Assembly: GCA_963457665.1 (NCBI GenBank)
Contig: OY735219.1
Coordinates: forward strand, 21,123,394-21,187,393
Direction: 5' to 3'
Origin: Thysanoteuthis rhombus
Lineage: Eukaryota > Mollusca > Cephalopoda > Oegopsida > Thysanoteuthidae
DNA: 64,000 bases
Program-made: the position numbers and the translations under genes
Shown here: positions 1 through 64,000 of the stretch, piece by piece
Position numbering within the stretch: position 1 is the first letter of the stretch
Layout: the number at the start of each line of letters is the position of its first letter
Notes under the pieces: generated by a model
Told to the model about the DNA's origin: nothing
Seen by the model: the letters and a program-made list of their open reading frames with translations, nothing else
Databases searched by the model: none

Positions 1-105
1 CCAACAAATCATGGGCCAGTGTGGCAGGGTAAAGCCAACGGACCTTGGGAAATGCTAATGTCCAATGAACAGACTTTGAAGTCTCATAGAAAAAAAGAAA
101 AATAT

Positions 106-1938
106 TCAGGTCTTTGGGTTTATTGAGTTCAATAATTGTGATGTGCTCGAATCCAGACCAACATTTTCTACCGCAGATGAAGTTCGAGGTGAAGAAACAT
201 GCTCAAGAATCATTTTTAACATCGCAAACTGATGTTCACGATCTTCTCGGTGTCGCTGAATCTCATTCTTCATTTTTTCCCGTTCCAGTGCCTGTCTTTC
301 TCGTTCTACCTCAAGCTTCTTCATTTCGAGATCCAATCGAAGGGTCTCCGTTTGCAATTGCTTGTTCTGGATTCGCTCCAGGGTGTTCGTAAAACTATCC
401 ACAACGGATTTCAACGTCTGTTCAAAATGGTTCAGCTCTGCAGTTTGTCGCCTTTTCCGGAGGTCGTCTGTTTCAGTTCGGGCCTCATTGCCAGGGATGA
501 GAACATCCATTGACATGAGTGGAGGGGGTACAGGGGGATCAGTGTACGATGATGATGATGTCAATGTGCGAGAGTCGAGTGACTTGTCCAGGACTGGCTG
601 GTTGATTTGAATTATGTCCAAGGGAGATTGAAAATGTTTGTTCGTTTGGAATGCGTTGCTTGTGAGGCCGACTCTGTTCTCATTCTGTTGGGAAAACTGA
701 GTGATTCCTTGTTTTTGCAAAATATTCCTCACCCCCTGAGTTGCCCAGAGTTCTTTGGCTAAAGGTTCAGACAGCACCTCAAGCGACTGGTCACTAGTCA
801 AGTCCAGTTGGTTCATAGCTTGCTTATTGGAAAACGGTTTAGCGACACCATTCAGGTGAGAAATCGGGTCTTTATCTGGAAGGAAAACACTTGGAGTCTC
901 TGGAAATGGAAACGGGGGTCTTGTATTGATCACCTGGTTCTGGGAATTCGTCTTTGCCATTTCTCCCAGTTCCATCAGGAGATTCCTATTGTTTGTGATG
1001 GGGTTGGAATTTGATGTATTGGCCGAATCGTCTAAAGAGATAACATTCATCCATTTCGATTCAACAGGGTTCAGAGAAAAGGCTTCTAGTTTGGTTTCGA
1101 CCGGCTTGCTTTCCGAGGGTATGCTGACTGATGAGACAGGCGCCACCGACTGACTGGTTTTCATTTCTGGCATCGATGTTGACATAATTTCTTCTTCCTC
1201 TTCCTCCACATCATCATCGTCATCATCAGAAATTTCAATTTCATCCGACAGTTCATTTTCAATGACTTCGCACTCCATCAGCGGCATGGACAGTTGATCG
1301 TATTTCTCTCCATCAGTACCGCCACTCTTGGAGGATTCCCACGATCCATTTGCAGCCTGCTTACCATCAGCCGATGCCACGCCAGAGTCCAAAGTTGGAC
1401 CACTTTTTGCAGCAAGTTTTTTCTTGCTTGAGGTGTTCCGCACAATGTAATCTATCTCCTTGTAAAATCTACAAAGTTTTTTCACCTTCCCCCGGGTACG
1501 CAGAAGCATTCGGCAGTGTTTGTATGCTCTCTTCAGAGTCTTCATACGTGTCTTGCACTGAATCGCAGTCTTCTGGTACCCTCGTTCGGCCATCTCGTTG
1601 GCGATGGTGCGGTAGATCTGACCATTGGCGCTGCAGAGGTCATCGACCTCAAAAAGATTGTTCCTCTCTGTCCATACCTCTAGGAGAGTCCGGGTCTCCA
1701 TGTCCGACCACGAGAGTCCTCTTTTGCGCGTTGAGAAATTATACGTGATCTGCATGTTGTCTCCACTCATGTTCGAGTCTGAAAAAAACTGCTCCGAACT
1801 GGCACGTTCTACCTGATGCTGCAATTGAGGAGTTGAGGGTTGTTGTTGCGACTGTGTCATCAGCTCATTTATTGCATTGGAATCAGGAGGTGACAGTGTT
1901 TCCACTTTCACCACCTCAAGTCCTAATACCTCAGACAT
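106..1938 (-). CDS. Myb/SANT-like DNA-binding protein with C-terminal coiled coil, 610 aa
   Basis: This is the only long frame with ordinary protein composition in the window. Residues about 73-166 form a Myb/SANT-like (trihelix or MADF-type) DNA-binding domain: tryptophans W77 and W89 in a first helix (GLSWSDMETRTLLEVW), a middle helix around QIYRTIANEMAERG, a basic recognition segment (QCKTRMKTLKRAYK) and a closing helix ending FYKEIDYIV. Residues 229-250 are almost all Asp/Glu. Residues about 499-582 are a charged coiled coil rich in E, R, K and L, preceded by RKRR (494-497), a possible nuclear signal. Animal proteins with this layout (ZSCAN20/29-like and MSANTD groups, some derived from Harbinger transposons) are probable nuclear regulators; that role is inferred. 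The start is the first Met after an in-frame TAA 27 bases upstream and sits one base inside a splice acceptor. No frameshift or stop is seen. The exact orthologue is not recognised. Confidence 0.85.
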   Translation of the reverse strand: MSEVLGLEVVKVETLSPPDSNAINELMTQSQQQPSTPQLQHQVERASSEQFFSDSNMSGDNMQITYNFSTRKRGLSWSDMETRTLLEVWTERNNLFEVDDLCSANGQIYRTIANEMAERGYQKTAIQCKTRMKTLKRAYKHCRMLLRTRGKVKKLCRFYKEIDYIVRNTSSKKKLAAKSGPTLDSGVASADGKQAANGSWESSKSGGTDGEKYDQLSMPLMECEVIENELSDEIEISDDDDDDVEEEEEEIMSTSMPEMKTSQSVAPVSSVSIPSESKPVETKLEAFSLNPVESKWMNVISLDDSANTSNSNPITNNRNLLMELGEMAKTNSQNQVINTRPPFPFPETPSVFLPDKDPISHLNGVAKPFSNKQAMNQLDLTSDQSLEVLSEPLAKELWATQGVRNILQKQGITQFSQQNENRVGLTSNAFQTNKHFQSPLDIIQINQPVLDKSLDSRTLTSSSSYTDPPVPPPLMSMDVLIPGNEARTETDDLRKRRQTAELNHFEQTLKSVVDSFTNTLERIQNKQLQTETLRLDLEMKKLEVERERQALEREKMKNEIQRHREDREHQFAMLKMILEHVSSPRTSSAVENVGLDSSTSQLLNSINPKT

Positions 1939-1939
1939 T

Positions 1940-1958
1940 CTAAGGAGGCAAAGGCATG
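1940..1958 (-). other. Splice acceptor just upstream of the Myb/SANT-like start codon
   Basis: On the minus strand the sequence directly before the ATG reads TGCCTTTGCCTCCTTAG, a pyrimidine tract ending in AG, and the next base is one A before ATG. This fits a coding exon joined to a 5' untranslated exon elsewhere. The matching donor cannot be identified and probably lies at higher coordinates. Confidence 0.55.
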
Positions 1959-2636
1959 AGGCTTAAATCTCCAAGTTGATAAGACCCATTGTGCTTGTTT
2001 GATCTTGATATTTACATTTTTCTACTAGATGAGATTTCAATTGCTAATAACATCTTTATCACCATGGTGTGATTTTCAACATTTATTCTTCTTTGTGTTT
2101 CTACTGAATATTCATCAACAGATTAGAGGAAGGAGAGGTGCTGAGAATGTATTTTTTTTGGTACATTGACTATTGAAATGTTTTTTTGTCGAGATCATTT
2201 CATTTTCACTGTACATTGACTTACAACACACCTCTTCATTACAATTTCAAAGTTTACTGCTATGTGGAAGCAGGAAGATGATCAAACACATGATGTTCAC
2301 GTTTTAATGGTGTAAAGAGTTGGTGTGCCATATGAGTCAAATATATTTTCAACTCTGCCTTAATGAAAGTATGTTGAGAGCCACTGGTTTGAAATACTAC
2401 TTCCTGTATTCAGAAGGTGATCTTGACCGTTTTGATAGTAGTTCTTCGGTTCTGTGCCCTGGGTCTCTCTCAGAGATATATATCAACGAATCAGATAGTA
2501 GACTGACTAAATGTCTGGCATCAAGTTTTTAAGTAATTTTCTTTCGGTTGGTCAGTGTTTGTGCAAAATTCGCAATCCAAATTTTTTGTCTGCAAAATAA
2601 TTAAACTCTGTGATTAAAACGAAAGAGAAAAAAAAC
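1959..2636. other. Non-coding stretch upstream of the Myb/SANT-like exon
   Basis: I see no repeat or gene I can name. It is probably 5' intron of the minus-strand gene. Confidence 0.3.
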
Positions 2637-2644
2637 ATTCAAAT

Positions 2645-2887
2645 CAGTAGTTCTTGACCAGAGGGCAATGTCCCCTAGAAAGGGGCACCAGGGTAATTCT
2701 AAGAGGCTGCAGCAAAAATGTCAAAATTTACCTAATCATTTTGGGAATCCTCTAAACAAGTGCTTCACAGATTTGCAGAACCCATTTCAAACCAATCATT
2801 CCGCTTGAAGATGCAGGTAGGGGACTGGAAGTAATCCCCAACTTCTAAAGGGTGGATGGGGTGGGGAAAAAGGGTCAAGAACCACCA
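2645..2887. mobile_element. hAT-type MITE, 243 bp
   Basis: The ends are inverted: CAGTAGTTCTTGACC on the left and GGTCAAGAACCACCA on the right, close to the CAGTGGTTCTCAACC terminus known for hAT transposons. An imperfect 8-bp target duplication flanks it (ATTCAAAT at 2637, ATTTAGAT at 2888). The interior has no coding sequence, so it is non-autonomous. Confidence 0.75.
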
Positions 2888-3031
2888 ATTTAGATGAAAA
2901 TGGTAAAATTTGCTACATTGTGTGTATGCGTATGAATCTCTCACACACGTGTACACGTACATACACACAAAAACAGAAAGTAGGACATACACAGAATCAT
3001 ACCACTGGTTATCTGTACCTATACATAGATG

Positions 3032-3037
<6 letters not shown>

Positions 3038-3096
<59 letters not shown>

Positions 3097-3123
3097 TATA
3101 TTCAAAAAAAAAAAAAAAAAAAA
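3038..3123. repeat. (TA)n microsatellite and poly(A) at the start of a family X copy
   Basis: About 25 TA units, a short break, then a poly(A) run. Small YIYIY frames read through it are artefacts of the repeat. Confidence 0.95.
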
Positions 3124-3130
3124 GTAAATA

Positions 3131-3450
3131 CAGGTCTGGCTTGGTTTGTCACTCAATAGGAACAGTCATGTGAGCAACACCTTTTGGCAGCATGCTATGG
3201 AAGGGGTAATCAATTAAAGAATTGGGAAAAAAGGGTGATCAGTGAATAAGTTACTTCTCTTGCCTTTTGTTGGGCAGTGATTACTAAAAAAGTCTGATTT
3301 TTCAAAAAACAAGGGATCAATTTAGCCTGAGATTACATTGCAAATCAAACCCCCTAATAAACCGTATTAAAGGAGAATTTTTAAAAAACTTAACTTTTTT
3401 TCAACACATAAGGAGTTAACATTGAAATTTCCAATCCTCTTCATGCATGT
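3131..3450 (+). mobile_element. Family X interspersed repeat, copy 1 (5' three quarters)
   Basis: Family X is an unclassified element of about 420-450 bp with at least twelve copies here. Its 5' end reads ACAGGTCTGG, its middle contains GCCTTTTGTTGGGCAGTGAT and TGATCAATGAATAAG, and its 3' part has TAGCTCCATTGGTG, a (CATA)n stretch and an end near GGTTTCTAAT. The TAGCTCCATTGG segment resembles a pol III A box, but I find no convincing B box. This copy lacks the 3' quarter. Confidence 0.8.
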
Positions 3451-3742
3451 ATATCTATAGTAGGTCAGAAATATTTCTTTGAGGATCTATATGAAAACAT
3501 TAGACACAACGAATAATTGAACATCAAGTATTGGCTCGACTCAAAAAAGATAGAAGAAATGACTGAACAATAAAAAGCTTCTAGAGACTATTACCATTAG
3601 ACACGTTCTCAGGGAAATTCATATCTAACTTGAGTTAACATTCTTTCATTGGAAATTAATCTTTGTAAATGGTATACTTATGACACAAGTAAATACCAAC
3701 ATGCACAAATTATACATGTAATAGCCCTCTCTAGTCAGTGTG
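3451..3742. other. Unassigned spacer
   Basis: Nothing recognised; AT-rich single-copy sequence. Confidence 0.3.
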
Positions 3743-3995
3743 TCCACTCGGATAGTGTAATGGTTAGTATGTCTGCCTCACATGCAGAAGGTCCAGGGTT
3801 TGATTCCCAGTATGAGTGAAGAGTGTGGAAGAATTCATTAAATGTCCCTGAGCACTCAGCAGCTAATTAAGTACACTCTAAGCTGTGTGATTAAAGTGAA
3901 GATATCCCTTAGGTGGACTTGCATCCTGCTTAGGGAGTGGGGGGCGGGTCATAAAAACTTGTAAGAATAAAGTCTTGGTCTTAACCAGACTTGAA
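3743..3995 (+). mobile_element. tRNA-Val-like SINE
   Basis: Bases 3746-3818 fold like a tRNA: acceptor CACTCGG against ATGAGTG, a D arm with ATGGTTAGTATG as A box, an anticodon arm TCTGC-CTCACAT-GCAGA giving anticodon CAC (Val), and a B box GGTTTGATTCC at 3798. An unrelated tail of about 170 bp follows, ending in AAGTCTTGGTCTTAACC. The tail and weak T stem argue for a SINE rather than a working tRNA gene. Several tRNA-derived SINE families are known from cephalopods. Confidence 0.75.
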
Positions 3996-4992
3996 AAAAA
4001 TCACTAAGCTGATGTACGCAACAGAAACTGAGACTTTGTTACTCACTGTACAACTCCATTGAGACGTGTCTTCTAAGAGACAGGAAGCTTTACTATTTCA
4101 TCCTGTCAGTAAGGCTTGCTTTAATTACTGACCACTGACAATCCATTTCTTCTTAATTCCCAATGCACAACATAAAGAGTGAGTATCAAAATGTATTATA
4201 ACAAATTGTAGGACAAAAGAATACAAAATTTCATGGTCAAACTATCAAGTTCCACTTTTAATCACTTTATGTTACTACGGTATGACTTGTTGCTTCACTG
4301 ATGGCTATTATAAGTGTACAACAACAGACTCAGCTGATGGTTGCCACAGATACTATAAGTGTGACATACACAGCTCATAGCATAGCTGTTGTGATTTTCA
4401 TTCACTGATAGCCTTGTAAATGACTTTCACCAAGACCAACACTCATAAAAAGTGGGCAAATACTAATTCTTCTGTGAAGGGGTAAGTAGTAAAATGTACT
4501 CTCTTTATTCTATAAGAACACTTCTGAAGTCGATATTTTGTAAAAGTTTTCTAGAATAATTTTGATAAGTACAGAATGATCAACTTTATTGATTATCAAT
4601 ATTTGCCTTTTCTGTTCATACATTAAATAAACTCTGGAAGTTTTTGTTTACTTTGCACAAATGCTTTTAATATTTGCCGTCTTGTCAGATATAAATTCAA
4701 TCATTATGTTGGATGAAAGCTAACATTTCTTTAAAGTCTTTTACCAATAATAATAAAATGCTGAAAGAGGCTGATGGTAAAATAGCTCATGGTCCCCAGG
4801 ATAAAGTTGAACTTATAGCCTTAGGATCCAAATTCAAGTAAAAGTATCAAAAAAACTTTTGTATAAGACACGGAAAACTTGAACACAGTATATTAACATC
4901 AACTGACAAGAGTAACATAACTTGGGACTGTGCAAAATTTATGAAATTTCTAAAACAAAATTTTTTTTAGCAGTAACCAAAATTTTAAAGAC

Positions 4993-4994
<2 letters not shown>
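3996..4994. other. Unassigned AT-rich stretch
   Basis: No frame, repeat or RNA gene that I can support. Probably intronic or intergenic. Confidence 0.3.

Positions 4995-5033
<39 letters not shown>
4995..5033. repeat. (TA)n microsatellite
   Basis: About 19 TA units directly before a family O copy. Confidence 0.95.
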
Positions 5034-5035
<2 letters not shown>

Positions 5036-5582
5036 CCAACACAACAGATTCAATATTTACATGGGTGAACATTCAATAGAAATGACACAAACAGTGAGTC
5101 ATGTCTGTTGTTATACTTACTGATCCCTCATCGTTAAAAACGTTTTTAGGGTAAGCTACTTAAGTAAACCTTGTTTCAAAAAATAATCATCTAGTTTAAA
5201 ATAATATCAAAATACAATACACATAAAACCTCATATAAAATGACAAACTACATGTATGTAATAAACTATATAATATATATAATATGAAAGGGAGGTGGTT
5301 GTTTGATCAACACTGCTGGGGTGCCATGTCGATATAACTGTTTTGTTTTTAGAATCCCGAAACAGTCACATGGTAAGCAATTGATGATCCCAACAAGAGA
5401 CAATTTATACATTGTACAATAATAATAAAGTATTGGGGAAACAAGGAAAGAATACTTTTGAAGATTACATAAATTGCATTCACAGGTATAGAGCAGTGGG
5501 TGACTGAAATGACACAAAAAAATATATTGAAAAAGGTTTAGGATGTTTAGTGTTTAGAGCTGTAAAGCTGTCTAAACTATAC

Positions 5583-5607
<25 letters not shown>
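5034..5607 (+). mobile_element. Family O interspersed repeat, copy 1, with (TA)n tail
   Basis: This block starts at CCAACACAACAGATTCAATA and runs to AGCTGTAAAGCTGTCTAAAC followed by (TA)n. It matches 58508-59018 almost throughout, and its last third matches 53636-53884. Shared landmarks are CATCGTTAAAAACGTTTTTA, GACTGTTTTGTTTTTA and the TA tail. No frame is conserved. I cannot assign it to a known class. Confidence 0.75.
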
Positions 5608-5613
<6 letters not shown>

Positions 5614-5639
5614 AGATCCTATCATTCATGTGGAAGATA

Positions 5640-6052
5640 CTTTGTTTCTCTTTATCAACCTCAACATCATTGAAGACAAGATACACCATTTCATCGAAAC
5701 AATGATTCTATAATGACCGTGGCATGTTTCAGCAAGACAATCTGTCCTGAGCACAGGTTATACGAGAATATGAAGAACACTTCATTGTCTTGCCTTGACC
5801 ACCCAACTCCCCAGATCTCAATCCCATTCAGCATGTATTGAACCAATAAATTTACTCTGCAGAAGTCCTACCACATACCTTGCAATAGTTAAAAAGACTG
5901 CTCCAAACATCCTGGCACAAGATACCAGAGGAAAACTTATAGATCTTGTAGTGTCCATGTCTGACCGGGTAAGAGCTATTTTGCAGGCACATGGGAGACC
6001 AACACTTAATTTAAAAGGTGCTCATAATGTCTTGGTTCACCAGTGTATATAA
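5640..6052 (+). mobile_element. Tc1-like transposase relic (C-terminal half, frameshifted)
   Basis: Translation across frames gives a Tc1-type core: a FQQDN motif with the second catalytic Asp near 5733, then PWPPNSPDLNPI near 5800, and the C-terminal MSDRVRAILQAHGRPT near 5960. A frame change lies near 5790 and stops interrupt the region between. The N-terminal DNA-binding half and the first catalytic Asp are missing, so it cannot make transposase. Confidence 0.8.
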
Positions 6053-6291
6053 ATATAAATTCTTCATTTTGATGACTAGCAAGTTTTTACTTATTCTCAT
6101 CTACCTGTCTCTGTGGAAGGGAAGATTTAAGAACAAAAAGGTCAGATAACAGGTGAGCAAGTCTGGAAGACATTCTCATAGACAATTGATAAAAAAGTTT
6201 TTGGAAATCATTCTTTCAGGAGAATACTTTGACGTATTTTTTTTTTTTGAATTAAGTTCTACTGAATCATTTTGATTCTTATGAGGAGTCT

Positions 6292-6424
6292 ATATTGACA
6301 TAAGTTTATATCTACTATTACCCTCAAGATATCTGGATTTATTTCTTTTCAAAAGTAAAATCTCACAGTTGCCACTCACATCCCACCCACCCCACCATCA
6401 GAACCTCAAAATGCAAAATAAAAA
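6292..6424. repeat. Left member of a direct repeat flanking family X copy 2
   Basis: The block TATTGACATAAGTTTATATC, then ATCTGGATTTATTT and GTAAAATCTCACAGTT, recurs in diverged form at 6845-6956 on the other side of the X copy. Confidence 0.65.
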
Positions 6425-6849
6425 CAGGTCTGGTCAGTCACTCAATAGAAAACATCGGGTGACCAGTGTCTTCTGACAGCATACCATGTTGGGGGGGATC
6501 AATTTGAAAAAATCGGAAAAAAAGTAGATCAATCAATAAGTTATGTCTCTTGCCTTTTGTTGGGCAGTGATATTAAAAAAAGTCCAATTTTAAAAAAAAA
6601 CAAGCCGGAATGATGTTGCAAATTGACCATCTCCCCTAGAAACCGGGGGGGGGGGGGGGGGGTATTTTAAAAAATAAAAAAAAGGGAAGTTTTTCCTAGA
6701 CATAAAAAGTAAATGTTTATATTTTCAGCCCTCTAGCTCCATTGGTGCATCTTGTACTCTTCATACATACATACATACATAACCAGCCAGACCAATTTGA
6801 AAACTGAAGGAAGCTATGTTGACAGTTTTGGCTGTTGGTTTCTAATATT
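6424..6849 (+). mobile_element. Family X interspersed repeat, copy 2 (near full length)
   Basis: Complete from AAACAGGTCTGG to GGTTTCTAAT. It contains an 18-base G run at 6645-6662. It is flanked by a 110-130 bp direct repeat, unlike other X copies. Confidence 0.85.
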
Positions 6850-6956
6850 GACACAAGTTTATATCTACTTCCCCCACCCCCCCAAACATCTGGATTTATT
6901 TTTCTCTATAAGTAAATACTCTCAGTTTCCCCTACCTCAACAGAATGAAAAATAAA
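6845..6956. repeat. Right member of the direct repeat flanking X copy 2
   Basis: Matches 6292-6424 through TATTGACACAAGTTTATATC, CATCTGGATTTATTTTT and AAGTAAATACTCTCAGTT. Confidence 0.65.
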
Positions 6957-7600
6957 TAAAATGTAGCTCACAGAAATCAATAGATAAACTTACCGGGAGA
7001 TCAGTTCAGTTTATTTTAAAATCCTGATAGCATCAACTTTAAACACTGATTTACTCAGACAAGTATCCTGACCAAGAGATTGAAGTCACTTAACCGACAC
7101 ACAATCCCTGGGTTGGGTAGTACATTTGAGCCATGTATAATAAATGCCCCAAAAAGTTGATATTTTCATTAATTTTAGAGCTATGCAGTTCAGTTTCTTT
7201 AGAGCTATCTTTACCTCTCTCCAAGAGGCTCTGTCCATCCCTCTATCCTCATATTATTTCTCAGCTGTTTGAAGTCAGATTTGCTTGAAACTCATTAGAA
7301 AGATGTCCCTTGACAAGATGCTTCTTACCTAGAAAAATCTTTCACTTCGGGTCATGTGAACTGGTAATAATGGCATTTAAACTTTATAGTGGACGCCTCA
7401 TTGAACTTTTGGTTATTGTTTTTCATCTTGAAGTTTAGACACTCTGCATTACGATTCATACTGTTCAAGCTTTAAAATAAACAAAACAAACTGGACATTG
7501 TAGATCAAGAAATAACAAAAATGTCAACTTTTTAAAAATCGTGCATTGGTCACTTATATATCGCGGTTCAGTCAGAAAAGTAACATTGCAATAATGACTA
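6957..7600. other. Unassigned stretch
   Basis: No supported feature. Confidence 0.3.
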
Positions 7601-7609
7601 GAAAGAATT

Positions 7610-7800
7610 AACTGATATAAGATATCCCATGGCATTGACAAGGGAATAAGAACAATCTACCTCTGTGAATTGAATTAAAGATTCAGTTAGAAATTCCCAG
7701 ACAGTTACTGACACCGACAGATACCTGAAGGAGGCTGGCAGATACAGTGGTTGAAACATAGCGGCTAAACTAAAACAACCAAGATGAGGATACATTTGAT
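7610..7800 (+). mobile_element. Body of a motif-M SINE-like element, decayed copy
   Basis: Bases 7655-7790 match 8068-8200 in order: the TCTACCTC..TTGAATTAAAG segment, motif M in decayed form (CCTGAAGGAGG at 7724, TTGAAAC at 7752) and the end AACAACCAAGATGAGGATA. The tRNA-like head is not visible here. Confidence 0.6.
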
Positions 7801-7907
7801 CAAATCAGAATAAATAATCACAATTCCTCATCTCAGATATTCAGAACAAAATGTTTGAATCAAATAAGATCAGTGTTTCTCTGAATTTTTGAGATGAGGT
7901 ATTATCA

Positions 7908-8220
7908 TTATTTCTATTGTTATTCGGACTATCCTCATCTTGGACACATAGCGTAGGGGTTACAGAATCAGACAGAATTACTGCAAGTAATCTAATGGTT
8001 CTAGGTTCAATCCCAGTGTGAGACAATAATAATTTGAAAATACTACTACTGCTAAGAGGGGAGTGCGGTCTATATACCTCCGTCGGTTGAATAAAGGGTT
8101 TGGTTCATTATTTCCCCCACACCTACCAGATGATACCTGATGAAGGCCGTAGAGTACAACAGCCGAAACGTTGTATGAAAAACAACCAAGATGAGGATAG
8201 TCTGAATAATAAAAGAAATA
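7908..8220 (+). mobile_element. tRNA-headed SINE-like element with motif M, bounded by inverted repeats
   Basis: A tRNA-like head occupies 7941-8026 with A box TAGCGTAGGGGTTA and B box GGTTCAATCCC at 8004. The body carries motif M (8136-8174): CCTGATGA, A, GGC, loop, GCC, GAAACG. The element lies between inverted repeats: ACTATCCTCATCTTGG at 7928-7943 and its exact complement at 8186-8201, with weaker matching out to about 7908 and 8220. Terminal inverted repeats are not usual for SINEs. Confidence 0.65.
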
Positions 8221-9400
8221 CAAATAAGATCAAATATCAATATTCAAAGGTATCAAGCTGAGGACTATGAATTGGGAAGAAGATGATGAGCTTATTTTTG
8301 ATCTTTCCCGGGGAAAAAGATCTTTAGAAAATGGCATAACAGAAGAGAAGAACAAAATATACTTGCAAAATATTGATGACCCCTGAGAAAAGTATGAATC
8401 CCGCAAACTATGGTTAAATAGTGAGGCATTTGGAACCTTCAAGCCCTGTAAGGCAGTCTGTCTAAAAGGTCACTCTAACAGAAAGAAAAATTGCAGCTTG
8501 ACAGTTGTCATAGCTGGTCAAAACCTGGATGAAAGAGGTGGATTATATGTGGGGCTAGCAACTCTTTCCCTTAAAAAGGTACTAGCCACTGACACCACAG
8601 CGGAGTGATAACGGAAATAAACAAATTATATTTTTAACTTCTGCGTGATGGAGATATTTCGTTCAAATTTTGACAATTCAGTTCTAATCATGAAATATCC
8701 TCAAAAAGTAGCATAAAGAATGTAGAGGTTAAGTACCCCTTAACTGAAATGCCTGGGACCAGAAGTGTTTCAGTTTTCGGATTTGGGGTTAGGCGTACTC
8801 ACCCTGCATTTTTAGGATTGCTTTTTTTTTTTCATAACATTCTGATAACTTTAATTTATTCACGCTGCAAATTTAAAGTATGCTAAATTAGAATTACCGA
8901 ATTACAAACCTCTCTGTGTTCCTGACCCTTTATACACCTGGCACAAGAAGGTAGAAAGTAACACTGATTTCCGTTCACGAGTGGTGTCAATTGCAAAAAT
9001 GGTGGTTTATGAAATAAATATCACCAAAAGAAAAAAAAGGGGGGGGGACTTTTCATTTTATTTTAAGAATTTTGAAATATTTGATTTCCAGGAAAATCAT
9101 ATTTAGCGCCAGGTGGAAAAAGAGCCTGGAACGCCATGTATTATTCAAAAAAAGTTTAATTAAAGGTGAGTTATATTTGCTGTGGGAGTTAACTAGGACT
9201 TTGTAGAATATTTTAGGGAGGTGGAGAGTGGGGATTGTTGATGGTAACGATGCGGGGGAGGGGAGGCACTCAAACATTTTGAGTTAGCATCAATTGTAGA
9301 ATGATTTAGTGATATATTTTTTTGCAAGTCCTTTTATTAGATGAGACGGATTTATTATTAAGACAAAAAAATGTCTGATGCTGGAAAGCTGAAAGCATTT
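8221..9400. other. Unassigned stretch
   Basis: Mostly unrecognised. A 38-codon open piece at about 8492-8609 (plus; contains DERGGLYVGLATLSL) reads like an old repeat-encoded segment but I cannot name it. Confidence 0.3.
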
Positions 9401-9414
9401 AATCATATATACAA

Positions 9415-9600
9415 GAGCTATGTCTGTCACACTCATGTGAGCAGTCATCAGCCTTTCCCCATTCCAACATTCTTATTTAAATATCTTTTTCTGCCCTCTT
9501 CCTTCTCGCCCTCTTATTGAACTACCTAACTTTCTTTTCTCCCCTCTCCCTACCTACCATGTTTGTCACACTAATAGTATTAGTATCATCCAAGCCTGAA
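9415..9600 (+). repeat. Family Z pyrimidine-rich repeat, copy 1
   Basis: TGTCTGTCACACT, then CAGTCATCAGCC, then the phrase CTTATTGAACTACCTAACTT and TTCTTTTCTCCCC. The same order is seen at 18095-18420, and part of it at 46085-46147. Confidence 0.6.
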
Positions 9601-9604
9601 TTTA

Positions 9605-9892
9605 AAAAAAAAAATCAAGCACAAAACTAAAGGACCAATTTAGCATAAACTCACATTGTAATTGTATTGAACCTTCGACCAAAACTTGAATTTATAAAAA
9701 CAAAAAACAAACTATCTTCTCAAGACATAAAGAAGAGTAAATCATGAAATTTTCAGCCCTTTAGCTCCATTGGTGTGGCTTGGACATGTGATACATACAT
9801 ACATGGCTAGTCAGGCAGAATCACTTGAAAACTGGAGAAACTTATGTTTACAATGTTGACAGCTTTGGTTGTTGGTTTCTAATGAATATTTT
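9605..9892 (+). mobile_element. Family X, copy 3 (3' half)
   Basis: Begins at the AAGGACCAATTTAGCATAAA block and ends at GTTGGTTTCTAAT, with the TAGCTCCATTGGTG segment near 9762. Confidence 0.75.
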
Positions 9893-10077
9893 TTATCCCA
9901 TGTCCAGAGTATGTATTGCTATAGAAAGGCATAAGAATAGTGTTCCCTTACTGGAATCTAATTTTTTCATTTTTTAAATTCATTTTATTAGATGAAGTAT
10001 CATAAATAATCATTAATTTTTTGCGGTTATTCACCTTCACCTTAATGGTTGTTGCTTTTTATTACAACTCAGGCTGG

Positions 10078-10232
10078 TTTCCCTTCAGCAGTGAGTGAAT
10101 AAAAGAACAATGCAGATTAGAATAAAGATAAACTACAGATGAGGATCAAACTTACAACCCTCTACGCTGGGTTGGGGGGGGGTCGCTAAATGTACAACTG
10201 CTCTAACCACAAAGCTACTGGAACTCAGTGTC
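10078..10232 (-). mobile_element. tRNA-derived SINE
   Basis: On the minus strand the head reads GTAGCTTTGTGGTTAGAGC (A box) and AAGTTTGATCC (B box), followed by the tail CACTGCTGAAGGGAAACCAG. Poly(C) expansion lies inside the head. It is non-coding. Confidence 0.65.
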
Positions 10233-10764
10233 AATAGCTAGATCAAACCAGACTCTTAAAACTCATTCATATATTTCATCAGATTGTTTTTTTTTTGTTT
10301 TTTTTATTAAACAAAAAAATGCTTTTAGGGGTCTTATGGTCATTTTGTACCTATAAAGTCCAAATCTTTTTGCTGGTATTTTTTAAAATAATTATTTCTG
10401 TTACAGGTACGGGCTACAGTGATTCATTCATGAGAGGTACGGATATATGTATATCATCATCATTAATTTTTGCCACTATTTACCTTCAAAAAATTAATAA
10501 TAATGATTCCATTACTTGTTTTGTAGAGAGAACAGCAGTGCACCACTATCCAGCTATAAGAACTTGATACTCTCTCTAAAGAAGGCAGCCCTGCTTTCCC
10601 TCACTTATTTTTTGATTTCAGGATCAACCTCTTTCAGAATGAGCCAATTTCAAATATTTTGATCAATTAGATATTTAGCTTAAACAAGCAACGAACTTTT
10701 GCATTAACCAATAATATTGGATCTCTAGATTATTAAATAATTTCAACACCTATTCTGTCCAGCC

Positions 10765-10807
<43 letters not shown>

Positions 10808-11895
10808 AAGTGTGAACATCCCTATCCAGGCACAAAGAACTGTGCTTATCAATTGATAATGTTTATTCCTCACAGAGAAAAACAGGTAATTAATGAGACT
10901 CAAGTAACACCCACACACAAGGAGGTTAGTATCATATCAGAGACAGCAGAAACTCTTTCTCCCATTCTGAACGTGTGATGAGGATGACGAAGTAACTGAA
11001 ACTAGTACACAAGAATCATATATGTCACTACTTTAAAATAAGATTTAGGTGAGTTTTCTTTGAGAAAAAAAAAAGGTGAGAAATAATACTTTTATACACG
11101 ACTTAAAATTGAATGATGTCATAATTGTCAAATTCAAATTTTTCTTCCTAATACAAACACAGATCAGATAGCTTATTGGAAATGAAAGTTTTCAGCCCCT
11201 ATTTCTGGATATCTTAAAATCATCATTTTTCTCTACTTGAATTAATTAGGATTAAACTATAAAAAAAAAAATAATAAAAAAATGAAAAAAAAAACAAGCA
11301 TGACAGAACAACTGCAAAAGCCTTATCATTATAATTTAAAAATGTGTATTGAATAACTGAAGCCCTACAATCACCCAAACAACCAGCCAAGTGGGTTACA
11401 CATTTTTCTCTCTTCATGTCAGCCGTGTCTATGTACGAGTTTGTGTCTCCGGATGCTACTGGTCACATTTTTGGGGGCTACAACCTTGAAAATTAGCATG
11501 AGAACATCACTGAGTACCATCTACGAACTTCTTTCAAAAAAGTTCATTTTGAGTCTCAATGGTCATTTTGGGGCAAGCAATGCCCAAATCTTGACCAAAT
11601 GTTGTCATTTTTTAAATAAAAAATACATCTTTTATCTAAAATTAAGAAGATTTTTCATAGTTTTATAGATAATTAGGGCTGGTAAATGTGCGGGCTACAG
11701 TGATTCATTCATGCAAAGTACAGATATTAAAGTGAAATTTTACTTTATTTTTTTTTTAAAGCAATAATATTCAACTTGATTCCCTAGAATAAAACTATGA
11801 AGGTACCTCCCTGAAAATTTTCTTTGGAAAGCGTGCTTTCTAAAAACCCTTTTAAAATATATTTAAGGTTATGTATAGATTTTTTCTGACTGTTG
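10233..11895. other. Unassigned stretch with one (TA)n tract
   Basis: Holds a (TA)n microsatellite at 10769-10804 and short poly(A)/(T) runs. A phrase around GGGCTACAGTGATTCATTCATG occurs at 10409 and 11691, marking a two-copy unnamed repeat. No gene is supported. Confidence 0.35.
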
Positions 11896-11899
11896 TTCA

Positions 11900-11938
11900 C
11901 AATGCTTCGACCATTGAACCATATAGCCTTCTTCAGAC
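11900..11938 (-). repeat. Motif M hairpin, copy
   Basis: Minus strand: TCTGAAGAAGGC, loop, GGTCGAAGCATTG. Same order as the other motif M copies, but with a decayed right arm. Confidence 0.55.
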
Positions 11939-12070
11939 GGGTGTCATAGACTGAGATTGGAAAGTTGGGGGATTGTAGCGTGGGGATAGGGAAATTCTCA
12001 TTCTGCAGTGCTATTTCAGGTGGGGGCAATTTCTAGTTATAACAATGTTGTTGACCACTTACGACACCAA

Positions 12071-12108
12071 CCTGAAGAAGGCCGTGGGGTACAACCACCA
12101 AAATATTG
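12071..12108 (+). repeat. Motif M hairpin, copy
   Basis: CCTGAAGAAGGCCGTGGGG followed by ACCACCAAAATATTGTG. The left arm is intact; the right arm has lost GCCGAAAC. Confidence 0.55.
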
Positions 12109-12581
12109 TGTTTTAAAAGATAAGGATAGCTGTTGGAAGAAAATCTAAACATAATGATGATCCTACATCTAAAATATTCAGAAGCGGATCAACGCTGCCT
12201 AGGACCGCTCCCAATCCAGCACGCCCTGATGGCCTTGAGACAGCCGTTGTGGGGACTTGGGGCACCCTAGGTCTGCGGGACACCTGAAATTTGACCATGG
12301 GGTTCAACCTTGTGTCACATTTACTGTCATAAGGATGCAAATAAATAAGCTCTGCTTTTTAGCTAAGATCAAAGTGTAATATTTGTTCTTGTCTGCTTAA
12401 TGAATTAAACCAGAGTTATGTAAAAAAAAACAAAAAACGATTCATTCCAAGTCAAAGATTAAACAATGTAAATTCATTTATTATAAGGTCAATAATCTTG
12501 ACCCGCTCCCAAGAAGAAACTAAATGTAATAATTTATAATCCAACGAACAGGCTAAGGGTTAGAGTTAGGGACCACTCTTC

Positions 12582-12697
12582 TATATAAAGTGCCATTTAG
12601 TTGAACATCAGAATCTCCACATCAGGGAAGTATCAGATATTAAGCTGATTAGAACGGATACTACACTTAGATCTTAGCCAAAAGGCTGACAGGTGCA
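12582..12697 (-). pseudogene. U2 snRNA pseudogene
   Basis: Minus-strand bases 12697-12631 follow the 5' part of U2 snRNA: GCCTTTTGGCTAAGATC, then AAGTGTAGTATC with the branch-point-pairing GTAGTA intact, then TAATATCTGATA. There is one inserted T after GATC and several 5' changes. Beyond the GATA the match fades (only TAAATGG near 12593) and no Sm site is seen. It is best read as a dead or truncated retrocopy; a divergent real gene is less likely. Confidence 0.8.
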
Positions 12698-13390
12698 GTT
12701 TACAACGACCCATTATACGACCCGGTAGGCCACACGCTATAGCAACACCATGAAGCCTTTGTCAAATAAATAGGGATTGATTATTATTGGACATATTTAA
12801 CTTTTCACAGACTCCAAAAGTTTTTTTTTATTTTTATTTTTTATCCCACCGAGAAAGTGAAAGAAAAAAAAAGTCTCCAACATTTATTGACCTAATTCAC
12901 AACAATGTCCACCGGAATAAAGTTATAAATTTGGTTTCTGGCTAGGAATTTAGGGGGGGGGGAAATCAACGAAATGAATAATATTTCAATTTATTTATTG
13001 TGCAGTAATAAAATCGTCTACATTCATTTCATTGAAATACTACTACTTCTTAAAAAATTCATTTGAATTTTTTCCCCCTAGCCAGAAACTAAACCTCTGG
13101 CCTTTTTTTCCCCCTCCCACCTTTACAATTGAACTTAAATTGAGGTTTTTTGTTTCCTTTTCAGAAATCGACTGATTTAATTGGTTTAAATAGATATTTA
13201 CGATGTTCTTTCTGCTTCCAGCTTCCAACCGACCCTATGTGTAAAGAACTGTTTCATTTTGTTTTACGAAAAAAAATTGGATGAATCCTAATAAATTAAT
13301 TCACTAATAATAAATAAACAAAGGAAGTGGCTTATCTAAAAATAAAATCAGAAGATGAGGGTAAGGAAGGGGTATATTGCATCCACCCGT
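12698..13390. other. Unassigned AT-rich stretch
   Basis: Nothing recognised beyond short homopolymers. Confidence 0.3.
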
Positions 13391-13395
13391 CAGAG

Positions 13396-13686
13396 CAGGA
13401 TTGCCAAATTAGCCATTTTTCGGCGAGATCTTGCTGACTTTTCTTTCTTTTTTTTTTTTTTTTCAATTTACCCGATAAAAATCTACGATAGCCGATTAAA
13501 TCTGGTAAGTAAATTGTACAATTCACATAAATAATCTGTTCTTGAGTCTAAGATCTTAATTATATAATTTGATGTGGGTATATAGCATTTTAGCTATCAA
13601 GTTAGCTGGAAATGGGATATCTAGCCGATTTCAGCCATTTGTGAAGATAGCTTTAGCTATTAATAACAACCATACTTGGCAACAGT
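13396..13686 (+). mobile_element. TTGCCAA-ended MITE, copy 1
   Basis: Begins ATTGCCAAATTAGCCATTTT and ends near CATACTTGGCAAC. The first 105 bp match, in reverse complement, the right end of 14967-15262, including GATAAAAATC and GATTAAATCTGG. No coding sequence. Confidence 0.6.
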
Positions 13687-14966
13687 GCTTCGAAATTTAC
13701 GAAATTTTCTTTTTATATTCTTCTTGCAATATCAGTGAGAGTAAAAAAATATGTTTTAAAAGTACAAGATTCATTTTATCCAACAAATAAACCATTTCGT
13801 CAGCACTAAATTAAACCCACTAGGTTAAAAGTTTCAAAAAGTGTCAGAACTTCTTACTCGAATCAGTACTTTCCCTAATTAACTCTAGTCATCAAAAATC
13901 CCTATCGAGATGGCGAAAAATGTCACATAACGATTATATTGTAAAAAGATTTAGTTGGAAACAAAAACAGACTATTCGAATCAGGGTCCTCAGATAGATG
14001 GGGACGTTTCTGGCCAAAATATAGTTAAAATGTCCAAATAGCTTTATTGCAATGCTGCAGTAGACAAAAAGAATGAGAATTTATTTTTGAAAAATACTGC
14101 TGCAACAAAGTTAAGTTCATGTTCCCAGTGAATGGCGGAAAGTAAGGGTCTTGTTCAGCATAACAATTATATTATAACACAGAAACCCTCGAATAACCTT
14201 GGAAATTGACTTTTTTTTAACTGACAAATTTCCTGATGAAACAATGGTCTCAAGAATGGAAAGTGAAAAAAATTACTTGAATTTTTTTAGGGGGGAAAAA
14301 GTGTTCTAAGAAAATGAAAAACATGAAAAACTTGAAAAAAAAAAAATACATCAAATATGGCCAAACCAAGAAGTTAATTGCCAAAAAATACTTTTCAAAA
14401 AGGCCAAATTTGGCCATAAAATGGCAACCCAGAAGGAAGTAGGTTTACTACGCCACGTGACCTCGTTTCGTTTTCTATGTTGCAAGTTGTTCAGCTTCGC
14501 GTATGCCCCCCCCTTTCAAAAGTTTTATTTTATTTCTTTCAAGAAAGAAAAAAGAAAAGAAAAATGGATGGGGGGGCTAAAAAAAAAAATAATATCATCT
14601 ACAGTTTTTCAAATACTAATTAACATTGAGGTATTAAAAAAAAAAATGAAAAAGCGGACATATACGAGTGACTTTCTTGACATAATTTTAAAAGCTTGCT
14701 TCTTTGTTGGAGGAGCAATCCAGTAGTAGTCAGAGTCCGCGGTGCCCCTTTCAAAGTTTTATTTACTTCAAGGAAAGAAGACAGAACAAAATTATACATA
14801 CATATATGTATTATCTGTTGTCTTTGAAATGCTTATTAGCATTTAAATATTTAAAGAAAAACTGTGTGCGAATGCAATTGACTTCATTTTTAAAAAGACC
14901 TTGCTTTCTATTTCTTTTGTAGAAGAAGTAATAGTTGTTGGTGTCTGCACAAGTGTAAAAAGCTTT
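13687..14966. other. Spacer between two inverted MITE copies
   Basis: AT-rich, with poly(A) tracts and a short palindrome GGCCAAATTTGGCC near 14401. No gene is supported. Confidence 0.35.
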
Positions 14967-15262
14967 AGTTGCCAACTATGATTTCTTATCTATAACCGAA
15001 ACGGTCTTTAAAATCGGCTACATTTATCCATTCCCCTGATATATTATAGCTGAATATTTATATATACTCATTCGAAGCCCACTTATCAAATGAAAAAAAA
15101 AATTACTAAGACTCTGTAACAAAACATTTATAAAAAAAATAAACAAAATAACCTACTATTTTTTTTCAAATGGCCAGTTTTCGGCCGTCGATTTTTATTG
15201 GCTAATTTTGGGAAAAAAATCAGCCAGATTTAATCGGAAAATGGCTAATTTGGCAACCTTGA
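14967..15262 (-). mobile_element. TTGCCAA-ended MITE, copy 2 (inverted)
   Basis: Starts GTTGCCAACTATG and ends GGCTAATTTGGCAACC, so it is the reverse of copy 1. The two copies lie about 1.3 kb apart in opposite orientation. Confidence 0.6.
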
Positions 15263-15845
15263 GTAAAAGCTACGAACATCGAAATAAACACCAACAGCCC
15301 ATGTTTAGATGGGTGTATATAAACAGGGTTTATACACAATAGTCGGGTTGAAATGGGAATAATATTTTTTAAGAAGGAGCAAATTTTGGGGTAGTAAAGG
15401 CTTAAAAAGTACATTTTATTTTTGTAGAACTATTTAACCAAAGATCAAAAAGGTTATACTGCAATATCTCAAAAACATTAATAAATTATTTGTAATTTAA
15501 AAACATGGAAAAACACTATCTAATGAATGTATTATAAATAAATACAATTTTTATTTTCACTGAAAACTGAAGGATTTTGAATAACATCTATTCTAATTTA
15601 AATTTTCAATAAATCCAAGCAAGGTGGCCAAAGATTGATTTTACGTGCTGAGTAGGTGATGTTCCTTAACAATAGGAGGAAAAGGAGCTGATTTAAAACA
15701 GTTTGAAATTAGTTGATTCCCTGAACTAAATTAGAGATCTGACAAAACTATCAGCTAATGATGAGGCTCACTTATTAGTTTCCTTCTCCCAAATGTGTTG
15801 ACATAGGATTGATAATGCGAATTCTGAGGTGAAAATATCCCAGCG
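15263..15845. other. Unassigned stretch
   Basis: No supported feature. Confidence 0.3.
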
Positions 15846-15920
15846 ATCTGGGGGGGGTGTGCATAGTAGTGTACTACTGGGATCGAACCTGAAATCTAAT
15901 CACTACCACGTAGCATTTTT
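15845..15920 (-). mobile_element. tRNA-derived SINE fragment
   Basis: Minus strand: GCTACGTGGTAGTGATTAGA, then the B box GGTTCGATCCC. Only the head is clear. Confidence 0.45.
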
Positions 15921-17455
15921 TTTTAAATTTATCAACAAAGGTTGTAAAAACGGCCTTTGTTGATCAACTGAAAAAAATCAAAATTGACCTACATCAAAAT
16001 AAACTAAAATCATTTTAGTAATAATTTAATGGAACTACTGATAATATTATTCTACATAAACAGTTAAACAAAGCAAGCTCTGTACATTTTTTGCACGTAC
16101 GTATCCAGGGCACATTTGCACACATACGTATCTTACGTAGATAAAAAAAAAAGAATGAATCACAAACCATTGAAAAAACACTTTTAAGGGTTTCTCTTTC
16201 TCCTTTTTTTTTTCAAGAATTTTTGCTGCCGTGAAGACAACTTTTCAATCTGCTAGCAGCAATTGGAACGGGGGAGGGTCAGGTTTGCCAACAAATAAAA
16301 AAAATCTCCTCTTCTTGAGGGTAGTAGCTGTAGTAGAGAAGTTATTTTTTCCTTAAATTAAGATTCAGTTAATTGGCCAGAAATGAGAAAGGTGGCATTC
16401 ATCCGATTGTTTTTTTGTTTACAATATATGTATATATCATTTTTTTTAATCCTGTGACCATACTTCTTTTTTTTCTGACCGGATTATTGGGAAAAATACG
16501 TGACGGAAGAGTCAGCGCTTAATCAACGTCATATTTACACAGGCGAGAAGCAAATAGATTTTTTTTTTACACCAACCTTTCTTCATTTAAGCCAGAGAGA
16601 TGGCAATCTCTCTCTTTTTTTTAAACCATAAGTAATCAGATTGGTATTATTTACATATATACCATATATTTCTTTCTTTTCTTTCCCCGTCAATTTTTCT
16701 TTAGCTCTGAAAGAAAACAGACGACATAGTTCAGATCATCGTTCCTCCGGACGCGGCGGATCTTTCGCCATTACGTGTTCTTTCCATCATCTTTTGCTCC
16801 CGAATTGTATTATTCTTTTCTTCCTTCTAAATAATCGCTTCGTCTTTCCATGATTACGCGTCCTATTCAGTGGGTTTAAACAACTATTAAAATCACACGA
16901 AAAGGTGTAAATTGTACGTATATTATTCGACTGCAAGGGTGTAAAAACTGAATGTATTCGAGCGAAAGATGTCGACGTGTGTGTATTCATCTTGCACCCT
17001 AAGATCTACTCCCACCCTAAGCTTTATTGTTGTGTATCAAGAGGAGAGAAGAAGCAGTGAAGAACTTGGTCCTCGTTATACGTGGAAATTTAGTACGTGA
17101 AAACGACTTAAACCGGATAAGTCTGTTCACAAAAAAAAACAGTACTAATAGTAGTTTCTGTTATGGGTACATTGAATAGTGTGGTTAATTTTTTCCATAT
17201 TTCCCCTACTATTTAAAACTACACTGTTCAAGGACTCTTTCTTTTGGTTTATTCTTAGATTAATTTTTATTATTAATACCATAATTGTACTACATCAAAT
17301 GCTGCACTATTCAAGGTACGGCTGTATTTTTATTCAAAGAATTCAGTATCGGGTTCATGATTACATATCCATATTGGCATAAAAGCGTGAAAAAGTAATT
17401 ATCATATTTCCCGGCGTTGAGGACGCAATGAATAAATAAGATAAAAATGAATATA
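15921..17455. other. Unassigned stretch
   Basis: AT-rich with a more CG-containing part at 16730-17110, but no frame, promoter motif or repeat that I can defend. Confidence 0.3.
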
Positions 17456-17458
17456 AAA

Positions 17459-17768
17459 TTAAAAGGGCTATTCTTGTACAAACGCATCAGGTACCGCCAT
17501 TTTGAATAGCCGAAAGTTGCCAGATTTTTACCGTTGTTCAAATAACGTTATTTTCGATCTAAAAATTAGGGTTGGGGTTGGTAGGTAGGTTTAGTATTAG
17601 GGTTAATAGTTAGGGGTTTTGTTACAAATTTTTCTATTATCTACTGGTGTTATTTTTAACTCTACCCAACAACCATTTTTTAAGGAAAAACTAGCCAGTT
17701 ATAGCCATTAAAATGGCCAATTTCAAAATGGCGGTACCTGATGCATTCATATAAATATAGCCAATTAA
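17459..17768. mobile_element. Fold-back element, 310 bp
   Basis: Arms 17484-17506 and 17722-17744 are perfect reverse complements over 23 bp (GCATCAGGTACCG..CCATTTTGAA). Weaker pairing continues outward to about 17459 and 17768 (GGGCTATTCTTGTA against GGCTATATTTATAT). The interior includes degenerate TTAGGG-like words. No coding sequence. Confidence 0.7.
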
Positions 17769-18094
17769 AGTAACTTTTGGCCTGTAGTACGTAGGGTAAA
17801 ATTTTGGGACATATTTTGGGTAAAAAAAATTGCTTATTCAATAAATTAGCTTGGTTTGACATGAGTAAACTGTGACTCGGAAGATTGTGTAGTGCCAATC
17901 AAAAGGCTCGAACACTGACCAATGAGAAATACGGAACTACCTCAGCAGCTACAGAAAATCGTGTAAGCATCTAGTCATTCAGTATTGGCTGGCATACAAG
18001 TCACACTGGCGGTTACTACTGCATGGTAAATCCAACCCTCACTTACTTGCCTTGAGCCAGATCTACCGGACTTGGTAAATCATCATCATCTATA

Positions 18095-18420
18095 ATAAGA
18101 GCCGTGTCTGTCACACTTATAGTTACATTAGCACTCATCAACCTTTCCTTTCCTCTTATTTAACTTCCAAATTATCTTTTCTATCCTCCCACCTCTTAAA
18201 CTAACCTTATTTTCTACCCTCTATCACACTTATAGCGACAGTAGCAGCCAGCAGCCCCTTATCCTATCCTCATATTGAACTACCTAATTTTCTTTTCTTG
18301 CCTCTTCCTTCCCACCCTCTTATTACATTACCTAACTTTCTCTTTCTCTCTCTCTCTCTCTCTCTCTGTCTGTCTCTCCTTTCTCATCGTGTCTGTGACA
18401 CAAAGTATCCGTAGCAGCCA
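18095..18420 (+). repeat. Family Z pyrimidine-rich repeat, copies in tandem
   Basis: Two consecutive units each with TGTCTGTCACACTTATAG, CAGCAGCC-like and CTACCTAA..TTTCTTTTC words. The second ends in a (TC)n tract at 18341-18380. Confidence 0.6.
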
Positions 18421-18469
18421 CCAGACGAGCCTGTTATAGTACATTATACTTATGATAACCGTCAGCGAA

Positions 18470-18625
18470 GTGTCGGGTCATGAACTAGTATTCATAAAGA
18501 CGAAGGAGGCGGCAGTTAGAGAAAATAGAGTGTTCGTGGGTTCAAACCTGACCTAAATTAAAATGAAAAAAATTATGAAGACATTTTTCAGCTGACGAGA
18601 TGTCTCCAGCCTTTAAAACATAAAG
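18470..18625 (+). mobile_element. tRNA-derived SINE fragment
   Basis: A B box, GTGGGTTCAAACCTG at 18536, ends a tRNA-like head. The A box is weak (GCGGCAGTTAGAG). The tail contains ATTTTTCAGCTGACGAGATG. Confidence 0.45.
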
Positions 18626-18630
18626 CAATT

Positions 18631-18766
18631 GTTACCTTTCACGTTTCAAAATGGTCGCCTCTCCTGCTGAATAGATGCAGATGACGAACTAACTCTAACA
18701 CTAGTCCAAAACATACTTACCCTAACCCTATGGAACGGTGGCCATTTTAGAACACGAAAAAGTAAC
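18631..18766. mobile_element. Fold-back element, 136 bp
   Basis: GTTACCTTTCACGTTTCAAA (18631) faces its imperfect complement at 18737-18766 (CCATTTTAGAACACG..AAGTAAC). It is similar in style to 17459-17768; both arms carry an ATGG(T/C)CGCC-like word. Confidence 0.6.
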
Positions 18767-19359
18767 TTTATTTTTATCTAACTTGAAATCATCGAACATC
18801 TTTTCAAGATAAGCCAGACCAAAATAATTTGGTTGGCAGTGGGAGTCTGCTAAGTAGCTGAAATAGTTGCATATTGCCCACTGGCGCCCTGGTAACAGAT
18901 GAGATTTGAAATCCTGATTTCCAAGGCGGGTAGCCAGAATTTGAGAAAACTTCGAAATTCACAGATTAACCGTGAGCGCCTTGATGCAGTATAATTGTTA
19001 ACAAGCTGGTCTCTCAGATTAAGGATGAAAATGCTGGAATGGAGGCGTAAACCCACTTCTCGATATCAAAGTTTTTTTTTAATATCATCAATGATGGGCC
19101 TCGGGGGGAGGGGGAGATAATTTAATTTTCCCCATATAAAAAGAAAGATGGTATCATTAGTTGCTGGTAACAGGGTTGTTAGAATATATACCGATCGTAT
19201 CCTTTAGCCCCTACCCCACAGTACCCTGTAAAGATCCTCTTTTGACCCCCATCCGCGGGAGAAGTGTTTACAAAGAGAGACATTACCGTATACCTAGTTC
19301 CTGAAACCAAGCCATCTACGTCGTTTCAAAGCCCATTTCCATTACTGCCGCAGATCATT
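18767..19359. other. Unassigned stretch
   Basis: No supported feature. Confidence 0.3.
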
Positions 19360-19500
19360 TTCTACTGAGTAGTGAGTTCGATTCCCACTGGGGGCCCCAT
19401 GCTTGTTGTGGCACTGTGCCTGAACTAGGCCACGCTTAACATCTTCTCTGTGCCTAAACTAAGCTTAGTGAATATCATCTTGTCTACCATTTGAGCCAAG
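19360..19500 (+). mobile_element. tRNA-derived SINE fragment
   Basis: B box GAGTTCGATTCCCACTG near 19375, then a tail with a repeated phrase: TGTGCCTGAACTAGGC and TGTGCCTAAACTAAGC. Confidence 0.5.
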
Positions 19501-19559
19501 CCCTAAATTACGCGTAGCGTTGTAAGAAAAAAAAAGTGTGTCATATGATCAAAGATCAT

Positions 19560-20160
19560 CCAAGTGGAGAAGGGGGAAGAAAAACAAAAGAAATGAGGGA
19601 GAGTCGGACCCGACCCGGTGAGGAAGTTTTTACTGCCTTCAGCGCCCGGGGGTAGGGTAGGGGTGATGGTGGTGGGGGACGGAGGAAAGGAAGCCGCACG
19701 CCGGGAGTTGTACCTTGCACCCCGGTGTGTAAATAGTGAGGCTGGTTTGAAATTTAGGTCAGTGCTTGGGCAAGAAGAAGAGAAGGGAAAAAAGGGTATA
19801 GGCAGACAGGAGGAGGAGAAGGAGAGAGAGGGAGAGATACATGTAGACAGAGAAGCATTCAGAGAGACAAAGAAAGAGAGAGAGGAAGTTGTGGCAAGAA
19901 TTTGAGAGAGAGAGAGAGAGAGAAAAGGATAGATGGGATAAAAAGTCCGAGAGAGAGTGAGAAAAACACAAAGCGAGAAAGAAAAGGAGAAAGACAGGAA
20001 AACAGATAGAAAAGAAGAACGAAAGAAAAAGAAGGAAAGAGAGAAAGAAAGATAAAAAGAGATAGAGCAGGGACGAAAGAGACAGAGAAAGAAAGAGAGG
20101 AGGGTGAAGAGAGGGAGAAGAGGAGAGATTAAAGAAAAAAAGAAAGAATGAAAACCATGA
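19560..20160. repeat. Purine-rich degenerate (GA)n tract
   Basis: The plus strand is almost all A and G for 600 bp (GAGA, GAAA, GGAGAA words), with a short GC-rich patch at 19600-19740. The long Ser/Leu/Phe-rich minus frames here are shadows of this composition. Confidence 0.85.
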
Positions 20161-20516
20161 AGTTGGTAACAAGACAAAAGCCAGACTCTCGTTTAGTGAA
20201 GAAAGAACTAAGGAAAAGTAGATATGCACTCTAACATACTAGCAAAGAATGTACTTCTTCTCTACAGTGACGTCCAAAAATCTTTTCACTACACTTCATT
20301 ATTTATTTAATAAAACATGGCCTTGTGTTTCAGTTAGTTCTTCCGTTATTCCACTGCAAAAGCCTCAAGGTGTTGTTACAGAACTACATTTTTTTGTTTT
20401 CAAAATAAATATGACCATGATTGTGAAAAAATAAATTTCTTGTTCAGTATCGTTTTGGAGTTTTTTTGTTAAAGTGCATTGCTTTGTTTGAGGAGTAACA
20501 TCCATCGCATCCGTCT

Positions 20517-20518
20517 CC

Positions 20519-20562
<44 letters not shown>
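20517..20562. repeat. (TG)n microsatellite
   Basis: About 22 TG units. Confidence 0.95.
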
Positions 20563-20564
<2 letters not shown>

Positions 20565-20724
20565 CTCTCAGTCTCTCTCACACACAAAGCTTTGTTTTCG
20601 TCCTTTAGGGAAACAGACCGAGTTGGTGTTTTTTTTTTTAAACCCCTGTAACAGGAAAAAAAGTCGGAACTTCGGTTTGTGGCTCAGGAAAGAATCACAG
20701 GAATTATTTTTTAATGAAATGAGA

Positions 20725-21440
20725 AATATTTAGTTTATTTACAATAGAAAAATATATTTTTTATAAAATAAGTTATGTTTTTTTTTGATAAAAAAGCAAC
20801 ACCTTTTTTACAGAGTAAGTAATATTTTTCAATAAAATAAGCAATGTCTCTAAATAAGACGAAGTATATATTTTTGATGAAATCAGCAATGTTTTCAAAT
20901 AAATATATTCTTAATAAGATAAGCAATATTCATAAATGAAATAAATAATACATTTTAATAAATAAATATTTTTAATAAAGTGAGCAATGCTTTTGAATAA
21001 AATCAGTAACATTTTTAGAAATAAAATTGGCAATTTTTTTAAAATAAAATATCTAAAAAAATAAACAAGTAATATTTTAAAATATAATGAATATTTTTGA
21101 TAAAATAAGCAATATTTTTAAATAAAATAAATAATATATTTTGATAAGATAAGCAATATTTTTAAATAAAATGAATATATTTTTGATAAAGCAAACAATG
21201 TTTTTGAATAAAATTTGTAATATTTAAAGAAAAACGCAATTTTTAATGAGCAATATCTTTTATGAAATAAGTGATATTTTCTGATAACAAGCAATTTTTT
21301 TAAAAACTTATATATTTTTAATAGAATAAGCAATATTTTAAAGAGATAAGTAATATATCATAAAATATTTTCAAATAAGATAAGTAATATTTTTTACAGA
21401 AAATAAGGAATGCTTTTAAAAAAGTATTTAAAAAAAAAAA
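20725..21440. repeat. Degenerate AT-rich minisatellite, unit about 22 bp
   Basis: Variants of AATATTTTTGATAAAATAAGC repeat roughly thirty times with small length changes. Small K/F/I-rich frames on the minus strand reflect the repeat. Confidence 0.75.
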
Positions 21441-22563
21441 CAACTTATATTTGCTTTTTATGATATTACTCAGCATTAAGAATATCACTTATTTTATTTC
21501 TAATAATCAAAAAATTTCTTTTTCTCCATTAATTGCTGTTTTGGGAAGAAAAAAAACCAAACTTTGGTCATCAAATCTAAAAACCTTTAATCATTAGAAT
21601 TTTAAAACTTTTTATCATTAAATTCAAGTAATTCCTTGAGATAAAAACAAAAAATACCCAAGTTAGAATATCCATAAATTAGACGTATTTCATCATTCAT
21701 TACAAATACAAACAACCACTATTAGAATGCTGACCACACCAGCAACAAAAGTCTAATCTGAGGTGATTTAAAGGATATATTGGGGGGGGGGGCAAATAGA
21801 TATAACTGGATATTGGTTGTTAGGTAAGGGACAAAATCCTAATCAGGAGGTTGAAGGGGCAAATGCCCTGTTTGACCCTGCCCCACAGACACCCATGGCC
21901 TATTCTAATTAATAATCAGTTCAGTACTTTATGAAGTTTAATACTAATTTCAAAAACGGGAATAATAAATAAAACCCAAATGATGCAAATCAGAATTTGA
22001 TTTCTAGTGGAAAAAAAACATTTTTCTTCTGAAAGGAATTGAATTGTTGTATTTTCACCGTTCTTCACATTTCCAGCATCATCTTTCTGTCAGCTAATTT
22101 CTCCCCTCATCCAGCCTTCACACCCACTTTGTTGGCAAATTAAAAGCCTGCAAGCTCATTATGATGGCAAATGAAGATTATAAGGTATGTTTCTGCAAAA
22201 TCCTCTTGGACAAAAACCCCTCAATTAAAGAGCAAAGTAGGACCAAAACCCTTGGCTAAATTAGTACATGACAAAAATTCAAGTAATTGGTGACATTGTT
22301 GAATTTTCTCACCTTCTTACATAAAGGTAAATGTTTACCTGGCCTTATATTCTGAACATGCATTTTAAAAGCTTGACATTTTTTCGTGGTCGTACAATGA
22401 ACTTTAAATGAATCTTAACACTCAATGAAGTTTCCAATATTGAGCTGTTTTCATTCTCCAAAGATACAGAATGCTATACTTTACTTATGAGTTATATTCA
22501 TTTTTTGGATGGTGCAAATAATTTTGTTCTCTGAAACAGCAATACATTTAAATGCAAATGTTA
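21441..22563. other. Unassigned stretch
   Basis: Only short homopolymers and an 11-base G run near 21782. No gene is supported. Confidence 0.3.
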
Positions 22564-22564
22564 A

Positions 22565-22608
<44 letters not shown>

Positions 22609-22609
22609 A
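22564..22609. repeat. (TG)n(TA)n microsatellite
   Basis: Compound dinucleotide tract bordering the hammerhead-bearing unit. Confidence 0.95.
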
Positions 22610-22807
22610 TCATAGACAGCTGTTTCAATGTATTACATCTCTTCAATGTGGCTAGAGGCCGATATCTAACCTCTGGACTACGGAACTGGACAGTCAGTAA
22701 GGCTGAATTTAAGCGATATATCTATTTACACAGAAATCCCTCATCCATCAGTATGCTCTATTCCTATGGAAGAGCACTGCATAAGCTTACGATGGATGAG
22801 TTACCTC

Positions 22808-22812
<5 letters not shown>
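22609..22812 (-). mobile_element. 204-bp unit between microsatellites carrying a decayed hammerhead
   Basis: The unit lies between (TG)n(TA)n and (TA)n tracts. Its minus-strand 3' end holds the hammerhead relic (22611-22660). An inverted word is present inside: CCATCAGTATGCTCTATTCC against GAGCACTGCATAAGC..GATGG. The size and microsatellite borders suit a retrozyme or a solo terminal repeat of a Penelope-like element; the class is inferred. Confidence 0.5.
22611..22660 (-). ncRNA. Decayed type I hammerhead ribozyme motif
   Basis: Minus strand: CTAGCCACA, TTGAAGA, GATGT-AAT-ACATT, GAA, ACAGCTGT, C. It aligns with 53968-54022, but C3 of the core is T, G10.1 faces U rather than C, and the stem I 3' strand is changed (TATG in place of TGTGG). 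These changes should abolish cleavage. Confidence 0.7.

Positions 22813-22857
<45 letters not shown>
22813..22857. repeat. (TA)n microsatellite
   Basis: About 22 TA units at the 3' tail of a minus-strand SINE. Confidence 0.95.
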
Positions 22858-22858
<1 letters not shown>

Positions 22859-23012
22859 TACCGTCATTTCACAGTTAATATATCACTCAATTTAGCCAAC
22901 ATAAATAGAATAAATAATTAAAGAAAATGGGGCTGCTGCAGGAATTGAACCTGTCACCCATAGGGTAGCAGTTCCAATGTAGCAATGCTCTTACCATTGA
23001 GCTAAACAGCAA
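22858..23012 (-). mobile_element. tRNA-derived SINE (type II-like head), copy 1
   Basis: Minus-strand head 23012-22930: GCTGTTTAGCTCAATGGTAA (acceptor and A box), a stem ACCC-TAT-GGGT resembling the long variable arm of Ser/Leu-type tRNAs, and the B box GGTTCAATTCC closing with TGCAGCAGCC. The tail TATTTATGTTGGC..GATATATTAACTGTG runs into (TA)n. Confidence 0.7.
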
Positions 23013-23029
23013 TTGGTAATGCAATGGCC

Positions 23030-23215
23030 AAATAACTGCTTTTAATTCAAATTCTCATCACATTTATTCTCAGTCCATTTGTCTCTTTCAATGTCCATAT
23101 TTTCAAGAAATGGACATATTTAGTCTAATAGAATGAATTATAAATTGCGTTACATTATATAGAAACTTATTTGAAATTATCTCCCATCATTACACGGTTA
23201 ATATATCACCCATGT
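23030..23215 (-). mobile_element. Tail of the same SINE family, copy 2
   Basis: Minus strand carries GATATATTAACCGTGTAATG, then TTTCAAATAAG and CAATTTATAATTCATTCT, the tail order of copies 1 and 3. It abuts copy 3 in inverted orientation. Confidence 0.6.
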
Positions 23216-23420
23216 TAAGTTTCATTGAAGCGGCTACCCCATCATGGCAGGTTTGATTCCTGCAGCAGTCTCATTTTCTTCAACTGTTTATACTATTTAT
23301 GTTGTCTAAGTTGAATGATATATTGACCGTGTAACGACGGGTAATCGTTTCAAATAAGCTTCAATTTAATATAATGCAATTTATAATCATTCTGTCGGGT
23401 CATATATATCCATTTATAAT
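23216..23420 (+). mobile_element. tRNA-derived SINE, copy 3 (3' half of head plus tail)
   Basis: GCAGGTTTGATTCCTGCAGC holds the B box, followed by TATTTATGTTGTC..GATATATTGACCGTG and the GTAATCGTTTCAAATAAG tail. Confidence 0.65.
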
Positions 23421-23469
23421 TCATATATAAATGCGTTATTTTTAATTGGTAACTATTTGAATCAACATC

Positions 23470-23850
23470 CCATTTTTTCATGTGTTGAATATGCCAGTCA
23501 TCAGAGACAACATAAGAGTTTCAAATAAATATAATGCATTCATAATTATTTTGTTGGATTATAAATCCATTTCTTTAAAATGTAATTGTTTGCACTGAGA
23601 AACATAGAGCAGATCTGGACAGTGAATGAACAAGATGAAAAGTGCATATTAGGAGCGTTAAGACAGCCTCCTGTTGGATGCAGGTTCAATTCCTGCAGCT
23701 GCCTATTTCTAAAATCGTTTATAGGATATTCACCGTGTAAAAACGGGACATCAGTTCAAGTAAAGTTTTTAAAAAAAGATTTTTTTAAATAACGCTTTCA
23801 TAATTGTCAGGTTATATATCCATTCCTTTATAAATATATAATCTTCACAG
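23470..23850 (+). mobile_element. Same SINE family, copies 4 (tail only) and 5
   Basis: 23505-23575 is a tail (TTTCAAATAAATATAATGC). 23640-23830 has a head end with B box GCAGGTTCAATTCCTGCAGC and tail ATTCACCGTGTAAAAACGGG. Confidence 0.6.
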
Positions 23851-24585
23851 AAACACAAATATATCCATGGATTCAGAAATATGTGTGCATTTGTATTCTC
23901 TCTCTCTCTCACACAAACAAACACAAAGATTGGATATTTTGCACTTTGTGAATTAAAAAAACTTCAAAAGACATCATTAACCTGTATGAACCAATTTCAT
24001 CTACAATCTATTTTAAATTCATTTCTTAATTGTTAATTATACAGAGCTTAGAACATTCTTGGCACATCTATCTGAAAAAATGCTCATATGAATCCATTAA
24101 TGAGTTCATTCATAGAATGGGATGAATGGAATGCTAGAAAATAAATCCATTTGTAACAATTGTAATGAATAAAAAAATTCTTGGCCAATCAAAAACCTTC
24201 ATCAGATAGAGTGTACCCAATTTTATGTATAGAAAGAAGAGAATGATATTTTCAAGAACTCTCTCGTACAAACCAGAACTCTCTACACAAAAAATAAAAC
24301 AGTCAAACATAATAATACTTAGGAATATGCCTTTCATTGTATTAAGTTATTACACATCAAATGTTGTTTTATTTACATTACAAGGAATTGTAGGAATAAT
24401 GAAAGGGTTCCTAATGTATAATTGTATTACTTTTGCAGATTCAATCTAAACAGAGACATAATTTGTTATTTCTGGTGGGGGAGGGTCAAGCTTTCAACAG
24501 CAGTAGTGTTTATTCAAAAAGTTAGACTAATTTTCAAGTACCATTTCAAATTAGAACATAATGCTGTTCAAGCCGTTCATAGCAT
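23851..24585. other. Unassigned stretch with a decayed motif M
   Basis: Motif M relic at 24176-24206 (minus: TCTGATGAAGG, loop, GGCCAAGAA). Otherwise unrecognised. Confidence 0.4.
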
Positions 24586-24589
24586 CAAC

Positions 24590-25012
24590 TAAGTACTTAT
24601 AGTGAGCATGGCTACCTTGCAAACTGTTCAGCATTGGTTCAAAAGGTTTAGCTCTTGAAATATGGATATCAATAGTAAAACTAAGGGGAGGCCTGGACCT
24701 GTTCCTAATGATGAAGAATTATCAACAGCAGTGGTAAGCGGCCTATGAGCAATGGTTCGAGCACTTTCTAGAGATTTTAGGAGTCCACAATTGTCGGCTG
24801 ACAGTATCTAAGCTTAAAGAATTGAGATATGATGTCTTGCAGCATCCTCCATATGCACCTGATATTTCTCCATCAGATTATCATCTTTTCAAGCATTTTG
24901 AATTTCATAGACATACCAAGAGATTTAATGAAAGGGAGTCATTATTCATACTGAACGTATGACCACTAAACCTAAATAATTTTATAGAAATGGCATATTA
25001 TCATAAGAGGAT
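24590..25012 (+). mobile_element. Mariner transposase relic with internal deletion
   Basis: Translation shows a mariner N-terminal helix (TLQTVQHWFKRFSS) at 24611, then KGRPGPVPNDEELSTAV near 24684. It then passes directly to the third catalytic region (LQHPPYAPDISPSDYHLF) at 24838 and a C-terminal FYRNG near 24983. The first two catalytic Asp segments are gone and stops are present. It is non-autonomous and inactive. Confidence 0.8.
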
Positions 25013-25119
25013 CATTTGAAAAAGGTTGTTCCAAAAAGTTCATATTTTTATCAAATATTCACTATTTTTTCATTGTTTACATCATCAATCATTCTACTAT
25101 TGGAAAAACAACATTTCAT

Positions 25120-25680
25120 ACCTAACAACCTAATACGGAATCCAAAACTTGAATGCCAAATAAAATTAATGAAAGATGTGCAAAGAAGGGTTACCAAGCT
25201 TCCCCCAGGGTTTGAAGGTATACCATGTGAAGAGAGACTTAAAAGATTAAATCTGCCTACTCTGGTTTACCGAAGAACCCGTAGGGATATGATCCAAGCA
25301 TGTGAAATGATGACTTGTAAGTACAATAATGATTTGACAAATTTTCTGCTTCTATTGCTTAGTACTCATGATACAAGACAGGAGTACAAACTAGGTCACA
25401 GACTCTCTCATTTGAATATTGAGTCAATTTCTTTTAGTATTAGAATAATAAAAATATGGAATACTTTGCCTGAATCAGATGTGGGAGCAGAAATAGTAGC
25501 ATTGTTTGAATCAAAATTGGATGAAATACGAAAAAATCAGGACTTCAAATCAAGCTATCAAAAGACATTCAACTAGAGATCTCCACACAGTGGATTAAAT
25601 CCAGCATGAATAAATGTTACTATGGATTACTATGTATTACATTGACTCATAAGTTACCTTACAAGAGATTAATACATCAT
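25120..25680 (+). mobile_element. CR1/Jockey-like LINE, reverse transcriptase C-terminal fragment
   Basis: An open frame ending at 25576 carries the common LINE C-terminal layout: VQRRVTKLPPGF, EERLKRLNLPTLVYRR, DMIQACEMMT, then the SFSIRIIKIWNTLPE block and a closing SKLDEI. The polymerase palm and endonuclease are missing. A 3' untranslated piece ends in short ATTAC-type repeats near 25645. It starts just after the mariner relic. The clade is inferred from these phrases. Confidence 0.8.
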
Positions 25681-26164
25681 TCGTACTAACCTACCTACCT
25701 ACCTACATACCAATTCTATACCTCAATGGTTCTCTAACTTTTAGAAACACAGCACCCTTATTACATACAGATTTTTTCACTGCATTCCAAGTCAGAAAAT
25801 ACTTAACAATTGGATTTTCGTTTATGTTTAAGTTAGGTAAAAAAATAATGAATCTTGTCATCTAAATTCATAAAAAAATGTATGAATTTTTTTTCTCATT
25901 TGATAGTCATAATGACACCAGTAGCTTTCTCAAATCTTAGAATCAAACTATTGACCAAGCACAATATAGTTTTGAAACAGTGAAATTCAACACTGAGTGA
26001 CTTGTGATGTACCAGTTAGATGTTGCTTCTTAGCATCAATACAATGTATGAGTATATTTAATTACGATTGTTTGGAATTATTAACATTTTCGAATATCCT
26101 ATTATAAAATGATTTAGGTTTAGTGGTCATGATTTCAGTAAAAGCAAGAATTATGACTTCCTAC
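25681..26164. other. Unassigned stretch
   Basis: CAATGGTTCTCTAACTTTTAG at 25723 resembles a hAT left terminus, but I find no matching right end. 26109-26155 matches a mariner 3' region (see 28509). Confidence 0.4.
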
Positions 26165-26167
26165 AGT

Positions 26168-26190
26168 GGTTAGGGTTAGGGTTAGGGTTT
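26168..26190 (+). repeat. Short interstitial telomere-like repeat
   Basis: Three and a half TTAGGG units. Too short and too deep in the window to be a chromosome end. Confidence 0.8.
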
Positions 26191-26768
26191 CTTCTCTGTT
26201 TTACATACACTTTGATATTATGGTACAATGTACAAATTCTCTCTTGTTAGGATTATCAGTTGTTTACCATGTAACCGTTTCAGGGATTTTAAAACAAAAC
26301 AGTTACATTAACTTAGCACTCCAGCAGTGTCGATTAAACACCATCTCCCTTTCAGCTAGGATTTTGATATATGGCTCATGTGATACATGTAGTTTCTTAT
26401 TTTATACAGGGTACCATCATAATGTATTGTACATGGATATTATTTTATACTACATATCGGTTAATTTTTTTGAAACAGGGCTTGCTTACTCTGCTTAGCC
26501 AAAAATCTTATTTAATCATGAGGGATCAGTAAGTATAGCAACAGACGTGACTCACTGTTTGTGTCACTTTGATCGAATGTTTACCTGAGTGAATATTAAA
26601 TCTGCTGAGTCGGTTTTAATCTCAGCAAGCAAACCAGCTCATATTTAAGAATACTAATTACACAGAAAAACTCATTTGAGTCGATTCTCTACCAACATAT
26701 TCCAATGAAGAATTTGACAATTTTCTTCCACTGACCTTAAAGTTGATTTTTCCATGTTGCATTCCATA

Positions 26769-26812
<44 letters not shown>

Positions 26813-27837
26813 GGATGTGACTTGTCCAGTCCAATATGAGCACGCATTCTAGGAAGTGATTCCACATTCTAGAACCCAGAACACTTGATGAGGGCTGGAG
26901 GGGTGCACGACTAAAATGAATGAACATGTAGACTTGGAAAATAGTCCAATCATATCATATATAATGATTAAAGCCCCCCCCCCATCTAACAAAATTCAGA
27001 CAAGAAGATAGGAAATCTGAATTCTGTCTATTTTGAAGCTGTATAAAGATATTAAAATAAACATCCTGGAACATTCGTTCATTTTATGCAAGTTCTACTT
27101 TTAGCTAAATTTATGAACCTTAATGTCATCCCAGACTCAGAAGTCAGCTAACAAATCAACTAACAGTCCAATATAGCTGAGGATGCTGTCAACAGATGGA
27201 CAGACAATGTATTTGTGACTAATCCCTGGATTAGGATGAGAGTATTTTTTTTATAGAAAACATGATAGACGATCGGTCGGAAGTTTTATAAGAATTTGAT
27301 TAAGCTAGCCAGTAGGAAAATATGATTTTTTTTTTATTATCATCATGAAGACTATGCTCACCTCTCAGAGAGGAAAAAAAGGAAAGAAAAGAGAGAGAAC
27401 CGTCAAGTATTTCACTCAATATCAAGTTGTCTCCCTTATGAAGGTAAGTTTGTTTTATTTACTTCTGAAAAGGGAGACGGTATATTACTAAATGGGGTGA
27501 ACCAATGAACATACGTGTACAATGAAGAAGAAAATGAAGGGTTGCAAGTAAATGTCTCCCGAGTCATTTTTTATACTAGCACAATACAATACAAAAATTA
27601 AATTTAAAATCATTGCACAGCTCCAAAATTTCCAGAATTTGGACCAATACTTTCTGATATTTTGTACATAACTTTTCAATGTTGAAACCTGATTCAATAT
27701 TTTTTTCATTTTTTATTTGTAAATTCTTTTGTTCAAATTCTGTCAATTTTGAAGCTGTATAAGGATGTTAAAATGAACTTTTTCAAATGTATCAGATACT
27801 TTTTACTCTCACTATTTATATATATATATATATATAT

Positions 27838-27872
<35 letters not shown>

Positions 27873-28227
27873 TAGATATTTAAAAAGAGTATAATGGGGC
27901 TGCAATCCTTCTTTCAAATATACATTGTTGAAAACAATAGGCAAACTCCATCTTACAAACCTTTTATTGATGTCATCAAAAGTTTTTTTTTAAAAAGTTT
28001 TCCAATAAGAAATAACAAGGAATAGATGTTCAAATGTTCATTCTTGTAGCACTATTGATACAGCCTGTATGTGTGATACATACCTAAGTAAATAGATAGA
28101 TAGACAGCCAACCAACCAGACCAACTTAAAAACCGAAGAAACCCACGTTGACAGTTTCTAATATGTTCTTCCTTGGTATTCTCTAATTACACATACAAAG
28201 GTTTGCATTTCGACGTGTATTAGATTG
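26191..28227. other. Mostly unassigned stretch with microsatellites
   Basis: Holds (TA)n at 26765-26810 and (TA)n(TAGA)n at 27816-27875. A diverged direct repeat, ATTTTGAAGCTGTATAA, occurs at 27030 and 27746. Family X copy 4 (3' end only; GATACATACC, GACAGTTTCTAAT) lies at about 28050-28163. Confidence 0.5.
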
Positions 28228-28235
28228 TTATATAT

Positions 28236-28364
28236 CAGCATTTCCAAACATGGGGTCCACAAACATATTACTGGAGTAGACAGACCGTTCAAAAACCTGG
28301 GTTCCATGGGAAAACTCATTTAAATAAAAGGGGTCCATGTTTATTAAAAGGTTGGGAACCACTG
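28236..28364. mobile_element. hAT-type MITE, 129 bp
   Basis: Right terminus GGTTGGGAACCACTG and left CAGCATTTCCAAAC are inverted and hAT-like. The target duplication is TTATATAT (28228) and TCATATAT (28365), seven of eight matching. Non-coding. Confidence 0.7.
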
Positions 28365-28489
28365 TCATATATGTTGTTTTGTTGAATAGTGAGAAGAAGG
28401 ACAATCTAAATAACAAAAAAATGGTGAATATCAAATCAAGATTTGACCCATTTGAAGCAATAGCATTTTCAAAACATCCTTATAATGAT

Positions 28490-29075
28490 AATATGCCATT
28501 TTTATAAAATGATTAAGGTTTAGAGGTCATGATTTCAGTAAAAGCAAGAATTATGGCTTCCTTATTATTGAAATTTTACAATGGATATGAAGTTCAAAAT
28601 GCTTGTGAAGATGATAATCTGGAGGAGGAATGTCAGGTGAATATGGAAGATGCTGCAAGACTTCATATGGCAATTCTGTAAGCCAAGAACTGAGTGGTGT
28701 GGGATCTAGAAATGTTATGGAACATTCCATTCAATTCATCTGGGAGACATCTTTCGAACAGATGACATGATTGCTGTTGAAGTCGCGAGTATTCAAATCA
28801 TAGTAAATAATTCGTGATAATCAAGAACAGACTTAGGCCTCCTTCAAGGTTTATCCTGATCTAAGCACATTGAACCAATGCTGAACAGTTTGCACTGAAG
28901 TTGCGTTCGCTTCAAGTGCTCTGTTGACGTTATCAGCAGTACCAAAAATTCTTCTGGCACCTCAGTTGTGACATACAAATGAAGAAGGCTAGAGAGCCAA
29001 TGGTTTAAAACAGTGATTGCAATAACAGTTGAGAGCATGGGAGTGCAGTGGGGAGGGGATCGGAGCATTTGCACC
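28490..29075 (-). mobile_element. Mariner transposase relic
   Basis: Minus strand: VQTVQHWFNVLRSG-type segment near 28890, an RRPKSVLD segment, then a heavily broken middle, and the third catalytic region (LPYSPDIPPPDYHLHKHF) near 28620. The terminal block at 28509-28560 also occurs at 26109-26155. The DNA-binding and C-terminal parts sit closer together than in a full mariner, so the catalytic core is deleted. Confidence 0.7.
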
Positions 29076-29226
29076 CCACCCCTGGATCAGGCCTTCTGAT
29101 TGAGGGCAAAGGAGGATTGAAAGTTGGAATTTTATAGTCAGTAAATGATAAATGTGCAGTACAATTGTTTTATCTAACCCCTACCTAATGTTCCATTATA
29201 AAACAGCTATTATTATCATTATTAAT

Positions 29227-29290
29227 GGGTCATGTTACCCAAAGGGTCAAGTCGGGTCATGTTACCCAAAGGGTCAAGTCAGGTCATACA
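29227..29290. repeat. Direct duplication, about 32 bp x 2
   Basis: GGGTCATGTTACCCAAAGGG TCAAGTC occurs twice in succession. Confidence 0.85.
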
Positions 29291-29864
29291 TGTCCATGAA
29301 TGATCATGTGCACCATCTCACATCTCAATCATACAGAGGATTGTGCTCACACTACAAATATCAAGTGGAATGTCTATTATGCAACAGGATTGCCACTAAG
29401 ATGTATTTCATATTTACTCTTTTGCCCCTCAGCATCCCTGGAAGTGTATGTTGATGCATGAATAAGGAAAAAATATAGGATTGAATAATAATGAACTAAT
29501 AATCAAGAAAAATCAACACATGGAATAGAAAAATTTCTTTCATTGTACGCTTTTCGTTAAAAGTAACTGACTCTTGTTTCATGAACTTCAGATTTATTAT
29601 ATTGTTCTGCCCCCACCCCCTGAGGAGTGGTAGCTGATACCCATGCTTGTAAGTTTTGATATTTATGTTTCTTGATTGTCTGGTTGATCCAAACCTTTTT
29701 TAGAAATCTTCGAAGACCACAATTGCAAGGGAGCATCTTTCAACCAGGCCCAGGCAGAAGGGTTGGGAGGTCAACGTAGGCTAGTAGATATAGTTCTACA
29801 ATTTTTGCTTGTGGGGCCTACTCAACAGTTTAGATATCATTTTAGATCTTTCATTATGTTCTGT
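29291..29864. other. Unassigned stretch
   Basis: No supported feature. Confidence 0.3.
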
Positions 29865-30190
29865 TACTTGTAAGTACATCGCACACACTACATGTACTTT
29901 CATTTTGTCCTTTCACTTTTAAGTACATCATGTGTACTATGCGTACCTTAATTATGTCCTTTTACTTCTGAGTACATCACATGCACTACATGTACTCTAA
30001 TTATGTTCTGTTTCTTGTTAGTACATCACACACACTACATGTACTTTACTTACGTTCTTTTACTTCTAAATACTATATGAACTTTCATTTTCTTCTACTT
30101 TCGAGTACATCATACGCCTTACATGTACTTTCATTATATCTTTTGACTTCTGAGTACATCACACACACTACATGTATATACACACATACA
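29865..30190. repeat. Degenerate minisatellite, unit about 52 bp, six copies
   Basis: Each unit has TTTTACTTCTGAGTACATCA, CACACACTACATGTACTTTC and ATTATGTTC-like words. It grades into (CA)/(TA) repeats at 30178-30200. Confidence 0.75.
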
Positions 30191-31155
30191 TATATCATAT
30201 TTATTTAGCACTGAATATCATCAAGTAGAGGCATCAAAATGAGCAGAATTTGAACGTTGGGGGTGAGGCCACATGTTGAAACGGTGGTAGATGAAGGTGT
30301 GGCAACATAATTTTTGTCACATGTGTTAATTGACGTCACTGAACTTATGCATGATTCTTGCTATGCATGCAACAAATATAATCATATATTTTTCTTATAA
30401 TTTTTATAAATAGAGAAATTTGACATTTGGTGAAGTAATTTCATAGTAGCAGTACTATTATAGTATTGTGTTCCATTTGAGAAACCTCCTCAAATGGAAT
30501 CACTAGCAATCATTTTCTCTGTAGATTTATTACCTTTTCTACTGAAACCAAAAGATCACCAAGAAAAATACCAACTTAATCCTCAATTTTACAAAATACT
30601 AATTTTACTAAAATAGAGTAATAAGTAAGATTATTATCTCATCAAGAATAATGTAAATAGAAATTTGTAATTTAGATGCCGCCCAAACAATCAAACAGTG
30701 AATTTCAATTACCTTCTCTTGATTACTTCTCTTTCTGTCGTTTGCTTTGCATTACGGATTTTGATATTGTTACAATCCTGTTGTTGTATGGTGACTTGTT
30801 GTGTTGCCCATAATAATACTCAATGAGCAGTTTGAGGGTCCTACATTCCTCATCTGGCCTGGGTCTATTACTAGCTCTGCCTGACCCTGTGCTCTAAGAA
30901 TTTTTTCAAAGATTCTCACTAAATCTATTCTGTAATTTTTATGGCTCCAACCAATGCAAATTACAATTGAATGTTTATTTTGCAATAAATATTTTAGTTA
31001 TTCTAATACAAACAAATGTCAGACTTAAATAATTGGAACCCTTCAATGCCAAGGATCAACCTATTCAGATACATAGCTTTAGACTTTTCAGTAAAAAAAT
31101 ATAACTGAAAAAAAGGTTGGGGATCAAGTGAAGTTCACCAATACTTTACCTCTTG
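30191..31155. other. Unassigned stretch
   Basis: AT-rich; no supported feature. Confidence 0.3.
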
Positions 31156-31159
31156 ATGG

Positions 31160-32016
31160 TAACGATCCATACTTGGCTCAGTTGGGTGGTACAGAGCTAT
31201 ACTTGGCTCAGTTGGGTAGTACCAATCTTGCTTCAGTTTCATTAGGTGGTACTGAGCTATACTTGGCTCAGTTGGGTGGTACTGAGCCATACTTGACTCA
31301 GTTGGGTGGTACTGAGCCATACTTGACTCAGTTGGGTGGTACTGAGCCATACTTGACTCAGTTGGGTGGTACTGAGCCATACTTGACTCAGTTGGGTGGT
31401 ACTGAGCCATACTTGACTCAGTTGGGTGGTACTGAGCCATACTTGACTCAGTTGGGTGGTACTGAGCCATACTTGACTCAGTTGGGTGGTACTGAGTCAT
31501 ACTTGACTCAGTTGGGTGGTACTGAGTCATACTTGACTCAGTTGGGTGGTACTGAGCTATACTTGGCTCATTTGGGTGGTACTAAGCTATACTTGGCTCA
31601 TTTGGGTGGTACTGAGCTATACTCGGCTCAGTTGGGTGGTACTGAGCTATATTTGGTTAAATTGGGTAGCACTAATCTTTTCTTGGCTCACATGGGAGGT
31701 AGAAACCTTCATTTGGTTCAATTGATTGGTACTAATTTTTAATTCCCGTGATGTTAGAAAAATGAATGTTTGAAAAATTGTAGCAAAACCTTGTTTTGCT
31801 TATTCTTACCTTCAGTTTTCACCCTGGTGGTACCTATCTTTACCTGGTCTCATAGGATAGTACAAATATTGATTTGGTTATATCGATTGGTACCGATGGT
31901 CACCTCTGTGGTACTAATCTTTACTTAGTTATATTGAGTGCTACTAATCTTTACTTAGTTATATTGAGTGCTACTAATCTTTACTTAGTTATATTGAGTG
32001 CTACTAATCTATACAG
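31160..32016. repeat. 30-bp minisatellite, homogeneous core and decayed flanks
   Basis: The unit is a 30-bp word containing TACTTGACTCAGTTGGGTGG and TACTGAGCC. About nineteen units fill 31160-31740, the central eight or nine almost identical. A degraded zone follows, then four more 30-bp units of a diverged type (TACTTAGTTATATTGAGTGC) at 31890-32016. Because 30 is divisible by three, the array is open in one plus frame (204 codons, LGGTEPYLTQ decapeptide) and one minus frame (131 codons). There is no start context, splice site or homologue to support translation. Confidence 0.9.
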
Positions 32017-32264
32017 AAAGTAAACTGAGTATATGATCAAAAACTAGATTTTGTTGGAAAGAAATCGTTCATATTGTACATGAAAATTTCAGAATATTTT
32101 TCACAATCCCTTTGTCGAGACTTTGATTTCAGAAAATAATTTCAATCAATTATAATTACGGTATTTGACAGCATAAAAAACCCTTCCCCCTAAAAAACGA
32201 TTCAAAAGTAAATGTAACTTATACTGGTCAGAATTTATTTGAATTTAGAAAGAATAAACAAAAT

Positions 32265-32540
32265 AGATAAATAAAGCCAGTCTGGTTAGTCTTTGGCAGC
32301 ATGCCATTTTGGGGGTGATCAATTAAAAATTGGAAGAAGGAGACTAACTGAATGAATAAGTTACTTCTCCAGCCATTTGCGAGGCAATGATAGCTAAAAG
32401 TCTGCCAGACACAAACTAAGGGATTGATTTAGCATAAATTTGCATTGCAAGTGAAATTCCCACTAAAAGCTAATTTAGGGTGGGAGTTTAAAAAAAAAAA
32501 AACAAACTATTTTCTGAAGACATAAAAAGGGGTAAATCTC
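32265..32540 (+). mobile_element. Family X, copy 5, 5' part (split)
   Basis: From CCAGTCTGGTTAGTC to TTCTGAAGACATAAAAAGGG. The remaining 3' part lies at 32935-33083, beyond a family W insertion. Confidence 0.75.
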
Positions 32541-32935
32541 CAGGTATCAGTTCATGGTCCAAAACTCATACAAAAGCACCGAAAATTATAAATATACAAC
32601 ATATTGATCAGATATATTAACGTTCTAAAGGTACAGATCTTTATATTTATACAGGGTTATATTTGGTTTTCTGGGGCTAAAAAATGTTAGCTAAAAACTG
32701 GCTGCTTCCATTTAATTTCAGCAATATAGCTACTTCGTTCAACTTTTACGATCGTGGTTATGATGACATATTGTTCAGTGTTACTGGTGACTAGAGCTAT
32801 GAGATTTTTTTTCACCAAAAAAAGATTCAATATTAAAGAACCAAGGAAAAACTACTAAACAAACAACCATTGCAAAAAGAAAACAAAAAAACAATCATTT
32901 CCTGTCAAAGAAGAAACAACATGATATATTTTAAC
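32540..32935 (+). mobile_element. Family W repeat, copy 1, inserted in family X
   Basis: CCAGGTATCAGTTCATGGTC to AGAATTCATTTTAAAAC. It matches 34676-35075 through CTGGGGCTA, GCTAAAAACTGGCTGC and GTGGTTATGATGACAT. Non-coding and unclassified. Confidence 0.7.
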
Positions 32936-33083
32936 TAGAATTCATTTTAAAACAAAAAAATATTTTCTCAAGATATAAAAAGGAGTAAATTTTGAAATTT
33001 TTGGCCCTTCAGCTCAATTTGTATGACAGACCAATTTGAAAACTGAAGGAAGTTTGGTGACAGTCTTGGTTAATGGTTCTTAA
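32935..33083 (+). mobile_element. Family X, copy 5, 3' part
   Basis: Restarts with TATTTTCTCAAGATATAAAA, repeating the last 35 bp seen before the W insertion, and ends at the AATGGTTCTTAAC version of the X terminus. Confidence 0.7.
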
Positions 33084-33143
33084 CAAGAAAAAAACTGGAT
33101 GATAATTGAGAAGTACATAGGAAAATAAGTTTTTTCCCCCATG

Positions 33144-33417
33144 ATCTTCCCTGTTAAAATAGCAGTTATATATACAGTATTTTTTCAATTTTTATTGGTA
33201 TTAAGAGAAATAAATATTAAAACACAATGTGAAAGTAATCTGCAGGTCCTTAGAAATGATCACAAATCACATTAGACAAAGGAGGAGATTCTTCCATGTT
33301 AAAATAACAGTTATATATACAGTATTTTTTCACTTTCTATTGGCATCAAGAGAAATAAATATCAAAACACAATGTAAAAGTAATCTGCACAAATCACATT
33401 AGACAAAGGAGGAGATT
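33144..33417. repeat. Tandem duplication of a 130-145 bp segment
   Basis: 33144-33288 and 33289-33417 share TCTTCC.TGTTAAAATA, CAGTTATATATACAGTATTT, AAACACAATGT and AGACAAAGGAGGAGAT. The second copy lacks about 15 bases present in the first. Confidence 0.85.
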
Positions 33418-33469
33418 TAGAATTCAAAGACTTTTTCAGATGATTGAACTTCTTGTTTGTGTTGTTAAC

Positions 33470-33505
33470 ACGTTTTGGCCAATCTATCCTACGTCCTTCT
33501 TCAGG
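33470..33505 (-). repeat. Motif M hairpin, copy
   Basis: Minus strand: CCTGAAGAAGGACGTAGG, loop, TTGGCCAAAACG, then TGTTAACAAC, a tail shared with the copy at 47809. Confidence 0.6.
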
Positions 33506-33519
33506 TTTATCATCCGAAC

Positions 33520-34366
33520 ATGATGGAAGTAAACAGATTATTTCAATGGTGGCTACATTACAACGTAAGACTTGGATCAGATCGATCTCTTTTTCTTTCC
33601 TTGTTAGGCCTGGATTTCTATAGCTCGTCCCTTGTTGAGTGAGTAGTGGAAGCCATATTGGGTTGAGCTCTGTACTTGTCTGACGTACAATCAGTTGACA
33701 TGTTGGTATGGGCTGCCTCTTTCATTTTGCTCAGTTTCCAACAGTTTTTCTTGTTGAAGGAACTCTGTTGGAAACCGAGGAAAATCAAGGAGACAGCCAA
33801 TAAATAAATGCTGTTGGAAATAGCATTCCTCTCAGCCAATTCCAAAATGACCACGCTATTGCAAGGATTGACATCTTTGATTTGATGGGGCCCAAATTCC
33901 AATTAGCTACAAAATGTCTATTCCCAGTCAACTTTGGCTATAAAGAAGTCTATTTCTGGTATCAAGTCTCACTTTAGACACTATCTAAACCCAGCTTACA
34001 ACATATTGGGTTATTTTTTCGGGGGGGGGGGGTAGGATTAGGGTTAGGGGGTTAGAGTCATCATTAAAACAAGCCATTGCCCTATCCCCTACAAACCCTG
34101 ACCAATTTGTAACCATGCAGTCATAACCCTAATCATAAGTACCCCTCCCCCCAAAGGTAATAGCCATTTTTGTAGCCAAAGTTAATCAGATATAACACTT
34201 TTGAAGACAACTAAAATTTGGTCTCATCAAACGAAGGATTAGCATTAAAAAAATTTTGTTTCCAAGTTTTTCTCTTGTTTTAGAAAAAAAAATTTTTTCT
34301 GAATGAAAAAAAGCCAACAAATTTTCATTATAGCATAGAATTGGACGTTATATGCCATTATATCGG
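33520..34366. other. Unassigned stretch
   Basis: A 12-base G run at 34021 followed by ATTAGGGTTAGGGGG-like words. No supported gene. Confidence 0.3.
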
Positions 34367-34367
34367 A

Positions 34368-34474
34368 AATTGTTTGGATTGGATGGGGGTTCGCAAAGAG
34401 AACTAATCATTTAATCATGTCCAGCGTCTATACTCGTTACCTCCCTTCTCTTTGCGAACCCGATCCAAACAATT
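34368..34474. repeat. Inverted repeat forming a 29-bp hairpin with a 43-base loop
   Basis: Left arm 34368-34402 (AATTGTTTGGAT..GGGTTCGCAAAGAGAA) and right arm 34446-34474 (TTCTCTTTGCGAACCC..ATCCAAACAATT) are reverse complements, apart from a 6-base extra in the left arm. Could be a tiny fold-back element or a transcribed hairpin. Confidence 0.8.
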
Positions 34475-34675
34475 ACCATTTCATATCGTAAAGGTTCACA
34501 TATCTTTGGTAAAACTACGCCTCAAATCTCCTCCTTTGCCCCACATTAAACAATTAGACAGTCATTTCAATAACGTGCTGGGAGAACGGCCATTTTTTAA
34601 TCGGTCATTCCGAATGGATGAAACTGGCTAGGTTTCTCAAAATATTGTTGAAATTAGGTAAATTTCATTTCCAGG

Positions 34676-35075
34676 TATCTGTATATGATCCAAAATTCAT
34701 ACAAAGGCTCCGAAAAGTGTAAATTTTACAACGTATTGATCAAATATTAACATTTTAATTACCTTATTCTCTATCTCAAGGTACAGTTCTTAATATTTAT
34801 AAACGGTTGTACTTGGTTAGCTGGGGCTAGAAAAGCGTTAGCTAAAAACCGACTGCTTTGGTTTAACTATGGTGATATCGCCACTTTGTTCAACATTTAT
34901 GATTGTGGTTATGATGACATGGTTCAGTGTCATTTGCAGCTAAGGAAGTTGTTTTTTTTATTAAAAAAAGATTTGATTTCAAAGACGAAAGGATAAACTA
35001 TCAAACAACCGTTGCCACAATAAACCCCAAAGAAACAATTATTTTCTGTCAAAGATGAAACAATGTAATTTATTC
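34676..35075 (+). mobile_element. Family W repeat, copy 2
   Basis: Same order of words as 32540-32935, in the same orientation. Confidence 0.7.
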
Positions 35076-35880
35076 TAATTATATAGAATTTAATTTAAAT
35101 GGAATTTTATTTTAGCATTATGAGAAGAAAATAAAACATAGATTCGCCTCAGAAGTTAATTAGAACGTCAATGTACCAAAGAAAATCTATTTGCAGTCAC
35201 AAAGACAAAACAATGTATTTTAATCTAATTTATTTTAATTACGTAACGAAAATATTGACGTATTGATCGGCTATCAAAGTTATAATAAAATTAAAAGTTT
35301 TGTGTTTTGGTTCAATGCTTCGTGTTAGCCATTTAAACTGAAATTTCAAACGGAAGTAGGTTTATTGCTAGAGTTAGCCATTTATAGCTAAGTTTTTCTC
35401 AGTCCCAGATAAGCAAGGATTATCTCATGAACAAGTACTAATTTTATCTACTTACTTTCATTTACTATTACTAATCTACCAAATCTAGCGATTAAAAAAT
35501 CTATTCACTTTAAGAAATTCAAAATGACTGTTCTTTCAGTGAGCTATTGCAAGGTCTGCCAAAAATTACAATCAGAATAATTGGACTTACTTATTCGTCC
35601 GTTTCGATTCGAGTCACCAAAATATTGTCATCATTGTCACGTAATAATGATGTCATTCATTTCTGGCTCCCAGAGGTAATGGAGGAAAAAAACGATCAAA
35701 AGAAGGGCTTGTCAGTTTATTTCATTAATCGTTTCATCGATGAAGATGGGGACGGCCCATTTGGGGCCAAACCAGTTAACATAACAACCAGAGAACGCAT
35801 TCTCAGAATCTAAAATCTCAAAAGAAAGTCATAAAAAAACCCCCCAAATGCCAATGAATCAGGAGTTAGAGACCAGATAA
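35076..35880. other. Unassigned stretch
   Basis: No supported feature; an 88-codon frame at 35547-35813 (plus) resembles nothing I know. Confidence 0.3.
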
Positions 35881-35885
35881 AGACC

Positions 35886-35950
35886 CAAAGATGGTGGCGG
35901 TAAAATCCAGGCAAAGCGATTATCAAATATAACGAGATCTCGCGAGAACG
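35886..35950. promoter_or_regulatory. Possible TATA-less promoter: TCTCGCGAGA palindrome with a YY1-like word
   Basis: TCTCGCGAGA at 35938-35947 is a known core-promoter palindrome in animals. AAAGATGGTGGCGG lies 50 bp upstream and resembles the YY1 site AAGATGGCGGC. The local sequence is CG-richer than its surroundings. No adjacent gene is identified, so this is a suggestion only. Confidence 0.3.
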
Positions 35951-36369
35951 AAGCGAACCCACGAGAATTAGTTTGTTCGTCAGATCCAAGAAGAAAAAGA
36001 AAAATCCGTTAATTAATTTAGAAAAAAAAATGTGATTATTAAAGGGTCGTAATTAGAAAACAAAACAAGGAATTCTATAGAACAGGCGTGGATAAAAATA
36101 AAACCCCGAAAAACAGAAAGCTGTAAAACATTAAAAAGCCAGTCCATCTGCACCACTCCATCTCCGTTATCATCATTAGAAGCAGAAATTTTGAACACTT
36201 TTAAAAGAAATAAAAATGGAGTAACCGAAAAATAGTTTTGTCAAGTATTTGTTTTGTTTTTTTTTCAACTTTTGTTTTCCGTTGGTGTTTAATAAATGAT
36301 CCCTTGTTCTTCAGCAACGTAATCATCAAATGAGCGTTAAATAAATTTTAAAAACAAAAACAAAACAGA

Positions 36370-36620
36370 GTTTTTGTCTCTTTTTTCGTTTTCGTACGTT
36401 CAATTCCCATTTTTCTTTCGCCTCCTCGTTCAATTCCTCTTTTTTTGTTGTCGTTCTTTCTTTCCCCTTTCTTCCTCTCTCTTTTGTCTTCTCTTTATTT
36501 CCTTTCCTCTTTTTCTCTTTCTTCTTTGTTTTTCTTGTGATCATTTGCATTTTATCCTATTTCTTTCGATCGCTTTTTTCCTTCACTTTCATTCAACATT
36601 CTCTTTCATTTTTCCTATTC
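36370..36620. repeat. Pyrimidine-rich tract
   Basis: Plus strand almost all C and T with TTCTTT and CCTCTTT words. Confidence 0.75.
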
Positions 36621-36639
36621 ATCCAGTCATTCACGTGTT

Positions 36640-36805
36640 TTGGAAATTCAGACTTCTTAGTAATCACTGCCCAACAAATGACGAGTGAAGTAACTTATTC
36701 ATTGATCACCCCATTTTTCCAATTTATGATTGTGTACTCCAATACGGTATGCTGCAGAAATATATTGGTTCTATGACGGTTTCTATTGAACTAACCAGAC
36801 CGTTT
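36640..36805 (-). mobile_element. Family X, copy 9 (5' part, inverted)
   Basis: Reverse of X: AGTAATCACTGCCCAACAAA, ATTCATTGATCACCCC, and the terminus GACGGTTTCTATTGAACTAA..CCAGACCG. Confidence 0.75.
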
Positions 36806-37074
36806 TATAGCTGTTTTCTTTCAGCATTTTCTTCTTTCTTCTTCTTTAGGTTTCTTTCTTTCCAGATCAATCTTGTTATCTTTAACATTAAACTTTCTAT
36901 TCTCCTCCTCCTCCTCCTCTTCTTCTTCTTCCCTTCTTTTTGTAAAAACTTCTATTCGTGTCCACTTAGAAATTGTATCGGTTTCGTAATTAAATTCTGA
37001 AATCATAATTATCTCTGTAAATAATCAATTGGTGCTTGGTCGCCGCATCTTTTCCCCAGCCCCCTGGGAGGAAA

Positions 37075-37770
37075 AACACAAAAGAAAAGAAAGAAAGAAA
37101 GGAAGGTAGGAGAAAGAAGGAAGACAGAAAAAAAAGGAAACGAAAGAAAGTAAAGAAAGAAGAAAAAGAATGAAAGACAGTTAGAAATCTTCGGAAAGGA
37201 AAAAGACAGAAAAGCAAAAGAGAAAGATAACAAAAGAACGGAAAGAAGAATGAAAGAAAAGGAAAAAAAGAAAAGAGCTTTAAATTAAAATGAAGAAAGA
37301 AGAAAGAATGAAAGAAATAAAGAAAGGTAGAGGAAGAAAAGAGTGAAAGAAAAGGAAGAAAGAAAGGAGCATCAAATTAAAATGAAGAAAGAAACAAAAG
37401 ATTCCACTGGTAAGAAAGAATTCCAAGAATGAAACAAACGCAAAAATGAAGAAACAGAAAAAAAAAAGCAAATGAAAAATTTTAAAGAACGCCGAGCAAT
37501 GAAAAAAGTTCTTGTTAGAAAAAATCTCGAAACAATGGCGACATTTTGAATAGGAATCTTCGACCGACTTTAGTGGCAAACTTATTAATAATGACGGCAG
37601 GGCGTTAAAGAATGGCTGGGTGGATGGGATGGATAGGGTGGATGGGATGGATAGGGTGGATGGGGCCGAAAGGGTGGGGATCGAAAGAGGGGAGACATAG
37701 ATGGAGAGAGAAAGGAAGAGAGAGAGAGAGAGAGAGGGGAAGAGAGAGGGAACAAGAGAGAATGAGAAAG
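37075..37770. repeat. Purine-rich degenerate (AAAG)n tract with a GGATGG minisatellite
   Basis: A and G dominate; 37611-37665 has repeats of GGGTGGATGGGATGGATA and 37700-37740 is (GA)n. The Phe/Ser-rich minus frames are shadows. Confidence 0.8.
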
Positions 37771-37779
37771 AGATGATGA

Positions 37780-38235
37780 ACTGTTCGCTCAATAGAAACA
37801 GTTTAGTGACCAAACGTCTTGTGGCTGTGTTGGGGGTGATCATTTGGAAAAATTGGAAAAAGGGGTGATCAATGAATAAATTACTTCTCTCGCCTTTTGT
37901 CGGGCAGTGATCACCAAAGAAATCTGAATAAAAAAAACAACAAAAAAAACCAAACACGAATGCTGCCGGATACGAACTAATTTAGCATGAACTTACTTTG
38001 TGAATATACCCCCACCCCAAAGAACACTATTTAGTGGGAAAATTTTAAAAAAACAGAAGAGACTTTTTTTTTTAGACATAATAAGGGGTAAATGTTAAAA
38101 TCTTCAACCCTCTAGCTCCATTCGTGCGGCCTATACGTGTGATAAATACAACATAGCCAGACGGACAGACTGACTGACTTGAAAACTGAAGAAACTTTTG
38201 ATAACAGTTTTGGTTGACGGTTTCTAGTGGTTACA
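37780..38235 (+). mobile_element. Family X, copy 6 (near full length)
   Basis: From CGCTCAATAGAAACAG to GACGGTTTCTAG, with CTAGCTCCATTCGTGCGG near 38111. Confidence 0.85.
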
Positions 38236-38417
38236 GAAGTCAATAAAACAAAGCAAAATGTTTAGTTTGGACGCAAAGAGAAATGCAGGGGTGAGTGAGT
38301 GCATGCGGGGATGTGTGACAGAATGCGAGGGTGAGAGAACATGGAGTTATAAATGTCGGGGGGGGGGATTGGGCAAAAGCGAGCGTGAAAGAATATGGGG
38401 CAGTGAGAGACTTTAAA

Positions 38418-38700
38418 ATTGGAAGGGTTTGTCTTTCTCGGCAAAGGGCAATGGAACCGTGGTCCGCTTCAAAATATTCCCCATGAGACTTGACATACCC
38501 CAGCGTCTCCTCCCTTTTCAAAACAGTTCAAAGATCTCTTCTAAAATCGCCGTCCGCTGCCTCGTCGCGTTTTTCTCAATCTCGTCCACGGTCTTAAATC
38601 TCTTGGGGTGAGGCAATATGGACTCTAGCGGGGAGGGGAACTGACATACCTCGGCGATGTGATGTTTTGTCAAAAAGCCCTGTGCAAGACGTGAAGCAGG
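38418..38700 (-). mobile_element. Tc1/mariner-superfamily transposase C-terminal relic
   Basis: Across two minus frames the translation gives FLTKHHIAEV, then KRFKTVDEIEKNATRQ and a final SHGEYFEADH. This is the helix-rich C-terminal region after the third catalytic residue in mariner-type transposases. A frame change falls near 38520. Upstream catalytic parts are not visible. Confidence 0.65.
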
Positions 38701-38909
38701 GGCAGGCTATGTCGTTGTGAATGTGACGATCACGCGCTACACAAGGTCACTCACTGGCATTGTGAGGAAAGTGTCTGTCAACTATTTCACTTATGATTTC
38801 GAGGGATTCGATGCTCTGAGGTGCCATTGTCCGATTTCCACGCAGCGTAGCCTTCTCGTTACCATTTTAGATTTGCTAATGGCTTGTAGGATATCCCTGA
38901 CAACAGATT

Positions 38910-38910
<1 letters not shown>

Positions 38911-38947
<37 letters not shown>

Positions 38948-38970
38948 CCTCTCTCTCTCTCTCTCTCTCA
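38911..38970. repeat. (CT)n microsatellite
   Basis: About 29 CT units with one CC interruption. Confidence 0.95.
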
Positions 38971-39039
38971 TGTATTGTGCTGTTTTTTTTTGTGATTTCC
39001 CCATGTGATGTTTAGCTTTATTTTTCTGCGCTTGTTTCA

Positions 39040-39400
39040 TGGTTCTTGGGAGCCAATCTCTATGTTTTCACTTCCATGGGAGGATGCACTGGTTGCAGAC
39101 CAATCTTTTCTTTTGGACCAACGGGATCTTTTTGTTCTTGAAGATATAAATTCTGTGGAGATTCTTCGTTCCAAGTAGATGTAGAGGTATACTTTCTTCA
39201 GCTCTTCGTTTTCAATTTTGATTGTTTTGTTACCTCTGCCGATGTATTTGTGGCAAGTGACTTTGGTTTTAGAGGAGTTCGTACAAAGACCAACTTTCTT
39301 GCTTTCTTCATTCAACTTGTTTAGCTTCGTTTGGAGTTCATGAAACGTATTTGTAAAACCTGTCCGTATGACCATAACGCTCTAGGCATGGATACAACCA
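39040..39400 (-). mobile_element. RTE-like LINE reverse transcriptase fragment
   Basis: The frame contains ELQTKLNKLNEESKKVGL, NSSKTKVTCHKYI and the IKIENEELKKVYLYIYL block, the segment after the catalytic YxDD in RTE-type reverse transcriptases. Both the palm motif and the 3' end are missing. Confidence 0.75.
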
Positions 39401-39839
39401 CACGTGAATTACCTAAGAAAGGGATCTTTCAGGTGAAAGGATTTGGAATGCTTCTCATTCGCTATACGTGTCAGTCGTCGTGGTGTCATTTCATCCCCAG
39501 GATACATTCTTTATTCCTCAATATATTCCAATGAAATTTTGTATGCAGGTTTGCAGAGAGATTCTACCGGGGGTGAGTTATGGTCAAACCGATCGTTTGT
39601 TTATATTCTATAAGCAAAAACGCTGGATTTAATAAATAGTGAGTCACGGTGAATTACGGTTGTTTCTTTACTTTTCATATGTGAATAACCATATGTCAAC
39701 ATGCAAAGAAATTTGAACTGCTGGACCGATTAGATTTTGAATTGTTATACAGGTTCTTGGGCACCTAATTGCTGAAAATATATAACATTTTGAAGAATAT
39801 TATTGTTTGAATAAACCCCCCCCCCCGGATATCTTGGAT

Positions 39840-40050
39840 TTAGCGGTCCTCCTCCGTTCAGTCTGTTCCGACAGTGGGATGCTGGGCGAAGAGTATGGAT
39901 CCTGAGATACCCTACCGTCGGAATCCCCCTCTCGGTCTTGTTGATGTAGTCCAGAGAAAAGTAAGAGAGTGATAAATCTGGAATCAGCTTGGCTGCAAGA
40001 GATTCTGGAAGGACGTCAAACCGCCATTAGGAGGCTCTACTCCCAGGTTT
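39840..40050 (+). mobile_element. Family Y repeat, copy 1
   Basis: Words shared with 40085-40285 (inverted) and 62560-62780: TTGATGTAGTCCAGAG, ATCAGCTTGGCTGCAAGAG and GGAAGGACGTCAAA. No conserved stop-free frame over its full length. Unclassified. Confidence 0.65.
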
Positions 40051-40077
40051 TAGAATTAGAGTTGTCCTTGAGGCGAT

Positions 40078-40285
40078 TTGGCGCCTAATTTGACGTCCTT
40101 CCGACAGCCCCCGCAGCCAATCCGATGCCAGACATATCGCTATCTGCTTTTTTCTGGACAATATTAGCCATACCAAGATGGAGATTCAGAAGACTGGGTC
40201 TACCCCTGGATAGTACGTTCCATTGTCTGCAGAGACATTGATTCGGCGTCAGGTTAGCACCATAAAACACACACAATTGCCACTA
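40078..40285 (-). mobile_element. Family Y repeat, copy 2 (inverted against copy 1)
   Basis: Minus strand: GTCTCTGCAGACAATGG, ATATTGTCCAGAAAAAAGC, GGCATCGGATTGGCTGCGG and GTCGGAAGGACGTCAAATTA. A short spacer separates it from copy 1, making a large imperfect palindrome. Confidence 0.65.
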
Positions 40286-41338
40286 ATGATAAATGGATCT
40301 CCATGGATCGTTCGAGAAATGGGAACAGGAATCATTACCCCACGTGATACGGAGAGCGTCTTTGATTTTACTGTAATGACTAATGATAAAATTCAGGGAT
40401 AGCGAATTTCCTTACCTGTTCGTAGTCAAGGCTGAAACTCGACCTTCTATGGATAAATTATGGAAGCACTGTCGTGTGAGCAAATGACAAACCCCAACCT
40501 CTCGCTTGCTCACTCCGTTGAGGTTTTTCCTCCTGCTCAAAAGTTTTGACAACACTAGTAAAGTACCCGTTGCTTTGCTCATCGTACACTCAAGGGTGGG
40601 GATCTAAGGCACTTAATCATCTGAAAAAAATCTCCTGCACTTAACCAAATCATCTACTTACAGACGCTCGAAAGCTTGTTCAATTCCAACACATTTTTAC
40701 TTTCTCGACGGCTGAGTTCAGCCATTCTCCTTTAGCTTTATTTCATCGAATACCCCTTTGCGTACGGCTACTCTATTCCCCCCTTATCCTCATCGTGGTT
40801 TTTGTGTTGCGATTCTATTCTCAGAACCTCCCATTCACTCCTACTTCTTTGAACATGTATTTTTTTCTCCATTATTAAATGATATGATGGGATTATTTTC
40901 CCAGTCTATGTGTTCATTTGTTCACAACGGTTCGTCCTTCGTTGGGTGTTGTTGATTCCAGAATGTGGAAACACTTCGTACAGCACATGTTCAGTTGGAC
41001 TGGACATATCACTTCCGTTTTTTGGTACATCTTTTAGTATTTTTGGTGTCAAATCCCGAATTGCTTGTCTCGCAGTGGATGACCTGTTTACCATTTCCGA
41101 GAAGCCCCTTATGATGAGAGGCTCCCAGATGCTATTGATATCGATACTCGGTCGGCTAAGTACAACAGACGGAAGTGTGACAGACGGAAGCGTGAGGACA
41201 CGTTGCTTATTTATTGTATAGATTAACGAAGCATTGTATTCACTAGATAAGCATAATAACCGCCCCACCTCACATGCCTAATTGGCTGAGTTTCTCCCTT
41301 TAACTGACAGCTTTTCGACAATATTCCATAAAACAAAA
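40286..41338. other. Unassigned stretch
   Basis: A 120-codon minus frame (41268-40906) has ordinary composition but matches no family I recognise. I leave it uncalled. Confidence 0.3.
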
Positions 41339-41401
41339 ATGGCGGAAGATCTAAAAGAACAAGCAAAGACAAACGACAAAAAGAGGGTGATTTTTGAATA
41401 G
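41339..41401 (+). CDS. Candidate first coding exon or 20-codon small ORF with ATGGCGG start
   Basis: The start reads AAAAATGGCGGAAG, close to the initiator element that combines a YY1 site with a start codon in short-leader animal genes. A reversed CCAAT (ATTGGC) lies 60 bp upstream. The frame encodes MAEDLKEQAKTNDKKRVIFE and stops, but GG|GTGATT at 41387 could be a splice donor that lets the frame continue elsewhere. No homology is recognised, so this is speculative. Confidence 0.25.
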   Translation: MAEDLKEQAKTNDKKRVIFE

Positions 41402-41520
41402 CAAACACTCAGAAGCCTTTTCTCTTTTTTCTTTTTCTCTTTCTCTTTTCTCTTCTTTTTCTCTTTCCCTTTTCTCTTCTTTTTCCCCTTCCTTGTCTCG
41501 TTTTCGCTTTTCGCTTGCAG
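41402..41520. repeat. Pyrimidine-rich (CTTTTT)n tract
   Basis: TTTCTCTTTTCTCTTC words repeat; the K/R/E-rich minus frames are shadows. Confidence 0.8.
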
Positions 41521-41837
41521 ACTCGTTGCGCATTGATTTGCAGTGAAGTGATTTCAGGTGTTGTTAGGTTTGCACGTGAATAAAAAAGAGTCCTCGCAGG
41601 GGAAGCAAAAAATGGTCGGGTAGGATCGGAGATGGTGGGTGGAGATTTCACAATGGGAAGAAACGACGATCGAGGTTGACGATAGCCGAGTTCTTTTGTT
41701 GGCTTATACGAGTGGTGGTGTCAGCAGTGAGGAGCACAGGGGAGCACAGGGGAGCGCAGGGAGTGGGGGGGATGGAATCGAAGCTTGAATTTAACTAATG
41801 CTCACACGCACTGATATTGGAAGAGAGCGAAAGAGAA

Positions 41838-42225
41838 ACAGGTCTGGTTCGTCACTCTATAGAAGCCGTCATGTGACCAACGCTCTTTGGCAGAATTCCG
41901 AGTTGGTGGTGATCAACTAAGAAAATCGAAATGGGTTGCTTAATGAATAAATAATTTCGCTCACCTTTTGTTGGGCAGCGATCACTAAAAGAATTCCAAA
42001 TTTCTATAGAACAAGCGAAAACACTGCCGGACACAAACGAAGGGATCACTTTAGCATAAACTTACACTGCAAATTGAATCCTCCACTAATCCTCTTTAGA
42101 GAAAAATGTTCAAAAGACAAAAAAAAAACGTATTTCCTAGACATAATAAGGAGATAATGTTAAAATTTTCAGCCCTATAGCTCCATTGGTGCTGCCTGTT
42201 GGTGTTATACATACATACATAGATA
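41838..42225 (+). mobile_element. Family X, copy 7
   Basis: From AAACAGGTCTGGTTCGTC through CCTATAGCTCCATTGGTGCT to GTTATACATACATACATAG. A possible lost 3' end (CATAGCCAGATCCGC) appears at 42670. Confidence 0.85.
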
Positions 42226-43064
42226 TGTTAAATAAATACATTATGTACATAAAAACGCATTTCTGAAAGAGTTTACTCAGAGTTACTAAACATGTTAAAC
42301 TGAATAAAGAAAGCTTATTCGAGACGTCATCTTCGGCTTTCCAAATTGTCTTTTCAATATACATACTAACATACATACCACATTTACAATATATCTATTC
42401 TATTTTCTGCCTCAGGGAGACGAACGATTTATCTGTTGTTTACTAATGTTACTGCGTTATGTAAATGATGTAAACAGCCAGCCCCCTGGAGGTGTAATAT
42501 AGATTTGAATAGATAAGAGCATCAGGATAACTAAATAATGCGTGCGGGGCTATGAAGATCAGTGGCAAAAGAGGTGGGGTTCTTTTCATTTTTTCGAGAA
42601 TATGCCTGCAAGAATAGAGGCGTATCTTAAATGGCCGTGTGTCCTATAAGCATCAAAATACGATATGTACATAGCCAGATCCGCTTGAAAACTGATGAAA
42701 ATGCCGAAGACAAAAGAAATGAACAAAAGAATGGTAGAAAAAGAATTATCAGAAAGAAGAATGTTGTTTTCCTTTTGATTGTCAGAACGCAATAAAGATC
42801 TATTAAGTAAACTTGTTGGATCTGTGGAAATTCCACGGTGTTGACGACTTGGACGTCGCCGTTACTCTCACATGTAAATTTATACCGTTAAAGTACTGCA
42901 TTTAATTTATCATTGTATTATTATAAATAATTTATTATCTATGGAATCATCTATATCAACTATAATGACATTATCATTATCATGTTGTTGTTGGCTCTGA
43001 TTTCAGTTTATGCAAGTCACCAGCCGGGTCTGAAGCAAATACCTAAGCCTGGCATCCCTGTAAG

Positions 43065-43065
<1 letters not shown>
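42226..43065. other. Unassigned stretch
   Basis: No supported feature except the possible X tail near 42670. Confidence 0.3.

Positions 43066-43068
<3 letters not shown>

Positions 43069-43124
<56 letters not shown>
43069..43124. repeat. (GA)n microsatellite
   Basis: About 28 GA units. Confidence 0.95.
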
Positions 43125-43128
<4 letters not shown>

Positions 43129-43334
43129 GCGAGGGAAGGCTTCTACATAACCAGACAAAACAGCACTTTCCCACACATATATCTATATATGCATGATACG
43201 ATGTATGGTAGGAGTTGTATGTGCATTCACATTGACAAGATTTTTCTGATAATTGATGCAGTGGAATTAAGAGCTATTTTTCTTTGTATTTTATATAAGC
43301 TTAGCTTCCCAGGTACAGTGGACTATTATCATTA

Positions 43335-43680
43335 TTTGTTGCTTTTTCTGACCAGTTGTCTGGTGGTCACCGGTGGGGACTGAGTGACAGGAAATCTCCT
43401 CAAGTCTCTGGGTCCCCTCTTCACACTCTCAGTTTACATCGTTGCTTAGGATTACAGTTCCACGCCAATTGCCTGGTGGTTATTGCTGAAGGCTAAGTGG
43501 CAGTAAGTCTCTTTAGGTCTCCAGCCCTCCTTCCATATTGTTCTCACCCGACACAGCAGCGCTGTGATTTAAGCCGCCTTCACCATGCTTCTTTCTTGGC
43601 TGTTAGGCCATTGCTACGAGCCGGGGGTCGTGATTCTCATTCTTCTTCTTCTTCTTCTTCTTCTTCTTCTTCTTCTTCTT

Positions 43681-43711
<31 letters not shown>

Positions 43712-43925
43712 TTATTATTATTATTATTATTGGCAATCTCATACCAGTTGCCTGGTGGTAACCACTGGAGTTTGAGTGACAGCAAGTCTCCTCAAGTCTC
43801 CAGCCCTTCTCTCCTAGAACTCATAGGTTGCAGTAATACTAAGGTTTACAGTTTCTCACTGGTTGCCCAGTGGTCATTGCTGAAGGCTGAGTGACAATAA
43901 GTCTCCTCAGGTCTTCAGCCAACGT
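43335..43925 (-). mobile_element. LINE 3' untranslated region with four copies of a 60-bp unit
   Basis: The phrase CAGTTGCCTGGTGGT..CACTGG..TGAGTGACAGCAAGTCTCC recurs at 43353, 43470, 43748 and 43864 with variation. A (CTT)n(TTA)n tract sits between copies at 43634-43731. Its position directly 3' (minus strand) of the endonuclease frame suggests it belongs to that LINE. Confidence 0.65.
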
Positions 43926-44009
43926 CTCTTCTCTCCTTCGCCTATCATGTCAGTGCTGCAGTTTGTATTTCTGCTTTAATTTCCCTTCCTCTGTTGGGTC
44001 ACTGTTGAC

Positions 44010-44600
44010 AATTAACGTTGCAGTCTTAATATTTCTAGCACTTTCCTCAGGATCCGTGCAGTTCCTAGCAGTGCTGTGGTCTGTGCAGTCTCAATCCTTC
44101 CCCTTATCCTGATCTCTTCCAGTCTCGCCTTCAGTGTCTTAGGGACAGTTCCCAGTGCGCCCTTTATGACTGGCACTACCCTGGCTCTCATGCTCCACAT
44201 CTTCCTCAGTTCTCTCGCTAGGTCCTGGTATTTTTTTTCTGTTTTTCACTCCCCTTCCTCTTTACTCTATGGTCTGCAAGTACAGTCACGTCTACTATTT
44301 GGCAGGTCTTCCTCTTCTTGTCTACAATTACCAAGTCCGGTCTTCTTGCCTGGATGAGGTGGTCAGTTTGGATGTCAAAGTCCCAGAGTAGTTTGTGGTT
44401 CTCCAGAACTGCCTCTGGTTTGTGCTGATACCACTTTTCCACATGGTTGAATCCCATTTGTTTACTTAGTTCCCAGTGTATCATCGTTGCTACTCTATCA
44501 TGTCTGTGCTTATACTCCTTCTGGGCGAGTTGACTACATTCACTAGTTATGTGGTTTACGGTCTCATCCCTTTCACTGCACAGGCGGCACTTGCTGTTTA
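44010..44600 (-). mobile_element. Non-LTR retrotransposon C-terminus: CCHC knuckle plus RPD endonuclease-like domain, frameshifted
   Basis: Minus strand from 44600: a zinc-knuckle pattern CRLCSERDETVNHITSEC (C-x2-C-x8-H-x4-C), a spacer, WDFDIQTDHLIQARRPDL, then VDKKRKTCQIVDVTV. The RPD..VD arrangement after a CCHC knuckle resembles the restriction-like endonuclease of R2/R4-type LINEs, a link I infer. The frame shifts in an A run at about 44228-44236. The second part (VVPVIKGALGTVPKTL, LLGTARILRKVLE) then runs to 44012. The reverse transcriptase lies beyond the (TTA)n tract and is absent. Confidence 0.75.
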
Positions 44601-44616
44601 TTATTATTATTATTAC

Positions 44617-44650
<34 letters not shown>

Positions 44651-44666
44651 GTTATTATTATTATTA
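44597..44666. repeat. (TTA)n microsatellite
   Basis: About 23 units with two interruptions. Confidence 0.95.
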
Positions 44667-44819
44667 CCGCTACCCATAACTGTTTTAGACACTGTGGTTG
44701 GGTTAAGGTTATTCTTATGTTCTGACATTCATATGGATCTACGTATGTACATATCTTCGCCTAGCCCTAACCATTTATAGTGGAAACTTAACATTTTGCA
44801 CACACACTCCCCTCAAGAG

Positions 44820-45085
44820 TGGGTTTTTTTTTAAAAATTCTCCTCCAAAATGAGGTTTTAGTGTGTGTGTGGGGAGGGGGATATTCAATGTGAGTTTATG
44901 CTAAATTGGTCCTTTAGTGTTTGTGTCCACCCTTGTTTTTTTTTTAAATCTGGACATTTTTGCGCCCAACAAAAAGTGAGAGAAGTAACGTATTCATTGA
45001 TCACCCCTTTCATTATTTTTTAATTGATCATCTCAATACGAAATGCTACCAAAAAACATTGGTCATCGGGTGGTTGAGAAAAACA
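44820..45085 (-). mobile_element. Family X, copy 10 (inverted)
   Basis: GTGAGTTTATGCTAAATTGG, CCCAACAAAAAGTGAGAG and ATTCATTGATCACCCC in reverse order to X. The 5' terminus has decayed. Confidence 0.75.
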
Positions 45086-45139
45086 TCTTTTCCCATATAT
45101 TTCATCTATAATGCATGTAACTGTTCTTGTTGTTACTGT

Positions 45140-45784
45140 TATTGATCACAACTGTTGAGAATAAGAACATAACTGTCAAGATAAAAAATGCAAAACTCGG
45201 CAAGGTAGACCACTACATCTACCTAGGACAACGAATCTCCAAGAGATTCTCAAAAGAGGAGGAAATCAAGCGAAAAATCACTTTGGGGTGGCAAGCCTTC
45301 GGCAGAGCAAGCTCAACTTTCAAGAACCAGATGATCCCAATAATCCTAAAAAGAAGAGTATACAACCAATGCATTCTCCCGATAGTCACTTATGGAGCTG
45401 AAACATGGAACCTAACCAAGAGACAGGCCTGCAAATTGAGAAGTATGCAACGTGCACATGAGAGAATCATGCTCAACCTTACACAGAGAGATCACAAGAC
45501 AGCACAGTATATCAGGAAGAAAACATGTTCGTGACATCATAGAAACTATTAAAAAACTCAAATGGCAATGGGCAGGCCATGTTGCAAAAATGAAAGACAA
45601 CCGATGGATATCACGCCTCACAACATGGATCCCCAGGGATCACATAAGAAACAGAGGCCGACAGATCACAAGATGGAGAGATGAACTTGACAGATTCAGA
45701 AAATACTGGCTCTGCAATACCCATGATAGGGAATTGTGGCGAATCCTGGGGAAGGTCTATGTCCAACGACGGACGTTAAAAGAT

Positions 45785-45831
<47 letters not shown>
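45140..45831 (+). mobile_element. RTE-type LINE 3' end with (GAT)n tail, frameshifted
   Basis: Frame one (to 45534) has KLGKVDHYIYLGQRISK, RRVYNQCILPIVTYGAETW and MQRAHERIMLNLT. After a shift near 45515, frame two continues HVRDIIETIKKLKWQWAGHV, RGRQITRWRDEL and a closing WRILGKVYVQRRTLKD. This is the usual C-terminal end of RTE-clade proteins. A (GAT)n tract of about 16 units follows at 45783-45831, the simple-repeat tail typical of RTE elements. 5'-truncated and inactive. Confidence 0.85.
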
Positions 45832-45832
<1 letters not shown>

Positions 45833-46084
45833 CCCACAACAAATAAGTTTTGCTTGGTTTAGGTTATTCATAGGTTCTAAAATTAATATACACCATGGGG
45901 AAATTCCTCGGTTGTTGACACCTTAACTAAAACTGAACCTAAATATTATCGCATGCCTTTGTATTTCTCTCAACCTAAGTCCGTAATTTCTCATCGTCTC
46001 CCTTATCCCTTCCAATCTTTGTTGTCCATGATTTTATCTGATTATCGTACAACAATTGATAAGATTCAAATGCCAAAATTTTCA

Positions 46085-46147
46085 AACCCCATCAATAAAC
46101 TACCTAACTTTCTTTTCTTCCCTTTCTTCCGACCCTCTTATTGAACT
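46085..46147 (+). repeat. Family Z fragment
   Basis: AAACTACCTAACTTTCTTTT and CCCTCTTATTGAACT match 9510-9560 and 18260-18330. Confidence 0.55.
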
Positions 46148-46174
46148 GAGAAACTTATGTCCGGTAGCCTGAAT

Positions 46175-46330
46175 TTCGAAAATTCGGACTCTTCTTTAGT
46201 GATCACTACCCAACAAAAGTCAAGAGAAGTAACATGTTCATTGATTTCTTTTTTTCTCCTATTTTTTCACTTGATCACCCCCAACACAGCATGCTATTAA
46301 AAGTCGTTGACCACGTAACGGTTTCTACCA
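46175..46330 (-). mobile_element. Family X, copy 11 (inverted, truncated by a mariner)
   Basis: AGTGATCACTACCCAACAAA, TCAAGAGAAGTAACATG and GTAACGGTTTCTACCA. The X end is interrupted where the mariner terminus begins. Confidence 0.75.
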
Positions 46331-46739
46331 TTAGGTTGGAACAAAATGAATGGCCATTTTTACGTTGTGTTAGTGCGACCATTCTTTTGCATAGTTCCCA
46401 TCTTTTTATGCGTAGACCTGTGAGCCATTTTTAAGATCTGTGTCTTCTCTTTCGGTTATTAGAATTTTTTGATAACTTTTAATTATATTTTTTTCTTATA
46501 GGATCTCGATCACTGATGAATAAACGTAATTTTTGTGTCATCATACTCCATGAGTTCAAACGCGACCAAGGCGCTACCCAAGCTACCGGCTAAATCAACA
46601 TAGTTCGGGGGATGGAGTCAACTTCTGGGAGGACCGTGAGTCATTGGTTTCGAAATTTCGATCCTCACGATCTGTCAATCGGCAATGGAGAATTGAGGGC
46701 AGCCGTGAAGGCTCATCCAGATACTGCGGTGATTTTCAC

Positions 46740-47020
46740 AACGACCTTGCTCGTTGCAAGAAGGCACTGGTTAGTAATGCGCCGATTAAAGCACGAAAAG
46801 ATCTGGACGTAAAGGGTATTGGGTCACTCAGTGGCTAGTGTGTCGACTAACGCACGAAAATGTCAGGACCTAACGACTTGACTCGTCGCAAAAGGGTGTC
46901 GGTGACCCTGTGTCTAGTGTGGCGAATAACGCACGAAAACGTCAGTACACAACAACGCGACTCGTTGCAAAGGGTTTTGGTCACTCTGCAGCTAGTGCAC
47001 TAATTAACGCACGAGAAGGG
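46740..47020. repeat. 78-bp tandem repeat inside the mariner, about 3.5 copies
   Basis: TAACGCACGA words fall at 46848, 46927 and 47005. Units also share ACTCGTTGCAAAGGGT and GGTCACTCTG..GCTAGTG. The first, shorter unit begins within the transposase frame. Confidence 0.75.
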
Positions 47021-47484
47021 TCGGAAACAACGCACAACTCAGATATATCTTGATTCTAGCTCTCCCAACTAACTGATTGCCTGTCTGTCTGTCTGTCTGT
47101 CAATTCGTGCAACCACTCGCTACCAAGTCGAAAAACCGTCTTGATTCTACTCGTTCTCGGCCCTTTTTCTCAGCTGGGGTAATTTTATGATGGCGCATGC
47201 GAACGTATCAACAGGTGATATAAATACTCATTACGAATACACACGTGCTTTTTGCCTGCGTTTTCGACCGACGGGATACGCAAGCGACCCGCGGCCTCTT
47301 GACTCGGCGTCAACTACGTTCGAATTCTTCCAAGGCGTTGAGAGCAAAGCTTTCGGTAGCCCATACAACTGTTGGAAGACATCTGTCTAAATCTCGGCAA
47401 AGCGAAGAATATACAGAAGTGGATGCCCCACGATTCGACGGATGATCGGTTTGACACTTACCACGATTTGCTTGTTAGTTTAGC

Positions 47485-47507
47485 AAAAAAAAAAAAAAAA
47501 AAAAAAA
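47485..47507. repeat. Poly(A) run in the mariner frame
   Basis: 23 As where the transposase needs only a few Lys codons; likely slippage expansion. Confidence 0.8.
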
Positions 47508-47754
47508 TGACCCCCTCCTTGATTGCGTGATTACTGCCGATGAAAAGTGGTTCCTGCCGGTATGGTAATCGGAATAGTGGTTTTCTTTTGGTCGACGATC
47601 TTGTTCCCCCACAAACTTCATGAATCCAAATGTTCGACTGACCCCCGAAGATTTCCCCTGACCGTTTAGTGGCGCCTGACTCTTGGCACTGCCTGCACCA
47701 ACCTTATTCCCACCCTCCACTCCCTTATCCCAATTACCTACATCTCCATCTTTC

Positions 47755-47850
47755 AAAGAGTTTTTTTCCGACGATTGAACACCTTTTTATTGTTTTAGTT
47801 GTTAACATGACGTTTCGGCCGATCCATTCTACGGCCTTCTCCAAGTATAC
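47755..47850 (-). repeat. Motif M element end, best-preserved hairpin
   Basis: Minus strand 47845-47809: CTTGGAGA, A, GGCCG, ten-base loop, CGGCC, GAAACGTC, then TGTTAACAAC. The 5-bp stem is perfect. The tail GTTCAATCGTCGG..CTCTTTGAA is shared with the copy at 33470. Confidence 0.65.
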
Positions 47851-48065
47851 TCTCCAAATGTGATAGTGGTAAACAGAATTTTTCATTCCAATCGCTGCAA
47901 CGCTTATGACGTAGGCTCTGGGTATTTCCCTCTCCTTTCGCTTTTATAATTACCATTTTGATAATGAAAAAGAACCAACATCTGCACCATGACATGAACA
48001 TTATTACATAATCACCACCATTAAATCTGTCATGTACCCTCCCCCTTTTGCCTCAGCTATACCGA
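47851..48065. other. Unassigned spacer
   Basis: No supported feature. Confidence 0.3.
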
Positions 48066-48255
48066 TATCACCGTCGCCATCTTGGGGGACGCAGTTTTAT
48101 TCTTCGCCATCTTGGGGGACACTGTTTTAATTCTTGTCATCTTGGTGGGGAATATCTTAATTCTTCACCGCCTTGGGAAACAATGTTTTAATTCATCGCC
48201 TTCTTGCAGGAACAGTGTTTTAATTCTTCGCCAACTTGGGGGACACTTTTTCAGT
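48066..48255. repeat. 31-bp minisatellite, six copies
   Basis: Units read CGCCATCTTGGGGGACACTG then TTTTAATTCTT, with lengths of 30-32 bp. A plus frame through it (FNSSP) is not supported as coding. Confidence 0.85.
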
Positions 48256-49230
48256 TGTTCCCGCTTCCGACAATCATCACACCATCAAAGTTATGAACTC
48301 TATAATACCTGACATCAAACTTACCGCAACTAGCCTCATTCCCTGCACCATCATTTCATCCTACTTCACCTCCACCATCAGTATCTTCAATATTGACACC
48401 ATCACCGTCCCCGCCACGTTTGCATTCACTGCTTCCTCTTCCTTCCCCTCCTACCCCTCCATCATCATAGCCATTCTTCTCAGGCTTGCAGCGACCACAT
48501 TGCCTACCATCGCTTTCCTCATTCCCAAAATCACACCCTCTTTCTCCCTTACCCGTGAGGTGACGACCACTCTTACCATAGACGCCATCATCTTTTCCAC
48601 TCTCTTCTATCTCTTCCAACTTCATGTATCCACTCATGTCTATCTGTATGTCGGTCTGTCCACACAGTATTTCCTGAAGTTCTCAATTAATTTAAATGGC
48701 ATTGCAGAAGGTGCAGGCCATGGGCTAAGGAAAAATTAGTCAAATACAGGGGCTGGGGCCATCAATTTTCTTTTACGGTTACCTCACCTACATATCACAA
48801 TATCTCGAAAATCCTGTATGAATTTCTCTGGATTATTTGGGGAAGGTTAGGCCACGAGGTAAGGAAGAATTGGTTCAATTTGGGGTCGGATCCAGGAATT
48901 GAGAGAGATTTTCTCATTTATCAAGACGATGACCCGAAATATGAAAAATCCCAACTTACACAGTAACCTACCCTACATCGTAGCAACACATGGACTGATT
49001 TTTAATTCAGTTTCTGGTTAGTTTATGGCGTTGGCAGATGTATGCGCTCTCTGAGTGCTCTCTAGTTCACCCCCACCCAAATTTGGCCACGAACCACTCG
49101 TCACTATCACTTTCATCACCTTTCCTTTCCTATCGCGGTAACGGTCGCCTTCAACCCTCCCCCAAACTCAATCGTTTTCGTCCGAATCTTCGATTAACCT
49201 TGATCAGGGAGTGGTTCCTGATATTGACGC
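48256..49230. other. Unassigned stretch with a C-rich degenerate repeat
   Basis: 48290-48640 is rich in CCATCA/CACC words, which gives the long Thr/Ser/Ile frame there. Nothing else recognised. Confidence 0.4.
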
Positions 49231-49238
49231 TTATACGT

Positions 49239-50347
49239 CGGTGGTTCACAAACTTTATTATATGGCAGCACACCAAGGAATACATTAGGTGCAAAAATAA
49301 TTGGAATCTTTGTTATTATTAAAATTGAATGCTTATTTTAGAAAGAACTATATTCAACTATGTTCACGTAATACGCCATTTTAAAGCGTGAATTTCGCTC
49401 TATTTATTTGACCTGAACGTCTTCTTTTCGTTATTTAGTTTGGTTTATTTGGGGTTATCAAAAATGGAAAGAAGCAAATTCGAGTAATTTCGTTGTATGA
49501 GTTCAGTATGGAACGTAAATAAACGGAAACTGCTCGCAATATCAACCTTGTTTTTTGCCAGGGAACCGTCAACGAACGTACAGTTCAACATTGGATTAAA
49601 AAATTTCGAAACTGTGAAGAGAGCCCTGAAGATGTGAACATCCTACTATGACATCTAATTGAGGGCCATTATTGAGACTGACCCACACAAAACAACCCGA
49701 GAAGTTGCAAAAGAACTAAACGTTGACCCTCAAAGTGTTGTTCGATATTTGCACCAAATGGAAAAAGCAAAAAGGCTCGCATGTCATGCAGAAGAAATTG
49801 AACCTCGTTCAACTTACTCACCGGACTTATCTCCGATCGACTTCCACTTTTCAAAGCATTTTTACCACTTCCTACAAGGTAAGATCTCTAACAACCAAGC
49901 AGCAGTTCATAACATCTTCGAAAAATCTATAGGTTCCAGGACCCCAGAATTATATGCTTCCGGGATAAATGGTTTTTTTTCTAGAAGGCAAAAATATGTT
50001 CTGGAAGATCTTATTCCGCTAATATCTCCCTAGTGTGCCGTGTAAATTTTTCCAAATTCACAATCATGTATATCAAGCTTTGAACGTTTGCAGTAATGTA
50101 ATTTACATATCATTCTCAAAGGAATTAAAGCCCAATGACCTAAATATGACTTGGTATATATAAATTAGGTAGAGTTATTTTTACTCCAAGCTGAGATATA
50201 CTGCTTTATAGTCGATGATGAAAAACTGTAATTATTTTTGCACCAAGCTAATGTTTGACTAACGTGGCCTACCAACTACATCAAAGTATGAATTAACATT
50301 GGTAGCGGCACACTATTAAACCACGGTACACAGTTTGAGAACCACTG
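49239..50347. mobile_element. hAT-type MITE split by a mariner insertion
   Basis: Left end CGGTGGTTCACAAACTTT at 49239 and right end AGTTTGAGAACCACTG at 50332-50347 are inverted and hAT-like. They are flanked by TTATACGT (49231) and CTATACGC (50348), six of eight matching. Only 47 bp of hAT sequence on the left and 97 bp on the right remain around the mariner. Confidence 0.7.
49286..50250 (+). mobile_element. Mariner element with both terminal repeats and an internal deletion, 965 bp
   Basis: The left terminus TAGGTGCAAAAATAATTGG and the right terminus GTAATTATTTTTGCACC..TA are inverted and bounded by TA. Upstream frames give TVNERTVQHWIKKFRN near 49567. The frame 49659-50033 then joins the second DNA-binding helix (TTREVAKELNVDPQSVVRYL) directly to the third catalytic region (STYSPDLSPIDFHFSKHF) and an intact C-terminus. 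The DEKW and second-Asp segments are deleted, so the product could bind but not cut DNA. Confidence 0.85.
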
Positions 50348-50355
50348 CTATACGC

Positions 50356-50935
50356 ATTTATTTACCTACAAATTTGGGAGAGGAACGAATTCCATGGGCG
50401 AAAATCAAATTATTCTTTCTCGGGACAGACGCTTTCAAGTCTTTCTCCTACTTAAAACTCCCGACCGTCTGCTTTCGTTGTCTTCGTCAACAATGGCCTG
50501 AAATTGGACCGTCCGACCGTTCAAAAGACGTTGCGGTGGAAATCTCCGAGGCTTAAAGTCCCCACCCCCCTTGAAGGGGAGAAAACACCAAAGAAGGAAA
50601 CACACGTTTAAGTGAATTACAATTCTTGTGGGGGGAAAGCTAATTGAAAAACATTAATGGGGTAGAGGGTGTGCACCGTTGGTTTGGATGGTGGCCCCTT
50701 TTGTTTTGGGCGAAAGAGCCTCGTTTTGGTCGTCGTTCAACATACTTAAAGCTGCATCAATGAATTAGCTTCATTTGTTTTGTCTCTGGCCCAGCGAGAT
50801 CTCTCGCCAGAAAAGAGGTTCAGTGCTTACATTGCCCTGAAGGTATTCAAGCTTTGGACAATGCAGTTCCTGGTTGGTGAAAGAATACGTGGTTTTGTGT
50901 GTCCAGATCCATGCGGGTCTTTCTCTCTCTGTGTG
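50356..50935. other. Unassigned stretch
   Basis: No supported feature. Confidence 0.3.
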
Positions 50936-50939
50936 GCGT

Positions 50940-51422
50940 TGGGGGGGGGGTGAGCACGCAGTTTTGTGTTGCCACTTTGACAGAGTGGCTCGATCAATGG
51001 CACACACACGCACACACACACACACTTGGGCGAAGGCACATGTATGTGTGTATATATGTGTGCATATGTGAGCATGTGTGTATGTGTGTGAGCGTGTGGT
51101 CCTGGTTAGTGTAAAGATTTTGAACGAATTCGTAGTTTGTACATGCAGATTCATGCGGGATTCCCTGTATGCATGTATATTGGGCTGAGTACGCATTTTG
51201 TGTAGCTACTGGGAGAGACCGAGCCTATCAAAAGCACGCACGCACAAAAAACGTGCCTTTTGTGCTTATAGGTGTGTGTATGCTTATGTGTTTATGTGTG
51301 TTTATATGTATGTTTCTGTGTTCGAGTGCGTATGTATTTGTGCATGTGCGTGTTGGTGAGCAAGTGTTTGTTTTTGTGTGTATGTGTATGTGTGCACGCG
51401 TGATGGTGAGTGTGTGTGTGTT

Positions 51423-51459
<37 letters not shown>

Positions 51460-51480
51460 GCAGTTGCGGACACGAGTAAC
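50940..51480. repeat. TG-rich degenerate repeat and (TG)n microsatellite
   Basis: GTGTGTATGTGTG words across 51000-51480, with a cleaner (TG)n at 51406-51461. Val/Cys/Met-rich frames are shadows. The phrase CCAGATCCATGCGGGTC / GCAGATTCATGCGGGAT occurs twice (50903, 51145), suggesting a roughly 240-bp duplication. Confidence 0.75.
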
Positions 51481-51829
51481 GACAGACGTAAGAGTATTTT
51501 TTTATGAATCTAAGCGCGTGTTTCTACATTTTCATACGGGTTTTGTCCACGTGACTGAAGTGGCGTGTGAAAATGCACGCGTCAAATTCAGGCTGCAGCA
51601 GAACTGTATGCACATGCGTACACGTTAGCTCACGTGTCCGGGTAGATGGGTACTGTCCGGGTAGATGATTATTGTCTTTCTAGGGATGTAAAACTGATAA
51701 TGAGGGGAAACTTGCACAGCATCAACCTCAGACCAGATACAAATATACAAGAAGAAGAAGAAGAAGAAGAGTGGTGATGCAGGGAAGTATGGATTCATGC
51801 CTCTCTTTTCGAAAAAAAAACATAAATCC

Positions 51830-51950
51830 ATCTGTGGAATTTGAACTCGCATTAGCACAAAGTGAACGCCAACTCTCACAGCCGTTTGAACTCGTTTCCC
51901 CGATTCCATTGTCCGTGTTGTTAACCGTTAGGCCCTCCCCACCGTACCTT
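51830..51950 (-). mobile_element. Possible tRNA-derived SINE fragment
   Basis: Minus strand: GGCCTAACGGTTAAC as A box and GCGAGTTCAAATTCC as B box, with spacing longer than a tRNA. Weak. Confidence 0.35.
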
Positions 51951-51956
51951 CAATGA

Positions 51957-53635
51957 TGAAGCTAACGATCAGAAAAATGTATAAAATAATGAAAGTCTCA
52001 AAACTCCAGAAAGCAGAAATCGTAACTGTCTGTGAATATTTTATGTGTGAGTGTTGTTGAGAGAAATTTTTTAGAATCTACTTATCATCATCAGCCCTTA
52101 GACACCCATCGTAGGTGTCGCGGCGCCAATATCTCACGAACCCGTCGTAATCGTCAGACCTTCTTATTTTCTGTCGTTCTCAGTTTCGCATATGATATCC
52201 TCGTAGTGAATCGTGATGTCCAGCAGTTTTCTGACATTCTCCCCCAAACGGCCTGCAAACTGCCAATTGGGTTTTCTAATGGGTTCTATACTATCAGGGA
52301 CTCTGTTTTCATGCGTACTCGATTCAGATTTTAAAAAAAATGGATGTTACATTGGCAATTTTGCAAAATCTCGAACAGTTCATGATTTTAGTGTAATTTT
52401 CACAATTCTGTTCGAAAGTCACTCTTGTCTTAGGGAGCGAGAAATGTTCAAATATACTTAGGAGTGTTAGGGAAGTTGGCCTTTGAGCCGTTTTACTTTC
52501 TGTTGAATACTCTCACTACTACTATGACGGTCTCCCCACTCCACTTCTTATTCGGTCGGGTGCCAAGCGTATAAATGTAAGAGTACATTATATATGAGCG
52601 CACGAGTATTGTTCATAGACAATTCTTTTCCTCGTCCCATTTTGCGTTTTCCCCTTCATGAATAAGTGTAGCGAAGAGGTGGTGAAAAGCCAAATGGAAA
52701 GGAAAATACCAATTTTTTATTCAAGGGACTTTTGATGGTGTTTGTTCCCTACAGACAATCCTGAAATTCATAATTGCAAACACAACAAAGATTTCAGAAA
52801 AGTTCCAACCCAAAATCAGTTAAAACTGGAGGAGTTCCTTGAAAGGATTTACAATTTTCGCAAGGTCTTTTTGAAGTAAGGATGTTCTTATTAATTCATA
52901 ATGATATCAGTCTTCATCTTTGATATCTGCGTCATTCGAGTTGGGACTTTCTCTGCTACTACGACGTCACCTCCTACCATTTCTTTTTCGACGGATTGCC
53001 GAGTGTATAAAACTTTCTTGTGGAGCCACATTTTGAGCAGACCTTCGATATGGAAGCAGAGGTTGAAGCAGTTGTGAGATCGAAGTCGTTCGTGTGCGAC
53101 ACATAGTGAACTGGAATTACGGTTCAAGTAACCAGAACTTTTTTTCTCTTTACTCGTGCGACCACAGAATAACAAGCGCACAAATATATACGACAATATG
53201 GTCATTTTCCTATGGATTATTCATTTTTTCTTTACAGCTGAGATATTTCAAATAAACCATCACTTAAATGTAAGCTGGTAGTGAGCAGAGTCGTCTTTAA
53301 TACTTTGAAATAATAAAGGCAAAAAACAAAGATACGAATTAATACTTGAAATGGAGCCCCACGTTGATCATTCATAGCCCGAACCACTGAGTGAATTCCA
53401 AAGAAAAACTTGTGGCTCTAAATTTCCAAAGAATGTGGAATACCTTGGGGCAAAATTTTCAGCGACGGTAGATTTGAAATGAACTTCTAATTTACTGTAA
53501 AACTTTTTTAACAGATGGTGCGCACCGAATTCCTTGTTAAGCGTCAATCATTATATGTGAGGACACTAAGATCACACCGGAGACGGTCATTAAGTACTTC
53601 CAAAATCAGGTCGACGTGTTCAACATTTGTGTATA
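51957..53635. other. Unassigned stretch
   Basis: No recognised repeat or gene. A 104-codon minus frame (53205-52891) has ordinary composition but no family I know. Confidence 0.3.
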
Positions 53636-53884
53636 TGTGTATGACTGTTTTGTTTTTAAAATACGTGAAACGGTTAAATTGTAAACAACTGATGATCCCA
53701 ATAAGAAAAGATTTACACATAGTATCATAATAAAAAAATATTTGTGAAACAGGGAAAAAAACACTGAAGAACATTACATAAATTGCGTTGACGGATATTG
53801 GGGAATAAATGACTGAAGTGACGAAAAAAGTTTTCGAAAAGATTCTTTTTGATATTTAGTGTTCAAAGCTGTGAAGCTTTCTAG
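53636..53884 (+). mobile_element. Family O repeat, copy 2 (3' third)
   Basis: From GACTGTTTTGTTTTTAAAAT to AAGCTGTGAAGCTTTCTAGA, then (TA)n, matching 5330-5580 and 58792-59018. Confidence 0.75.
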
Positions 53885-53891
53885 AATATAT

Positions 53892-53946
<55 letters not shown>

Positions 53947-53960
53947 TAGATAGATAGATA
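53885..53960. repeat. (TA)n(GATA)n microsatellite
   Basis: Compound tract joining the family O tail to the hammerhead unit. Confidence 0.95.
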
Positions 53961-53967
53961 TTATTGT

Positions 53968-54022
53968 GTCATCCACAGACAGCTGTTTCGATGTATTACA
54001 TCTCTTCAGTGTGGCTATAGAC
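53968..54022 (-). ncRNA. Type I hammerhead ribozyme, apparently intact
   Basis: Read on the minus strand. Stem I outer GTC (54022-54020) pairs with GAC (53970-53968). Internal loop TATAG faces AT. Stem I inner CCACA (54014-54010) pairs with TGTGG (53977-53973). Core CTGAAGA is at 54009-54003. Stem II GATGT-AAT-ACATC is at 54002-53990, with the required G10.1-C11.1 pair. GAA is at 53989-53987. Stem III ACAGCTGT at 53986-53979 is an 8-base palindrome (two pairs with an AGCT loop as monomer, fuller pairing as a dimer). C17 is at 53978, giving a GUC cleavage triplet. The very short stem III is typical of hammerheads in Penelope-like elements and metazoan retrozymes. Self-cleavage is predicted, not shown. 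Confidence 0.88.
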
Positions 54023-54650
54023 TTTATCCCATCCAGATATATATATATATTTATTTATTTATAAGCTCAATCTGACGGTGCGACAAAATAGAGGTACTCA
54101 TTGAGTATCAAATTCATTACACTGAGAATGGTTACCAAGAACATCACTGAAGAATAAGAAAATTGAAAGAAGCAGGATACATACTGTGCTATAATAATCT
54201 TCTCAGAATGCTTACCATAAATTTGAATACCATATGGAGGCCTTGGATTAGTAAGCAACATACATGAGATCTAAGGCTCCCAAATTCTACCCTATGTCTT
54301 ATGGGATAATGGCATAGTGGATATAAGCATTGGTAGTGTATGCAGTTGGTGGGTTTACTGCATCTACCAGGATTCTTTTCAATGAGTGATATGCTGAACA
54401 CCAACAATTAGTACAGGCTTTAGTAGGATTCTGTCTCTGTGAATTGTCGGCAAACCGTACTTATGTACCTTTGATTCAAATGTCTGTATTCAGCATGAGT
54501 GGAGTGATCTCTTCTTTGGACGGTAGTGGCTATCATCCTCGGAAACAGAGGCGAGCAGATACCCCATTAATCAACTATGCTCATGTTTGTGAGATGACAA
54601 GTATTGCATTGAAAGCCTCACATATCCACGGAATCTTATCCCAACTCTTT
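54023..54650. other. Unassigned stretch
   Basis: Short TA/TTTA repeats at 54040-54062; otherwise unrecognised. Confidence 0.3.
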
Positions 54651-55089
54651 CTGACTATCTCTCTCTCTCTCTTTCTCTCTCTTCCATTCATACCATTTAT
54701 CTTTCTCTTCCCTCCTTTTCCCCATCTTTCCTTTTCATCCATCTATATTCGATGATATTCTCATAAGAGTTCATTGTATTTTTGCCACTTTCTACAGATT
54801 TACCATGATCAGTGTCGATGTCCTCACCCTGGGGCAGCTTAGAGTTGTAGTGCTTGTAACAGTGAGACGATACCCTCACCAATTCTTTCATTTTCGCCAG
54901 AGTTTTCTGTCTTTGTTTTCTGACAATCGTCCAGAGGGTCTTTTCTCGTCTTCCTATCTTTTTTACCTTTTGTTCTATTTACTGGAGAGAGAGCGCTGGT
55001 CCAAAGGGAGAGCACTCTCCTCAACAGCCTCGCTGGTCACTGTAACCAATAGGTCTTATCACAGAAGAAAAGCCTGCAATTGCTTCGTT

Positions 55090-55584
55090 TCCTTTCGTAT
55101 AGCGAGAAGCAGAGGAGAGCGGAAAAAAGAAGAAGAAATAGAAAGGGAGGGGAGAAGGGAAGAAAGAGGCCATGAAAGAAAGAAAGAAGGAAAGGAAAGA
55201 AAGACAAAAAAGACGAAAAAGGAGAAGTAAAAGAAATATAGGGGAAAAGTAGAGAAAGAAAAAAGAAGAAAGAGGTAGTACAAAAAGATGAAGAAAAGAG
55301 CAAAAGAAAATAAAAGAAGGATGTAGTAAGAGGAAGATAAAGAAAAAGAGCACAAAGAGAGAGAAGAAAGAAATTAAAGAAGAAAGAAAAAAGAGCAAAG
55401 GGAGGAAAGAAAGACATGATGGAAGAAAGAGAAAGTACATAGAAAGAGAGAAAGAAAGGAAGGAGTTATTTAAGAAAGATAAGAAAGGAGAAATAAATGA
55501 AAAGACAGTGAAGGAAAGATGAGGTTAAAGAGCAAAAAAGAAAGAATAATACCTCAAATAAACGAAGAAGAAAAGGAAAAAGAT

Positions 55585-55633
<49 letters not shown>

Positions 55634-55685
55634 AAGGAAGAATGAGAGAGAGAGAGAAGAGTAAAAGAGAAAAAAAAGAAAATGA
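55090..55685. repeat. Purine-rich degenerate (GAAA)n tract with (GA)n
   Basis: Almost all A and G for 600 bp, with a clean (GA)n at 55587-55629. The large Ser/Phe/Leu-rich minus frames are shadows. Confidence 0.85.
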
Positions 55686-55989
55686 ATGATTGGAACAATA
55701 GAGAACCAGAAAAGACTATATATCTTTGCCAATGCCATGCACTATCTAAAAACAGAATGAAAATCAGTTCATATATAGCTACAATATAGGGAGCAACTGT
55801 GTGTTGTCGATTTTACATATTTCGAACTATTGTCTTGATATATGTTATAAGATTCATCAAGGGAAAATGAATTCTGGATCAGCTCCAAATTCAACCGATT
55901 CATCCTTAGCCCGAGCCTTTACAGATTTTATTGCGAAATTTTGGGAATATTGTGTGTACCAAGAGACAGAGGTAAGGAAGGGAAATAGT

Positions 55990-56303
55990 GATAGAGAAGA
56001 AGAGTGAAGGAAAAGCATGCAGGATAGATAGATGGAGAGAAAGAGAGAGAGAGAGAGTAGGTAGATATACATAGAGAGAGAGAGAGAGAGAGTAAAGACG
56101 TAGTAGATGGGGAGATAAATATATATATAGAGAGAGAGAAAGAGAGAGACGTAGTAGGTAGATGGATAAATATATTGAGAGTGATGTAGATAGATAGATA
56201 GAGACGAAGTATGTAGATTGACGAATAGAGAGCAAAAGGCGTAGTAGGTAGATAAATAAATTGATAGACAGAGAGATATACGTAGCTGGCACATATATAT
56301 AGT

Positions 56304-56337
<34 letters not shown>

Positions 56338-56343
56338 TAGTAG
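55990..56343. repeat. Degenerate GAGA/GATA minisatellite running into the gap
   Basis: Units of about 55-60 bp combine a GTAGTAGGTAGAT-like word with a (GA)n stretch, five or so copies. The array is cut by the assembly gap, so its true length is unknown. Confidence 0.75.
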
Positions 56344-56543
56344 NNNNNNNNNNNNNNNNNNNNNNNNNNNNNNNNNNNNNNNNNNNNNNNNNNNNNNNNN
56401 NNNNNNNNNNNNNNNNNNNNNNNNNNNNNNNNNNNNNNNNNNNNNNNNNNNNNNNNNNNNNNNNNNNNNNNNNNNNNNNNNNNNNNNNNNNNNNNNNNNN
56501 NNNNNNNNNNNNNNNNNNNNNNNNNNNNNNNNNNNNNNNNNNN
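56344..56543. other. Assembly gap, 200 N
   Basis: Exactly 200 undetermined bases, which suggests a placeholder rather than a measured length. The open frames drawn across it are meaningless. Confidence 0.98.
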
Positions 56544-56591
56544 AAAAAGAAAGAAATAGCAAGCAGATTTCATCTGTTGTTGATAATATTC

Positions 56592-56678
56592 AATTACAGA
56601 GCTAAGTATACTGTCGGTTGCTGAAGAGTGCGTTAGGCACGAAATGTAGATATTCACCGGGTACATATCTTTGTAATT
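56592..56678 (+). ncRNA. Hammerhead-like motif, possibly inactive
   Basis: CTGAAGA (56621-56627), stem II GTGC-GTTAG-GCAC (56628-56640), GAA (56641-56643), and stem III ATGTA/TACAT (56644-56648, 56662-56666) follow hammerhead order. H17 would be A at 56667. Outer pairing exists between AATTACA (56592) and TGTAATT (56672), but the bases next to the core do not pair, leaving a large internal loop in stem I. A (TA)n tract follows, as with the other hammerhead copies. Confidence 0.45.
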
Positions 56679-56699
56679 CTTATATATATATATATATAT

Positions 56700-57318
56700 A
56701 TTCGAATCTTGAAGCAGATGAAGCTGTGGATACTGACAAAGATGCTTGAGATCAGCGGAGTCCTAGTATCAAGTTGCTCATGAAGATGATATTTCTGAGA
56801 AAGAAAGTCTTCTTGTCAAATAGACGAATGAGCGATGGGAAACTGATAAGCATATATGCAAATTTCTTTTCTGTTAGCTTGTGCTCATTCGCATTCACGA
56901 ACCTGATGTAACCCAATGTCTACAATGGACTCGCCATAATCTGATACATTCATGTCTAACAGATTATGTGCAATAGAGAGAAATGCACTGTCCCTATTAA
57001 GATGATATCATTGGTTCATTTGTCTGAGTTTCTCTTTGGAAAAAAACAAAACAAAACAAAAAAAAAACAGTTCTTACTTCTAACATTTTAACCTTCGGTT
57101 GGGACACGTTTTTTACTCAATGATATCTACAGAACTACAGAAATCTTTTTCGGTGAGAAATATATCAAATTATACAACAATAAAAAAATCAATTTTTGAT
57201 TGATACGGCAAATAAGTGATTAAGAAAAAATTAATTCGATGAAGTATTATAAATTATCATCATAATTATTATAACAACTTTCTATCTTCAGCTTAATTTT
57301 TCAGTTGCTTTTTTTTTC
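56700..57318. other. Unassigned stretch
   Basis: AT-rich. Might be 3' untranslated sequence if the exon at 57319 is real. Confidence 0.3.
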
Positions 57319-57370
57319 TTAAACGGAACCGGAAACGTCTTCCTCGGATTCCATCTGTCGAAGGAGTGTT
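57319..57370 (-). CDS. Candidate terminal coding exon
   Basis: On the minus strand TTTATTTATTTTTCAG ends at 57371, a strong acceptor. It is followed by a short, locally GC-rich segment encoding TLLRQMESEEDVSGSV and a TAA at 57321-57319. The contrast with the AT-rich flanks and the acidic, Ser-rich C-terminus look protein-like. The earlier exons would be at higher coordinates, and I do not recognise the protein. It may be chance. Confidence 0.35.
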
Positions 57371-57463
57371 CTGAAAAATAAATAAATCATTTATTTACTT
57401 TTTAAAGTTTCTATTTGCTTCTTAATGAACCTTACCTTGAGTAAATTTTGAAAGTTTTAAACA

Positions 57464-57468
<5 letters not shown>

Positions 57469-57520
<52 letters not shown>
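57469..57520. repeat. (TA)n microsatellite
   Basis: About 26 TA units directly before the reverse-transcriptase relic. Confidence 0.95.
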
Positions 57521-57522
<2 letters not shown>

Positions 57523-58051
57523 TGGGCAAATTTGTATTTACGTAGACGAGAATATATATTCATGTCATCTCTAATTAAAACTAATATAAAACGAGCTCGT
57601 TCATTCTTAGCTTTTACCCGTTTTATTGATGACTTATGTTCTCTTCATGATGAAGGAGAATATGGAAACTTGTATAGTTATGTATACCCAAAGGATCTTG
57701 AATTGAAATGTGAACATAAAGGGAAGCAAGCAATATTCCTAGATTTTGATATTAAAAGTGACGATGGAATGTTTATCTACAAATAATTTGATAAACGAGA
57801 TAGTTTATCGATCCGTATACTTATATAGATTATCTTTTAGAAAAAGTACTATTCGAGCATATATATTTTATGGAACAATATTATCAGAATATTTGAGAAT
57901 CGCAAGAGCAACTTCAAGATTTATTGACTTAATAACAAAAATTGTTTCTTTAGTTGTAAGAATGGTCAATCAAGGTGGTGAAATTAGTAAGACCTATAGA
58001 AAATTTATTAAAGCTATGAGCAGACATCCTGATCCCTTTAAAACTTATTAG
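57521..58051 (+). mobile_element. Reverse-transcriptase relic (FIDDL motif), Penelope-like or related
   Basis: The first frame (to 57786) reads ANLYLRRREYIF, then ARSFLAFTRFIDDLCSLHDE with the catalytic DD, YPKDLELKCEH and AIFLDFDIKSDDGMF. After a frameshift near 57785 the second frame gives IFYGTILSEYLRIARATSRF, LVVRMVNQGG and KAMSRHPDPF, then stops at 58051. The R-F-I-D-D palm followed by an FLD strand and a helical thumb with LRIAR resembles reverse transcriptases of Penelope-like elements, but the clade is uncertain. The fingers and any endonuclease are missing. Confidence 0.65.
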
Positions 58052-58507
58052 CTTGAGTAAAGAGAAATAATAACGAAAATTAAAGATAATGTTAATGTAA
58101 GTATAAAAATGGAATAAATGTATAATGAATATTAAAATAAATAGAATTATATTAATGTTAGGGGAATTAGGTAACTGAAAGAGATGGATCCAGTCCTTGT
58201 CAATGTGAAAGATCATTGTATTGACTAGAACCAGGGAAAGTGGAAAACATTTGGCTCCGGTCTATTTATCTGACAAATAGGCAGCAGGGAAGGCTGGGAG
58301 ATCTAACATGGATGCCATGTAACAAATTGTTCAGGTATATTAATGGAATCGACGTGGGAAAATGAACTTTGAGGTTAGTGGAAAATAATTGTCAAATATT
58401 TCTGTTGACTATGTTGCTAGAGAATCAACTTGAATAAGTTTTCCTTTGTAATGAGTGTTTTTAAAAATGATATCATAAGTTAGTTTATATTGTGTCTGAG
58501 ATTTTAA
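58052..58507. other. Unassigned stretch
   Basis: AT-rich; possibly the 3' region of the reverse-transcriptase element. Confidence 0.3.
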
Positions 58508-59016
58508 CCGACACAACAGATTTAATATTCACATGGATGAACATTCGATCGAAATGTCAGGAAGAGCGAGTCATGTCTGCTATACTTACAGATCCCACAT
58601 CGTTAAAAACGTTTTTAGGGTAATCTACGTGAGTAAGCCTCGTTTCAAGAAATAAATATGTAGTATGAAATGATAACAATACACAATACACATAAAACCT
58701 TGTATAAAATGACAAACTACATGTATGGCATAGACTATATAATAAAGGGACGTAGTGTTTGATCAATACAGCTGGGGTGCCAAGTTAATATGACTGTTTT
58801 GTTTTTAAAATCCCTGAAACGGTTACATGGTAAATAACTGGTGATCCCAACAAGAGACAACTTATACGTTGTACAATAATAACAAAGTATAGGGAAAACA
58901 AGGGAAAACACTTCGGAAGATTACATGAATTGCATTGACAGATATTGGGAAATGGATGACAAATCTATTGAAAAAGCTTTTTAATGTTTCATGTTTAAAG
59001 CTGTAAAGCTTTCTTG

Positions 59017-59018
<2 letters not shown>
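58508..59018 (+). mobile_element. Family O repeat, copy 3 (near full length)
   Basis: From AACCGACACAACAGATTTAA to TAAAGCTTTCTTGATTA, followed by (TA)n at 59019-59086. The best match to 5034-5580. Confidence 0.8.

Positions 59019-59086
<68 letters not shown>
59019..59086. repeat. (TA)n microsatellite
   Basis: About 34 TA units forming the tail of family O copy 3. Confidence 0.95.
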
Positions 59087-59089
<3 letters not shown>

Positions 59090-60629
59090 CAGCCTGAATA
59101 AAAGTTACAATAAAACAACACCCATTCCAAAACTTCCCTTTCACGAAAAAGGAAGATGTTTTTCAATTTTTTGTCAAACATCCAGTAAGATCTCAAAGGT
59201 AAAACATCGTAATTAAAACAGAAAAGTTTAATTAACATCCCCAGTTTCGTACGGCAAATGGAAACAGTGAATCCAACATTCAGCATTATCAGTTTATTTT
59301 GCTCATAACCTTGGAACATTAAGAATAAAATTTTCTCGAAATCAACAAATTTGATAAGCTTGAAAACATGGAGAACATAGTTGCTTCTCTCTCCACACAG
59401 ATTCATTCGAATATGAGAGGTAATTAATATAAAAATTGGAAACGTTTAAAATTTGCTTCTCACGGAAGTTTTTCAGGGCACAATATTTCAAAATTATTTC
59501 CTGTTTGTTCTTTAACGTTTCAAAAATCTTTTTTTACAACCTTTTATAGCTAATACTTGTTTATTATCTTTTTCATAAATAGACTAAAATTGATTAAGAT
59601 TACATTTTAAATGCAAAAACGGGACCTTGTAGGAACCACTCAATCTCAGTGAACAGAAATCGTGCAAATGTTGGCTCCATAGATGTCCCTCCGAAATCTT
59701 AACAGACAATATTAAAAAAATTGAGTCAAATAAGATATTACAAATATTAGACCAATGAAAAGCTGGCTTTCACCAGGCAGAATTAATTAATCTAGGAGCC
59801 AGGCAAAATGATATATAAATCACCGACTATCATCCGTCAGTTGCGACCTTTCTTGCCCCCTGGGCAACATAGCTGGGCTCACATCACGCACACAATTCAC
59901 TGACACTCAGAATTTGCACAAACAAACCATCCTTTGTTGTTATTATTGAATAAAAAATGTTTTGATTATATTCACCTTTTTGTCAATTGATTTATTGGAC
60001 ACGCTTATGAATATTGAAGTTGGTATATGTTGTATAAATAACCCATACGCGCGGTAACCCCACAACCTACAGTTTCCATCCGTGGTTCGAAACTGCAGAT
60101 ATTATTTTTGCGTAATCTTTTTTTGACTTTTCCCTTTTTTCAACAACTGCATTTTTCACAATAAATTTCTTTTATTTCTTTCAAAAAATGACTTACAATC
60201 TCATTTTCCGTTTTGATTTCTTGAGAAAATGTGTATGATTCTACAACAACAATCATCATTGAAAAAAAAATTTGCGAAAAATCTCAATTGATATCATGTG
60301 ATACCAAAATTCAAATACTTATTTTCTGGGCTAAAAATGTTATATGATTATTTCTCTATATAAACTATCATTAAACTTTCTTTCCAAAAGAATTAGGCTA
60401 TATTTTCAATATTTTAACTCTCTGTTTTGACTTCATTTTCATACATTCCACTATCAATGGTTATTTTCCTTACACAGTAGTCAATCAGCCTTACAAATCA
60501 GTTGAAACTTTTACACAGCTTACATTTAGTAGATTACAATCAATACATTTAAATACCTACTACTTTGATTTTTTGGCTCTTTACTACCTATCTGTGCATT
60601 ACTAATACTGTCAGTTTTGACAGGAATAT
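59087..60629. other. Unassigned AT-rich stretch
   Basis: No supported feature. A 105-codon minus frame at 59406-59089 is unrecognised and its composition follows the AT-rich DNA. Confidence 0.3.
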
Positions 60630-60725
60630 CATTGTGAAAAGCACCGTGATCTTGACGTAGGATCGAACGTACCACGATAGAAATGATCTCTGAGACTTAC
60701 TTGCTAACCAACCGATGCTCCAAGG
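60630..60725 (-). mobile_element. tRNA-derived SINE head
   Basis: Minus strand: GCATCGGTTGGTTAGCAAG contains the A box and ACGTTCGATCC (60669-60659) the B box, at tRNA-like spacing. A tail continues toward 60590. The long minus frame across it is incidental. Confidence 0.55.
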
Positions 60726-61217
60726 CGTGTCTCCCAGGAGACTAAGTTTTCTATCGTGAGTGCCAAAAATGTAAGATGCAATGTCACCTCCATGACCCCC
60801 AATATCTACTCTCACCAATTTGCGACGGCCCGAATTGACCTTTTTTTTCGTTCGGACTGACGGTGTTAATTTCATACCATATTTTTGTCAAGGGATTTAC
60901 GTCTTTGAGAATATTACTCTGCAGAAAAACCTAAAAAGGAATTGGAAGGTAAAAATGGGAAATAGCAAAGGAGAGAAGTTGCTGACTAAAAGCAATTAGT
61001 ATAGGTGTTTGAACCTTTCTTTCTTTTTGAGCTTTGGTTAATCTATTGAGCCTTGAATTTTTGAGCCCCGGTTTTTTTCTTATTATGTGTCAAGTTGAGA
61101 GACCTTTCCTTCTGACCTGTTATTACTGATGCTTTTGTCATGATTCCTTTCTATATATCTTTGTCACTCTGATACTTTCGGTTCACCTCTCTAAGACTTT
61201 CTATACATCACCCTAAG

Positions 61218-61274
<57 letters not shown>

Positions 61275-61406
61275 GTATATATATTTCTCTCTGTATCTAA
61301 TATTTTTACACATCTCTCTTTATTTCTCTAAGACTTTCCATACATCTCTCCCTCTCTCTTTCTCTTTCTGCACACCTCTCTTTTCTGTATATCTACCTTT
61401 TCTGTA

Positions 61407-61448
<42 letters not shown>

Positions 61449-61632
61449 AGGCTATCTGTATGTCCTTTCTACCTCTCTGAGACCTTCTGTGCACCACTCT
61501 CTCTCTCTCTCCCCGATTTCTTCCTCCAAGACTTCAATTGGCACATTCTTTTCGCACCAAAAGTTCCAGTGAGAACGATCCTTTAAGCACTAACACTTTC
61601 TTTTTTTTTTTTTGTATTTTGTCGTTATGAAC
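60726..61632. other. Unassigned stretch with (TC)n tracts
   Basis: (TC)n(TA)n at 61222-61275 and (TC)n at 61410-61447, with a repeated phrase CTCTAAGACTTTC (61188, 61326) between. No gene is supported. Confidence 0.5.
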
Positions 61633-62080
61633 AGGTCTGGTTAGTCACTCAGTAGAAACAGTCAGATGACCAATGACTTCTGGTGGCATACTGTCTTGTG
61701 GTGATCAAAATTGTAAATGGATAAGTTACTGCTCTCGCATTTTGTTGGGCAGTGATCAGAGAAAAGTACGAATTTTCAAAAAAACAAAAAAAAACAAGCA
61801 TGAATGCTGCTGGGTACAAACTTAAGGGTCAATTTGGCATGAACTTACATTGCAAATTGAATCCCTACTAAAAAGGTTATTTGAGAAAGAAGGGATTTTT
61901 AAAAAAACCCAAAAGCCCAACATTTTCTCGAGACATGATAAAAAGTAGACTTGGACAATTTCAGCACTCTAGCTCAATTGGTGCAGCCTGAACGCATGGT
62001 ATATACATAACAAGTTGGACCAACCTGAAAACAGAAGAAACCTATTTTGACAGTTTTGGTTGGCGGTTTCTAATCTATAT
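61633..62080 (+). mobile_element. Family X, copy 8 (near full length)
   Basis: From AACAGGTCTGGTTAGTCACT to GGCGGTTTCTAATC. Its TAGCTCAATTGGTGCAGCC is the best A-box-like version in the family. Confidence 0.85.
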
Positions 62081-62555
62081 CGTCTATTCTTTTACTCATA
62101 CCTTTCCCTGTTATTCATCTTGCTTGATCCAGAGTGGGCGACTGGTTTCAGCTTTATATTCCCTGCCACAATTGCATGGAATGCAGTTGTCGTTCATGTT
62201 TTAATCTAATCGAAGCTTGGCTCTGGTTAGGTATTTCCGTCCTCAAAAAGTAAGATGCAGTCCGTGAGAAGACAATCAGGTATAGCTGATCACGTGTTGA
62301 AGGAAAAAAAGAGGGCCTCACTACAATAGATTCCCCATAGAACAATTTCAGAATAATAGATAGAGAGCAGCATTGGAGAATAAGGTGATTGAATGAATCT
62401 GCACACGTGTCAAGCTCTTATAAACCCTTCAGTAGGTCTAGCGTAGAATTGACAACGTATAGAAGTATTTGATTCGGAGGAAACAGACTTTGGTTTTAAG
62501 GCTCAAATATAACGGGACGAGCAGCGGTGATACCACAGGGACGAACTAAATGAAG
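62081..62555. other. Unassigned stretch
   Basis: No supported feature. Confidence 0.3.
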
Positions 62556-62559
62556 AATT

Positions 62560-62790
62560 ATAATGAATGAATGAACTCTGTTCCGTCTCTACAGACAATG
62601 GAAGTCCTATCTGGGGTGTAGGCCTTGGCGATGTGTATGGCGATCATGGGATTCCCGGGCGTCAGAATTCCCTTCTCGACCTTGCTGATGTAGTCCAGAG
62701 GAAAGCAGAGAGCGATTTGTCTTGCATCAACTTGGCTGCAGGAGCTGCCGGAAAGACGTTGAATTGGGCTTAAAACTGCATTAAGGAGGC
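62560..62790 (+). mobile_element. Family Y repeat, copy 3
   Basis: GTCTCTACAGACAATGGAAG, GATGTAGTCCAGAGGAAAGC, ATCAACTTGGCTGCAGGAG and CCGGAAAGACGTTGAATT match copies 1 and 2. A 68-codon frame is open here and partly in copy 2, but not in copy 1. Confidence 0.65.
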
Positions 62791-63050
62791 TCCTCTCCTT
62801 GGTTTACAATGTATGTTTACGCTTAATTGGCCCCTTGGTTTGTGTGCAGCTGTGTTAACGCCTGTTTCTTTTTCAAATCCAGATTTTTTTAGAGATCACT
62901 GCCCAACAAAAGGTGAGAGAAGTGACTTATTCATTAATCATCCCTTTTCTTCCAATTGTTTGATTGATCACCTCCTAACATGACATGCTGCCAAAAGACA
63001 TGGGTCCTGCGACGGTTTCTATTGAGTGACTAACCAGACCTGTTCTATAA
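62790..63050 (-). mobile_element. Family X, copy 12 (inverted)
   Basis: GAGATCACTGCCCAACAAAA, TTATTCATTAATCATCCC and the terminus GACGGTTTCTATTGAGTGAC, TAACCAGACCTGTTC. Confidence 0.8.
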
Positions 63051-63059
63051 GTTTTTCCA

Positions 63060-63165
63060 TTCCTGGGCGAGATCCTGGTATTTTCATAATTTTTTTGCCT
63101 TTTTTTTTCTCCCTTCACCCCGTGGTCCGCTGGTACAGCCACGTCCACGATGTATCAGAACCTCA
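63060..63165 (-). mobile_element. Fragment of the CCHC/RPD LINE
   Basis: GATCCTGGTATTTTCAT..CCCTTCACCCCGTGGTC..GGTACAGCCACGTC aligns with 44221-44305. It encodes the end of the VDV strand region only. Confidence 0.6.
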
Positions 63166-63396
63166 ATTTCTCTCCTCACTTCTTGATGCATCTCACATTT
63201 CTGTACATGTAAAATCGGTGGAATCCAATTTGCGAGGAAACGACTTGCTATTAGAACATTAAAATGAACTTTGCTCAAGCGATGTTTCTGATAAAAGCAA
63301 AAACAATTAATGATATATCTATAAGGCTACTCCCACAATAAAGTCTCTGCCCTTTTCCCTTCCAAGTTTGCCCCCCTTCTCCACCACCTTCTCCTC

Positions 63397-63399
63397 TTC

Positions 63400-63444
<45 letters not shown>

Positions 63445-63462
63445 ATAATAATAATAATAATA
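63397..63462. repeat. (TAC)n(TAA)n microsatellite
   Basis: About 15 TAC units followed by TAA units; the poly-Val frame on the minus strand is an artefact. Confidence 0.95.
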
Positions 63463-63862
63463 GCAATAATCTAACTTCAACTGAAAAAATCTGTCTGTGT
63501 GTATGCATGGCGATTACTTGACAAGTAGGTATTGTACGATGTATCGGTCAGCACACAAGGCATTGCAGTGTACTATTTGAAGGTGTTTGGATCAGCAGTA
63601 CTGGAGAAATCTAATAAAAATAAATTAGAAATACAGATCTTTCATTTTGAACTATTGATCAACGTAACATATCTAAATTGGCAACACTGAAGAGAAGTGA
63701 CCGAAAAATTTCAAAGCCCTAGTTTCGTAATTATTTTACATGACTATTATAGCCCGACCACTTCCAAGAAATACACCTTTGGAATGGGCACGGCCCGATT
63801 AATAATAAATCTAGTACCATCCCACTAATATATAATTCAGCTTCTTTTCTTATAAGCACTTT

Positions 63863-64000
63863 GATGATGATGATGATGATGGTGATGATGATAATAATAA
63901 TAATGTTGATGATGATAATAATAATAATGATGATGATAATAATGTTAATGATAATGATAATAATGATGATGATAAAAATAATAATGATGATAATAATGAT
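63863..64000. repeat. Degenerate (GAT)n/(AAT)n tract to the window end
   Basis: GATGATGAT and AATAATAAT runs alternate to the last base. It may be the simple-repeat tail of another RTE-type element lying outside the window. Confidence 0.85.

Follow-up and report, generated by a model that had tools for sequence, protein, structure and literature searches.

The hammerhead motif on the minus strand at positions 53968 to 54022 of the window (the whole 64,000-nt stretch of squid DNA analysed here) is part of the last 77 nt of a noncoding repeat unit of about 310 nt and not a lone ribozyme. We put the probability at roughly two in three that this motif belongs, as its hammerhead, to a non-LTR retrozyme of squid: a noncoding, non-autonomous element whose cycle would involve RNA circles and the reverse transcriptase of a Penelope-like element. 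The repeat family is present in thousands of copies, with seamless tandem junctions, fixed ends and a frequent association with TA tracts.

The hammerhead motif and its copies in the window

The features of the window that bear on this finding are as follows (numbers preceded by u refer to the 310-nt consensus of the repeat unit, u1-u310, in which the predicted ribozyme cut lies between u292 and u293).

53960..54036, minus strand: 5'-truncated copy of the putative retrozyme, consensus u229-u310 (blastn of the unit consensus; locus L002 is the same site)
53968..54022, minus strand: type I hammerhead ribozyme motif with core and stems complete and with comparative support; predicted cut between 53978 and 53977
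54022-54020 with 53970-53968, minus strand: outer stem I, GUC/GAC
54014-54010 with 53977-53973, minus strand: inner stem I, CCACA/UGUGG
54009-54003, minus strand: C3 to A9, CUGAAGA
53990..54002, minus strand: stem II, GAUGU-AAU-ACAUC, 5 bp with an AAU triloop; pair 2 is A-U here and U-A in the second large lineage
53989-53987, minus strand: GAA of the hammerhead
53979..53986, minus strand: stem III palindrome ACAGCUGU, which varies among copies
53978, minus strand: C17 of the hammerhead, at the predicted cut (53978/53977)
53960..53977, minus strand: 18-nt 3' tail downstream of the ribozyme cut, an AC-rich part followed by AAUAAU; integrated copies usually end here
53886..53961, no strand assigned: (TA)n/(GATA)n tract beside the element 3' end (TRF); target or tail
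22611..22811, minus strand: second copy of the putative retrozyme, internally deleted and with a damaged hammerhead (C3 changed); (TA)n tracts on both sides (blastn)

An earlier note, made from the sequence alone, had described a complete set of hammerhead core bases on the minus strand (54022-53968), a stem I of 5 bp plus 3 bp, a perfect stem II and an adjoining (TA)n(GATA)n tract, and each of these was found again in our analysis. The site carries C3UGANGA, GAA, the A15.1-U16.1 pair, H17 and three stems, and is open at stem I, as expected for the class. Stem III had been described as an 8-base palindrome: the palindrome is there, and the full 8-bp pairing is not available within a single motif, where stem III amounts to 2 bp (A-U and C-G) closed by an AGCU tetraloop; up to 8 bp can form between two motifs, so that a second motif is required. 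A scan of the 64-kb window with a grammar of core plus three stems returned this site as its single match, and the same grammar gave one match in total over 100 simulated Markov-1 windows, that is approximately 0.01 expected per window, in line with the view that a chance origin is very unlikely.

The copy that holds the motif is 77 nt long, is 93.9% identical to the consensus across 82 aligned columns (blastn) and is flanked by TA-rich sequence on both sides. Having a single hammerhead, it could cleave a transcript but could not release a monomer or a circle by itself; this copy is probably inert, save for a possible cut if it is transcribed. The second copy at 22611..22811 was missed by the core grammar scan.

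Covariance model scores and predicted folding

At the gathering thresholds of Rfam the window copy gave no match, RF00163 included, and in E-value mode its only hammerhead hit was to RAGATH-1-hammerhead, with 15.3 bits where the gathering level is 56.3. The covariance test set in the earlier note would thus be failed by the window copy, which scores at background. Among the relatives, a genome-wide RF00163 search (73 scored of 299,496 candidates) found one that passes, L001, with 35.6 bits. When 20 loci were scanned with Rfam, hammerhead matches to five motifs were obtained in L027, L041 and L043, all below gathering level (25.3, 23.5 and 23.5 bits for RF00163; 28.8 and 24.5 bits for RF00008). 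From the sequences compared here, we judge that the comparative evidence outweighs the background score of the window copy. Many sub-threshold miRNA matches were also returned by Rfam in the window and in the copies, and were taken as (TA)n artefacts.

The minimum-energy fold predicted for the monomer (-15.6 kcal/mol) is not the hammerhead, for which the predicted energy is -8.5 kcal/mol, and the fraction of monomers with a free core is estimated at about 6e-5 by a folding model without tertiary contacts. Dimer-assisted cleavage through the short palindromic stem III, as the earlier note suggested, is plausible by analogy, because of this unfavourable monomer fold and of the precedent of axolotl hammerheads with a weak helix III that act as dimers, described in the cited sections of PMC7229834.

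Family size and covariation of the stems

The genome assembly searched comprises 2,731,506,558 bases in 514 contigs. A 32-nt core pattern with two positions left free as A/T was found at 5,594 sites, the reversed control giving 0. Among 100 of these core sites that were listed, all on contig C1, pair 2 of stem II is A-T in 52, T-A in 46 and mispaired in 2 (C1:4360635 and C1:40050004). Stem II has been kept paired in two large lineages, which suggests that the ribozyme was retained in the source copies. With a 75-nt hammerhead query, 40 copies were scored of 275 candidates, at 90-100% identity and with the window site among them; an interior query yielded 40 copies scored of 5,139 candidates. 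Thirty loci from each query were analysed, and the resulting 60 end-mapped copies correspond to 59 places because L027 and L064 coincide. A further search with a pattern that demands the core returned 54 places (reversed control 8), several of them plainly unrelated, and 30 of the 54 were made into loci. By the grammar, the motif is intact in 10/30 copies of the interior query and in 21/30 copies of the hammerhead query.

The motif alignment (A1) contains 74 rows, of which 72 are distinct; rows that did not span the motif or had E > 1e-3 were left out. Its core conservation is partly built in, since part of the rows came from the core-demanding pattern. In A1, 91.4% of the stem cells are paired. 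Change on both sides was counted in 33 cells, where shuffles gave 15.4 and slid controls 2-14; the structure that was counted had been named from the window copy, which by itself favours it over slid ones. These two-sided cells fall on three pairs, with 29 at one stem II pair and 3 and 1 at two others. Three pairs with two-sided change (a count reached in 303/500 shuffles) and 15 further pair types (reached in 399/500) are no more than shuffling gives, and slid versions of the structure had 2-10 pairs of the former kind. Two-sided change is absent from stems I and III in A1, and RNAalifold run on the same alignment predicted zero pairs. Compensatory change among the relatives is thus confined to stem II, and mainly to one of its pairs. 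Taken together, the dispersal in thousands of copies, the tandem units of about 310 nt and the two-sided change in stem II support the assignment, made in the earlier note, to type I hammerheads of the metazoan-retrozyme kind.

Other hammerhead-like motifs were met in the loci. A different one with a paired stem II occurs in L007 (position 1126, reverse complement), where a TA-rich stretch follows it, and in L043 (position 1281, plus strand), and may represent a second ribozyme repeat family. Cores of the form CTGATGA..GAAAC with a paired stem II stand in other contexts in L011 (1738) and L057 (1684), both in reverse complement.

Repeat unit, tandem junctions and element ends

Tandem units, each with a hammerhead, follow one another at a spacing of 304-311 nt in L027, L041 and L052. 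The unit consensus is 310 nt long, noncoding, with a GC content of 44.5%, and a two-unit consensus reaches at most 107 codons between stops. In the multimers examined, unit joins unit directly and no coding region lies between them. Genome-wide, the seamless head-to-tail junction was found at 1,129 sites, and 6,882 sites join the element 3' end to (TA)n (in both cases with at most 1 mismatch and a reversed control of 0).

The 3' end is fixed. It lies at u301-u2 in 29/30 copies from the interior query, the exception being L073 at u285, and at u299-u4 in 30/30 copies from the hammerhead query, which itself includes that end. The 5' ends are more variable: in the interior-query copies 8/30 start at u1-u3, one at u307 and 14/30 at u61-u77, and in the hammerhead-query copies 8/30 start at u298-u3 and 8/30 at u62-u78. 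The pile-up at u298-u3 has a probability of about 1e-4 for uniform ends, for a span that was picked after the data had been seen. The interior query spans approximately u75-u205, so that the interior sample is biased against longer truncations. Six interior-query copies with a 5' end at u1-u3 have a non-TA flank, and the end there is therefore no TA microhomology; of the 8 hammerhead-query copies that start at a full lap, 5 have TA-rich 5' flanks, which make the end uncertain. Full-length copies begin at the base adjoining the 3' end (u310/u1), and copies longer than 1.1 units account for 5/30 and 3/30 of the interior-query and hammerhead-query sets, respectively. At the second cluster of 5' ends (u61-u78), a sequence variant is common to L075, L081 and L085.

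The (TA)n tract is the usual neighbour of the element 3' end: the 3' flank is TA-rich in 52/60 copies and the 5' flank in 25/60, against 165/5,519 20-mers in the background. No target-site duplication of at least 6 nt was found in the 28 copies with a non-TA 5' flank (shuffled mean 0.78); (TA)n flanks would hide others.

Search for a tRNA-like head and for a partner enzyme

A pol III SINE head, considered at first, found no convincing support from ARAGORN, Rfam or tRNA alignment. ARAGORN, used with the bacterial code, detected 0 tRNA in 38 loci, Rfam in E-value mode found no tRNA match in the one copy scanned, and the similarity of the unit to the tRNA of the window did not rise above shuffles (72/1000). 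That tRNA gene or tRNA-like copy is located at 3746-3818 of the window (plus strand) and reaches the Rfam gathering level with 44.9 bits. The unit has an A-box match, at u165 only, and no canonical B box, so that a tRNA-related 5' head with A and B boxes, by which a tRNA-derived SINE is recognised, was not found.

Regarding a partner enzyme, the 310-nt repeat has no frame for the reverse transcriptase plus GIY-YIG of a Penelope-like element, as judged by frame length. A search of the genome for the GIY-YIG family, in which 150 of 1,161 candidates were scored, gave 7 matches. L094, the match examined, is a degenerate fragment, Penelope-like by eye, and no complete Penelope-like element was seen in it. 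A diverged repeat at 53640-53890 (plus strand) ends in the same (TA)n tract as the retrozyme fragment, the two lying tail to tail, and recurs in L052, L073, L093, L011, L037, L060, L051 and other loci. No coding part that would make this repeat a partner LINE was recognised by eye in its diverged copies.

Proposed cycle and alternative explanations

Integrated copies usually extend 18 nt past the predicted cut, hence the RNA that was copied did not terminate there. A template in the form of a circle, or of a multimer left uncut, on which copying began internally would account for this 3' end, for the adjoining 5' end after one lap and for the seamless dimers. In the cycle that we propose, head-to-tail units would be transcribed and the hammerhead, possibly dimerised via the stem III palindrome, would cut after C17 and free monomers, which a host RNA ligase could then circularise. 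A reverse transcriptase, most likely provided by a Penelope-like element, would copy the circle at an AT-rich target, starting 18 nt downstream of the cut, within the AC/AU-rich stretch, and running for one or more laps. Copies made in this way are expected to share one 3' end next to (TA)n and to differ at the 5' end, with a pile-up where one lap is complete, and some would be dimers with a seamless junction. The cut (u292/u293) and the integrated ends (u310/u1) differ on one circular map, so that full-length copies would correspond to one lap and dimers to longer laps. A narrower statement, which we put forward tentatively and with somewhat more doubt than belief, is that the copies in the genome are a record of retrotransposition whose template was an RNA circle produced by the ribozyme and opened at a Penelope-like start site within it. 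If true, the squid family would be direct genomic evidence for retrozyme circles as templates and for a Penelope-type enzyme as the mover.

Much of this pattern could also come from a linear SINE-like element running from u1 to u310, with tails of (TA)n and mobilised by an ordinary LINE. The hammerhead would then be an inherited passenger or a trimmer of RNA ends, and template jumping or unequal exchange would have made the dimers. Linear RNA with these ends would likewise give sharp 5' ends (u1-u3) and 3' ends (u310), a hammerhead cut would strip the last 18 nt, so that the copied RNA did not end at the cut, the variable 5' truncation resembles LINE behaviour, and a different noncoding repeat ends in (TA)n on the far side of the same tract. 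We nevertheless regard such an element, the main rival, as unlikely, if well worth keeping in view, given the lack of target-site duplications of at least 6 nt in the 28 informative copies, the 1,129 junctions without TA between units, the position far inside the unit of its sole promoter-like signal (the A-box match), and the paired stem II of the two large lineages, which points to a ribozyme kept in the source copies.

Very improbable, in our estimation, is a fragment of the pseudo-LTR of a Penelope-like element with its minimal hammerhead. Internal initiation past the hammerhead and AT-rich targets are traits of these elements (PMC11167929), and a Penelope-like GIY-YIG fragment exists in the genome (L094, the likeness being by eye); against this, the repeating unit has only 310 nt with no frame above 107 codons, the multimers examined lack a coding region between units, and the stem III bases and two-part stem I are unlike the minimal hammerhead of Penelope-like elements. 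A chance resemblance in an AT-rich repeat would agree with the window copy being at Rfam background, and it is hardly credible in the face of about 0.01 matches expected per window, copies that number in the thousands and show two-sided change in stem II, and a relative (L001) above the RF00163 cut-off. A non-LTR retrozyme is the reading that we favour.

Other features of the window and of the genome

A U2 snRNA-like copy at 12585-12697 of the window (minus strand, 63.8 bits) reaches the Rfam gathering level, and a 30-bp tandem repeat at 31095-31742 (plus strand) has an open frame over 215 codons from stop to stop. Contigs C198 and C514 are mitochondrial-like. In C198, COX1 occurs twice per period of about 20.5 kb (positions 10313, 17488 and 30857) and reads as an animal COX1 under the invertebrate mitochondrial code. 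A duplicated COX1 in a mitogenome of about 20 kb is typical of oegopsid squids.

Comparison with known systems

The hammerhead repeats Sm-alpha of Schistosoma are reportedly SINE-like in nature and, like the squid family, carry the hammerhead inside a short repeated element. The squid differs from them in the weakness of its tRNA-like segment, which consists of an A-box match with no tRNA called by ARAGORN or Rfam; a tRNA is described for the schistosome repeats in the cited section of PMC4918200.

In the lizard Penelope-like element Poseidon of Anolis, reverse transcription starts internally, past the hammerhead, at an AC-rich stem loop and on AT-rich targets, and the hammerhead is not needed for insertion in vitro (PMC11167929). 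The squid element resembles Poseidon in a hammerhead just upstream of the presumed start, an AC-rich region and an AT-rich target, and departs from it in having no protein-coding part, a 310-nt unit and a hammerhead with stem III bases.

Our literature search, which lacked most subscription journals, found no work pairing the hammerhead ribozyme with cephalopods, and papers pairing it with squid belonged, by their titles, to other fields only. Molluscs as retrozyme hosts are not new, as a mussel family is named in the cited sections of Cervera and de la Pena (2020, PMC7229834), in which cephalopods are not named. According to these sections, the non-LTR retrozymes of metazoans are tandem noncoding units of 150-450 bp with a type I hammerhead and a GC content below 50%, occur in high copy number, have target-site duplications above 4 bp when these are present, and coexist with Penelope-like elements; the axolotl types have a helix III of one pair with a palindromic tetraloop or of two pairs with a tetraloop. 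Their Discussion proposes, as a hypothesis, that the circles are templates and that Penelope-like elements are strong helper candidates. The squid family is like the retrozymes so described in unit size, GC content, tandem hammerheads, copy number and weak helix III, and unlike them in its host, in the lack of a detected target-site duplication and in copies whose 3' end, next to (TA)n, falls 18 nt downstream of the cut. Its thousands of copies, with their fixed ends and numerous seamless dimers, make both the recopying of retrozymes and the enzyme responsible testable with genome and RNA data, and the family would extend ribozyme-made circular RNAs to the cephalopods.
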